Shown here: one piece after another, positions 1-64,000 of the stretch
Layout: every line of letters begins with the position of its first letter
Numbering within the stretch: the first letter of the stretch is position 1
Assembly: GCA_025201365.1 (NCBI GenBank)
Contig: JAIXMF010000012.1
Location: forward strand, 434,001 to 498,000
Length of the DNA: 64,000 nt
From: Syncephalis plumigaleata
Taxonomy: Eukaryota; Zoopagomycota; Zoopagomycetes; Zoopagales; Piptocephalidaceae
Direction of reading: 5' to 3'
Translations under genes and position numbers: made by a program
Notes under the pieces: generated by a model
The model's input: only the letters and a program-made list of their open reading frames with translations
What the model was told of the DNA's origin: nothing
The model's database searches: none

Positions 1-371
1 GAAGCAGGATAAAAAGAAGGAGGAAGTAAGTAGGGTGAACCAAGTAGATGATACGCTTTGAATGATAGAGACATTATACTAATATACGATAATGATAATG
101 ATTAGATTATCAAGTTACAAACGGCCTATCAAGCTGAAATGGCTAAACAAACGACATCCAGTTAATCGGTTAAGCTATTATTATTATTATCATTAGTATT
201 AGTAAAAATAAATACTTGATAGTGGATGTCATTTGGAAGAGATTGATGGTTAAAGACGTGTGGATGCATTTATGTGTGCGTATGAAGTTGCGTGTATTTT
301 TTACGTGAACAACAATACTTTCTCTTTTTCCTTCTGTTATTGTTATTGTTATTAGTATATCAGTAGCTATA
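1..371. other. Upstream region, no gene recognised
   Basis: AT-rich sequence before the NAA20 start codon. I see no conserved coding segment on either strand; the short minus-strand frame at 170-418 is low-complexity and overlaps the first NAA20 exon. It probably holds the NAA20 promoter and 5' leader, and possibly the end of a neighbouring gene outside the window. Confidence 0.4.
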
Positions 372-1263
372 ATGACGACTGTTAGGCGTTTTCGTGCAAC
401 TGATTTGTTTAAATTCAATAATGTGTACGTAATTACTAGTTACTCGCGTATAATAGACGATAAGCTAACCTTATATATATATATAATATACTCATCAAGG
501 AATCTTGATTATTATACGGAAACGGTAAATAGCGTGTCTATTCGATAGTAGTACGCGATAAAATACTAATTACTAGTTGATTAGTACAATATTTCCTTCT
601 ACTTACAGTATATGGCAAGATGGCCAAACTTATTTTATACGGCCGAAGCACCGAATGGCACGATTGAAGGATATAGTACGTGTATCATTTGACAATAATA
701 CTACCAGTCATAATAATAATAGGTTATCCTCTATGAACAGTTATGGGTAAAGCAGAGGGACGCGGTAAAGAATGGCACGGGCATGTTACGGCGGTGACGG
801 TAGCTCCGGAATATCGACGTGTAGGATTGGCAGCTAGATTAATGAATATACTGGAGGATATCTCGGAGAATGTGTAAGTATTGCACGCACGCATACGATA
901 TGAGCAATACAATGGATAACTAATGGATACTATCCTCTGTTAGATACGATGGTTATTTCGTCGATCTATTCGTTAGAGTGTCTAATACGGCCGCGATTAA
1001 AATGTACGAAAAGTTTGGTTATATCGTTTATAGACGAGTACTCAAATACTACAGTGGAGTGGATTGTCCCGATGAGGATGCATTTGGTATGTCTAATGCG
1101 AGATAATACAGATAGAGTAGACGACAATACGTGTGCTAATTATTTTTCTTGCTCTCTCTTCATCCTATTAGATATGCGGAAAGCACTTAAACGAGATGTC
1201 AATAAGGAAACCGTTATACCACTTGATCATCCAGTATATCCTGAGGATTGCGTCTTTTATTAG
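372..1263 (+). CDS. NAA20: N-alpha-acetyltransferase 20, NatB catalytic subunit
   Basis: Exons 372-424, 500-524, 585-675, 741-873, 944-1086 and 1172-1263 close in phase to give about 178 residues, the usual length of the family. The protein opens MTTVRRFRATDLF and contains the GNAT acetyl-CoA loop with RRVGLAARLM, followed by DLFVRVSN and MYEKFGY, all NatB catalytic-subunit hallmarks. It ends with HPVYPEDCVFY, close to the animal HPVRPEDIE tail. In the cell NatB, with its auxiliary subunit NAA25, acetylates nascent chains starting Met-Asp, Met-Glu or Met-Asn at the ribosome. The start was chosen because the family begins MTT-R-F. Splice sites are ordinary GT-AG. Identification is near certain from family knowledge; exon ends are my own reading. 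Confidence 0.96.
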
Positions 1264-2099
1264 TAGTTATTGAGCATGATTAATGAATGAAATGGTCTGG
1301 ATTACAATAATAACATTGGTATGGACTATTAGTTGAATAAAATGAAATCATTATGTTGACCTATTATTCTATGTATAATGCTAAAGTGCTATCATGTTTG
1401 CTTATTCTATTTCGTACTAGATGATGATGAGTTGAAATGTTTTATTTAGAATGCTAATAAAGTATCGTATTTATAAGCATATGATGTTCAATGTATAATA
1501 CTAAGATACTGTATACGCAGTCATATAATGAACACGATTAATAGGTGTTATAAGGTGAATGTACTATAGAGAGCATTAATGACGTACACAGACACTAATG
1601 TTATATATTGACTACAGCAACAACAATAATGCTGCTAATGAATGCGCAAGATTATTTAGTAATAAGAACAATAGTTAATGACTAACAGTGTTAATCGGTT
1701 GGAAGACCCTCTATAGACTGATACATCCAAGCAACATTGCTAGTAGTTTTACCACTTGTGCTAATGCAAAGTATCCGACATAGAGCAATAATAAAGCATC
1801 TTCCATCTCTGCATTCTGAAATGTGAACTTTTACAGACAATTGTACTACCATAACTACGCTTGCCATCCATTTTGCACCAATGCCATTGCGTATAACACA
1901 GCAATGGTATTCTGGCGAGCATGAACCGGATTATTACAGGTATCTTACAGGTATCATAGGTATAAATACACGTATGCTATCATGCTTGTTGAATGATCAT
2001 CCCATACATTCATCGCTTCTTATTCCTACTTGTGCCTGCTTCAACTATCTAGTTAGTATATTCATCAAATCAACACCTACCAAGTAACATCATCTCAGC
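1264..2099. other. Intergenic region, nothing recognised
   Basis: 836 bases, AT-rich, with no family-like coding. The 68-codon frame at 1881-2087 has no recognisable composition or splice continuation. It probably carries the promoter of the small secreted protein that follows. Confidence 0.4.
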
Positions 2100-2420
2100 A
2101 TGCGTTCCATCAGTCTAATTGTTGTCGGTATATTAGCATATGTGGCAACCGCTAATCCAATCGATGAGCCGCAATCGGAGCCGCCTATGTGTCCTGCGAT
2201 TGCGTCTATGTGCCCCTGTAGTGGCGATGATCGATGCTATCTTCGCACGGATCCATGCCCGGTAATCTACTGTGAACCAAAGGCGTTCAATCCTCAATGC
2301 GTCAATCCAAAGTGCAAATCAGAGTGCGATGAAAGACATATTTGCATCTACGAGCGCAATGCAACAACAGAAGATTGTGGCGAGCCCATCTGCTTCCTAA
2401 ACGCTAATAATCAGATGTAA
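2100..2420 (+). CDS. Small secreted cysteine-rich protein
   Basis: A single-exon frame of 106 residues. The first about 18 residues (MRSISLIVVGILAYVATA) form a typical cleavable signal peptide, followed by NPIDEP. The mature part of under 90 residues holds 12 cysteines, several in Cys-Pro or Pro-x-Cys contexts, and one N-x-T glycosylation site. No known fold can be named with confidence; the pattern loosely resembles small protease inhibitors or secreted effector-like proteins. The signal peptide and even cysteine count argue for an extracellular disulphide-rich protein. It stands alone between NAA20 and the enoyl-CoA hydratase. Function is unknown. Confidence 0.7.
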   Translation: MRSISLIVVGILAYVATANPIDEPQSEPPMCPAIASMCPCSGDDRCYLRTDPCPVIYCEPKAFNPQCVNPKCKSECDERHICIYERNATTEDCGEPICFLNANNQM

Positions 2421-3006
2421 CTGGCAATTATACAGTAGAGCTCTTTCTTGTTCTATTCATCAGTATATACTGTACAGACAACATATTCAATCCTGATCTT
2501 TATTGCGGATTACATTATACTAACCAACTAATAAACTAATTTCATTTCATTTATATTCATTGGTGCAAGATCCTTTCTCTTTTCTTTTGCTATAGCTAGT
2601 TTGTCTGATATTACGGTGCTTTCCAACCAGTTAGCATTGTTAAACTTCGAGCTTTACTTTTATTAATAAATACTTTGCATAGTAGTTACCATTATTAACT
2701 AAATCATAATTCAATGGCCATTTCCTTGGTCGTTAGATGTGCCACTTCCATTATCGAATGACTAACAAGCAGCAGTGATCGCTGACATTGCACAAAGCAG
2801 GTGCTTCATTACAAAATTCTACTCATTTATTAATAAAAGGTTTATTTAAGTAATAGTGCAAATGAATGAGCAAATTCATTTCTCAGCAAGAACAAAAGTT
2901 AAAGGCCAACAATGTTAACTGATTGGATACACGTCATACTAGTACACTTGCTTATTTCTTCAACTATTTGACTACTTGCTTTTATTTGCGTCTAGTCGTC
3001 GACACT
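2421..3006. other. Intergenic region, nothing recognised
   Basis: AT-rich spacer of 586 bases with polyadenylation-like AATAAA/ATTAATAAA stretches near 2660 and 2830. No conserved coding seen. It should contain the terminator of the Cys-rich gene and the promoter of the hydratase gene. Confidence 0.4.
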
Positions 3007-3915
3007 ATGACTACTACCACATACCACGATATTATCTATACGGTTGCCAACGGCATTGCAACAGTGGTGCTTAACCGTCCCAAGCGTGGCAATGCTATTA
3101 CACCTCGAATGCGTGATGAACTAATAGTAGCCTTTAAACAGATTGCAACTGACTCCACTGTTCGCGCAGCAGTCCTTACCGGAGCAGGTCCATATTTCTG
3201 CACCGGTATGGACTTGGCACAAACGAGCGATATGGCGGATGACGCGGGACCAGCCAAAGACCCAGTGGTAAGTGCGATACAAATGTTTGACGCGATACGC
3301 CACTGTTCAAAGCCGGTAGTCGCGCGTATTCAAGGGCCAGCACTTGGTGGCGGGGTGGGTCTCGTGTTCTGCACGGATATTCGCGTGGCTGTGGCGACCA
3401 CCAAGTCAGTCGATAAACAGCAAAATCATCGTTCGAAAGATGTTTACTTTCGCTTATCGGAAGTCGAACGCGGTCTAGTGCCAGCAGTCATTGCTCGATA
3501 CATTGTACCCGATCTAGGACCGGTACGTGCACGACAACTGATGATGACGGCATTACCGGTGACGGCAGTCGAGGCAGCGCGCGAGTGGCCTGGATTTCTT
3601 ACAAGTGTGGTCGATGACGTTGCTAGTCTAGACGCCGCTATAGCTGACTTTACAAATGCATTGCGTAACAATGCTCCACTGGCCATGGCGGATGCTAAAC
3701 GACTCGTGGCTGCATTAGGAGGTGGCGAGGCAGCAGTTCAAGGGACATCGAGTGAATCCAGTGATGATGATAAGGCGGTGGGTGTGGTTAAACAGGTGTT
3801 CACACGTATGCTCGCTTCAGAGGAGGCCGCCTATGGTATTGGAGAATTTCTGGCCAAAAGACGACCGAACTGGGATGAATACATAGCCACAACGCAGGCA
3901 AAGAGCAAACTATAA
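3007..3915 (+). CDS. Enoyl-CoA hydratase/isomerase (crotonase) family protein
   Basis: Single exon, 302 residues. The start was placed at ATG 3007 (MTTTTYHDIIYTV); the upstream extension would need a TTG start. Crotonase features are visible in order: the N-terminal LNRPKRGNAI, the oxyanion-loop segment GPYFCTGMDL, the second oxyanion segment GPALGGGVGLVFCTDI, and the stretch EVERGLVPAVIARYI where the second catalytic Glu of hydratases lies. No PTS1-type SKL ends the protein (it ends AKSKL, and SKL-like endings are exactly PTS1, so the last three residues S-K-L do fit a peroxisomal signal). This suggests peroxisomal beta-oxidation or a delta-isomerase role, consistent with the acyl-CoA oxidase at 18-21 kb. 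Exact substrate is not resolvable from sequence. Confidence 0.9.
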   Translation: MTTTTYHDIIYTVANGIATVVLNRPKRGNAITPRMRDELIVAFKQIATDSTVRAAVLTGAGPYFCTGMDLAQTSDMADDAGPAKDPVVSAIQMFDAIRHCSKPVVARIQGPALGGGVGLVFCTDIRVAVATTKSVDKQQNHRSKDVYFRLSEVERGLVPAVIARYIVPDLGPVRARQLMMTALPVTAVEAAREWPGFLTSVVDDVASLDAAIADFTNALRNNAPLAMADAKRLVAALGGGEAAVQGTSSESSDDDKAVGVVKQVFTRMLASEEAAYGIGEFLAKRRPNWDEYIATTQAKSKL

Positions 3916-4448
3916 TAGTGCGTAAAGCTGATAGAATAGATTGCCAACTAGTATGGGCAATGCCCAGTACATAGCTATTGATATCGCGTATGCTTACTAC
4001 GAAGACTATTACTACCGACATTAATAAAGTAATACGTACTAGTCTGCATTACTGAATACTGAAATACTACACACTTGATCCATAATAAACAATCGTAATT
4101 TATTGGCTCTATATTTTATTATAATTTGAATTGTTATAAAGAAGGATATTAGTGTGTAGTCAATATCATTGACATTTGAGTATTCTAATTGTAATATTGT
4201 TTATCATTTATTTAAGCACGTGTAGTATCTCCAGGATAGGCAGTTGCAACATATTTACTGATACTTGTTTACTGTAATACTCGTGACAAGCGCATGATAA
4301 GCCGTTTTCTTTCTTTTTTACCATAACTATGAAGGTATATACGTTTTCAGTTTCAAGTTCTAGTTACCGTTTTATCCACTATAAATTGTCTACTTTATCA
4401 GATGTAATTTGAGTCTCATCCTTCCATATCACGATTTATTGCATCAAT
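3916..4448. other. Intergenic region, nothing recognised
   Basis: AT-rich 533-base spacer between two plus-strand genes. No conserved coding; AATAAA-like motifs after the hydratase stop could serve its 3' end. Confidence 0.4.
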
Positions 4449-5839
4449 ATGATTTTTTTCGTTTTATACATCTACACAATCATCACTTTATACCGATGCA
4501 TAGTAAATGGAACTACAACGAACGATGATAATATCGCATCAAGTGCATCAATGATATCGTCATGGTGGTTAAACAGTAACAACATCAATAATAATGACAA
4601 TGGCGATCATCCTCCATCATTTGCGAGCGAGGAAGGAACAATGACGTGGCTTTGGTCGACTAGTTCAGCGGTTGCCGGTGTCGATTTACCGGAATATGCT
4701 CCCAATGGCTTACCACTAAAAGACTCGGGAATGTATGGCGTCTACAATCAGAATGGTTTGACGATATCTGACTGGTTGTACCATACCGCGGATACATCGG
4801 TGGGCTTTGCTATCTACAAGAATACGGCTGGCCTATTGAAATGTACGAAAGACCGCCAGGCAATAAGAAGAGAGCTTAGTATACTAGCGGTAAGTAGTGT
4901 CAAACAATGTTATTGACAATTTGTTAATTTATTTGTATAAAGAAAGTTGAAGCCGCTCCAACGTCAAGTAATAGCTTGTTGATGCATGGTATTACTCGAG
5001 TGGCACGACATATGCATACTTTCTTCGTCAACGATCTAACGTGTATCATCACTTCGCATCTAAGTAAAATACGATTTAGTCAGTATACGGCAAAGTTGGA
5101 TGACGAAGAAAAGCAGGAATTGATGCCAATACTCTATCGACAACTAATTCAAGGTAGGTGAACAATTGCATCGCGGCACTAGTCATTCTAATAATATTGC
5201 TTTAGCGGTAGCCTATTTACATCATACCGGTATTACTCATAACAGCATTAATCCTATGAGTAAGTGACATGATTTGTTCTGCATTCTTATCGCTTAGTGT
5301 AATGCAATGTAATATATCTAGACATTATGGTGAAGGAGGAAGTTATCGGTCAGCCCGAGTTGATGCTAATCAATTATACGAATGCCGTTTTCATTCGTAC
5401 TTTTGAACAACGCACTCGCTCCATTCAGGTACAAGTACCAACCTATTTGAACTTTGGCTATGATTCACCGGAATCAAGTGTATATAACGCGGTCAATCTG
5501 CTGAAGCATGATGCATGGGCAATTGGTATGACGATCTATGTTGGCTTTATAGGATTGCCGGTATATGGATTTACCCAGCATGGACGTAGGATTAAAACAC
5601 TCTCCAATATAGAGTATCGCAATCTACTAGGCAATGTTTATCGTAAGTATCAAAGCAACGATGAACCAATTAAGCTGGATGTTGCTGCACAACTATACTT
5701 TCGATCGCTCGAACCGGAAGCCATTCGACTATTAACGGTCAACCCAACTTATCGACCTACACCATTGGATATACTACTTCCACCGCCACCCTATAAAGGT
5801 CCTCATGAGCCGCTTGTTACGCCTATTCAAAATCATTAA
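4449..5839 (+). CDS. Secreted or membrane-linked pseudokinase
   Basis: Exons 4449-4889, 4943-5153, 5206-5259 and 5322-5839 close in phase to 407 residues. The first about 20 residues are strongly hydrophobic (MIFFVLYIYTIITLYRCIVNG), a signal peptide or anchor. The rest reads as a protein-kinase fold: a beta3-like GLLKCTK lysine, an alphaC-like RREL glutamate, an alphaF motif KHDAWAIGM (DxWxxG) and NPTYRPTPLDIL matching the C-lobe arginine motif. The catalytic loop HRDxxxxN is HNSINPMN, so the catalytic Asp is missing, and the DFG position reads NYT. By family knowledge such a protein should not transfer phosphate. Partner and role are unknown. Alternatives such as a bacterial-type or CotH kinase do not fit the motifs as well. 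Confidence 0.8.
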
Positions 5840-6128
5840 TGAAGCTAATTGTCACATTCTTTATTATTGTTATTACTTTACTAGTAGATAAGAGCAATGT
5901 TTATACATCATTAAACCATAGCACATGCTAATACTTTCTATGAACGGGATGATTGATCGAATAAATCAACTATAGTAGCAATTGAGACATCAAGCTGTAC
6001 AAACTGATGAATGCTTCTTAATGCATAATGGGCGTTGATCTGCAATACATGTACGACATTTAGCAATCTTCTTTGCCTTTGTATTCCTAAAACGAGCATC
6101 CATACTATCTTTCTTATTCCATTCCACT

Positions 6129-7760
6129 ATGTCTACTACTACTACTACTACTACTGAAATATCGAGTAATTCCAACTCGTCTTGTAGATTACTCGATTGT
6201 CTGAATAGTCTTCCATTTCATGACCAGTGTGTCTTTCGTAGTCTACTTGGTCCTATCGAATTATTGCGTCTATCAGCATGTTGTCGCTCATTAACAAGCA
6301 GTATTCGAAATGACTCAGTATTATGGCAAGCACTATACCATAGGGATTTCTTATCAGGAGCTCATTATGTTAAAGAAATGGATTTCGTATTATGGTGTAT
6401 ACGCACGGATGTCAATAATCCATGTACATCGGATAAACGAGCCGATCTACTAGAGAATGTGGACTGGTACAACACATATCGTCGACGAGTGAGCACCGAG
6501 AATAATTGGCGATATGGACGATGCAACACCACGTATATCGATATGGAACCTGACAATGATGGAATAGGTTATCGCAAAGATTATGATGATAACCGCATAT
6601 TTATTACGCAGCAAGATCGTTCAGACGAAACACCAATCCATTGCTATACTTTAGAATATTTGCCGCATTCAAATCTTAGATCAAACAACAGTATTGAATA
6701 TAACAGTACATTCTCCACATCGCCAAATGTTCTTTCGCTAGATATTGGCAATGCAGCTCAGTACCATTATGTTACGGGTGATCATTATATAGCTGTATCT
6801 CCTAAGGAGGTCAAGAGCGATACCAACATCAATGTAAAAATACTTTCTCGCAAACATGGCGGTATTTTCATTACATTCGATATTCCGGTACGATATCGAG
6901 TGAAGACAATTGAGGGGAAATGGGCATTACTAGTGCATGACTCACACGAGCCATCCAAGGGTTCGTCAATTTGTAAGCGTAGTAATTGTACAATGATGAA
7001 ATATAACTAGCACTAATCATTAATGGATTTAGCCGGTATAATGGTATTCGATATAGATAACAGTATCATGTGTCCAGGAAATATTGGTGATACATGGAAT
7101 ACGATTCGTTTCTATAAAACAACCAGCAATACAGCAATAGTATATACGGCAAGAGTAGCCAAGGATGATGATACAGATCGTATTGAATGGACACTATACC
7201 AGTTCTCGAGCAATAATCCTGTTGAAAAATTGCAAAGTGGCTGGTTTCAACTACCTGAGAAGATAACCTATATGTGGCTAGAAACGTATAATTCATACGA
7301 TTCGCATATGATCATCAAATTACACGGCCATTCGGATTATGATCCGTACATAATGCATAGTGTAGCATCCAATGGTCAAAGCCAGGCTCCACGTAATTGC
7401 TACAATATATCTGACCAACATATACCTATTCCATTGTTAAGGGCTGGATACACGTATTTAATATATACTTCCAGACCAGTAAAAATATGGACAGACTTAT
7501 CCTGCAATGATGATCAAGTATTACAAATGCCGGGTACAGCTTTCATCAGCAACCTTATTGGAGATCTCTATATTTTTACTGTAAGAGAGCGTAATCTTAT
7601 AAGTAGCCGATATCTTGTAGACATCAGTACAAAGGAAACAATACGCAAATTGGAAGCACCAAATAAGGGTTGGATGTTGCCCATTCATGTAATGTTTAGT
7701 ACGATATATAGCCCATTTGACAGCCATATGCAAATAATACAAGAATACGGTGAATTATAA
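6129..7760 (+). CDS. F-box-like protein, copy 1 (intact)
   Basis: Exons 6129-6972 and 7033-7760, 523 residues. The N-terminal part after a Thr run (LNSLPFHDQCVFRSLLGP ... LRLSACCRSLTSSI ... LWQALYHRDF) has the spacing and hydrophobic pattern of an F-box, which would dock to Skp1 of an SCF ubiquitin ligase. The remaining 400 residues look like a beta-rich substrate domain that I cannot name. The apparent stop at 7008-7010 lies in a 60-base intron (GTAAGC ... CTAATCATTAATGGATTTAG); the same intron, in the same phase, exists in the second copy at 25257-25316. Paralogous to the decayed copy at 24285-26035. The F-box call is moderate; the paralogy is certain. Confidence 0.7.
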
Positions 7761-7888
7761 CAAGCATCAACGATAATAATATCAATAGCAATAAATGATA
7801 TTTAATTTGTTTTGTTTCGCGATACAACGTCATCATCATCATCATCCACATGCACACACTCTCTTTCTTTCTATCTTTCTTTTGAATA

Positions 7889-9119
7889 ATGAGTAATACA
7901 TTTGTTCCAGTATCTGGCTATCAGTCGAATTTCGCCAATAGTTGGCTCATTATAGTAAGCTACTAATGAATAGATTGATACATTCCATACTATTATTCTG
8001 ATATTGATATTGATATTGATATGTGGTCAATATAGCCAGCTGTTTCTACAGGTGGTGTACCACAACTTGCTACCGATCTACTTGTAACTACTTGGCGACT
8101 CAATCGTGTTGGTCATTTAAACGACCCGAACGTATTGCCTATCGCTTGTGTCGATCCATGTGCCATAGGTCAGACGGGTATTACCACAGCGTTAGAAGGT
8201 AGGGTATTCGCTAGAGTACTAGTATGATATACGATGATTCATGTAAAATCGATAGTATTACAATCGGATGATGGACAAGTAACTGTGATACAACAACGTT
8301 CGCCAGAACTACCAGTAAGTAAACAAACAAACAAACAAATGATATATACATATATATATATATATGAATACTCACTTAGGATAATTGATTACTAGGGTCG
8401 ACGACAAGCACTCGTCGATAATCTATTGAAATTCGCGCAGGATAATCAGTTCAAAGGTATTCTATTGTTATCTAGTCTAGATATGATCTATCGACCAGAT
8501 ATGCAACTACCAGGGTAAGTGTGAAGGTGCTCACACCACTAGACTATCGATGATTGATGACACTATTGATTAGAAAGGAGTTTCGATACGTAGTAGTGCA
8601 TGGAGACAAAGCTCCATTGTCTGCATTAATTGATCGTGCAACTACCATTCATGTTAAACCGCTGGAATCAATACTACATGAAGATGATGCAGCCATCGCT
8701 GAACAAATCATCGCACTAGATGTGGTGCCTATGATGCACGGCTCCGGTATTACTCGTCGTCTACTGGTGACAGCTCATCAATTGTCATTGCCAGTGATGG
8801 CATTATGTTTATACACGGTAGAAGGAGGTAAATGAATCATACTACTAGTAAATAAGCATTAGCTAACAATTCGATGATGCATTGTTAATAGACAATACGC
8901 AAGGTGCGTTGAGTATGACCGATAAGCTAGTCCAACTACTATCTATTCCTGGCTTGACTGCGGATAAACAAGGCAAGTATTATACGAATGCTATCTCATT
9001 GTTCATCCTTATTCATTCTATAACGACATTCCATAGATGCATCTACTATGGCATGGAAGATACCTACAACATGGCAATTGGTCAATCGTCAAAATTATAC
9101 ACAAGAACTGTTTTATTGA
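7889..9119 (+). CDS. PSMG2: Proteasome assembly chaperone 2 (PAC2)
   Basis: Exons 7889-7954, 8036-8198, 8256-8314, 8396-8514, 8574-8827, 8892-8972 and 9037-9119 give 274 residues with closed phases. Recognised from the N-terminal FVPVSG...LIIPAVSTGGVPQLATDLL, the GSGITRRLL segment and the C-terminal WKIPTTWQL, which match the PSMG2 family in order; family length is about 260. PAC2 forms a heterodimer with PAC1 (PSMG1, at 37549-38406 here) that scaffolds the alpha ring of the 20S proteasome. The last intron (8973-9036) begins GCAAGT, a GC-AG intron; only that boundary keeps the WKIP tail in frame. It lies tail-to-tail with a proteasome alpha subunit, 85 bases away. Confidence 0.93.
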
Positions 9120-9204
9120 ATAAATTCTTATGCATTATAGTTTAATGGGAATGCACAACTATCATTTGTCTTGGACACTATCATAGCATAGGCAATTAGG
9201 CGGA

Positions 9205-10195
9205 TTAAGCAATATTTGCCAAGTAGTCCTTGACCTCGACGGGAGTCAATCTACGGAATACGACTTCCGCATCTGATTCACGTTGAGCAGCAGCAGCAGC
9301 ATCTCCACCAATAATACCAATTTCGATGTTACTCTCGGTCATTTCACCTTCAAATCCTTCTTTAAGTGTTAAGATGGCGGTATGTACTGCATCTTCAAGT
9401 TCCAACTCTTCATTGTATCTAAACAATGAATCAATAATACACTCCCTATGTATACAAGTGTACTACTACTGCTATTCAACTTACCGTTTCTCCAAGAATG
9501 TTTTAGCATTGACCATATTCTTACCAATGGCACTGGCCTTCCAAGCGAAATAAGTACCGGATGGATCAACTTGATACAATGAAGGCCCATTATAATCGAA
9601 TCCCGCCACTAGTAGGGAGACACCAAAGGGACGTACACCACTATAGTATATGACTGATTAATACATGTACATGCTATAGCATACAACCTAATCGTTCCCT
9701 GCTTTCTTTCTTTCTCTCTTTTGCTTACCCGCTCTGTGTATACTCTTGCATGATATTGGCTATTTCGCGTACAAGTACCATGGTGGGTGGATTCTCGCCA
9801 TAGACCTTCTTGTACTCTTGCGCCTTCTTACGAGCCTTGTTCACTAGCACTCGTGCATCCGGTCCCATACCAGAATAGACCAGTCCAACATTACCACAGA
9901 TAAGCGATATCTTCTCGATAGTCGTATCGTCGATCAGTGGCGTAACCGCCTTTTTCTCCGTAGCAATGACTGTGCCATTATTCGCTATTTATCATCATTG
10001 TCAATAATAGATTATCGAGTTAACTATATGCTATAGAGATACGTGATGACGTGTACTGCTCAGCTGCAATTATTACTTACCACGAATACCCACACTGGTC
10101 ACACCTTGCGCCACTGCTTGTAGCGCGTGTTCAATCTGGCCTAGTTTACCAGCGGGTGAGAAAGTGGTCAACGAAAAGTTGTAGCGATCTGACAT
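9205..10195 (-). CDS. PSMA2: 20S proteasome subunit alpha-2
   Basis: Coding exons, in gene order: 10195-10081, 9984-9729, 9640-9485 and 9418-9205; 246 residues. Starts [25 protein letters not shown], the alpha-subunit N-terminal signature, with His where most have Tyr. Contains [29 protein letters not shown] and [15 protein letters not shown], which single out alpha2 from the other alpha subunits. It ends [13 protein letters not shown] like animal PSMA2, after an extra Ala-rich insert (DAAAAAQRE). Alpha subunits form the gate ring of the 20S core and lack the catalytic Thr. Tail-to-tail with PSMG2, which chaperones alpha-ring assembly. Confidence 0.96.
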
Positions 10196-10464
10196 GATTT
10201 CGATTACAAACAAACAAGAGCGGTATGTGTGAGTGAGTGAGTGAGTGAGTGTAGAGGATAAAGAAAGAGTAGAAGAGGATACGATATAAATGGGTGAATA
10301 TCAGTTAGAGTAGATGAATAAAGCAAATCTATACTGCTCTTCTACATTTAATGCTGACGTATCATTTATTGAGTGTGACACATCAACACATGCACCTATT
10401 AATTGATTGCTTACTTTTTCTTTCCTTCAACTGTTTATTTGTTATTTGTTATTGTTAACATACA
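10196..10464. other. Spacer between PSMA2 and the deubiquitinase gene
   Basis: Both flanking genes are on the minus strand, so this holds the PSMA2 promoter and the 3' end of the deubiquitinase gene. A GTGA/GTGAGT simple repeat lies near 10228-10250. No gene seen. Confidence 0.45.
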
Positions 10465-12351
10465 TTATATGCTATCCTGTTGTTCATAGAATAGCATATA
10501 TGCTTGTGCCGTCAATACTTGATCAAGTGTTGTTGGCTCTACCTGTCTATCAGATACACGGAACCATCGATCATCTACAGTGGTGGGAGATATAGAGGAT
10601 GGCGCATTAACACAGGTAAGAAGCTGAGATGCTCGAACTCGTCGATAAGTAACGAAATGGCCCGACATATGACTACCGAGATGTTCGACGACCGCTGTTA
10701 ACTGATAGTGCTGACCTGTCATTGCATTATCGTATTGTGCACACTGACTGGATGCCTTGGAAAGATTCGAGGGTAGCCAGTGGTTGCGTGCATAAGCGAC
10801 AGAAAGATCGAGCACTTGACCGAATTGTACTGCACACGCATTCTTACCGGCCTCTCCGTAGAATAGCGTGGAACGCGGTAGATGTAGACATAGTAGTCGT
10901 GGACCACGTGCCACTGCAGTTTGTTTCATTACAGAACGACTTTTACGCCTCTCCACCGGTATCGGTAAGTCATCCTAGGTACATGTGGATATTAATAGTG
11001 CTAGATGATAGTATAGACGATAACTCACAATAGATGGTTCAATCGTGTCACGAAGACGATGATCGATCATTTTCATTATTTTCTGTGTCTTTTTAGTTGG
11101 TTTAGCAGTTGCTAAACGATCACGAGTTGCTTGTAATGAGCATCGTTTACACTCATAATCGAATATTTGTTCGGGTCGAGCAAATGCCCGTAAACAATCC
11201 TCCAATGTACATGTCCACTGTAATAGGCGTTACAATCAATGACGTAGTATATGTCACATTCGACTTACTTGATGTGGTAAAGATAGACTAATACTATCAA
11301 ATTCGTATAAACGTAATACACTCTATAATACATAGTAAATAAGGTAAATGATATGAATAAGCATTGTAATAATAGTAATAGCTACCGTTTGACCACAATC
11401 AGTACATTGCAGTTGACTGGATAATAAGCCACAGAATGGACTTGCATGCTTGAATGGTAATTTCTGATTAGGTTCACCTTTCTGCATCATAGATTGAATG
11501 AGTAATCAGTATGCTAATAGTAATAGTAATAACAGTACCGTGGTTGCATTTGTTAAGGAATGAATTTGTAATTGATCATACATCAAATGCATATCCTCAC
11601 TTAGTAATTGTGATAATAGTTGAAATAACTCGTGTGCATCCTATGAATACACGTAGATAATTAGTGAATATCCTATAGAACAGTATAATAAGCATGCTAC
11701 TTGTTCTTCACGTCCTGCTAACCAATTAGCATGTTTTTCTAGTCGTTTAATTAAGAGTGAAGGAGAACAAGCACGTTGTTTGCGTGATAGTTGATTCAAT
11801 TCTAATTACAACATAGCTATAAACAATACTAGTGTTACTATAGTCATGATTATCTCACCTTCTAATAGTTCATGCAATGCCGTTGTAAATGTTGGATTAT
11901 TAATGGACATATGCCAGTGTGTCAATAGTCTACATTGATGATCGAGTAACTCCAATAAGGTAGATTGAGCAGCCAATGCCTTGTACGCAATAGATAGTAA
12001 GCATCATCTAGTATTAGAGATATAAATAATAGCTATATCATTTACCTGTATTACTGCTGCCATAAAACATGTATTGCCTAGATTCACCATACCAGGAATG
12101 GTTAATGCTTGAATGCGTAACTGGAGTACACGCGATAGTTGACCATTCTCCTCGGGAATCTCCTTTGTTTTATTTCGCTTCTTATTAACAGTTCGACGTT
12201 GCTTCTTTGCTGCTGTTGCTGTTGCTGTTGCTGTTAACTTTTTACGCGAATGACTATTGCCGAATAAGATAGCCGTCATACTAGCGACAGCCACCAATGA
12301 AGCAGCCGTCCATAATATTATGGTGGATGTCGTAGGTCTTGTTCTATTCAT
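10465..12351 (-). CDS. Membrane-anchored ubiquitin hydrolase, USP30-like
   Basis: Eight exons: 12351-12046, 11979-11859, 11801-11701, 11640-11539, 11481-11386, 11322-11269, 11217-11029 and 10974-10465, giving 492 residues. An N-terminal membrane segment (STIILWTAASLVAVASM) precedes the C19 peptidase domain: Cys box GMVNLGNTCFM, QDAHELFQLL, two Cys pairs of the zinc finger (CTDCG, CKRCSL), His box GHFVTYRR and the final Asp/Trp segment DDRWFRVSD. Layout and length fit USP30, the outer-mitochondrial-membrane enzyme that removes ubiquitin from mitochondrial proteins; yeast Ubp16 is a functional parallel. An alternative in-frame start lies 18 codons upstream at 12405. Localisation is inferred from the anchor, not shown. 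Confidence 0.88.
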
Positions 12352-12774
12352 GGTAAACGAACGATACTCCCATACCGTGTCTATTCGTGATAATAAGAAG
12401 GTCAATAGGAATAATAGTAATAGAATGAGCGAGCGTATCTATCATAGAAAAGGTCTACGCACACTCAAACATACACGTATATATATATATGAAGAGAGAG
12501 CGAGAAAGAGAAAGAAGCAAAGTAGTATTCATTGTGTGTGTATTACAGGCACTATGTCACTCACAATAAAACAATAACAAGTAATTAGAGCATCTTTACT
12601 TATTTCTACGTATTATTGAGCCCAACTTATTTATCTCACTTTTATTACTACTATTATTATTATCACCAGTATTGCTTGCCTGTTCGCTTGTTCGTTTGTT
12701 TGTTATGGTATCATCCCGTTTGTTTTATTAAACCACCATCTATTGAATATATATATTAAGCAATTGGATCCGGT
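12352..12774. promoter_or_regulatory. Divergent promoter region (USP30-like / TRAPPC10)
   Basis: About 420 bases between head-to-head genes. It is AT-rich with a TATATATATA run near 12480. No specific factor site can be supported. The upstream alternative start of the deubiquitinase (12405) falls inside. Confidence 0.45.
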
Positions 12775-15700
12775 ATGGCTAACCGGCAGATAACGGTGAC
12801 CTGTAAGTACATAGACATACATACACTGTATGATACATAGAACAGTATACTCGGTGACAAGCTTATTGACGGAACAACGCCATGTATCCTGCTTCCTCAT
12901 CAATTGCAACATCTTCTTAGACGCCGACCCAACGGGGATTTGGCCGCGTATTGAAACTGAATTCAGAAAGCTGTTTCCCTTACGCAATCTATCGTGGCTG
13001 TCCCTACGTGAACAGCGACGCACCATTGATTCGGTTAATATACACTTGGAACCATTTGAGGCGATAAGCCCGCCTGCTACCACACCTGACCTATTGTTGA
13101 ATCGACCATTTCTAAATATTCTATTTGTTCAAGGAGAGGTAAGTGTCGCTATAGCAGAATAGAAGCATAGCTGTAATGATACTCTATTAGGACTTGGAAG
13201 CCTATCGTCAAACGTTAAGACAACAAATCAAGGAATGGCTTGATGTTATTGCCACGCGTAAACCGCAAGAATGGCTTATCGTACACGTGACGGAACAGGA
13301 GACACGTAATAACACATCAAAGTATTTGATGATGAAAACAACGGTCTACGATAAATTGCGTACAGATTTTAATACACGACGTGATAGGTAAAGTATAAGG
13401 CACTGAGAGTAGAAGTGACATTCTATCGAGTGTGTGGTTCTTTTCCCTTTCCTCTCTCATTTACTAATAGTAACTTCCATTATGTTACGCGTATAATACA
13501 TAATGCATACATACATACATAGATGTATTCAAATACGTGCCACCGAGAAAGCACTTACCGATCCATTATGGCAAGAGTTATCCAATCGTATGAAGGAGGG
13601 AATCATGGGTAGTTTCCGACAGCATGTCATTTACAATGAAGACGATGTACGACGACTTGATGCTCAGCGTCAAATGCCCGGATGGAACTATTGCACCTTC
13701 TTCCTAATGAAAGTAAGATGATAAAATGGCAATCAAGCAATGCGTATAAAATAAGCATCAGCATTTACATATAATACATCAATTGAATTAGGAAAATATG
13801 GCGCAAACCTATGAAATGCTAGGATTACACGACGAGGCATTGATGCAATATGACGAGTTGGAAGCATCTTATTTCCTAGTGGAACGAGGTAGCTAACTAG
13901 TAGGATATCAGTGAATAGAACAAGCTAGTAACACGATTGATATTGCTATTAGAGAGTGCATTGGCATGGTTTAGTAGTTTCGGCGGGAAAGATCTAGGCG
14001 ATGACAGTGCTGACATATTCGATAGTAAACGGAAACCGTATCGTACACTAATCCAGGACAATTCCATATCACTATTTGATCTACAAGTTTATATGTTCTC
14101 CCGTCAATGTGAACTATTGCGCCAATTGAATCGAGCACAAGAGTTATGTAATCGAGCCGAGGAGTTTATCACTTCAATGCTACGTATTATACGTCAATTT
14201 CGTGTAAGCAGTTACTATCAATACACACACACACACACACTAAAGAGAAGCATCATTCATTGATTTATTTGTTTATAGGAAAGCTTACCCGATAACTTTG
14301 AGGAGTATTGGGTCTTCTCGGCATGTACACGTGCTGTAGTCAAATATTATGAACTTGTCGGCGAACAAGGAGTCGATGCTAGTGTTCGTAAATCGATCAT
14401 ATCACTTTACTATCTAGCACGTAAACAGGTTAGTAAAAGCGTATTATTGTAATTAGTTAGTAATATCATGCATATACATGTATGTGTATATATAGCTTGA
14501 TCGTTTAGGTATTCGCTATGGATTATTACCGAATAAGCCACCATTCTCCCTTAACATGGATCAAACGACAAAGATTGAAACTAAATCACTTGATCATATG
14601 CTATCAACTATTACTAATGCTGAATTAGCGGAGGCATTCAAATCAACAGAAGATTTCGATCGACTCTACCTTGTAAGTTGTATAAAAGAACAGGAATGCA
14701 TGCATATACACACGATAAGTAATAATGTAACATTATTGATAGACACTTACGGAGAATATTGCCGATGGATATATGGAATTGAAACAGAATAGAATGGCAT
14801 GGCCATTACTATCGGATATTGCTTCATTAGATTTGTAAGTCTAGTAAAACGATTGCTATATGTCATGCTCATTCTAATCATGATGGAATAGATGCCGCGG
14901 ACGTGCCTTCAAGGCCATCGAGGCATTCCACGATTTATGCGATAATTATGGCAATCGAGGCTGGCCACTCATCGAGGGATTCCTACAAAGTCAACTGGCC
15001 GTCTGTCGTAAGGAACTCGAGCAAACAGACGAATATCCTTTTCTTTTCTATTTCCATTTATATGCAGTAATAGTAGTATATCGTTAACTAACTAGGAAAG
15101 TACGTATGCTCAATTATGCTTGCAACTGTTACAAAGACCGAACACATTATGCGAAGAAGATCGTGCTATGTTTACGGAGGATTTCATTAAGCATGCATCG
15201 CATTTGAAAGGTTTGTAAATGCATATACTCATCATTAATGGCTATTATATTCGTCTTTCCTTTCTGTTTATAGAAGCTACTCAATCATTGGCACCTATGT
15301 TTAAACTGAATATACTCGATAAGACAAATGATACTGAGAAGATAGGAATTGAAATATCACTGGATAACACATTAATTCAAGTAGGTATTGATGTAGTCAT
15401 AGTAATATATATATATAGATATAGATATGCTAATTGTATATGATATAGCCATTTACCTATGATCATATTACATTGACTCTTAACGGGGAAAATAACGAGC
15501 GACTATTGCAACTAGTGACCAATGAAGGAACACTAGAACCAGGCATCAATACCATCATATTATACTGCGATGTAAGTATTATATTCATTTCTATTGACGT
15601 ATATCATTAATCATTGTATTGCAATGATGACAGCATGCAGAAACGGGTGACTATACAACAAAGGAACTTGTCATGACCATTGGTGAACTTGAATTCAAGG

Positions 15701-17896
15701 AGAGTTTCGAAGCAGATGCCACTAAGCGTAAAACATTTCGTATTAGTGCACCTGAATCATCACTTACTGCTTCATTGTCATTGGCATTATCCGGTAATGA
15801 TCATGATATATCTCGTAGATTGTAATAATTTATTAATGCTTATTTATACATTGTATATGTGCGTATTCTATTAGAGAATGCTGATACTGCCACACGTTTC
15901 CGTATTGAATTATTCACGCGTAAGCATACCATTGTTAAAGGCGAGGCATCATTGCAAATATCCACAGATGGCGTTGCCTTCTCAACTATTACAGACATGG
16001 AGATTCATAAGACTAAAAGTGATCAAACTACAGGCAAGTAGCTTTATTCATTCATTTATTCATTCTCACCACTATAACTATAATATGTTCATGTATTAGA
16101 ATCAATTCCAATATCGCCTGTAATAAACGAAAAAGTCGAGTTAATCTGTCCATTACCATCCTGTGATAGTAATGAGATATGTGAATGGTTCATACCATTT
16201 GAACATACTCGACTCACTCATAAGGTTAAGGTAAGGAGATCAATAGTGAGATAACTAGTCTTTTAACTTAATGATATTCATCTTGATAGGTTAAACTACT
16301 CATTACCTATACCACACAAGATGATCAATCATTCTCATTTAGCGTGTTGGAAACTATGGATTTCTCAGTACCATTAAGTTTACGTCCAGTTGTTTATTCA
16401 TTAGAGAAACAGTAAGTTGATATGGACATATATGTATGTAAATACTGTTTTACTTACTATTATTATCATTACTACATATAATCAAGTACATTGGTTAAGG
16501 TGGATATTATTTGTGATGGTGCTGTACCCATTCGATTATTATCCTGTAATGCTACTCTCTCAGATGGAATACGTCTATTGAATGAACCACCACCATCTAC
16601 TTATCAATCGGTAAGATTATTATTATTACTGTATTCATTCTAGTTAGTGACATGTACGTATATGTGTAAATACTAGGTTTTATTTGCTCAGTCTAAAACG
16701 GCACTCACTTATCGATTGGATCAAGCGTATTCAGGTAAGTGGAGTGAATTGGATGTATACTCGATTCTATTATAGTAGATACTCATGATTGAATTGATTA
16801 GATACAAGTGCTAATATGACATTACAAGTACGCTTCCGTCTACTGAGTGATGGTAAGTAATGATGCTTATTATTGCTATGAATGTATCATCATCATCATC
16901 ATCATGATTAAACTGTATTACGTTCTATTCCTATGTTTATTTCTGTTTATAGAGGCAGCCATTCATGTGAATGCACTATTAGAGGAAGCATTAGATACGG
17001 CGGGATTATCCCAGTATAAATGGCTAGTAATCGAGCATACACGTAGTCTACTTGACAATTCTGTTATCGATCTCAATTCCATTGGATTGATTGATGCCAT
17101 TAGTACGGAACACTTGAATGCTTCCAGTTATACGCCACTTTTTGTACATGAGAGTGAATCATTACAACGACGTCTAAATGAATGTCTTGGTAATTTCTTT
17201 AAAGTAAGTATCCAAGTAATAACATCATGAATATGATAGCTAATCATCATTACTGTTATTAGGAACATCGACAAATTCCTATTAGACAAACCATTCTAGA
17301 TGATGCAGATACCATGGATCGCTCGCTATTCTGTAATATTACCCTTCCTAATCGTCAAGTAAGTCAATAACATCATTATACATGTATGTAACAATTACTA
17401 ATGACTTGTTATTTAGTTAATTACGAGTGCGGAATTAATACCTGCCTGTCGTGAATTAGTCATCGAAGAATCGTGTGCATGTCGTATTGTTGTCACACAA
17501 ACACGTATCACACCATTGGATACTTCTAATGAGGAATTAATTGAACCAATTAGTACAGAACTTTGTTTCGACTTGGATGGAGGACGTGAACAATGGATAA
17601 TTGCAGGACAGAAGAAATCGCGTTTCACTATGCAGGTAAGAAGTTGATTGATATCAATCATGGAATGACTACTCATTCTATCCTATTTTATTGCATGATA
17701 GCCTGGACAAACGCGAGAGTTCAATGTTACACTAGTGCCTATGAAGACGGGTTTACTTCCTGTACCTGCACTGCGTTTACGCTATTTATCACAAACACCG
17801 AATACTACTGCACCTATTGCGCATGTCAAGAATGTAGTCGGTGTTCTAGTGAAGCCTAAACAGCATGGTGCATCGTTTTTTCTGGACAAATTGTGA
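12775..17896 (+). CDS. TRAPPC10: TRAPP II complex subunit TRAPPC10/Trs130
   Basis: 24 exons close in phase to 1172 residues: 12775-12802, 12846-13138, 13191-13387, 13523-13712, 13792-13888, 13953-14203, 14279-14428, 14496-14672, 14743-14834, 14892-15032, 15104-15210, 15274-15380, 15449-15571, 15634-15793, 15875-16033, 16100-16230, 16290-16411, 16487-16610, 16677-16734, 16802-16852, 16953-17203, 17263-17358, 17417-17635 and 17702-17896. Family segments in order include EWLIVHV, MPGWNYCTFFLMKENM, ALMQYDELEA, LQVYMFSRQCELL, GWPLIEGFLQSQLA and the C-terminal beta-rich part. TRAPPC10 is a scaffold of TRAPP II, an exchange factor acting at the late Golgi. One intron is U12-type AT-AC (15033-15103) and one is GC-AG (16034-16099). 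Tail-to-tail with ACOX. Confidence 0.95.
14222..14241. repeat. (AC)n microsatellite in TRAPPC10 intron
   Basis: Alternating A and C for about 20 bases inside an intron. Confidence 0.9.
15033..15103 (+). other. U12-type AT-AC intron in TRAPPC10
   Basis: The intron starts ATATCCTTTT, a perfect match to the U12 5' splice site (RTATCCTTT), and ends GTAC. A U12 branch-site-like ATCGTTAAC (7 of 9 with TTCCTTAAC) lies about 15 bases before the end. Exon phases close only with these boundaries: GA plus G makes Glu, followed by TAT GCT CAA. The nearby AG at 15095 would put the next exon in a wrong frame. Confidence 0.85.
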
Positions 17897-18022
17897 AACA
17901 TCGACATTCTATCGAATGCATCGTTAATGAGTGAAATAAAGTTTAGTATCTCTTTCGTTTAAATGCAGTATATATAGATATAGATATAGATATATAGATA
18001 GATGCATATATACGTGTATTTA

Positions 18023-20985
18023 TTATTGTTTATCCTTTGGATAAGTCAATGGTTTAATGTACTTTGACCAGTAGGGTGGTACACCGAAACAGTCAGGAGA
18101 ATCACGTAACTTGTTAAGATAATCTACAAACAAATAATTGTTAATAGGGGGCATACACTATTAGAGATGAGTAATTACTTACGCGAATAAATGTCACCAT
18201 CATATCGACCAATGGGTGCTTTAATAGCAAAGTCAGGGAATGCCCATGCATCAACAAGTGGCACTGCATCCTTGCGTAGATCAGCGCAACAATCAAGGAA
18301 TGCACGTCTAATGGTGGCACTTTGCTCTGATGTCAAATAACCGAATTCCAACAATAAGGCTAGTCGTTCTTGTACGCATTGCAATGCATAGAGTAGACCG
18401 CATCGCTTTAGTACAGGCAATAATCCCGTGTGTTGCTTATTAGATTCCATGTCACGAATGGATTCTACAAAGATATGAATGGCAGTACGACGTGCATATA
18501 CCACAGTGGCATCCACCAATTCTGATTGATTCTCCAACCAGACTGCATTACTTTGACTCTTTGGTGCTTGCATCATTTTCTCGCCTAATTGTGCTAGCTA
18601 TACAAGTAATGCATATGTATTCTCGTTACTATTATCACTATACAACTACAATGTAACAAAACTTACCTGTTTGGCTGATAACCAGTTAAGTATACTTAGG
18701 AGTGTATCAATATTGACGATTTCCTGATAAGATGATGCGGAACATGTAGATTGATTCAATATTTTAGGTAGATCGTTCAAGTAAGCGACAGATCCATCCA
18801 CTGATTGTCCTGCTGCAACACGTCTCACACAACCTAACAAGTATCGCTAACGTATTTATATAGATTGATATTGATATTAGTAGCTGTATTATCAGTTATT
18901 GCCAATGACTATTACTTACTGCTGTTTGTTGTGCTAATACAATATTATCACCACCACCTGTGGTAACGACACCCCAATCACCAATCAGACCTGGAATGGC
19001 ATTATACGCGGAGAAGGCGTGTCCACCACATGCACGTCTACACCGTTCCAATACTTCACTGCCCCACCAACCGATAGCTGCTTTCATACCAGCAGATAAT
19101 GCGTGTATATCTGGTAATTTCTCGAGGTATTCCTTTGGTTTCGTATTGATCATCGCGGCCATTTGTGTCCAATGTGCATCGACATATCTATCAATATGTA
19201 CGTATATGTATATATGTATATATATATACATGTAATGAATGAGTTAAATACTACACTACTTTGTAATGATGATGATGATGATGACATTACCTGTTCAGTA
19301 TGTTAAACACATAGAGTGACGCGATACCCGGCATCAATCGTACTTGTTGTGTTTGGAAATCCATCACCATCTCGTCATTGCTGCCCTGACGACGTACACA
19401 ACTATAACGTGTGGCGATGGTCAACGCATGTCCACTACTCCAAAGCGTGCCGATTACTATGGATAACCGTTCGGGAATGAGTGCAGCATAAGCGAGCGAT
19501 GGATTGGGTGCTGGCGTGAATTTGCCCTCTCGCGACACGCTAGCCCATCGTTGTAGCATGTGTTTACGCGGTATGCGTACATGATTAAACTGGATCCATC
19601 CGTTGTCCAATCCGTTCCTACCCGCCTTTGGTCCGATATTGCCCGCGACCACACCGGGCATAAGACGACCGGTGGCACGATCACGTAACTGCACGACGAA
19701 CCATTGAATACCATGCGACTGACCATTAATGATGAGATTGGCCATTGCCACTAATGTACAATAATGTCAATAGCTAGAGTATTATGGCTACTATTTATTA
19801 CTTACCCGTATGAGTAGCAGTTTCACCTGCCATACCAATCCACCTAGTATCCATAGTAATAGATGTGCATGTATACTAGTCAGTCAAATGATCCATTTAA
19901 TCATAGATCGTGTATTTACCATTTAGTAGCAGTTAATGTCGGTGAATTAATGATGAACTCATCGGTATCCACGTCAAAGGTAGCTGTAGTCTCTAATCCT
20001 CGTAAGAATGAACTAGATTACTACTAGTTAGAATGCGGTAGTAATACTATGTCAGTGTATATCATCTATTCATCATTACCTATGACCTAGTTCCGTCTAT
20101 TATTGATAGCATTGATATTGTTACAGTTAGTATATGCATATAGATATATATAGATATGAATAAATGATATACTTGCCATGGCATAACATCCAATGACACT
20201 CCAATTCTCGATGAGATCCTCCCATTCTGCATATTGTTCGGGTGTACCAGAGAGTAGAAATGATTGTTTGAATAGCATTTCATGTACATAAATACGCATA
20301 CCAAACATTTCTGAATAAGAGCTATATTATTGCTACTATTAGCATGTAGATGGTCATCAAATGATACTCGCTACTTACTTCATGACCATTCCCAATGTAT
20401 GCCGCAATTTAGGGTCACGTAGACCACGACTTACTTCAACGTAGCGATGTATTTGTTGCATTGTCCTATAAGTATTTAACAAGTCATTGCTGTTAATATT
20501 TCCTACTTTTCATTGCATAGTAATAATGTAATGCGAGTGTACTTGCTTCTCTTTTAATTCGGCACTGTTACCATTATAACGTAGTTCATCGGAGATTAAA
20601 AGTTCAGGATCACGTCTCACTATTTGATAAGCTTGTCTCTGCATATATGCATATATACATATTGATGCATTGATGTATGTTAGTATTATCATGTGTAGAA
20701 TAGATATAGAGGCATGCATGCATACAAGTGGAATAGACGTGTAGTGTATTCCTGTATTGCTTTATGGTACAAGCGCATATCACTTACAATGTATTCGGAC
20801 TCTTCTTCACCACCGTTATAGAAACATTCCATTTCTGTCACGTCAAATGAAGCACGAGCTCGTTCATTCGCTAAATCCCGAGGACCAGTAGCAACATGGT
20901 ATTCACCATGCGTGAGATGACTTTGTAAACGCTGTAAACGCGTTGCAGCCGTGTTGTTATTACTCTTTGGTGTGGTATCCGACAT
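18023..20985 (-). CDS. Peroxisomal acyl-CoA oxidase
   Basis: Twelve exons: 20985-20788, 20638-20547, 20465-20379, 20321-20177, 20096-20080, 20012-19920, 19843-19806, 19750-19291, 19187-18920, 18846-18667, 18597-18183 and 18123-18023; 697 residues. ACOX features in order: [17 protein letters not shown], the [16 protein letters not shown] segment, [19 protein letters not shown] and [11 protein letters not shown]. It oxidises acyl-CoA to trans-2-enoyl-CoA with O2, making H2O2. The C-terminus (PKDKQ) is not PTS1. Instead residues 16-24, RLQRLQSHL, fit the PTS2 consensus (R/K)(L/V/I)x5(H/Q)(L/A) exactly. Exon 5 is a 17-nt microexon (TELGH). Introns after exons 2 and 4 start GCAAGT. Tail-to-tail with TRAPPC10. 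Confidence 0.94.
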
Positions 20986-21401
20986 GTTATCAAGTGACTA
21001 GCAAGAAGACTATACGACTAAAAGTTATGAGTGATATGATAGAATATAAACAGGTAAGCAATGAAATAAACTAGATAGCAAGTAGGCTGGATAGGTAAAT
21101 GAGGTTTAAATAACAAAGGAACAGCAGCTGAACTGGTTAACAACAAAGAATGCACACGTGCATTTACTTGCCTGTCTACATACGCACACGTGTATGTGGG
21201 GCTGCTGAGTTTTCTCTCTCACATTCATTTTAAAATGTCAAAATTTAACCTTGGTTGCACGTATATCGGCAAGTTTACTGCCGTGTTGCATCACATTAAA
21301 CAGCGTAAACATGTTATACAAACAATAGGTTACATTAATCATTCATTGATAGGTTCGTTTATTATTATTATTGTATATTTCTTGTCACAAGTAAACTTGT
21401 A

Positions 21402-22334
21402 CTACTTTTGAAAAGTGTTATTGATTACTTGTATGTTGTGTTGTTGTTGTAGTTGTTGTATTCCATAAACGAGTAGATATTGACGTACTACTGTTGTAAT
21501 CATGCCTATATTCTCGCGTAGCCACCATTGTTGATATTGACGATGTCTTTGTTTGTTATCTAGTAGAATTGGCAATAGAATTTATCCATATCCTGATCAG
21601 TGGGTGGTTTACCGGTAGTTTCTACAACTAATCAATACAGCATTGTTAATTCATTAGATTAAATAATAGTGCTACGTATGTAACATACTTTGCTGTGTAA
21701 ATACATGTCGTGCTCGTTCAAATGTCTGATTATTATGATACCAGAATGTGTGATGTGCTTGATCTATCCTTTCTCGTTGTTCTCGCCAGGCCTTCTCCTA
21801 TAGAATAGGATTATTCATTTTGATACAAATTGTTAATAAGTGTACAAATAATCTACTTACTGTATCCGTTTCATTAGCGGGTCTATAATATTGTACAGGA
21901 CGAATACATGATATAGGATCAGGTGATCCAATCATATCCATTTTATTTGTTGTTGTTGTTGTTGTTGTTGCTGTATCAGTAGTACTAGAGGACAATGCTC
22001 TAGATTGTGGAATACCTAGTTGTAATGTCGTTAACTATTAGTAAAACAAATAATGGACTACTAAACCACGTATTACTTACCATGATTAATTGCGTTGTTT
22101 ACAGCATTATTCATAGTCAGTATCATTCTTGGTGATGATGACCGCTCATTACGTATGCACTATATATATATGAGAGTAATAGCAATAGTAAATAGCAACG
22201 AAATAGTAATAGTAGTAATACGCTAAGTTATAGATATACGTGTATTTATTAGAGCACTCTATTATATTTACATTAAGCAATAGGTAACGCGCTCCTCCTG
22301 ATAATTGTTGATATCTTCTGATAACCGAGGTCAT
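21402..22334 (-). CDS. COA8: Cytochrome c oxidase assembly factor 8 (COA8/APOPT1-like)
   Basis: Proposed exons 22334-22272, 22159-22103, 22034-21861, 21797-21689, 21627-21613 and 21559-21402, 191 residues, all phases closed. The N-terminus is basic and Ser/Thr-rich like a mitochondrial presequence. The family core is clear: DMIGSPDPISCIRPVQYY, then AWREQRE and FWYHNNQTFERAR. The last intron (21612-21560, 53 nt, GTAAAC...CTACTAG) is unusual, because unspliced it reads DQDMDKFYCQFY, which aligns with the conserved DFYKEF region of COA8; after one base shift the following frame matches the family tail (QYQQWWLREN). So either the intron is real and removes ancestral coding sequence, or one base is missing near 21561-21566 and there is no intron. 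The early exon boundary at 22103 is also less certain. Confidence 0.8.
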
Positions 22335-22718
22335 TCTGTATAGACAACAACAATAGCAACAAGTAGAGTAGTAGAGTAGTAGTAATGTGGTCTTTGATTC
22401 GTTCAACTCGTTGACGAAAGATATAGTAAGGAAAAAAGAATAAAATAACGTTAGCTTTTCAACATACTGTGCACCTGAATTTAAACGTGTATTTGTGTGT
22501 AGAAAGCGTCGTTTCATTACTCTTTAGTTGTGGTCGGTATTTTTTGTGGTGCGGTTCCTACTATTTTACTACTATTTACCGCTCGCCATTTAAATATTAT
22601 CGGGAACAAGAAGCGTATTATTATATTTCTTTACGTGTCTCGCTCTCTATATATCTATAGAAGAAATATTGCCTTATAACTTTTTGATATTCTTTCTGTA
22701 CGTCTTATTCTAATCAAT
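22335..22718. promoter_or_regulatory. Divergent promoter region (COA8 / dicarboxylate carrier)
   Basis: 384 bases between head-to-head genes for two mitochondrial proteins. AT-rich; no specific motif can be supported. Small open frames here are low-complexity. Confidence 0.4.
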
Positions 22719-24027
22719 ATGACTACGTCATCAAAAACAACAACGTCTAAAACGTATCCATTCTGGTTTGGTGGTAAGTAAGACGACGACGACGACGACG
22801 ACGACGAATCTACGCTAAACACATAGACTTGTGCATACTCATTTCATATATATGTATATATATAAGGTTTGAGTGCTTCGTTGGCCGCTTGTTGTACGCA
22901 TCCACTTGATTTGGTAAAGGTACGCTTGCAAACCACCCAAGGACAGGCAAGGATGGGTACGGCTCGTGCCATGTTGACTATACTACGCGTGGAAGGACCT
23001 CTGGCATTATTCAACGGTTTAAGTGCTAGTTTGCTACGACAAGCGGTAAGCAATATCAATATCATGTTATACAGATGTATATACTTATGCTTGTATATCA
23101 TTGATGATTAGACTTATTCCACCGTACGATTCGGCGTATACGATGCTATTAAGGAACGTCTTCCCCGTGAATCAAATGGTAACTAAGCGTAGATGATAAC
23201 TAGTATCAACGAGAGATAACTAATCTATACGTTGTTAATAGGCACGATTCCTATCTACAAAATGATGGGTGCTGCAGTAACCGCAGGATGCGTAGGTGGC
23301 ATATTCGGTAATCCAGCCGATGTAGTCAATGTACGCATGCAGAATGATGGTCAGCAACCATTGGAGAAACGACGTAATTATCGACACGCTTTGGATGGAT
23401 TACGTCGTATTATGGCGGAGGAGGGTCCACAAGCATTGCTACGCGGTGTTGGCCCGAATGTACAACGAGCAGCCATCATGACGGGTTCACAACTGACGAG
23501 TTACGACTTCTTTAAGGCTAAACTATTGCCTCGCCCTATTTCGGTGAATCAGTATGGACACACTTTGCGGCCAGTTTACTTTCCGTAAGTAACGAGTCCC
23601 CTGTTACACTACTCTAATTTCGTTGTATTCCACTAATGACTGACAATAGGGTTTGGTGGCAACTACCGCTTGTTCTCCGGTGGATGTCATAAAGACACGC
23701 GTCATGAATGCACCACCTGGTTCAGAATTTAAAGTAAGTACAATGATAAAGGAAGAAATGCCGAGTGATAACTGTATATGTGTATTTACGCTTGCTCCAT
23801 AGGGTACACTACGTATGATGGGTCATATGCTACGTCATGAAGGTGTCTCCTCTCTATTCAAGGGTTGGGTAGCGGCATTCACTCGATTGGGACCGCATAC
23901 GATTATTACATTTATTATATTGGAGCAAATACGTTCTGTATATGATAGAAAACGAGAATCTACCATTACTACTACTGCCACCACCGCTATGAATGCGGTG
24001 ACTAAATCTACTAGCACAACACCATAA
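22719..24027 (+). CDS. Mitochondrial dicarboxylate carrier (SLC25A10-like)
   Basis: Exons 22719-22773, 22867-23045, 23112-23178, 23242-23584, 23650-23733 and 23803-24027, about 315 residues. Three mitochondrial-carrier repeats are seen: PLDLVKVRLQT, PADVVNVRMQND and PVDVIKTRVMN. Family-specific stretches (ACCTHPLDL, YRHALDGLRRI, LGPHTIITFIILEQ) match the dicarboxylate/phosphate exchanger of the inner membrane. In exon 4 the frame shifts by one base around 23531-23540: upstream reads SYDFFKAKLLP, downstream YFGESVWTHFAAS, and exon phases close only if one base is missing, plausibly from the CCC run. A Thr-rich tail is atypical. Intron 1 holds an (ACG)n repeat. Confidence 0.9.
22782..22807. repeat. 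(ACG)n microsatellite in carrier intron 1
   Basis: Eight to nine tandem ACG/GAC units just after the first splice donor. Confidence 0.9.
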
Positions 24028-24284
24028 TACATTCCCCATTTCATGCTAATAAACCAATTTACAGTCATACATTATTATTAAGCAAATAGGTTGATCTCTT
24101 AATTTCTAGATTTACGACTAAAATCATGTAAAGATCAATCATGATTATTGAGTGTTAGTTAAATGCGTCACTATTGCTTGATACACAATGTCATCGAGTA
24201 TGGAATAGATTCTGATTAGAGTAGAATAGAAGAGACATCAATGATTGGTTGCATGGTTTAGGTAGCAAGTTGAGTACGCAACTT

Positions 24285-26035
24285 CTTCTTAATGCATAAT
24301 GGGCGTTGATCTGCAATACATGTACGACATTTAGCAATCTTCTTTGCCTTTGTATTCCTAACTGAATAAACGAGCATCCATATGCTTTCTTATTCCATTC
24401 CACTATGTCTACTACTACTATACTACTGAAATATCGAGTAATTCCAACTCGTCTTGTAGATTACTAGTTTGTCTGAATACTCTTCCATTTCATGACCTGC
24501 GTGTCTTCGTAGTCTACTTGGTCATACCGGCTTTTGCGTTTATCAGCATGTTGCACTCGTTAAGAAACAGTATTCGAATGATCAATTATTATGGCAAGCA
24601 CTATATCATAGGGATTTCCTATCAGGAGCCCATTATGCTGAAGAAATGGATTTCGTATTATGGTGTATACGCACGGATGTCAACAATCTATGTACATCGG
24701 ATAAACGGCCGGTCTACTAGAGAATGTGGACTGGTACAACACATATCGTCGACGAGTGAGCACCGAGAATAATTGGCGATATGGACGATGCAATACCACG
24801 TATATCGATATGGAACCTGTGATGATGCATTCATTTCTAATCCGCCTCATGGTAAATATAGTAGACTTATACTCACAACGAAACATGCTCAACACGATGA
24901 AGTAATATCGTTTCGCAATTACGAAATGAGATTTTTACCACATCCTAATCTTAATTACGAAAATAACAAGGAGCAAGAGAATTCGCTCTCCACATCGCCA
25001 AACATTCTATCTTTGAATGATGAGGAATTCGCAAAAAATATCTATTCTCGTACTGATTATTGTTTAATTGCATATCGTCGTTATTTCGAGAAGAATAGCG
25101 ATCGTATCGGGACACTACTTTCGCATAGAGATGGCAAGTCATTTGGTACATTTTGTATTCCAAACCCATATAAAAATATTATGCTCGAAGGGAAATGGAT
25201 GTTATTAAACATAGAATCACGTATTAATGTGGAAGGTATAAATACATATGAAAGAAGTAAGATAAACAGCATTAGAGCTATAGAGAGGTATAGCTAATAC
25301 TAATCATTAATGGATTTAGCCGATATAATGGTGTTGGATATAGAGAATAATACCATGTGTTCGGGAAAGATCGATGATACATGGAGCGTGGTATGTTTCT
25401 ACAAAACAACCAACAATACAGCAGTAGTATACACCGCAAGACTAGTCAAAGATGATAAACATCGCGCTGAATGGGCATTATACCAGTTCTCGAGCAATAA
25501 TCACATTAAACAATTGCGAAATGGCTGGTTTTATCTACCCGACATTCATACGACAGTTTTGCTAAATTGCTATAGCTCATGTAATCTACAAATGCGATTA
25601 CAATTTCATAGCAAGGTTCAGAATTCAGCGTTTATAATGCATAGTGTTGCATCGAGTAGTCAGGATAGTACACCACGAGATTGGCTTTATGTATCTTACG
25701 AATATATGCCAACTTCATTATTGCAAGCCGGTTTCAACTCTCCATTAGTCGGTAAACGGGATGCATATATATGGACGGATACTATATATAGCGTTGATCG
25801 AATGGTGGACATTCCAGATACGACCATGTTACGAAGTGTTATCGGCAACTTGTACCTCGCTACTATCAAACAAAACTCGATGAAATCTACATATCTCGTG
25901 GATATCACTACAGGAGAGAAAATACGCAAATTGGATATGCCAAATATGCCAATAGAAACTCATACGATGATTAGCACGATTAGTGCTCCTATAAATGATA
26001 AGAAATGGATGATACAAGAATATGGAGAAGCTTAG
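24285..26035 (+). pseudogene. F-box-like protein, copy 2 (5' half broken)
   Basis: Positions 24285-24819 are about 90% identical to 6014-6552 (leader plus F-box half of copy 1), but several one- and two-base losses relative to copy 1 break the frame, so no F-box can be translated. From 24820 on, identity to copy 1 drops to roughly half at the protein level, while the frame stays open through 24773-25256 and, after the conserved phase-1 intron (25257-25316), 25317-26035. The last part reads DIMVLDIENNTMCSG, parallel to copy 1. The 3' part could still be translated from an internal ATG. The abrupt change in identity suggests gene conversion or a partial duplication; base-calling errors could explain some of the losses. 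Confidence 0.8.
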
Positions 26036-26138
26036 GAAAAATACGATGTAATGGTTTTTCTTTATTTTTTAATTTGATCCTTTCCACATATCAAATACAC
26101 TCGATATTCCTCCTCTATCTATTTATCTCCACTTGATT

Positions 26139-26790
26139 ATGACACGCGCGGGTATTTATCTTTATCGCAACGTCATTACCTCGCAGGTATTAGTGAGCCC
26201 GAGTCGTTCACTTTCCGTAAGTTCCGCGTCTATTCCATACTTACTATTGCTAGTTACTTAAACGACGAATCATGTATGAATGCATACATGCATGCTAGTC
26301 TAAACATCTTGAACAGATCAAGAATGTAACACAACGACCACCGCGTCTACGTAAAGATCACTGGAAACCTATGGTGGCCGCGATCGGACTCGACAGCGAA
26401 GTGGCGCACGGTCTGTGTAGTGCAATAGTTAACGTGCCACCGTCTGCGCCAAAAGATCCTGCCGCGTATTTACTACAACCGAAACGGCTACGTGTTGTAC
26501 AGGAGAGGGATCAGGTAAACGACAAGATTGCTTCGCTATGCCACGTTCTATCGCGATGGCAAACGAGTAGAGTGGCACGCGGTAATACTGACAGTCCACC
26601 ACCCGTGACACTCTACTGGGAGCGACTCGCTCTTAAGGATGTGATAGAGGAGCATAATATGACGTGGCCCGATTATGTCACACATCATGAATTGCAATTA
26701 AATCGCGGTCGTAACATTATCAATGAGGATATCGTTAAACGACCAGCAACCACGGCAAAGACAACGGATGAAAAGACGACATCAACATAG
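26139..26790 (+). CDS. Mitochondrial large-subunit protein mL67/Mhr1-like
   Basis: Exons 26139-26216 and 26317-26790, 183 residues. The N-terminal GIYLYRNVITSQVLVSPS and RPPRLRKDHWKPM follow the yeast Mhr1 pattern (VYIFRNLEYGQVLYS ... SLRRDIWKCM), and the later YWERLALKD parallels Mhr1's YWED segment. In yeast Mhr1 is both a mitoribosomal protein (mL67) and a factor in mitochondrial DNA recombination. I know this family only from fungi, so it supports a fungal source. No frame problems are seen here although both neighbours have them. Confidence 0.78.
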
Positions 26791-26964
26791 TAAAGTAGAT
26801 ACTCGTAGGATATTAATAAAAATAAGATTATCATGTTCATTATGTTATATGACTATTCAAACAATGCAATGTCAAAATAATAATAATAATACGCGTGCCA
26901 TTATTTATTCTTTTCATTTGCTTTCTTATCCTTTTCCTTTTTGTATTTGATTCTAATCACAATC

Positions 26965-29900
26965 ATGTCAAGTAAGTCGTATATGAGTAACAGTCAGTGT
27001 AATACTTATGTAATACCTACAAATACATGTATATCTATGTATAGGCCAGCGTAGTATATCGAGCTATTTTGGCAATCAACCTGCAGCCAAAGCAGGTGTG
27101 AAACAAGTGAAAACAGAAGAGACAGCAGAAGCTACTACTGCAACTAAACCAAAAGTAACTACAATGACACTAGTAACAATTAGTGTTTGCATGTCAATAG
27201 ACTAGACCGAATTAACCGACTATCTTGTTAGCGTACTACAAGGAGGAAAGTAGTTGATTCCGACGATGATTTCATGCCTAGTGCAACTCCTGTGAAGCCC
27301 GGTACTTTCCAACACTATAACGCTGACGATAATGACGATGATAATGACGATGACGAGCAAGAGGTTAAGCCAAAGAGAAGAACAGGTGGCCGTAGAAAGA
27401 AAGTGGCACCAGTTGAATCGGATAATGAGGCGATAGATGCGATGGACGTTGATACTGCTGCTGCTGCTGATACTACTACTACAGAAGCACCATCCATGAC
27501 AAATCTACTTCAAGAAAACGGCCACACAATGAAGTGAAACAAGAAGAGGAAGAAGGAAAAGAAGGAGCGGGTAGTATGGTAGTGGATATGGATACTACTG
27601 ATACGCAACTGCGCAAGAATCAGTAGCAGAGAAACCTGCTAAGAAGAAGTTCAAGTAAGTTGGAATCATTAGAATGAAATACAATATGCAAACATTCCAT
27701 CACTATATAGTTTCTGGGAGAGGAAAGCACGCGCTGGTCCATCAGCTCCTGGTTCCAAGGAGATACCCGTAGGTGAACCCAATTGTCTAAAGGTAAGCTA
27801 GAGGAATAGATTAGTACATATGAACTATCTAGCTAATGATAATGATGATGATGATGATGTCGGATATAGGGTTTAACATTTGTGTTCACGGGTGAATTAA
27901 GTTCTATTGCTCGTGATGAAGCAGCCGATCTAGTGAAACGATACAGCGGGTAAGTCAACACTAGTGATTACTATTCTTTATTAGAAGCACTTATTTATAC
28001 ATATAACTGTGTACTTGTATTAGACGAGTAACCACCGCACCTAGTTCTAGGACATCTTATGTTGTCATAGGAGAGGATGCAGGAGAGAAGAAATTGGAAA
28101 AGGTTAAAGCACTCAAGTTACAAACATTGAATGAAGACCAATTACTTGATCTTATTCGACAATCAAAGGTCAACCCGATGAGGATATGTCGACAAAGGAG
28201 ATCGATCATAGTCCTGTTGAAGTGACACCCACTGTAAAAGAGACACCTACCACACCCATTGTGTAAGTTACGATTATTACATTACTACTACTTGTAATAT
28301 TAATACATGTATGATATTACTAGACCTAAAGTGGATCTATGGACTGATCGTTATGCACCTAAAACGACTAAGAATTGTGTGGCAATAAATCGAATGTAGA
28401 AAGACTTGGTGAATGGTTGAGACAATGGTAACTATAACTCTATATATAGATATAAATAGCTGAATATCACTAACATACTATGATAGGCTTAAGAATAAAC
28501 GTATGGAGCATCGTGCAGTACTTATTTCAGGTCCACCGGGTATTGGCAAGTCAACTTCCGCACGAATTGTTAGTATCAATGAAGGTTTCCGTGTGGTCGA
28601 GTTCAATGCGAGTGATACACGTAACAAGAAGCATATCGAGGTAGGATGTGACTAGCTTTTATACATTGATCATCATGATTAACATTACTCATTAATGACG
28701 AACTACTATGTTGATTATAGGATAAACTAGGTCAACTTATTTCAACGCGTGCCATGGCAGAATCAGATCATCATGGTGTGAGTATATTTACACATACACT
28801 ATATATATACACATATACGTCTATTTATACGTTATTTATCTAATCTAATAATGAATATAGACCGAGTTACAACATCGAGTCATCATTATGGATGAAGTAG
28901 ATGGCATGTCATCAGGTGATCGTGGTGGTGTTGCCCATCTCATACAACTTATTAAGAAGACAAGGGTAAATGAAATGATATTGCTCTACTACTACTACTA
29001 CTAATACTAATAACATCTCATTATGATGATGATGATGATGATGAGGTATAAGGTGCCGATTATTTGTATTTGTAATGATCGACAATCGGTTAAAGTACGC
29101 TCGTTGGCCAATTATTGCTTAGATTGAGATTTAGACGGTAAATAACTGAATATACAAGTGTGATTATTCATACTCATTGTATAAATATAGTCCTGAGGCA
29201 GCATCTATTCGATCACGTATCATGTCCATTGCCTACAAGTAAGCATTATTATGAATATCAGTAGTAGTAATACGATTGACAGTATTATTATAATAGGGAA
29301 GGATTAAAGCTACAACCGAATGCTATTGATCATTTGGTGGCCTCGACACATTCTGACATTCGACAAATATTGAATATAGTAAGTGAAACAGATCTATATC
29401 TTATTAATAGCTATCATTATAAATAACATGCTATCAATATACGATGTATATGTATAGTTATCAGCATGGAAACTTGCTCATAATAGTCTTAATTATGATG
29501 AGGCAAAACATCTGTAAGTCATTGATATATGACAATCGTTGATTAGCGCATTATTTACATATATACCTATATGTACATATACAGTGGTGAAAGATCAGAG
29601 AAGCACATTGCATTGGGTCCATTCGATATTATTGGCAAATATCTACAAGGACAAGCATTTAATGCGACGAGTGTAGCCGATAAGCTTGATCTCTACTTTC
29701 ATGACTATTCTCTCGTACCACTCATGGTTCAGGTAACAATGATAATAAGCACATCTATCTATCAGGAATCATTAATCCTTCTTAATACTTATAGGAAAAT
29801 TATATTCGTGTTCACCATCACTGGCTCGTACATCCGGTGGATCCATCAAGGATATGGACATACGTACTATGGAGTTAATAGCCAAGGCATCTGAATCCAT

Positions 29901-30917
29901 ATCACAAGGTGATATTGTTGATAAAGCCATTCATGGGTAAATAAGATGACATATATACACATGATATAGAATCTATAGATTAATAGTGTATTATAGATCG
30001 CAACAACAATGGGGACTCATGTCAACCCATGCCTTATTCTCTTGTGTACGCCCCGCTTATTACATGCATGGTGGTATGCAGGGCATGTATCAATTCCCTA
30101 GGTAAATGCTTATAGTAATTATAATGATAGATGGATAAATACTAATGTAAATGTTATTCGATAGTTGGTTAGGTCAGAATTCAAAAGCCGGTAAATCTGA
30201 TCGTCAATTAGCGGAAATACAGGCTCGTATGCGATTACGCGTAGCGTGTGATAAAAATGAAATACGTACTTCCTATGTACCTATTCTATCCCGCGAACTT
30301 ACTAATCCACTTATTACAGAAGGCGTGGTATGTTTATTCATTGTATTATTGCTACTACTACTACTATATAATATATATATAAATAATATAGGATGGTATT
30401 CAATCTGTCATCGATCTACTTGACCATTATTACTTGTCACGCGAAGATTGGGATGCTCTAGTGGGTTTACGTCTAGGTCGTGATAATGGAGAGCATTTGA
30501 TGAAACAAATACCACTAATGTTAAATCAGCATTTACACGACTGTAAGCTAAGATTCAGACATATGTGTATACTATATAAGTAGTAGTAATAGTTGCTAAT
30601 AATAATACATCATTGAATCTATCTATATGTATATATCTAGTTACAACAAGAGTAATCATCCTACAGTGGTTATTGCCAAGGCATTAAGTAAGCGTGATTT
30701 TAGCGCAAATGCAGACTCCAATATGCAACCTGATCTCGAAGAAGCCATCGATCTTGATGAAGAAGTACCGGCAGCAGAATCTGATAGTGATTCCATGGCT
30801 GATGATGCACTTATTAAATCGGTGAAACCTCGTGGTAGCAGTACTGCAGGTAGTAAGAAGGGAAGAGGTGGCAGTACTAGTAAACGTGGTGGTGGTGGTA
30901 GATCTGCTAAGAAATAA
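26965..30917 (+). CDS. RFC1: Replication factor C large subunit (frame interrupted)
   Basis: About 20 exons. The first coding exon is 7 nt (26965-26971); joined to 27045-27172 it gives MSSQRSISSYF, a PIP-box (QxxIxxYF) for PCNA binding. Then an acidic linker (27232-27654), a BRCT domain (27711-28262: GLTFVFTGEL, TSYVVIGED), Walker A GPPGIGKS (28497-28640), Walker B IIMDEVDGM (28861-28965), CNDRQSVKVRSL (29053-29137), and the RFC1 C-terminal domain (29585-30917: LDLYFHDYSLVPLM, SWLGQNSKAGK). It loads PCNA onto DNA. The reading frame slips by one missing base in seven places (about 27515, 27602, 28166, 28382, 29124, 29821, 30641), each beside a short homopolymer or base pair run, while every splice site is intact. 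Sequence error or early decay; see findings. Confidence 0.9.
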
Positions 30918-31140
30918 ATCGTATTTTGTTTGTTTTTGATTTCAAATAGTAACAAATAGCAGTAACACATAGTAGTAATAATAAAACGAAGATCACGCTT
31001 TATTCAATTATGGAGCAATGCAAACTGGTATGTTTCCATCAGGTCGTACGTGTGTCTGTTCTTGTCCACAACTATTTATATTTGTGTTTGTTAATGTGTT
31101 AATGTGCATATGTGTCTGTGCATCAACAGCAATAAATTCT

Positions 31141-31819
31141 TTACTCTTGACGACGACCACGACCGAATCCACCACGCTATTTAAACAATGTATATATCAA
31201 TATCAATATATATATTAATATAGCAATATAAGAAGACTACTTACGAATTCTGGACGGAAATCACCACCGGCACCCTCCTTCTTACCACCATCATCACGAC
31301 GGCGATAGTCATCGCGGTCACCGCGTGGAGGACGGTAAGCGCCCTCACGACGTTCACCCTCTAAAGACATTATATGAAAATAAAGAAATAGTAAGCAACT
31401 AGTCCACATGATGTTCTATTCATTATTATTATTATTTACCTGGACGGCCTGGACGAACACCCATTGGACGAGCAGTCTTCTTAAAGGTGGCTGGTACGAT
31501 CTCAGTTGGCAAGTGAAGGAACTCACGCAAGTAGTCGATACCTTCATTGGTAAGTGTGTAGTAGTAGTATTGCCACGAGAACTGGGTCTTGACCAAACCA
31601 CGGGAAGTCAAGGATTGCATGGCCTTGATGACTTCCAAGTTGCGGACAGGGATGTCCGGGTGCTTGTCGGCATTGTAGTCCTTCTTGGCAACAAGGACAC
31701 CCTCTAATGAATGTGATAGTGCGTAAGTCAAATGTATATTGCTTGTTGTCATAGAATAAAAACATACCTTTGAAGAGGTTCTCATAAATGAGCTTACGGT
31801 TTTGCTTTGAAATAAGCAT
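31141..31819 (-). CDS. RPS10: Small ribosomal subunit protein eS10
   Basis: Exons 31819-31768, 31703-31440, 31360-31245 and 31176-31141, 155 residues. Starts [16 protein letters not shown] and continues [31 protein letters not shown] and [19 protein letters not shown], the eS10 signatures in order. The tail is rich in Arg, Gly and Asp and ends [11 protein letters not shown], as in other eS10 proteins. It sits at the beak of the 40S head. A likely acceptor (ATTTAG, minus strand, just upstream of the ATG) suggests a 5' UTR intron, common in ribosomal protein genes. Tail-to-tail with RFC1. Confidence 0.97.
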
Positions 31820-33067
31820 ATTGCAAGATCCTAAATAGAATGAATAGAGAAATACATGCACATATATACGCGTTAATATATGCTAACATTATTATTGTTA
31901 TTATATAGCTTGATAGATACATGCATATATCTATCTATACGTGTTATTCATGTCTTTATGACTATATTACTGATTGTTACTACTCTCACTATAGATGAAC
32001 TAGTATGAATAGAATGAATAGTGACATTACCATATTACTATTAGCATATACGCCATCTATCTATCTATCCATCCACTTGTACATGTATATACATGCATAT
32101 ATAGCCATCCATCCATCCATCCATCCATCCATTTATCTAGCGTTCTAGCAATTCATCTATCCTTGTTACTATCTAGCATATACCTATATACACACCTTCT
32201 TATATGGGAGTCGTCTGATGACGCTGTATCCTATGGGATTATGCGGAGAAGAGAGCGAGGCGGTGGCCGTTTGTCCCTTCTACCAAAAAGTTTTATTGAA
32301 AGGTGCAGTTATCAGTTATCACATCCACTCACACCCAAATCATTATTATCACTACTACTACACTGCTAATACTAATCCTAGTTGTCTTATTATCATGTAT
32401 TATTACATAAAATTACATGTCATTTATTATATGCATTGTAATGCAATTACTATTACAATAATCAAAGATATTTATCATATTTATTAGTCAATGTATATAC
32501 ATATATACATAGTTTTATCTAATAAATACCTTAATATTCTGTTACATATCATGTCTATCATCAGCATATATACCATATTACTACTACTACTACTACTAGT
32601 ATAAATCGTTGTATTTACGCGAATCTATCAAGAGGCAAAGACAACATCACAACCATTTGCACGTCGCTGATTGGTGGAGCGTAGCGAGGGGGATGGGAAA
32701 ACTCCCAAATGGCCACTGCCACCCAACTTTACCCTGTACCATACACTTCGACCTTCATCAGCCCCTACTTGTTGTATGGTTAGGACGCCAAAGCTTCATC
32801 TATCGTGCCTACATCCAGCATCTATTTAGCTTCCTGGACGGCTCATCTATCCATCCATACGTTAACGGCGCTGTGTACGGAAAGAAGAGCGTTTTTTAAG
32901 GCGTTTCCAAGCACAGGTAAGCAAAATAGAGCTGAAAAAAGTGAAGTGAGATGGCTGAAAAGGCGCATCACTACTACGATGAACAGAAGCGCATACAAGC
33001 TAGATGAGCAGCAATAGTAGCAATAGTAGCACTAATACTAACACGATCTAACTGCTAGATTGACACG
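31820..33067. other. Long spacer with microsatellites
   Basis: 1.25 kb between head-to-head RPS10 and BET genes. It holds repeated TATC/CATC tracts, AT-rich stretches and short open frames without family features. It should contain both promoters. No tRNA or other RNA gene was recognised. Confidence 0.5.
32105..32132. repeat. (CATC)n microsatellite
   Basis: About seven tandem CATC units in the RPS10/BET spacer. Confidence 0.9.
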
Positions 33068-35739
33068 ATGAACCCGGAGAACAACGCTACGCCCACAAGC
33101 AATGCTGTGTCGAATGATACGACCACAGTAATGGCTACGACTGTTGAGACGATCTCAACCCCTATTACTACTACCACTACTAGTAGTAGTGTTGATAGTA
33201 GTGCTACTAGTGCCACGATTACGTCAAGTACTAGTATGACAAGCACACCAATAACTACTACTACTACTACTACTACTGCCACTCTTAACGGTAACCACGA
33301 GCATAATCATCATAACAACAACAACAACACTATTACTACTACTAGTGCTAGTATTAATAATCATAATACAACGCATAATACGGCAGCCCCTTTGGCTATT
33401 ACACAAATTGCAAATACAACTTCGCCAATCAAACCTCCCTCACTCGTACAACAGGTAAATAACTATATGAATAGTATAGGATAATGATGATTGATGACAT
33501 ACTTACATTGTATATAACAAATCATTGTCTATTTGTTATTGCTCTTTCTCCTTACTAAAGAAGATGCCTTTATCATCAACCTCCTCGGGCATGACAACGG
33601 AACAGTATCGTTACTCAACTGCTATTGTGCGTCAACTTAAGAAACATCGAGATGCATGGCCATTCCTGGAACCAGTCGATCCAATTAAGCTTAAAATACC
33701 CGACTATCCTACTATTATTAAGAAGCCTATGGATCTCTCCAAAGTAGAACAACAATTGACAAGCAAACAATACACCAATGTAAATGACTTTATCGCCGAT
33801 GTCCGTTTAATATTTGAAAATTGTTATTTGTACAATGGACGCGAATCAGATGTATCCATTATGGCACAAAATGTAGAGGAAATGTTTAATAATCAGATTC
33901 GCAAAATGCCCCCACATCAGGTAGGCTAGACTTTTCTAGATTGTTGTCTTTTTGTATTGTTCTATTAGTAGTAGTAGTAGTAGTAGTAATTGAATGTTGA
34001 CATGTATTTTAAATAATTGTTACGATTTTTATTTATTTATTTATTTATTTTTTTTTGAATAGAATGCTATGAGTGCCATGTCTCCTACCTCACCGAATAC
34101 ACCATCGAATGGAGCGTTCGATTTATCGGGCAATATTACGGTTGGATCTGGAGACGATACCATGCCGCTTTCACCTGGGGTAAGCATCACTTGTAGGATT
34201 AGTAGTAGTAGTAGTAGTAGTAGTAGTATACGCGATTATGGATACATGACATCAGTTTTACTTATATATTGATTATATACATCAGGGATCACGTCAAAGT
34301 CGTCCTAAGCGTGAGATTCATCCACCAGCGCGTGATCTACCCGCCCCACCCATCGCTCGACGTATGTCTCGTCCCGCCGACGTGCAACTTAAATTCTGTC
34401 AATCTGTGGTACGTGAATTACAGAAGAAGACGCATATCGATTATTCGTTTCCATTCCTTGAACCGGTAGATTGGGTGGCTATGAAGTTACCCGATTATCC
34501 TACGATTATTAAACAACCCATGGATCTATCGACTATTCGTAAGAAACTAGATGATGGACAATACTCGAGTGCACAGGAATTCGAGGCTGATGTTCGTTTA
34601 ATGTTTGACAACTGCTATCGCTATAACCCTGAGGGAACACCTGTCAACATGATGGGTCGTAAATTGCAGAATGTTTTCGAGAAAAAGTGGACCGAGTTAC
34701 CGCAACCACCGCCACCCACCCCGAAACCTCGTGTGAAAGAGTCTGCCTCTCCCAATTATCCGACCAATAATCATAGTAACATAATAACAATAACAATAAT
34801 GCCATGGATATTACTGCTGATGAATCAGATATCCATAGTAGTGATGGTAAGAATGAAGCACTACATATATATATATATATATATATGTATAGAGCTAACT
34901 ATTCCTATTAGATGAAACGAAACGAGAGATTGCCGAAATGGAACGACACTTGGAGGTCATGTCACGTAAACTTGAATCAATGAAAAAAACCGCCACTAGT
35001 AAGGATCGTCGTCGTAAGTCAAAGACATCAGCCGATCTACGAACGAAACGTAATCGATATCCGGGTGTTGAGGAGGAGGCACCGCCAACCACTACTGCTG
35101 CACGACGTAAACCTGCGGCAAAGCGTAAACCAACCGCCAAACGTCCACGTGTCAGCTATAGCAGCAGCGATGAGGATAATCAAGCAGAGGTGACACTTGA
35201 TCAGAAGCGTGAATTAAGCGAGAATATCAATCTACTTAGTGAAGACAAATTAACCACCGTGTTAACTATCATTCAACAGAGTGTACCTGCATTGAAAAAT
35301 GTATGTAGTAATAATACTAAGTAGATAGATGAACGAAGTAAACATTGCTAACGAATGAACGAATGAATGAATACTACTAGGCAACGGGCGAGGAGGAGAT
35401 TGAACTCGACATTAATTCATTGGATGCCAAAACCCTACGAAAGCTTTATCGCTTTGTCATGAAAAATACGAAAAAGAAGGTTTCTCGTAAGCCACGAGCT
35501 ATTCCTGACGAGGAGCAGAATAGAAAAAATACTCAAATGATGGAAACTAAGCCACGACCATTCGACGATCCATCTATAGCAGGTAAGACTAGTCATTTAT
35601 ACATAACAAATAAATAGATTCGACTAACATGTTATATACTGTTCTATTGATGATAGAAATCGAAAAGGACACATCAGGCGATAGCGGTAGTTCGGATTCA
35701 GGCTCGGATTCTGATGATTCAGGTAGTAGCAGCGCGTAG
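33068..35739 (+). CDS. BET family double-bromodomain protein
   Basis: Exons 33068-33454, 33561-33920, 34063-34179, 34286-34846, 34912-35300, 35381-35582 and 35657-35739, about 699 residues. The first 129 residues are Thr/Ser/Asn low complexity. Bromodomain 1 (about 141-245) has WPFLEPVDP, IPDYPTIIKKPMDL and CYLYNGRESDV; bromodomain 2 (about 319-427) has FPFLEPVDW, LPDYPTIIKQPMDL and CYRYNPEGTPVNMMG. Both keep the acetyl-lysine-binding Asn. A short coiled coil (EIAEMERHLEVMSRKL), a basic patch and an ET domain (about 569-640) follow, then a Ser/Asp/Gly tail. It reads acetylated histones to recruit transcription factors (Bdf1/BRD2-4 type). One base appears missing near 34781 in an AAT/AAC run; adding it gives a poly-Asn stretch and closes the phase. 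Confidence 0.93.
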
Positions 35740-35841
35740 CCGGGGGCGTAGATGTTGGTTCCGGTGTATGTCTCTCTCTATGTAGACAAGTGTACATTAG
35801 CGATGGACGTTACTACGTGGCGCGCCTTTTGATCTAATAAA

Positions 35842-36158
35842 ATGCGCGCACGTGTCGCTTCCTTTGCCGACGTCGTCGTCATCATTTTCGGTTGGGTGTC
35901 TTCTTACTATCTGTATCTGAATCTCAAACCGTATTTTTTTTTGCTTTTTTGCGTCTTTTCTTTTAGTCATCGGCTCACGTAAAGCTCCCATCAGACATGC
36001 TGCATCTTCATCTCTAGTTGAAGTTGCTGTTTCTCCACTGGTAGGACAAAAACAAATATTGAACACCAGCTGGTATATTATGATTGCTGACCCTTGTGTT
36101 ACTTTATCTATTTACCTATCTATTATTCTATATATATACATGCCTCTATCTCTATATG

Positions 36159-36190
<32 letters not shown>

Positions 36191-37293
36191 TACCGTGTAT
36201 GTGCTTATGTGTGCGTGCTTGTCATCTGTACATGTGCCTCTCATTCTATGAACATTATCGTCGCCATCGTCGTCAATCCGTGTATTCCAATCCACCACCC
36301 ATTCGCTCCATCATCATTCTCGTCATTCTCATCATTCCTATAATGGTGGTGATGATGATGATGATGGCAATCGTGTATAGGCAAATCCTCGTCCCCTACA
36401 AGTGTCTATGGATGCCGATACCATGGAGGATGTCGACGTGTGTTCAGTGGATACATCGCCGGTGCGACCGCTACAACCCACGGAGAAACAAACGATATCA
36501 TTTGATGTGGCACCAGTTGATTTTACGGAAATGCTACAATCAACGAATCAACGACAGAGATCCGACGAGCGTACACAAGTGGACACGGTAAGTTGTACGA
36601 GTATAAGCAATGCACATTATAGTAATTTTATTCAATGAATATTATAGAAGAATGACCTCACCGTAAATCTGACCGAGTGGCGATCATTCATTAGTAATAC
36701 TGAAGAAGCTACTATACTAGTATACTACTACATTGCTATCATCTAGTAGTGCAAAGGTCACAACCATGTCACAGAATAGTGCAGAATCCATTACAAATAC
36801 ATCTACAATGTATAATAATGGACATTCTACTGAAGTAGCGATGAATCCATCACTATCCTTACCATTATCATCATCATCATTAGGAGATAGCATGTTACAT
36901 CATCATACGTCAAATGTACTCACACCCGTGAATAGTAATAGCAACTATAATCATAGCAATTATAGTGGACATACGACAGTAGCACTACGATCAGATCTAT
37001 TTGATGGTGATCATTATAGCAGGTAAGTGTTGAATAGATTATATTAGAGATGGGCTAACCCTTGTTACCATATGATAAATTAAAGTAGCGGATCTACCTC
37101 ACCCTACACTCGATATGATCCACAGTGCACATTTATGGGATCGGTAAGTGTGTAGAACATCTGAAATAGTAGATACTAATGTAAATTGTTCAAATAGACC
37201 TCGCAACGTGGTGTACTCAATCTATTGAAACAAAGCCGTCTTATGGGTGCCTACGAGGCTAAACTCAAGAAAACCAATGCCATAGCAAAATAG
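35842..37293 (+). CDS. Unrecognised spliced gene
   Basis: A tentative model: exons 35842-35890, 35967-36040, 36381-36587, 36648-37022, 37089-37143 and 37198-37293. Support comes from phase-compatible GT-AG boundaries and non-random protein composition, for example KAPIRHAASSSLVEVAVSPL, DTMEDVDVCSVDTSPVRPL and the basic C-terminus RGVLNLLKQSRLMGAYEAKL. The middle is Ser/Asn/His low complexity. The frame changes by one base around 36700-36733, which I cannot explain with an intron, so that exon may be misread. No domain is recognised. It lies on the same strand 100 bases behind the BET gene, so parts could instead be BET 3' UTR. Function unknown. Confidence 0.45.
36158..36190. repeat. (AATC)n microsatellite
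   Basis: Tandem AATC units for about 33 bases, inside a proposed intron of the unrecognised gene. Confidence 0.9.
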
Positions 37294-37548
37294 TAATTCA
37301 TAGTTGTATTCTTTTTTTTGTTGTTCGTTTATTTCCTAGTTCAATTATCGCGTATTTTAAAACATCTACAAAAACAATCGTTATTTACATTACACTCGAT
37401 TGTTTCTTGCACTTTATTCCTTTTCTTTTCTTTTCGCTTCTTGGCTACTTCAATATGTGTGTGTGTGTGCTTTCTTTCTTTCTTTAGTAATAAACCATAC
37501 TATGTAAAATCATATAAAATGACTATAAATGTTATAGTAGTTTATTAA

Positions 37549-38406
37549 TTATATATACAAATTGTCATGAGCGACAGTTTGTCGAGTTCGTTTGCCATAC
37601 AACTTTTGTAATAATGGCATATTAACATGTTGAGCTAGTTGATACAGTAACATGGATATATTACTAGCTGTCGATTCAGTGATGATGGCACTATCACTTT
37701 GAGTAAGATAATATGCAGGTAGATTACGAATTTCACACTGTAAATTGTAATCGTATAGAGTAAATAATCAGCAAGGTTATTCATGTTTTGATCACTTACT
37801 AATGACAGAATGGCAGCAGGTAATCCACGCGCCACTCTACTTGATACAGGTGTGCTTATTTCACGATTAGGCTCGCCCGTCATCATAATGCTTATTGCGT
37901 TAGCTTCGACAAAATCCGCTAGAATGACTCTATTATTCATTGATCATAGTTAGACGAGTATTACCATCATTATGTTGAGATGCTATTGTTGCTATTACAC
38001 TTACTGTTGTGGTGAGAAACGAGCCATTAATCTACCGGCCATGAGTGTGTCGGCATGTTCCCATAGAATGGCATCGCAATATATGGCGACAACATTATCC
38101 TGAATAGTAATATGCATTCGACGTGCATGACGATCCGATAGTGAACTTTCCTCGATAGACTACAACAACCATAGGTTATTGGTGTTACGTGTAATAGTTG
38201 GGATTGTATAGAGTTACCTGAGATTCGAAATGAATACGCGCTTCTCCTAGATCACGAGCAGTGGAAGAAGGTAGCGAGAGTGGTCCTGTCACCGGTTGCA
38301 CTATCAATAGTTGACATTGCGTTGGTGCATCAGCTGGCCAGTCCACCTTTTTAATAGTAGTCAAGCCAGTGGCTGAATAGTCTTCTGTATCGCTATCGAT
38401 AATCAT
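37549..38406 (-). CDS. PSMG1: Proteasome assembly chaperone 1 (PAC1)
   Basis: Exons 38406-38218, 38159-38005, 37929-37800 and 37737-37549, 220 residues with closed phases. The central ITIQDNVVAIYCD and the segment GLPAAILSLCEIRNLPAYYL correspond to the PSMG1 IAIGNNAVAF and DLPAAVLSYCQVWKIPA regions, in the right order and spacing. It is shorter than human PSMG1 (288), mainly at the N-terminus. PAC1 pairs with PAC2 (PSMG2 at 7889-9119) to build the proteasome alpha ring. Head-to-head with WDR4/Trm82 at 44174, with a LINE inserted between them. Sequence similarity is moderate, so the call is good but not certain. Confidence 0.8.
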
Positions 38407-38580
38407 TGAGTATATAGATATATAGATAGATATATATGTGTGTGTGTAAGTTATAATATATGAACGTAAACAAGAAAGATGACGTAGACAAAGAAAGAGT
38501 AAGGAAGTAAAATAGTAATCTGTTATTTTTTTTATTGTCCTTGCAGTGAAAACATCAACAACACTATTTTTTGTTTTTTT
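38407..38580. promoter_or_regulatory. Remnant of divergent PSMG1/WDR4 promoter
   Basis: Without the LINE, the PSMG1 and WDR4 start codons would be about 200 bases apart. This side contains AT-rich sequence, a poly(T) run near 38527 and CT-rich tracts. The other side is only about 10-20 bases before the WDR4 ATG. Confidence 0.5.
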
Positions 38581-38595
38581 CCTCTCTCTCTTTAT
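38580..38595. repeat. Candidate LINE target-site duplication, 5' copy
   Basis: TCCTCTCTCTCTTTAT, identical to 44149-44164 beyond the LINE 3' end. Confidence 0.55.
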
Positions 38596-38988
38596 GAACC
38601 TCTCTCTTTCCTCTTTCACATTTGATTGAACTTTGGCAACCTTTTGAAACAAAGAACTAGTCACAGTATTTCTATAAGCTTTCACTATTGTATATACATT
38701 TATTTCAAAATAAAACTCAAACATAATCGCGTTACTTATTGCATATACTGATACAAGAAATTTTCTTTACAACTTCTTTCATTCCTTACGTTTTGTACAT
38801 AAGCCTTGCTTATTTCATTCCTCTCTTCTTTTAATTTCTTATTGTATATACATATATTCAAATTAGTTTCAAACCTTATTGCGTTTTCTTTTTATTACTA
38901 TTGTTCTTTGAACGTCGTTTAAGTTTACAATATCTTATCCTTTAGTTTATTACGTACATCTTTTCTTCAACTGAATCTATTTGTAAGC

Positions 38989-40329
38989 ATGATGTATGCG
39001 GAGAAGGTAAAAAAAGGTGCGAACGTAGCACCCATGACTCATCCATTCCAGCCCACCAATCCTAAACATTCTTCTCAACCTCTGCAATCTAAAAGTGTTT
39101 TGTCATCCCGAGTTGCAGATGCTTCAGCTAATCGTCCTGTTTCACGTAACCCAAATGTGCTCAATTTCAATTTCAGTGGAATCGACATTGATGTGCAGGA
39201 AGTCGCTAACATTTTATCTAAACAATACCCGGAAAGTTTTAGACTTATTCCAATTCGTCGGGCAGGCTTTTATGAGCTCGCTTTTGAATCGGACGTAGAT
39301 CTGGAACAACTCGCTAAACAAGGACTTGTCTACAAAAACCATTCAATACCAGTATCCACTACCTCCAAACCAATGGAAAACTATTTGTTAGTAACCCTTG
39401 AAAACACTCCAATTTTAAGCGAGAAGTCCTTGGCCAAACTATTGGAAACAAAGCTACTTGAATATGGAGAACTTCTAGATTTACGTCTCATGTTTTACCC
39501 TAATACTCACCTTTTAACTTCAAAAGCTTTGGCTTTTTACGACCTGTCCAAGTCGCCGGAAGTAACCAAGCGTCTTCCTAAATTCATCAATTTTGATGCG
39601 TCATCTGATTCACCAATGTTCCTCAGCTGGAAAGGTGCCCCAATTCAATGTTCTAACTGCGAAGCAGTGGGCCACATTCGAGCTAAGTGCCCAAAACTCC
39701 ATCCACAACTAACATCTTTCAACCCAATTTCTCACAACACGTCATCATTCAAGAGACAACGTGACAGCTATGAGAGTATTCATGCTTCTGACAGTAGTAC
39801 ATTATTTTCTTCCAAGCCTAATCTTTCCGAGGTCACACATAAGGTCCCGATGTCTAATTTTAGGTCGCGAGTTCCACAGACACCAAAGGATCGAACTATG
39901 ACTTCTACTATTTCTCTACAAGCCACTCCCCCAGTCCAGGTGAGTGACAATTCCACATCGGAACAACCGATCCCTCCATTATTCACTCCAATAGTGATCT
40001 CATCCTCAGATGATCCTGCCATAGATTTGGAGATGATACAGGAACAGGATGAGAATGAGAAAGTGGAAGCCATTACAAACAGCAAACCCGTCAAACAACC
40101 CATAATAACAACACCCATTAGAAGGTCAGCACGATTACAGGCTAAGTCTGCTGCTAAAAAACCAATTTCTCCTCCTAATCCAACAATTAACGACCCCACT
40201 CAACCTGACGATACCGATATGGATACAGAATCAGATCAGAGTGAGGATGATGCGGTAGATACAAAACATTTATCAATAACGTCGAGCAAAGTCGATAATG
40301 ACTTGTCAGACTCCGTTATGCATGATTAA
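38989..40329 (+). CDS. LINE ORF1, gag-like nucleic-acid-binding protein
   Basis: 446 residues. The N-terminal half (about 60-215) has an RRM-like alternation of strands and helices (VLNFNFSGIDIDVQEVANIL ... YLLVTLENTP). A CCHC zinc knuckle C-x2-C-x4-H-x4-C (CSNCEAVGHIRAKC) lies at about residues 221-234. The C-terminal half is Ser/Pro/Thr-rich with acidic and basic patches and an SARLQAKSAAKK segment. Family knowledge: ORF1 proteins coat LINE RNA and chaperone target-primed reverse transcription. Its TAA stop overlaps the ORF2 ATG by one base (TAATG). Confidence 0.88.
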   Translation: MMYAEKVKKGANVAPMTHPFQPTNPKHSSQPLQSKSVLSSRVADASANRPVSRNPNVLNFNFSGIDIDVQEVANILSKQYPESFRLIPIRRAGFYELAFESDVDLEQLAKQGLVYKNHSIPVSTTSKPMENYLLVTLENTPILSEKSLAKLLETKLLEYGELLDLRLMFYPNTHLLTSKALAFYDLSKSPEVTKRLPKFINFDASSDSPMFLSWKGAPIQCSNCEAVGHIRAKCPKLHPQLTSFNPISHNTSSFKRQRDSYESIHASDSSTLFSSKPNLSEVTHKVPMSNFRSRVPQTPKDRTMTSTISLQATPPVQVSDNSTSEQPIPPLFTPIVISSSDDPAIDLEMIQEQDENEKVEAITNSKPVKQPIITTPIRRSARLQAKSAAKKPISPPNPTINDPTQPDDTDMDTESDQSEDDAVDTKHLSITSSKVDNDLSDSVMHD

Positions 40330-43300
40330 TGATTCAACGTCTCCGTTTTGCAACCCTCAACGTCAACAGATTGAGGGATGAAATCAAACGTAACAACATT
40401 TTAACCTTCATTAAAACTTTCAATCTAGATATTATTGCACTACAAGAAACTAATTTCGACGACCTTGTATGCCAATCCTGGTTTACATCTATGGGATGCA
40501 AGGCAGTCTGTAATAAAAAAGTTGCAATAATAATTTTTAACAATAACATATCCATCACCGATAAAAAACTTATTGACGACCGTGTCATCTCTCTCTCATT
40601 AACGTATCATACATATAATTTCCACTTCACCACAGTTTACGCTCCACCGGCATCTCCAGAAAGAGTTGTCTTTTTCAATAGACGCCTTTCGGAACTCATT
40701 CCCAAACCCAATTCGTTAATTGTAGGCGATTTTAATACTTACAACCAACCTCATCTCGATCAATCTAATAGATCCACTTCATACGGCTGGTCCGCCCTAG
40801 CTCCACAATTGCGACGTTTAAACGTTCACGATTTGTACAGATATCACTATCCCACCGGAACTGACTTCACCTTTAGAAGCTCGAGAAGAGTTGAATCTAG
40901 ACTGGACTATCTATTCACTTCTCAGCAGATGTTATCGATGTGTGAACCACCGGTTATCACTCCTTGTCCATTTTCAGATCACAATATGGTATCTTCAGCG
41001 CTCCTTCTTCCTCAACAACTACCGCATGGCCCAGGATCGTGGCGTTTGGACTTAACCTTACTGTCTGATCAGGAGTTTATTGAATCTGTCACATCCTATT
41101 TGGAGGAAACTCTAACAGCCAACCACACACAACCATTACACGAAATTTGGGATAAAGCTAAGCGTGCTATAATGGACATAGCATGTAAACGCTCCAAATC
41201 TATTCAACATATACGCAAACTTCACAATGAAATTGCTCTAAAAAGATGGATTGATATCAGCAAACGCCCCCCACCATTACGCGACCAGGTCGCGTATCGC
41301 AAATGGGAGGAGGAGAAAGCACGTCTAAAAGAGGTCTACACCAAGTCAATAACGGCCGCTACCACACGAAAACTAAGAGCAAGACGAGATCGATGGTCAG
41401 AGCAAGGTGAACGCCCTACTCGTTATTTCTACAGAATGGTCAAAGCTAAACAAGCCTTCAGTTATATGGAAGGTGTCCAACAATTAGACGGTAGTATAAC
41501 CAATAACACCTCGGAGATGTTGGGCGCTGTACATGATTTCTATGAGCACCTTTATTCAAAAGGTACTACAAATGAATATGCTCAAACAATGTTAATAAGA
41601 GAACTGACAGCTCACCTTTCAGTTTCTCAATCAGCTCATTTAAATGTCCCAATATCAGGTGAGGAAATCATGAACACCATTCAACATCTAGCTAGATGGA
41701 AAGCGCCAGGAATGGATGGCCTTCCAGCTGAATTCTATCGTACTTTTAACAACTTAATTGTGCCTTTCTTCGAGAAAATGCTTGCGGAATGTTTAGCAAT
41801 TAAAGCTCTCCCAACATCATTTGGTCAATCACGTATCATTTTATTATACAAGAAAGGGGATCATCTTAATCTGGCCAACTGGAGACCAATTTCACTCATG
41901 AACACAGATGCAAAAATCGTTACCAAAATACTCACCTCTCGATTACAACTTCATTTTCCCTCCATCATTTCACCAGCTCAAACTGGTTTCGTTCGTAATC
42001 GCTCCATTTTCGATAATATCTGGTCTTTAGAGCATACCCTGGAAGCAGGCCTTCTACACAATCGTACTGGTTTTTTGTCTTTCCTAGATCAAGAAAAGGC
42101 ATACGATAGAGTGGACCACGAATATCTTCTCAAGATCCTCTCGGCAATAGGTATTCACGGTGCCTGGCGAGATTGGATTGACCTATTCTATAGCAACTTA
42201 TCAGCAGTAGTTACTGTTAACGGCTTCATGTCTTGTCCATTTAAACTTACTCGAGGATTACGACAAGGCGACCCACTGTCACCGTTGTTATACAACCTTG
42301 TGATAGAACCGTTGATCCTATATTTCCAATCCAACATTCGAGGATGGCAATTCGATAATTTCACCTTCCGCGCAATGGCGTACGCAGACGACATGGTAGT
42401 AGCCACGGCCGACCAGGATGATGTGCGCACCTTGCAAAAAGGCCTTTTCCTTCACCAAAAAGCTAGCGATGCAAAAATCAATGAACACAAGTCCCTCACT
42501 CTAACCCTCCCGAACACACCAGGCACGATACCTTTCACCTCTCAACGATGGGACGAGCCGTTTAGATACCTAGGCATTTATTTCGCCAAGGGTAAAATTG
42601 CTATCGACCATCAGCAACAACTCATTCTAAACTCAGCTGCTAAACGTATCGACTCATGGCGAGAACGAGATTTATCCATCAAAGGTAGAATCCTCCTACT
42701 CAACTCTTTCATTCTCTCTAAATTCTGGTTTGCATCACATGTCGCTGCTCCGAGCAGCACTACAATACCAGCGTTACTTTCAATGATGCGCTCCTTTATT
42801 TGGCGAGGTGGAAAAGCCAGAGTATCGCTAAGACAGATAATGCAACCAATGATTCAAGGAGGTCTTGGCCTTTTGCCACCAATTATACAAGCCCAATGTC
42901 TGCTCACTAAATGGTTCAAAAGAGTTTTCGAGCCGTCAGCCCCTCCCTGGAGCTACCTGGCTAGAGATCTACTACAACAAACTCTATCTAAGGCAGGTTT
43001 TCAACCATACGCCTTTCTCCTCAACTCGTTCTACAAGTGCCGTCTCGATAACAGATTATCTTCTCCTTGGAGTGATAAACTGTTAGCCTGGTCAGCAATT
43101 GGTGGTTCGATTCAACCTGACATTACAAAACTCGATCCTCAAACTATACTAGCCCTACCTATTGAATGTATAATGACAACAGATAAAGGTAAACCAATTA
43201 AGGTAGGTGCCTTGGCTCAAAGATATAATGTCACATCAATGTCAGATCTCTTCACTTGGAACGAATCCTATAATCAATATTACATAAATTCTTCATCATC

Positions 43301-44099
43301 TCCTTTCCATAAGTATATTGCAAAACGACTCAGGAACAGAAAACTTTTAATTCCTCAGAACATCAAAGAGAGATTCGTTGAAGCAGGCAAACAACCTCCT
43401 CTTAAATGGCAAGACGCAATCCACAAACTACTCATTGTTAACGCGCAGCCAATCGAGTCTTTTACCGCTAACCTCAGTAGGAAGTCAATCCAATCTTTAA
43501 AAGCTACTCATCATTCGACTATTGATCCATCGGTAGATCCCAAGCAATTATGGAAACGTATATCCAATCCAGCAATCACACCAAAACTCCAATCCTTCAT
43601 GTGGCTACTCAACAATAAAGGAATTTGGAGTGGAGTGGAAGTGTCCAAGTGGGCTAACGCTACTGTTCCTTGTACACGTTGTCATCAGCCCGTAGAAACT
43701 CTAGAGCATTCATTTTGGTCGTGTCCTCCGGTTCAGCAGTTCTGGACGAACATGCTAACACGATTGTCTACTACTCCGTCAGCAGACTTCAACTGGAAAT
43801 CAATTGTTACCCTTTCTTATAATTTACATTCTGACAAAGCCAACATTACTAACCATATATCTATCATTAGCGCGCTGTGGGCCATATATAGTACCCGTAT
43901 AGCCAGCATCTACAATAACAAACCGTCTGATCACCAACATATATATAACTCATGGTCCTACACATTACAGAATATTATACGGGCAAAATATCGCACAGCT
44001 TTAACGCTTTCGTCCACTTCGACATTTCGTCGTAAGTGGCAATGGTTAGGTGATGCTTTAAATGTAAATTTTCACTCCCCATTATCGACTGATGGATAA
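40329..44099 (+). CDS. LINE ORF2, endonuclease and reverse transcriptase
   Basis: 1256 residues, open throughout. The APE-type endonuclease occupies the first about 225 residues: LNVNRLR, ALQETNF, GDFNTY (about 133) and SDHNMV (about 216). The reverse transcriptase follows with KAPGMDGLPAEF, RPISLMNTDAKI, FLDQEKAYDRVDH, RGLRQGDPLSPLLYN and the catalytic AYADDMVVA (about 684-692). Near the C-terminus CTRCHQPVETLEHSFWSC (about 1114-1131) is the zf-RVT-type zinc-binding motif. I see no RNase H domain. All catalytic residues I can check are present, so the element may be active. Translation probably depends on reinitiation at the TAATG overlap with ORF1. Confidence 0.95.
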   Translation: MIQRLRFATLNVNRLRDEIKRNNILTFIKTFNLDIIALQETNFDDLVCQSWFTSMGCKAVCNKKVAIIIFNNNISITDKKLIDDRVISLSLTYHTYNFHFTTVYAPPASPERVVFFNRRLSELIPKPNSLIVGDFNTYNQPHLDQSNRSTSYGWSALAPQLRRLNVHDLYRYHYPTGTDFTFRSSRRVESRLDYLFTSQQMLSMCEPPVITPCPFSDHNMVSSALLLPQQLPHGPGSWRLDLTLLSDQEFIESVTSYLEETLTANHTQPLHEIWDKAKRAIMDIACKRSKSIQHIRKLHNEIALKRWIDISKRPPPLRDQVAYRKWEEEKARLKEVYTKSITAATTRKLRARRDRWSEQGERPTRYFYRMVKAKQAFSYMEGVQQLDGSITNNTSEMLGAVHDFYEHLYSKGTTNEYAQTMLIRELTAHLSVSQSAHLNVPISGEEIMNTIQHLARWKAPGMDGLPAEFYRTFNNLIVPFFEKMLAECLAIKALPTSFGQSRIILLYKKGDHLNLANWRPISLMNTDAKIVTKILTSRLQLHFPSIISPAQTGFVRNRSIFDNIWSLEHTLEAGLLHNRTGFLSFLDQEKAYDRVDHEYLLKILSAIGIHGAWRDWIDLFYSNLSAVVTVNGFMSCPFKLTRGLRQGDPLSPLLYNLVIEPLILYFQSNIRGWQFDNFTFRAMAYADDMVVATADQDDVRTLQKGLFLHQKASDAKINEHKSLTLTLPNTPGTIPFTSQRWDEPFRYLGIYFAKGKIAIDHQQQLILNSAAKRIDSWRERDLSIKGRILLLNSFILSKFWFASHVAAPSSTTIPALLSMMRSFIWRGGKARVSLRQIMQPMIQGGLGLLPPIIQAQCLLTKWFKRVFEPSAPPWSYLARDLLQQTLSKAGFQPYAFLLNSFYKCRLDNRLSSPWSDKLLAWSAIGGSIQPDITKLDPQTILALPIECIMTTDKGKPIKVGALAQRYNVTSMSDLFTWNESYNQYYINSSSSPFHKYIAKRLRNRKLLIPQNIKERFVEAGKQPPLKWQDAIHKLLIVNAQPIESFTANLSRKSIQSLKATHHSTIDPSVDPKQLWKRISNPAITPKLQSFMWLLNNKGIWSGVEVSKWANATVPCTRCHQPVETLEHSFWSCPPVQQFWTNMLTRLSTTPSADFNWKSIVTLSYNLHSDKANITNHISIISALWAIYSTRIASIYNNKPSDHQHIYNSWSYTLQNIIRAKYRTALTLSSTSTFRRKWQWLGDALNVNFHSPLSTDG

Positions 44100-44148
44100 A
44101 ATTTGTTAATTTTCTTTATTGGTCAATAAAAACATTATTTCCTCCTCC

Positions 44149-44164
44149 TCCTCTCTCTCTTTAT
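44149..44164. repeat. Candidate LINE target-site duplication, 3' copy
   Basis: TCCTCTCTCTCTTTAT, matching 38580-38595; it ends ten bases before the WDR4 start codon. Confidence 0.55.
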
Positions 44165-44173
44165 TCTATCACT

Positions 44174-45831
44174 ATGCCGGCTTTCTCTCATTTATGCGCT
44201 CGTCCTCAATCAACTGAGATAGTGGCCGCGTCAGGTGCTGACTTTTTGGTTATCGATACTAGGTAAATCGAAGCAACTATTGCAACTAGTATATAAATAG
44301 AGAGTAACCATAGTATAGTGCGGGATCAATAACGTTAGGCACGCGTCATTATGAGACTATCCAGCTTGATTATCCGTTACGCGAAGGACACAAAGCGTCT
44401 ATTAGTGCAGTAGCATTTACAAACGATGGTAGCAAGGCAGCTACATTCTCTGACGATAAAGTATTATGTATATGGAATACAACTGGTTGGGAACGTGTCC
44501 TTTCATTGTAAGTAGTCTACTATTAGTATGATAATAGGATGATTGTATAGAAAAGGTGAACTAACTCTATGACACAAAAGAGATATGCCAAAACGAGTCA
44601 ATGCATTGCTATTCGATAATACAGGCAATGTCATTTATGCAGCAGACAAGTTCGGCGATGTTTATCGGTGAGTACAGTTAGATGAGTATAAGCATTCTAT
44701 TGTGTAATAATACTGATGATACCTGCTTATTCAATAGGGTTAATATTACTCATGAACCAACTACACCACTTGATCAACCCATTATTGGACATGTCTCAAT
44801 GATAACAGATATGGTGAGTAAGCAATATTAACCCTATACTGTTAGTAGCTACAATAATAATAATACAATGACTATTAGGTTATATCTCCAGATAATCAGT
44901 ATCTATTAACAGCAGATCGTGATGAGAAAGTACGCATAACTAAAACGAGTAACACTAGTAGTGTATATGCATTCCTACTTGGACACACAAAGTAAGTGAA
45001 TCATCGATGAATACATATAAGAATGACACTAATCTAATACTGCTACATGCATATACTTATAATCTAGATTTATTTCTGCTCTTCATATTCCATCATTCGC
45101 TCCTCATCTAGTCGTGTCAGGTGGCGGTGATGGCTATCTTATGGTGTGGGATTACGCACAAGCCAAGGCTGTACAATCAATTCCAATTGCTTTGGCAGCT
45201 CGTCCTTACTGGGTAAATAGATACATAGCATATATATATGTATATATATAACCATCTTATATTTTGTAATGATATCTAGGTAAGCAATGATGAGAAACAA
45301 ACATATACCGGTAACTTTGCCGTTCGTCATATTCAAAGTTTACCCTCAAATAAAACATTGGTCTGTGTGGATAAGTAAGTGATCATTATCATACTATTAT
45401 ATATATACTTGCTAATACATACATCATTAGTGTCCATGCTTTGTTATACTTGACCTGGTCAGAGGAACAACAAAAGTATCAAGATCATGTCAGTGTAGTG
45501 CCACTCACTGGATTCCCTATGAGTACCGCTGTGAATGAACAAGGTCAATGCTGGGTCTCGTTAAATAAAAACGATTCGAATGATGTCCCATTCATGCAAT
45601 GCTTACAAGATCACTCTGATGTAAGTAGGACAATATCATGCTCTATTCGTAATTAACATTTGTTGTATAGAGCATATCTGTATTGGAATCATCCTCATTA
45701 GATTTTATCTCTCCATTATACTCACAATTAGGTAAGTAATTAGTAGGATGATGACATCTAGATAACTAACTAACTAACATGATTCAATAGCACCATTAAC
45801 TGGTTCTCTAGCAGATCAACTAAAGAAATAG
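44174..45831 (+). CDS. WDR4: tRNA m7G46 methyltransferase WD40 subunit (WDR4/Trm82)
   Basis: Ten exons: 44174-44262, 44319-44507, 44581-44667, 44738-44813, 44879-44991, 45068-45212, 45280-45374, 45431-45620, 45671-45731 and 45791-45831; 361 residues. WD40 repeats carry the family segments ADKFGDVYR, GHVSMITDMVISPDNQYLLT, ADRDEKVRI and SGGGDGYLMVWDY, all matching WDR4/Trm82 in order. It is the non-catalytic partner of METTL1/Trm8 in tRNA guanine-46 N7 methylation. It sits immediately downstream of the LINE, so its original promoter is now split from PSMG1. Another tRNA methyltransferase gene, DNMT2, lies 8 kb further on. Confidence 0.93.
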
Positions 45832-45971
45832 ATATAGTGTAGTGCTACATTATCATCATGGAATAATAAATATTAACTAAGATCAAACAAAACACATTTA
45901 TTTATTTATTTTACGCGTTTTTGTCTATTCATTTCTTTTACTATCACTTGTTACTCTTTGTTACTACTGAA

Positions 45972-47154
45972 ATGTCTCACTCCATTGCTTCAAGATTGAC
46001 TGCATTAGCCAAGCAATATGACTCACTGGCTAGATCAATACAGGAACAACAGAGTAACTTTGTAGAGTGTGCCTGTGATCTTGAAGAAATAAATGCAGAA
46101 AATGAGGTAAGTTTGTAAGGTGTCTATCGTGTCAATAAGTAAAACAAACGTATATATTTGCATATACATAGCTTGTTATGATGGATGGCACATTCAGAGA
46201 CGTACTCAAAGAAGAGGAAACACTACGTGTCAATGCCTCCATATTAGAATCTATGGCCAACAATACGGGAGAGGAATCCATGCAGCCTAATGTAAGTAAT
46301 CACACTATACTCCATCCTATTAATAACAACTAAACAAATACAATTGATAAAGATGGAGCATTATCATCAAATGTGTAAGGAGAAACAGGAAGGATTGTCT
46401 ACACGATATGGAAGTAGATACACACGACATGCTTCGTATAAAGAATATCTACAAAAGTTATGGGCAAGTAATGTCAATACACTTGTTAATTAACATACTT
46501 ATGCTTGACTATATTAATTAATTAAATGTAATTATTTGTATATAGGAGGTAAAACACCCAGGTGAAGAAATGCCATTATCATTCAAAGGAAAGTATAGTG
46601 GCAATATCAAAGAGGAAGCAATAGATGATGAAGATGACGAAGATGACATTGTTCAAATAAGTCAACGCGTATCATTGATATGTCCATTAACTACAATGCT
46701 TATGGAGGATCCAGTAACTAGGTAAGTAACAATAATGACAATGTAATACATCATTATTACAACTAATTAAATCAACTATATACATGTAGTATATCATGTA
46801 AACATAGTTTCTCTAGAAATGCTATACTCGATTATGTACAACAGTATCATAACACTAGATCTATTCCATGTCCAGTAGCAGGTAATTACTTTATATACAA
46901 TTTAATAGTTTTATGTATTAACACTGAATACTCTTCATGTAGGATGTCAACAGGAGATTACAGAAAGTACACTTAAACGTAATCGATGGTTAGAAACGAA
47001 GATTGAACATGAAAAGGAACGAATGCAAAGTGAAGAGCGATTAGCGAGCGAGGTAATACTACAAATAATCATGTATATTTGTATACTAACAATGTATATT
47101 TGTATATTATAATGCTATATATACACCCGTATTTAGTACACGGATGTTATTTAA
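45972..47154 (+). CDS. NSE2: SMC5/6 complex SUMO ligase NSE2/MMS21
   Basis: Exons 45972-46106, 46172-46291, 46353-46463, 46546-46721, 46790-46881, 46943-47052 and a short last exon 47137-47154; 253 residues. An N-terminal helical part of about 150 residues is followed by an SP-RING: ICPLTTMLMEDPVT, CKHSFSRNAILDYV, CPVAGCQQEI, with the Cys and His ligands of the family. NSE2 docks on SMC5 and SUMOylates DNA-repair proteins. The intron after exon 3 starts GCAAGT (46464-46545). The last exon (YTDVI) is supported only by a good acceptor and phase; without it the frame would run on into the intron. Confidence 0.9.
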
Positions 47155-47188
47155 TAGACAAATAATAACAATAATAATAATGATTCGC

Positions 47189-50100
47189 TTATATTACGGC
47201 ATTAGCATCAGTATCTGTAAAGTATTAAGGATTAGCTTCTATATATAATAAACATGATTAAATACAACTTACCATGAACAATTCGTAGGAATACTTCCTC
47301 CAAACTATTGATATACATATAGATTAGTATATATATATATATAGTATTCAATTAGTATTGTCTGCTTACCTTGTTTGTGAAATACCCCAATCATCAATAC
47401 CTAGATTGGACTTGTTAGCCTCAAGACTAGCAAATAGATTGGATAGAGTAGTAGGTGCCGGTTTGAACTCGTAGGATACTTGATTGGAGAAGTTATCAAT
47501 AAGTTGCCAATTCTCAGGTAATAATTGTTCCACATGTCTATTAGATGGAATACTCGTTAAATGGATCTAGTCAATCGATATACTGCACTACTTACCGGCA
47601 TGCATCTGCTAAACGATGTGGTGAACCTGCCAATGAAAGTCTGAATCCTTTACCGTACACTTCTTTCAAATGGAAGATGGGGCCGATACAGCGTAGTAGG
47701 CCATGGGTCATAATACCCACACGACGACAAAGAACTTCCGCTTCCTCCATAGAATGAGTAGTCTAGTAGTAACAATAGTAAGGGATATGATTCATTAGTG
47801 GAATACGCATGAAAGTAGACAGCAAGTATAATTACCAAAATGATAGAACGACCTTGCTTAGCATGATCGATAATATCCCAAATAATACGTTTGACTTCAG
47901 GATCGAGACCCGTCTAGTGTGTGTGTATGTGTATGTGTGTGTACATGTTACATCGTTATTGTTATGGTTATAGTAGATTATATTGTACATACCGTTGGTT
48001 CATCGAGAAACACTACTCCCGGATCACCGATAAGTGATATGGCAATGGAGAGACGTCGCTTCTCACCGCCACTTAATCCCTTAGAGAGTCGATGTCTGAA
48101 TTGCTGTAAAATGACGTATTCAATAGCTTGGGTAACTGCAGCATCCTCGTCCTTGGGTGAGACGCCTTTAAGTCGTGCGTAAAAGTATAGATGTTCCTCG
48201 ACTGTCAAGTCATCCCATAGAATATCATGCTACACAATGATATATTAATAACACGTACACTCATTCATTCATTCTACTCGATATTACATACCTGTGGACA
48301 TATACCGATGGTGCGATAGATATCCTGCATTTCTGTGGCTATATTCAGTCCATTAAGCCATGCTTGTCCTATAACAGAAAATGAATGATTAGTAAGAATA
48401 TTTTGCATGATCAATTCATCTAGTATGATCATTTACCTGATGTAGGAGCATAAAGACCTGTAAGTATATGGATTAACGATGTTTTACCGGCTCCATTTGG
48501 TCCTAGTAAACCGAATACTTGATTGGGCTATACGAGGAATAGCTAGGTTAATTATATGTATATTGATAGAAATATACTAGATGAATCACCTCAATCGCCA
48601 TTGTAATGTCCTTAACGGCAACCTTGCCATTTGGATAGACTTTACGCATATGCTTCACTACAACCGGTGCCAATTGTGAATACTCATTCTTTAGTACGCG
48701 ATCTCGTTCGGCACGAACATCATCATCCTCCTTCTAATTGAATAGCATCGTCGTATTAGTTGATGAATTCACTATAGTGTATAACATTATATACATACCA
48801 TATATTCTGTATCTTCCTCCTCCTCTTCCTCTTCCTCATAAACTGCTCTGCCATTCTAATCAATCAATCGATCGGTTAGTCAGTTACTATAGCTTGCTTC
48901 ATGTTACTTACATCATCACCATCACCAGATTCAATGTGTTTAGTAACCGTTGAGTTGCTCATCTTTTTACGAATCCAACGGAATGGTTCAGTGAATATAA
49001 AGTACCATGGCTTCTGAACACCGTATTCCGAACGCATAATAAGATTGAGATAGCTAATTGTATATATATATATATATCAGCAATACTGTGGCTAAATATA
49101 ATCACGCAGTACAAACCTGGTCAATAGTCCGAGTACAATGATTTCACCAATCATGAATAGTATCGCTTGGAGTACTTGATCATCTCCCGTAAGATTGGAC
49201 ATTCTGTATGGCTACAGAACGTGAATAATAGATTAGTAAGCGATGTTTATGATCATACACATGCACATCATTGTGCTATACAACTTACTGATTTATTAGC
49301 AATACTAGTGCTGGCTAGATTAACTATAGACAATGCACGATAAAAGGCAAATGGTGGCCAGATGAAATAAGCCGGAGAGATACGTCCTGGAACCAGTTGT
49401 TCTATTATTCGATGTAGTCAATAATAAGCGATACTATGTCACCATCATCATCATCATAATAGCTACGTACCAACTACGGTATTGCCCATGACACTCGCCA
49501 ATACAATCACAAATATGGTTACTGAGTGGATAAGGTCAGTAGATGAATATCTTTGACAATTATGCTTATTGTACTCCACTTACTCAATGCTGTTCGACTT
49601 TTGGAGAAGAAACATGAAAGGAAGAATGATAGGAATACTTGAACGATTGCCCAAACGATTAATAAGATTATGTAGACACCCGGATTAGTCTGAGTGAATA
49701 ATGACATGGAGAAACCGAGTCCAGTTAGAACGAATACGATCGATGCAACTATTTGCATAATAAAGAATTGCAAGAAATAGACGATATAGTAATAGCGTGA
49801 TTTCAATCCATTCTATATGTATAGTAATAATAGCGGCTGTTACTAAACTATTAATCAGATCAATCGATGATGCTTACCATTCGCATCATGATGAATAAAC
49901 GCTCTTCCTTTTCCCTTACTAGAGTAAGTACGAATATAGGAAGTAAAAAGGAGATGCCTATCATATACAACAAATGTTAACATTAGATCATAAATGACAG
50001 TAATATTATGATATTGCCTACCAAATGGAAACAATATACGTCCTGTAAGTGTGGCAATAGGAAGATTCATTTCTGTACGAACTAATACCGGGAACATCTA

Positions 50101-52093
50101 CAATCGATAACAGTAAGAGACACAAGTATGAGAATAGTAACAAGTAATAAGAACTGATTACTTACACGAAGACCATGAGTAATGGTAACATCATTATTGC
50201 CATTACCGGCCGTACGTGCTAATAACAAGCATTAGTATAAATGATAGTAATAGTAATCAATTAGTGTATTACCCATTGCATTGCCTAACATTGCCTGGAA
50301 GGCTATCCTTCTTAGTTCTTCCGGTGCCATGTAGCCAACCTTTGATATACGTTTATTCGATCCAATCTGCATCGTATAGTCCCATTGTTTACTGGCACTA
50401 TTCATTTTGTTAAACAATAGAGCTGTATGTATGTAGTATTAGACATCATGGTTAGTATTATATTCATGACTATCTATCTATCCATATATCTATCTATCAC
50501 GATGAAGCATACCTCCCCATGGCATATTGGATAGAATTTTGTAGGCTTCATTAGGCGCATCACTAAACATGCATAAACACCATTAATCATAATAAACTAA
50601 AGAGATATATACACGAATCGATTATAATTACCTGAGCATCGATTCAGATTGATTGGCCAATATTTGGATTCGTTCAACAGTACTGTCATTATTCGTTTAG
50701 TTAGAATAGATGTCGACTATTGTCTAATAATACATCAAATGCCGCTTACCTTCGAATATGATCAAATAGAATATTATCAATATCTTCTGGTGATTTCACA
50801 CTTGGTTTCTCGAAATACGGCACTGGCTGGAATCCATTTAATTTAGGTGACATTGTTGCTTTGTCATAACTGGCTGCAGCATACAAATTGGTATCAAGTT
50901 TACCCAGAAATCCTATGATAATTCAACAAGATTAGAGGAGAGCACTATGGCAATGATTATCATCATCATCATTATCACTTGGTGTAACAGCTTACCCGAT
51001 TGTCCTTGTGTGCTGTTTAGTTTACTCATTACATCAAAGATATTGGTGATCAATGGTTGTTTCTCCTTACTACCAGAATCAACACCGGATGCATCGTAAA
51101 CGATAGCCCATGGATAGTTCTGACTAGTAACACCAGTACTACTGCCAATGGTCATATATCCCTGGTCATTATACATTCCGGCTATCGAGTCTGGTTTAAA
51201 TGTGCTAACGATCACAAGTCATTATTACTATGTGTGTGTGTGTTTCTATCCTCGATTTCCATTAGATGAGCATCGGTTTACTTACGTATCACGTCTTGGT
51301 ACAGGACCTGAACTCTTATACAACTCGTATGGTGCACGCTGTGGAAAATCATGTTCAAACCAGTTGATACATGATGGCGTGTAATAGGAGGAGTCAGAGG
51401 CCATTGCACTTTGTATATTAGTAAGATCTGGCATGATGAAAGGCGGACTCGAGACTAGGGAGACATTCCTCAGCCTAGCATGTGGAATGCTGGATCCTGA
51501 TACGGTGCCTGTGCTATTGGCACAATACACGGATTCTATAGCATACAGAACGAAGAATGGTGAATACATGTGCATGCAGCATAAGAGAACTACGTTTACT
51601 GCTATTTACCAGTGACCTTTAACGAGTCATTAACCAGATTAGTGACAACAATGCCTAGAATACCGGCTATTGCCACCATAAGTAGAGGGCATAATCTACA
51701 TTGATCATAGATGATTTAGCATTAGTGCTTGCTTGTTAGCTTGTATGCCTGACATCGATAACTACTCACGCTATGCAGCATATATTTGCGAATTTTTGTC
51801 GTTTTTGATAGGATAAAGCGTTACGTGACTGTACATGCATATGCATTAAAACATGGTTACATTTAAACGATGGATAGAGTATTAGAAATGATGTCACTTA
51901 CTAAGGCACGCAGCTGATAGTTGGCATGCTTATCCATAACCAAGGTTCTCGACGACTGCGACGACTCTATTAGATAGTGGCGGGTTAAGAAGTAAAGAAG
52001 GACGAGCAAGTAAGGATATAATATTAGTAAAAGAAAGAATGGAATGTTGAAATTGCTTGGGAATTTACCTGTTGGCGGTGGTGGTTGCTCCAT
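47189..52093 (-). CDS. ABCA-type half transporter
   Basis: 28 exons from 52093 down to 47189 close in phase to 1007 residues. Order: a short soluble N-terminus (MEQPPPPTG), one membrane helix (51610-51695), a large Cys-containing extracytosolic loop, a block of membrane helices (49117-50097), an acidic linker of about seven Glu, and one ATPase domain. Its motifs are Walker A GPNGAGKT, signature [12 protein letters not shown], Walker B VVFLDEPT and H-loop TTHSMEEAE, followed by the ABCA-typical [14 protein letters not shown] proteins move lipids; this single-NBD layout corresponds to a half-transporter that would dimerise. Fungi of the Dikarya largely lack the ABCA subfamily, so its presence agrees with an early-diverging fungus. 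Confidence 0.92.
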
Positions 52094-52668
52094 AAAAACT
52101 GAATTTTAAGATATATGCTAACAAATGCGATAGAAATAGAGGAAAGGAAAGCGGAGTTAATGCTTGTTTAGTGCTCAGTCTTGATCGAGATATGCTAGTA
52201 GAAAGTAAGAGGAGGAAGCGTTAAAGCTTAGAAGAAAAGAACGAGAATGCTATCAATAATATGAGATAAGAGAGGGCGATGACGGGCACTTATCTTTCTT
52301 TCTTTCTAATGTGGATTTTCTTTACAATATAAATAGATTTCATTTGTAGTAATGATTCCCATGTGTCATTAACATTCGCTAGTAATTCAGGCCAATTTCG
52401 TGGATAATGCCAAGAATTGGTGCTTTTTTAATTCATTCCGTATGAGTAATGCCTTTGCAGTACACATTGTCCGGTCTAGACCTCAGCTCCTATTTGTTGT
52501 TTTGTAGTCTGTATGCATAGACTAAAAGAATAGGCGATATACACTTTGTTTGAATTACACGAATAAACATGGCTAATGATAATAAACCATATGTATACTT
52601 ATTATTCTTCTTCTTTATTATTAGTATTAGTATTAGTAAGCTGTAATAAAATATCTAGATTAGTTTAT
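52094..52668. other. Intergenic region, nothing recognised
   Basis: 575 bases between two minus-strand genes: promoter of the ABCA gene and 3' end of the secreted Ser-rich gene. AT-rich, no conserved coding. Confidence 0.4.
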
Positions 52669-53349
52669 CTAGCTCATACAGTCGTTGAATGAATGTAGCG
52701 TAGCATCTGACACTGCTTGTTGCGATATTGATGGTGGTGGTGGTAGTAGTATACTCGTGCCAAGTGTTTCAGGGCCAGATGATGAGCTTTTATCTTGGCC
52801 GTCAGTCTCGACATGCTTGCTATTGGCATCCAATGAAGCAAGTAGATCTGTTAAAGCAGCAGTTGTCGATGCAAGACCCGTTTTAACATCGGCTGCATTT
52901 GGTTCTATGATCTCTTTGGCCCTTTTTACCGCATTGGAAATGTCTGATGTCGCTATTCTGCCATTCTCAAGATCCGATAACAATGCTGAAAGCGCATTGG
53001 ATGAAGGTCCCCTTTCGAATGGTTGCTCCGGTTGGAGTAGGCCTCGAATTGGTGACGATGACGATACTGCTGATATGTCGCTTTCCTTATTTGTTGAAGA
53101 TCGTCGACTAATATTAGTTATTTGTCCAACAATATCGCGTTCTTCATTACGATTATCAGACGAAATGTCAACGCTTGCAATGTCTCCCAGTAGATTAGGT
53201 CTTGTTAGTTCTGGATTGACACCATGATTCATGTTTATTATGTCAATGGGTCTCGCGCTTATTACGGCTAATGATAGCAGCACCATTAACAAACTAAATG
53301 AAATAAAGCGTAGTAAATGTTGTTGTTGCTGCTGCTGCTTAATAGCCAT
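52669..53349 (-). CDS. Secreted Ser-rich protein of unknown function
   Basis: Single exon, 226 residues. After MAIKQQQQQQHLLR comes a hydrophobic core (FISFSLLMVLLSLAVISA) typical of a signal peptide. The mature part is rich in Ser, Asp and Asn, contains a mildly helical NALSALLSDLENGRIATSD segment, has one Cys near the end (DCMS) and no recognisable domain. It has N-x-S/T sites. It could be a cell-wall or effector-like protein. The Gln run and the Ser runs are encoded by CAG/AGC-type repeats and may vary between strains. Confidence 0.65.
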   Translation of the reverse strand: MAIKQQQQQQHLLRFISFSLLMVLLSLAVISARPIDIINMNHGVNPELTRPNLLGDIASVDISSDNRNEERDIVGQITNISRRSSTNKESDISAVSSSSPIRGLLQPEQPFERGPSSNALSALLSDLENGRIATSDISNAVKRAKEIIEPNAADVKTGLASTTAALTDLLASLDANSKHVETDGQDKSSSSGPETLGTSILLPPPPSISQQAVSDATLHSFNDCMS

Positions 53350-53842
53350 TGTTGATATGGATGTAAATGTATATAATAGCTGTAGTATATGGTAAGAAAA
53401 TCTCTTAGCTAACCAGTAGCTATGATTATGAATGTTTAAATAATATTGATAGGGTTGGATGAATGTATTGCAATAGTAATAGGGTTTAGTAAAATGATGC
53501 TAACAACGACTAGTGATGGTAATGATTAATAGCGTGTACGACAATGGATTATGATGTATCGCAAAGCAAAGATAGCAAGTTGATAAATATATAGTCAACT
53601 ATGTATCAATGTATGTGCTGCTACAATTAGAAGAGCAAGAAAGTTGGAAGGAAAACGAATGGATACTGCACCGTTCGTCTAATTGCGTTCATCGACATCT
53701 TTATATGAAACGGTTGATGCCATATCTACACACATTCATCATGAATGATGATTTGTTAGTGGGGAAAAGAAAACCTGTTTATTTTCGGATTACAATGTAA
53801 GAAAAAACCTCGCCTCTTTCACAAATATTTTATTACTTGACT
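53350..53842. promoter_or_regulatory. Divergent spacer (secreted protein / DNMT2)
   Basis: About 490 AT-rich bases between head-to-head genes. A 63-codon frame at 53609-53800 has no family features. Confidence 0.4.
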
Positions 53843-55897
53843 ATGAAACATTCACCTCCTGTGCGTGTGATTGAATTCTACGCTGGTATCGGTAAGCATG
53901 TAACAAATGCTGTAACATGCCACCCGTACTGACCTGTCTAACTAATCGGTGAAACTTACTTGTCAGGTGGTATGGTAAGTAGCAAGTGTAAACGAGAAAG
54001 CAGCCATTTACAAAGTAACAACAATATGTCTATATCACGGTGAATAGCACGCCTCGTTACATGAAGCGGGTATCGATGCCGAGGTGGTACTTGCCCTTGA
54101 TGTGAACGATGTAACACGTACCATTTATCAGCATAACTTTCCTGGCGTACCTATGAGTGCGGTAAGTATTAGTAGCAACAGCAGCATACTCATTGACTAC
54201 ATAATGATATTGATCATACGGATGATGCACACATACACATCTACATGCACCGGTTTTCTCCTTCTCCTTCTTCTTAAACGATGAAATAAACCCGAAACGT
54301 TTGCCGAACGTTTTAAAAGAGTCTGGTGGAATCGGTTTCAGTCAAGGAGTATGATGCGCTAATGGCCGACATCTATCTCATGTCGCCACCATGTCAACCG
54401 GTATGTAAACCAGTTAAAGAGAAATAAGCAACGAGCATATGATTACTGATACCCCGATGACAGTACACGAGAACCGGTAAACAACTTGGCTCGGAGGACT
54501 CGAGAGCAAAAAGCTTCCTCCGTATCATCGATATGCTTGGTGAGATGCAACACCCACCACGATACTTGCTCGTAGAGAATGTGAAGGGATTCGAGGTAAG
54601 ATGACTATACTTTTGTGTGTGTGTGTGTGTGTGCATGCATGTATCTCTTCTAACGCACTGTTATTCTCTAACGATATATGTATATATATGGCAATGTTAC
54701 AGACATCAGAAACACGTCAAGTACTCGTTGAACAATTGGACAAGTTAGGCTATGTATTTGAGGAATTTCTACTGACTCCACTTCAGTTTGGTATACCCAA
54801 TTCACGATTACGTTACTATTTGGTGGTATGATACGAGATCAAAGAGAAAGAAACATCGTGTGCTACAAGATGATAATTGTTTCATTGATGTAGGCAAGAC
54901 GTAGATCATCCTCATCAGATGACAATGCTACATCCAGTAGTGTCTTGGTCGATCCATCTTATACTATTCAATACACTCTACCTGGTAGGATATGGGATAA
55001 TAATAATAGCAGTAATAATCAATAGTAATAAACTAATTGGAATAAATAGGATCAATTGCTCAGGTGGATAGTCGACACTTGAGTCAAATGGACATGGCTG
55101 AGGCACAATCGCTGGATGGTGTACGTACGATTGAAGAGTTCATGGATCGTGATCCACTAGTAGTCGATGCACCCTATAGCATTCCATCAAATGTACGTCA
55201 TTATCATGATCAATTCGAATGCCAACTAATCTATTACTTATTTATTATAGCTTTTACGTAAACATGGTCGACAATTTGGTATGATAGTAGATCGATTATT
55301 CAATCGTATGTCTTACAAATAATGCAACGATTTAGATATTGTAAAGGCTAGTTCACGTCGATCTTGCTGTTTCACCAAAGGTAGCTTGTTTACTTATGTA
55401 TATATTCATTTACTTGCTAATAAATTACTTATGTTGACTATTCAAGGTTATGGCCATCATGTTCGTGGTACAGGATCGATATTGCAAATGAATCAACAAG
55501 CAGATGTAAGTACATGTGTGTGTGTGTGTGTGTGTACAAGTAAGATGAGCGTAGTATATTAGAGTTTACTTAATTAAAGAAATAAGATTAATAATGACGA
55601 TAATAGACAACCGATACATTCGATAAGGCATGGAAGATGACATCGACAAACGATAACGAGCATAATAGCAATGATGATGAAGTGAACTTGGAACTATTAG
55701 AGAATCTCGGATTAAGATACTTTAGTGAACATGAAATCGCGCGATTAATGGGATTCCCCACGACGTTCACATTTCCCGATAGCATCACAAGACGACAACG
55801 CTATCGTGCCCTGGGTAATAGTCTTAATGTAACGGTGGTTGGTGCACTCTTACGCCATTTGATCAAGTTGGATATGTTGCAAACAAAGAAGCAATAA
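53843..55897 (+). CDS. TRDMT1: tRNA (cytosine-38-C5) methyltransferase DNMT2
   Basis: Exons 53843-53891, 53967-53974, 54048-54161, 54320-54400, 54464-54595, 54703-54825, 54894-54984, 55050-55192, 55251-55278, 55336-55380, 55447-55505 and 55607-55897; 387 residues. C5-methyltransferase motifs: FYAGIGGMHASLHEAG (I, SAM binding), LMSPPCQPYTRTGKQ (IV, catalytic Cys), LLVENVKGFE (VI), the DNMT2-specific RSCCFTKGYG with the CFT signature, and QRYRALGNSLNV (X). It methylates C38 of tRNA-Asp. Exon 2 is an 8-nt microexon (GTGGTATG) coding part of the invariant Gly-Gly-Met; phases close only with it. Tail-to-tail with the NMRK gene, 85 bases apart. Confidence 0.96.
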
Positions 55898-55982
55898 TAG
55901 TATAAATAATATCTAAAATAGTACTTTCGGATATATAGTTGTGTGTGTATGTATATGAGATATGCGTTCGTATTATCTTCAT

Positions 55983-57151
55983 TCAATGCTGAAGAGATGT
56001 TGTCACATGAGCTAATAGTTGACGTAATGAGGTGACAGCATTGTCTTGATCGGAATCCAACACGAGCAATCGTTCAATAGTCGACGAGGTGGCAGTGGTT
56101 TCCTCCTCCTCCTCCTCCTTCTTTTTGTGAATCTGATCAAGTATCGATTGATGATGTAGAATAAAGTTTGGCCATACAATACGATCAAAATAACCGGGTG
56201 GATCCTGCCAGAATCCTATACATTTCCCAGTAAATGAATAAACTATTCATCTATCAAGTTATTTATCTATTCACTTACCCTCTACGGTAATATAGCCTAC
56301 ACGCGCTTCTCTTCTACGCTTTAACGTCTCCCTACTCGCCGTGACGAATATTCGTACGTCGAGACGAGCCACAATCTCGGGATTTGTAAATAAAAGAAAT
56401 CCATCTACCACGACAAATCGATAGCCAGCCAGTGCCGACGAGTATTGTTGTCGTAGCTCCTCGATAAGCTGGTCGTCCACCGCGTCATCGTCAACTATTG
56501 CTCCTTGCGTTAATACTTGCTCAGTCGGAGGTGTTGGTAGATGCGCATTACTTGCATATGTCTTCAAGGACGACAGTAGATCCGGTCGTTCCTTGGCACT
56601 TGCATCGATGGCCCCGACAAATCGTGGAAAATCCAAGGCATCCGGTGTATCCCAGTTATCCAAACCGGTGGCTGGATCAACGGGGATCTCCGAGTCTGGC
56701 TAATGAAAATAAACATAAAAGAAACGACGACAAAGACGACACATGCACGAAACATCGTATATATACGTATATACACACGTATATATACATTCGATAAAGC
56801 ACGCCGTTTAGCGTAGCTATTCATAGAATAACGCTCTTACAGAATAGTCTACCTTGTAAAAGTTATCCTGATTAATAAGACTGCAATTGGGAAGAATACG
56901 AGTAAGAGCACGTCCAAGTGTCTATTATTCGTATACAAAATACGATACGATAGGATAATGGTTAATGGATATCAATAGTAATAGGTTGAGTGTGGAAACA
57001 AAACCAATAACGCCATCACACTTACCGTCTTGCCAGAACACGACGGTCCACTATAAATAGAGTGGTAGTATTAGTGATTAGCAAGTAGTATGTGTATACT
57101 ATGCAAGTGTAGTAATCCTCCACGCTACCTTATACCAATGACGATCGACAT
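55983..57151 (-). CDS. Nicotinamide riboside kinase
   Basis: Exons 57151-57129, 57050-57026, 56921-56853, 56699-56279 and 56215-55983; 256 residues. P-loop GPSCSGKT, then LPNCSLINQDNFYKP, FVVVDGFLLFTNPEI, RRREARVGY and DPPGYFDRIVWP, all NMRK family landmarks. It phosphorylates nicotinamide riboside to NMN in NAD salvage. Compared with human NMRK1 (199 residues) it has about 45 extra residues before the VVDGFLLF strand, rich in Asp, Pro and Leu, and a Glu-rich C-terminal loop (seven Glu from a GAG repeat). The first two exons are 23 and 25 nt. Confidence 0.92.
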
Positions 57152-58073
57152 ATTGTAAGAAGATAAAGCGGGAAATAGGGAATAAAAATAAATAAATCAA
57201 GAAAAAGGAACAGATGCCTCTATATTTATTGAAAAATGGCCTTTTCATATCCGATGACATGATGCTTTGTCTTCTTTAGCAGTTTCGTTTATCATTTCTT
57301 TAATGGATGTTTTCTAATTTCTCATTCTTATTAGAAGCATCTCATCTGGTGTGATGGTATCCGCGCTCGTATTTCCCTTGCATAGCAGCGCATTCTAACA
57401 TCGGAATACAGGTCATGCAGCGGATAAATACCATGGATTACCACAGTATCTCGTAGCAATCTATCACAACATGATGTGGGATGTAGTAAACATGGTTACA
57501 CAAATTACTGGGACTATTATATTCCGGTCCAAGCCTTTGAAAGGTGAATATACGAGGAGAACAGGAGAGCAGAAGAGCAGAAGAGCAGAAGGAGAAAAGG
57601 GAGAAAAGGAGCATACAGATGATAATGTTATCACGTTTCACATTAATAATATCCACAGAATACCAGGATGATGATGATGATGATGATAATGATGAGTGTG
57701 CTATCCTACCAACGAACATCCATGTTGCTTGTAGATTGATTCTTGTATGTATATCAATGTAATAGCAGCAGATGCGTGCATATTCTGCATAATGAATAAA
57801 CAACTGCATTTATTACGTCATTTGACAGAACTGTAATCTAATAATGATGCATTATGCTACCTGGATGGTTACTCCATGCAGAGAACAATGGCGTCATCAT
57901 CTAATGACAATAGTCAATGGATGGGGAATCATCAAGAACAGAACTCCTTATTACACTGATAGTTCATGTTTTCCCATTGAATTTTTAATTCATTGTTGCT
58001 TCATTTACCGTTCTCGTACACTACAAATACATTGATTTTATAATAATAATAATAATAGAAACCATTACGTATA
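57152..58073. other. Intergenic region, nothing recognised
   Basis: Over 900 bases with AT-rich sequence, a GAG/AGAGCAG purine tract near 57560-57610 and a GAT repeat near 57667-57695. Several short frames lack family features. It should contain the NMRK promoter and the 3' end of the deacetylase gene. Confidence 0.4.
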
Positions 58074-59015
58074 CTACTTGATATAAGCAGTATTAGGTTC
58101 ACCGATACACTCGTCTATACGTACTATTCGTTTGCCTAATGATTTCGCATATTTAACAACACGTTCAACGTAGGCTGCATTGGTAGCAGGATGAATATCA
58201 TGTTGAAGTGCGATAAATGACGTATCACGATGTGCATTCGCCATGGCATTCACGTATTGCTGGTAGGATTCCTGACTATTCTGTGGATGCTTCCTATCAT
58301 CAATACCTTCATTAGTATGTGTTCCCTTCTCTTCTGTCATCATCAATGAATTACTTCTTACCAATCATTCGTGTCGATATTCCATATGATAATATGATAG
58401 CCCAATTGCTCGATCACTCCCAAGGCCAGATCGCTCAATCGACCATAGGGCGGGCGCATGTAACGTGGACGCACGCCAATAATTGCTTGTAGCGCCTTCT
58501 CCAACTGAAGCATCTCCCATTTGACTTGGGTGGCATTCATCGCTGACAAATCATTATGCGTATACGTGTGCGAGGCAATTTGATGTCCGTGATCGTACGC
58601 TTTCTTAACGAGTGCCTTCTCGCGCGCGCGTGTAATGTCAACACTCGTACGACCATTAACGAAGAATGTTCCGGTAACGTTCGACTCGTTCAACTTGTCG
58701 ATAATCTCGGCTGTACTCTACTCATCCACATTATTAGTGGAATGTCATACGTTCCTTGTTAGAGAGGATACCCACATTACCTGGCCCATCGTCAAAGGTG
58801 ATCGCCAATGCATTTGGTATACGACACTTGAACCACGCATGTTTATACCAGTCGGGATCACGTCGAAGGTGTCTGACAATGGGTAGAGCGACACAAATGG
58901 TAGCCACCACGATAAATAACATGATGGAGTACTTGTACCGCCAAAATATAGAACTGCGGCGTGTTCTAACATCATTTATCGTTGATTTCTTCGTTACAGG
59001 ATATAACTTTGCCAT
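58074..59015 (-). CDS. NodB-family polysaccharide (chitin) deacetylase, membrane anchored
   Basis: Exons 59015-58776, 58717-58362 and 58293-58074; 271 residues. A cytosolic basic N-terminus is followed by one membrane helix (YSIMLFIVVATICVALPIV, about residues 29-47), giving a type II topology. The NodB domain keeps all five motifs: TFDDGPG, SHTYTHNDL, RPPYGR, NIDTNDW and LQHDIHP, so the metal and catalytic residues are present. It probably removes acetyl groups from chitin at the cell surface or in the Golgi. The first intron uses a GTGGGT donor; the nearby GTAATG donor would break the phase. NodB enzymes also occur outside fungi, so taxonomic weight is moderate. Confidence 0.92.
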
Positions 59016-59732
59016 TATAGCTAGTATAGCAGTATAGAAAGAAGGGAAGAAGAGAAGAAGAAGGAAGAAGGAAGAGAAAGAAGGAAAGAAGTGTCAACTA
59101 TAAAATAAAAGAGTTGACAGATAAAATAAAACTCATCTCAATAGCCATTCGTAAATGACACGGTAACGTAACCGTATTACTGATATAAATGTATATTCTC
59201 ACATACCACGTTAAGTTACGCAATGATGTAAACGACCATGCTGTGCACATCTTGAAATAAGCCAGTGTAGCACGTGAGGCTTACCGGAAAATCAAATAGC
59301 AATCTACCACCCTGTCTTGATTAGGCAACAACGATGGATTAAAATAGAAAGGACATAATCGTTACAACTCCGTCATTTGTAATTGGATGTTGAAAAACAT
59401 GGAAACAATTTATTTTGGATGAACAATGATGATGATGATGATGATGATGATATGAGGATTCAAAACTATAAGCATAAAAATAACTCGAACACAAACCGAT
59501 AAGCAACTGATTGGATGATATTCATCATTGCTAGAGAGATGATAATTGTACTGAACAACACCAACAATGAAGAAAACAGTCATAAAAAGCTGTATAGTAG
59601 AATAATAATAATAATAATAAAGTAGTAGTAGTAGTAGTAGTAGCAAGTAAGCAATGTATTTAGAAACACATATACACACTCACTCACGTACGTGTACATC
59701 TATCCTTGTATACAGCCAACCAGCCAGCTTTC
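59016..59732. other. Spacer with purine-rich tract
   Basis: 717 bases between minus-strand genes. A GAAG/AGAAGG purine tract lies at about 59038-59095 just upstream of the deacetylase start, and (GAT)n, (AAT)n and (AGT)n runs lie at about 59427-59450, 59600-59620 and 59622-59642. No gene recognised. Confidence 0.5.
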
Positions 59733-62700
59733 TTAGACACAGGTAAGGGTTACCTTGCCCTTACATTGTTTGAACGCAGCAGCCACTGCCTTATCATCCG
59801 TCAAAGGAATGGTACTGCCATCAGGACAGCGGAAGACTAGCGTACGACCGGCCAACACCTCAGCAGGTAATTGCTCACGTAAAAGCGATTGGAATACGGC
59901 ACTCTTTAACGTGTCGTAGTTGGCGTTCTTTTTCACGCGGAATCGTACGGCCTGTGTGTTCTCATCTTCATTCATAGTAGAGGCATCAGGCGTGTTCGTA
60001 CCACTGTCACTTGTATTCTTTGCACCATTACTACCAGTAGTAGTAGTAGTAGTAGTATGCTTAGCAGGAATGGTGGTAAAGGCAGCAGCAGCAGTGGCGG
60101 CAGCAACTAATCGTTTACGACGATGTGCCTCAAAACCACTGGTGGGCACCTTTAAACCGTCGTTGTTGCTGTTATTCGACGACTCGTCATTACCGTCATC
60201 GTCATTGTCGCTACCGTTGAACGATAGTCCCACCGCGTTAGGTGTAGTCTTTGAAGCGGACATTGGCTGATGACGAAGACGTGCTGATGATTTCTGCGGA
60301 TGTGGCACCTTTGGTTTGGCATTGGCTTTCTTACTCTTGGTAACAAGTTGAAGTGGTGCTGGCTTCTTCAATTTCATCTTCTTAGTAGTGTCCATGGCTA
60401 TCTTGGTCGTCGTCTTAACTTCATGCGCTTGATTAGTGTCCACACTGGGTGGCTTGTCATCTAGCGATTCTGTCGTATTGCCAGGATTAGCATCAATTAA
60501 TGTTTCATTACTATGAATGGTCTCGAGCTTAGTGGCAAGAAGAGAGGGACGACGTCCTTGCTGAGGCTGAACACCACAACCACCGCCATTCTCCATCAAG
60601 GTGGATGGCTTGGGTTTAGGCTTGGAAATGTAATGGGACTTTAGCACACGGGACTCCTCCACCTGTTCCATGGACGACTGACGCCAACGAGCCTGCTTAG
60701 GCGGTAATCCCACGATGGGCACTGAACGGGACTTGCGATGTTCGCGTGGTCGACTATACGCGATCTCACATCGTAGTCGTAGCTCGCCGTTGCACTCGTC
60801 GATTTCCTTCGAAAGTGTACGATCACCTAGAATCCGCTTGGAGCGTGTGCCGTCCGCAGGTGCCGTCCATATCATGATACGTGTGTCGCTGGCATCTTTC
60901 TCGATGTAGTCGCGCTTGCGCAGTTCAAATTCAATCACATCGTGCAATGTACAATAGTCGATATCGTAGGGTACAAATAGATTCAACGGTTTCTTGTATC
61001 GCCATTGCACCACCGATATCTTGAGGGGTACGTCCTCTTCAATACTGGTGACGGTGGATTCCCTCGACTCGGCCGTCTCCAATGGAACTGCTACCGCTGT
61101 CAATGGCGTCAACATCTCCTCAATGGTCATACCGGGATCGCGACTTTTCAACGGACCATACAGATCGAGAAGGTCCGAGAATCCGGATACTCGTTTGCCA
61201 TCACTACCGAGCTCGGAAAAGGCGAGTAGCGAGTCGCAGTCGATGGTATCAACGAGTGTCGTGTCTAATGATAAATTATTTGCACTAGCTGATAAATGAT
61301 CAATGGACGCAGTGGCAGCTGCTTCGTTAAGTGCACTCGACGATGCATTAAGCACTTTTAACGCTGGCATAGCTGGAGTGTGCGATCATTCGTTTTCACA
61401 GTGAGGTTAGGCTGACTCTTGGCCGCTTGTTTCAATCCGCCCAGCGGATGAGCAATACTGCCATTATTAGTGTTGCCTGTGTTGCCTGTGTTGCTTTGTT
61501 GCTGCTGCTATTGCTATCAATCGTTGACTGACTACCATTTGTGCTGTAGCTGGTTTGACTCTGTGCTGATCGACCACTATCCGATGAATCTTTTCGAGTA
61601 CTATTGCTACCATTGCTGCTAGTGCCATCTTGATTTCCATGAGTATTCAACTCATGTTCAGTGGGTATGCAACCGGTATATGAGTAATCGCTAACTAGAG
61701 CTGCTGCATCGAATACTTCCTCCTCCGTAACACCGGCTACCTTGACAAAGTCATCAGTAGTGTCGATAGGCCATGATATGTCCTCCTTTGAGTTATCATA
61801 GATGGCGTCAGCGTTAAAGCTATCAGATGGCCGACTACGATGAAGTGCTCGTGCCAATCGACCGCTAATAACATTGAGCGAATTCGACTTTGCATGTCCA
61901 GGCACTGTTGATGATGTGCCTGCCGATTCGTCACGCATAGTAGTTGCGGCGGACATGGTCGTAGGTGTAGTGGTGATCGTACTAGTGGTGATCGTACCGG
62001 TGGTTACTGCCGATGATTCCACCAGTTGTGGCAGACCAATCTTACTCGCTTGGAAGTGTCGTCTTGATCTACTTGTAACACCATTACTTGCATTCAATAC
62101 TGAGTCACGATGTTTGCGCGGGCGTAGGAACATACTAGCTCGTTGCATCCACGGCACCGGCTCCTCGGTCATGGAACGAGATCGACGATGTGACTTTAAA
62201 CTTGGATGGTTGACACTGCGCGGCGCGTTGATCCATTGCTCGCCCACGGCATTGGTGAATGCCACGCAGTTACCGCTTGCTTGCAAATCTGACGGCCAAA
62301 TACCAAAGAACTCCATCGAGGGACGAGCGTAGAGCACGCAACTGGGCAACTTCAATAGACCATTGACGAACCGGTTCAAATCACTTTGAATGGATGGCAA
62401 TGAGTAATTGTTGCCAGGCTCATTACAAATGGTATTATCGGCCAGATCGGATATAGTATGCAATAGTGTGGGATCATCACCGAAATAGGTGCATAATAAG
62501 CAGCCATACGAGCGGAAATCCATAAATCGACGACGAATCGTGTAGCCGCGCGGTGCACTCGTAGAAGCAGAGGTTGATGATGACTTGGCACTTGGTACAA
62601 TACTAAAGGTAAACCATACTCGTTCCAAGGATGGTACACCCGATCCATCGTCTAGCACTTCGTATTCACCTTCCTTTATAGTAGAAAATGGCCCATGATT

Positions 62701-62850
62701 TGAATTATCATGCGACGATGATGATGACGACGATAAAGAAGAAAAGGAAGTTTCTGATTCTGGTAAAGGTGGTTGCGGCTTATCATACGCTAATGCAGTG
62801 GTAGCCATGGTGTTACTCGCCATGACTACTGTCTTATCCAGAGAAGTCAT
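59733..62850 (-). CDS. PX-PB1 scaffold protein (Bem1/Scd2-like, without SH3)
   Basis: I read 62850-59733 as one intronless gene of about 1030 residues. The N-terminus is Ser-rich; a PX domain follows at about residues 60-185 (GYTIRRRFMDFRSYG ... DLNRFVNGLLKLPSCVL). A long disordered middle leads to a PB1-like region (KISVVQWRYKKPLNLFVPYD) and a C-terminal PB1 domain (VRFRVKKNANYDTLKSAVF ... GKVTLTCV). PX binds phosphoinositides and PB1 binds partners such as Cdc24; Bem1/Scd2 has this PX-PB1 end but starts with SH3 domains, absent here. Two one-base gaps (about 61495 in a TTT run and 61371-61395) separate two long frames; the intervening frame reads NGSIAHPLGGLKQAAKSQP. The ATG at 62850 is used because the codon before it is GTG. 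Confidence 0.72.
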
Positions 62851-64000
62851 CACTTAGGTATAGATGCAGTATAATGGATTATAATAGATAGCTATATGGT
62901 TATATCTGTTTGTTTGTGAGTGAGTGAGTGAGTGGATAGACTGCAGAATGAACGTCAATGCAATCTAAATGTCAATAGGGCAAGAGCCAGCTTGCCAAAC
63001 TAATAGTAATAGTAATAATAGTAATAATGTCGATATTACTTGTTAAGCTTAGAAAACAACAAGTAGTGTCCCGTTAATGGAAAGAAAACTAAATAATAAG
63101 CGGAGTAACTAAAAGAAGTTAGGTAAGAACGCGGAAGAAGCAAACAACGTGCTATTTGACTTGGCGAACTCAATGAATAAACTAGGAAAAAAAGGAATAC
63201 GATACTGCACAGCAGTCAAGAATACCGTAGAAGAAGAAAAAGAATCGGTAAGTTATGCAAAAAAAGACTAGAGAAGTGTATTCTCTCGACAATACTAGTA
63301 TCGATAGTGGTAGTAGGCGGTAATGGTGGTAGTAGTGGTAGTAGTAGGAATGGCAAGTGTAGGAGTAGTAGTAAATGTAATTCAAGAAATGCAATAAGGA
63401 ATTAAATTGGAAAAAGTACCAGGTGCACGTCCTTTTGTTAGTTAACGAGGCGTAATACCTTTATTAACCTTTTGCTACTCTTCGTAGGATTTCTCTTTTC
63501 CATTAAACTGGAAGTATCTCCGTACATTAACGGAGTAGGAGAGGGAGTGTTACAGTTACAAGCTGAACAACAACGGCAACAACAACAACACCACACACAC
63601 ACACATCGTTGAGAATGTGTTACAAAAGATATACAGAACGTGTGCGTGCGTGTGTGTGTGCGATGAACATGTAGAAACAGTGTATTAGAACGGGATCAAG
63701 ACAAACCGGACAGCAAGGAGGATTGACCACTATCCTCGTCCTTCTCCGTGCTCTTTCTTCTCCACCCTCGTAGGTATTGACGAAATAAAAGTAGTAGTAT
63801 TGTTTCACGATGTGTGGATCCATCCCACCCTCACCTCAACCCTCGCTACTCCGTATGGAATAGTGTGATTGTTTTCTATTCCGTTCTTGGTGATCAGGTA
63901 GTTAATACGCCGTAATGCCTGAAATGACGGCAAATCCTACCGGTTTAATGCCATCTATATCGACTAATTAGTAAATAGCTAGAAATGTATGTAGCGATAT
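62851..64000. other. Right-end region, nothing recognised
   Basis: 1.15 kb upstream of the PX-PB1 gene: promoter and leader, with GAGT repeats near 62918-62932, AGTA/GTAGT runs near 63300-63370 and CA/GT runs near 63595-63660. Short frames are low complexity. No gene or RNA was recognised. Confidence 0.4.

Follow-up and report, generated by a model that had tools for sequence, protein, structure and literature searches.

A probable U12-type AT-AC intron in the TRAPPC10 gene of Syncephalis plumigaleata and minor-spliceosome components in its genome

AT-AC termini occur in both U2-type and U12-type introns, and an intron that bears them raises the question of which spliceosome removes it. This question arose in the TRAPPC10 gene of the fungus Syncephalis plumigaleata, within a 64,000-nucleotide stretch of contig JAIXMF010000012.1 (the window). 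A sequence-only reading had proposed that the gene retains a U12-type AT-AC intron, that a minor spliceosome works in this organism and that its lineage diverged early. The analysis indicates that intron 10 of TRAPPC10 truly belongs to the U12-type AT-AC class and that a working minor spliceosome removes it, a reading to which we assign a probability of about 0.95 and for which transcription, assembly and splicing are what we infer. The proposed lineage was borne out, as S. plumigaleata belongs to the Zoopagomycota (Zoopagales) and not to the Dikarya.

The gene occupies positions 12775..17896 of the window on the plus strand. A hand-built spliced model, supported by homologs, comprises 24 exons, the number claimed beforehand, and 23 introns, namely 21 GT-AG introns, one GC-AG intron (16034-16099, plus strand) and one AT-AC intron. 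The automatic gene finder, which admitted GT-AG introns of 35-159 nt only, had put false introns in several exons, and these were corrected by hand. The resulting model is open throughout and encodes 1172 amino acids, with homologs called TRAPPC10 or alike. Both public Syncephalis TRAPPC10 proteins read MxxRQxTVTYADPT near the start; the end of intron 1 is therefore more likely at 12920 than at 12845, which would yield 1147 amino acids (counted by eye) rather than 1172. This leaves the AT-AC finding unaffected, and the residue numbers given here follow the 1172-residue model, in which intron 1 ends at 12845.

The branch site of U12-type introns follows the consensus TTCCTTAAC and lies near the 3' end of the intron. 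Read directly from the letters, the intron at 15033..15103 (plus strand) is 71 nt long, lies in phase 2 and has the form ATATCCTTTT...ATATCGTTAACTAACTAGGAAAGTAC. Its branch site, ATCGTTAAC (15080..15088), differs from the consensus at two positions and is of the U12 type, with TTAAC exact at 15084-15088. The distance from the C of ATCGTTAAC to the last intron base is 15 nt, and the terminal AC (15102..15103) belongs to a GTAC at 15100-15103; all of these letters are exactly as the sequence-only reading had described them. A helix of ATCGTTAAC with the GUAAGGA of U12 holds one mismatch by eye, and the predicted U12 duplex energy did not separate the TRAPPC10 branch site (-8.1) from the consensus (-8.2). 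The 5' splice site, ATATCCTTTT (15033..15042), agrees with the U12-type rule RTATCCTT quoted in PMC2846911. The predicted duplex of this site reaches -9.1 kcal/mol with the U6atac of the genome and -6.2 with its U11.

The motif by itself is only suggestive. The loose pattern ATATCCTT-N28..58-TTAAC-N9..20-AC matched once in the window, with 0.10 matches expected and at least one match in 8 of 100 shuffles, and the 9-mer RTATCCTTT on its own would be expected 1.77 times. The intron call rests on place and not on the motif alone, as the cut falls where the frame needs one and the joined protein is homologous. Exon 10 (14892..15032) ends by coding CRKELEQTD followed by GA, the first two bases of the next codon, and exon 11 (15104..15210) starts G|TATGCT, which completes GAG (E) and continues with YAQLCLQLL. 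The removal of 15033-15103 therefore gives TDEYAQLCLQLL, with the junction TDE|YAQLCLQLL. U12-type introns end in AT-AC or GT-AG, and here the ends are AT...AC, the frame is restored and homology extends over the junction.

The homology was assessed with 117 of the 164 proteins found. These comprised 71 near homologs (P0003-P0074 without P0035; Mucoromycota sensu lato and Basidiobolus) and 46 distant ones (P0075-P0120). Residues 530-547 aligned without gap or insertion in 62 of the 71 near homologs and in 22 of the 46 distant ones, and a Pfam search of the junction peptide placed no domain over the junction. Whether other fungi share the intron position was also considered, since a first alignment showed apparent breaks close to the junction in several public homologs. 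The idea of a shared position was dropped because deletions of at least 8 residues touching residue 539 were present in just 3 of the 71 near homologs, no more than elsewhere in the protein. The public TRAPPC10 protein of S. fuscata (P0002) is garbled immediately ahead of this junction and continues normally from YAQLCLKLL, as though a non-canonical intron had been overlooked in that gene model as well.

The claim that phase closure demands exactly these boundaries did not hold. Between 14920 and 15200, 75 of 347 GT-AG, GC-AG or AT-AC pairs of at least 35 nt keep the frame open. The alternative frame-keeping pairs add or remove residues, and the closest of them, a GC-AG pair at 15021-15100, makes the protein three residues shorter and has a poor 5' site, GCAAAC. 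A shorter GT-AG pair of 29 nt (15067-15095, plus strand) also keeps the frame open, and it supplies the best-surviving rival explanation, in which the major spliceosome removes these 29 nt and the AT-AC match is due to chance. This pair is implied by the best homolog, the public S. plumigaleata protein BDF22DRAFT_692769 (96% identical), and was deduced from that protein alone; its excision reproduces exactly the public reading, with the insert YPFLFYFHLYAEST of 14 extra residues. However, the insert is confined to this one protein (P0001). Insertions of at least 6 residues at its position were found in 0 of the 71 near homologs and in 3 of the 46 distant ones (7, 23 and 7 residues, at 532-536). 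An intron of 29 nt would also be far shorter than the remaining TRAPPC10 introns, which measure at least 43 nt in the scripted model or at least 52 nt if intron 1 ends at 12920. In addition, TAACTAAC would end 3 nt ahead of the last base of such an intron, and a perfect U12-type 5' site would be ignored although the genome has U11 and U6atac. We therefore regard this rival as very improbable, and the public protein probably misreads the AT-AC intron. Removal of the AT-AC intron by the major (U2-type) spliceosome is conceivable from its termini, which are known from both classes, but is still less probable, as the 5' site is ATATCCTTTT and not ATAAGT-like, TTAAC lies at a U12-type distance from the intron end and minor snRNAs are present in the genome.

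The U12-type reading of the intron also draws on the minor-spliceosome components of the genome. The sequence-only reading had made the case depend on such components being found, and the alternative of none anywhere in the genome does not apply: U11, U6atac, a U12 candidate below its cut-off and an ortholog of the 65K protein are present. The search of the assembly for the four snRNAs thus succeeded for U11 and U6atac, gave a candidate for U12 and did not find U4atac.

U6atac was located at C1:977157-977339 (minus strand) with 33.7 bits, which passes the cut-off of 33 by only 0.7, and it carries AAAGGAGAGA. The U6atac model exceeded this cut-off in none of 14 control genomes, and the major U6 scored 21.4 bits on it and 77.9 on its own model. 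Folding of U6atac gave a z-score of -1.64 relative to shuffles. U11, at 1501-1698 of locus L075 (contig C329, minus strand), scored 53.7 bits against a cut-off of 39 in a search of the complete locus; the faster scan of the whole genome gave it only 35.7. Its 5' end reads AUAAAGG, and it contains an Sm-like AUAAUUUUUUGG.

The U12 candidates are two loci (L019 and L020, on C373 and C290) with scores of 27.4 and 22.8 bits, both below the Rfam cut-off of 53. Both carry UUAAUGAGUAAGGAUAUAAC, with a 5' half close to the consensus and a 3' part that misfits the model, and the 27.4-bit candidate carries AUGAGUAAGGAUAUAAC. U12 did not fold more stably than its shuffles (z -0.81). The two copies differ at one position in the first 150 bases from GTCTTAATT and have unrelated upstream flanks; by their look, they are therefore dispersed copies and not alleles. 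The copy on C290 has no near upstream element, is preceded by a poly-A run and is perhaps a retrocopy. For U4atac, the Rfam search of the genome gave at best 22.4 bits against a cut-off of 53, and a pattern for the U6atac complement gave two matches against three in the backward control, which is not above chance.

Genes for snRNAs have a proximal element upstream, to which those of the U6 type add a TATA box. The upstream layout in Syncephalis resembles this arrangement. The motif ATCCCAT, chosen after inspection of the upstream regions, lies at -76 (U11), -67 (U6atac), -62 (U6) and -56 (U12 on C373), with 0.008 occurrences expected per 100 nt, while in the C290 copy of U12 it lies at -174 only. 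The element ATCCCATAATWTGATCAT is common to the upstream regions of U11 and U6atac. TATATA is found at -30 (U6atac) and -35 (U6) and is absent upstream of U11; the U12 gene on C373 has TTAAAT at -29.

The ortholog of the U11/U12-65K protein, assigned by homology, was found at L080 on C223 (minus strand). The gene was the second of six matches to the C-terminal RRM of human 65K (E 0.015), is 100% identical to a public S. plumigaleata protein and, after two Syncephalis proteins, has as its best match the Rhizophagus 65 kDa protein (E 3.6e-47). Compared with U11/U12-65K (RNPC3), it has the same N-terminal RRM and PKLYTQVLHLMNKMNLPPPF block, but the C-terminal RRM is absent. Among 22 proteins hand-picked from the 120 matches listed, the C-terminal RRM is present in 15 (two animals, Zea, Achlya, chytrid-like fungi, Glomeromycotina (Rhizophagus) and two Rhizopus models) and absent from seven: S. 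plumigaleata, for which the DNA was examined, and S. fuscata, two Basidiobolus, two Absidia and Gongronella, for which the public proteins alone were used. When four C-terminal RRMs were compared by tblastn with 7.5 kb that covers the 65K gene's surroundings and downstream side, no match was better than E 8.5; this is a weak search, as even the N-terminal RRM of the gene itself escaped it. A further search returned nine proteins that carry a 65K-type C-terminal RRM among only 39 candidates, which says nothing about loss.

A CHHC-type zinc finger is also found in TRM13, and the CHHC zinc finger LYCPFNLGHFVPRHVFAKHCWRC at L009/L010 scored 20 bits, just under the U11-48K cut-off of 21.1; of the two proteins that the sequence-only reading had proposed to look for, 65K has an ortholog and 48K a candidate below its cut-off. 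The search for CENATAC (CCDC84) gave no match in the genome, and it also matched nothing in any control.

A second copy of the intron is found at C165:16814-16884. It differs from the window copy by two substitutions, at 15051 and 15078, both outside the 5' site, ATCGTTAAC and AC. Between the two TRAPPC10 copies, 27 differences fall among 3519 exon sites and 35 among 1581 intron sites, and the C165 copy is taken as the other haplotype. The exon differences amount to 23 synonymous and 4 non-synonymous codon changes in 1173 codons, without indel, and the TRAPPC10 protein is therefore under constraint. This constraint, together with the unchanged intron motifs, makes it most improbable that the intron is a relic no longer efficiently spliced, with TRAPPC10 not properly made, even though U4atac and CENATAC were among the parts of the minor spliceosome not found.

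With the U12-type reading, the removal of the intron would proceed as follows. U11, through its 5' end AUAAAGG, and then U6atac, through AAAGGAGAGA, would pair with the 5' site AUAUCCUUU. U12 (GUAAGGA) would pair with UCGUUAAC, leaving the branch adenosine bulged, and 65K would link U11 and U12. Cleavage at |AT and AC| would then join GA to G, so that TRAPPC10 stays in frame.

Introns of the same type were sought across the genome. The strict GT-AG pattern GTATCCTTT...CTTAAC...AG gave 24 matches against 0 in the backward control, the strict AT-AC pattern gave 29 against 5 and a looser AT-AC pattern gave 105 against 70. Grouping near-identical strict matches by eye left 19 distinct GT-AG and 18 distinct AT-AC cases. 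The TRAPPC10 intron falls outside the strict set because of ATCGTTAAC, and further real introns are therefore missed too. TATCGTTAAC is present in three further AT-AC pattern matches. Some matches were rejected: at least one strict AT-AC group (C43/C46/C281) does not resemble an intron, and several loose AT-AC matches, L031, L036 and L040 among them, are clearly no introns.

U12-type models were built at 53 of 54 fetched loci, of which 43 are distinct (24 AT-AC and 19 GT-AG). Forced models performed better than those with ends shifted by 1-2 at 18 of the 24 AT-AC and 16 of the 19 GT-AG distinct loci, although this is a weak test. Twenty of the 43 junction peptides, picked after reading the peptides and with TRAPPC10 among the 10 AT-AC cases, were sent to Pfam, and a domain spans the junction in 11 of them. 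Five are AT-AC junctions (L021 importin, L027 molybdopterin-binding, L028 XPG, L035 FH2 and L038 CRM1) and six are GT-AG junctions, again out of 10 (L051 VPS35, L055 nucleotidyl transferase, L057 RPB5, L063 THO2, L064 AMP deaminase and L074 HIT). The 19 GT-AG loci have phases 0/1/2 in the numbers 2/10/7, which is like the minor-intron bias of 1 > 2 > 0 given in PMC10639083. The 24 AT-AC loci, chance matches included, showed no bias (7/8/9). The AT-AC share among the strict matches is about one half; this is above the 26% given for human minor introns (PMC10639083) and like that of Phycomyces, where the AT-AC/GT-AG counts are 9/8 by one method and 8/12 by the other (PMC2846911).

Fungi that combine a minor spliceosome with U12-type introns are a known kind. 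The Syncephalis intron is like the U12-type AT-AC introns of human, plants, Phycomyces and Rhizopus in its RTATCCTT, its TTAAC near the 3' end, its terminal AC and its shortness, and differs in having ATCGTTAAC where those have CCTTAAC. Minor introns have been published for Rhizopus and Phycomyces (PMC2846911) and for Rhizophagus and Basidiobolus (PMC10639083). The last source gives 0.554% (n=249) for Basidiobolus meristosporus, also of the Zoopagomycota, and 0.272% (n=205) for Rhizophagus irregularis, and Syncephalis is, like these two, an early-diverging fungus that keeps minor introns. Syncephalis is not named in the main text of PMC10639083 and may stand in its supplement. In the open-licence full-text literature, we found no report on the Syncephalis minor spliceosome and none on the U11/U12-65K of fungi with a minor spliceosome. 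As far as the literature searched shows, the results make the Zoopagomycotina a further fungal group in which a minor spliceosome is supported by evidence, and they give concrete gene addresses for U11, U12, U6atac and 65K. Since the public protein probably misreads the AT-AC intron, surveys based on annotation may undercount such introns.

The part that may be new is the 65K without its second RRM. In the human protein, this C-terminal domain binds U12 and U6atac, each at its 3' stem-loop (PMC11039992). The Syncephalis protein raises the question of how U11 and U12 are linked without the contact used in human cells. A tentative answer, which we consider somewhat doubtful, is a zoopagomycete minor spliceosome of altered design, in which 65K lost its C-terminal RRM, U12 (with its misfitting 3' part) and U6atac diverged with it, the U11/U12 bridge is made differently and a sizeable set of minor introns was kept. 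The human U6atac 3' hairpin has a loop containing UACUU. The best-folding 3' hairpin of the Syncephalis U6atac has the loop CAUUGA, which does not contain UACUU. However, the U12 candidate has UGUAUUUG close to its 3' end, which is similar to the human loop and counts against an altered design, as does the fact that the RRM loss outside Syncephalis rests on public gene models. A pronounced loss of minor introns in the zoopagomycote ancestor was inferred in PMC10639083; an altered design, if true, would argue against such a heavy loss.

Other features of the window were noted by eye. Two adjoining long ORFs at 38923-44099 (plus strand) resemble a zinc-knuckle protein and an endonuclease/reverse transcriptase from a LINE-type retrotransposon. 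Two similar ORF pairs (SLMDLAxIMVxDI...), at 6039-7760 and 24773-26035 on the plus strand, represent a putative duplicated gene family.
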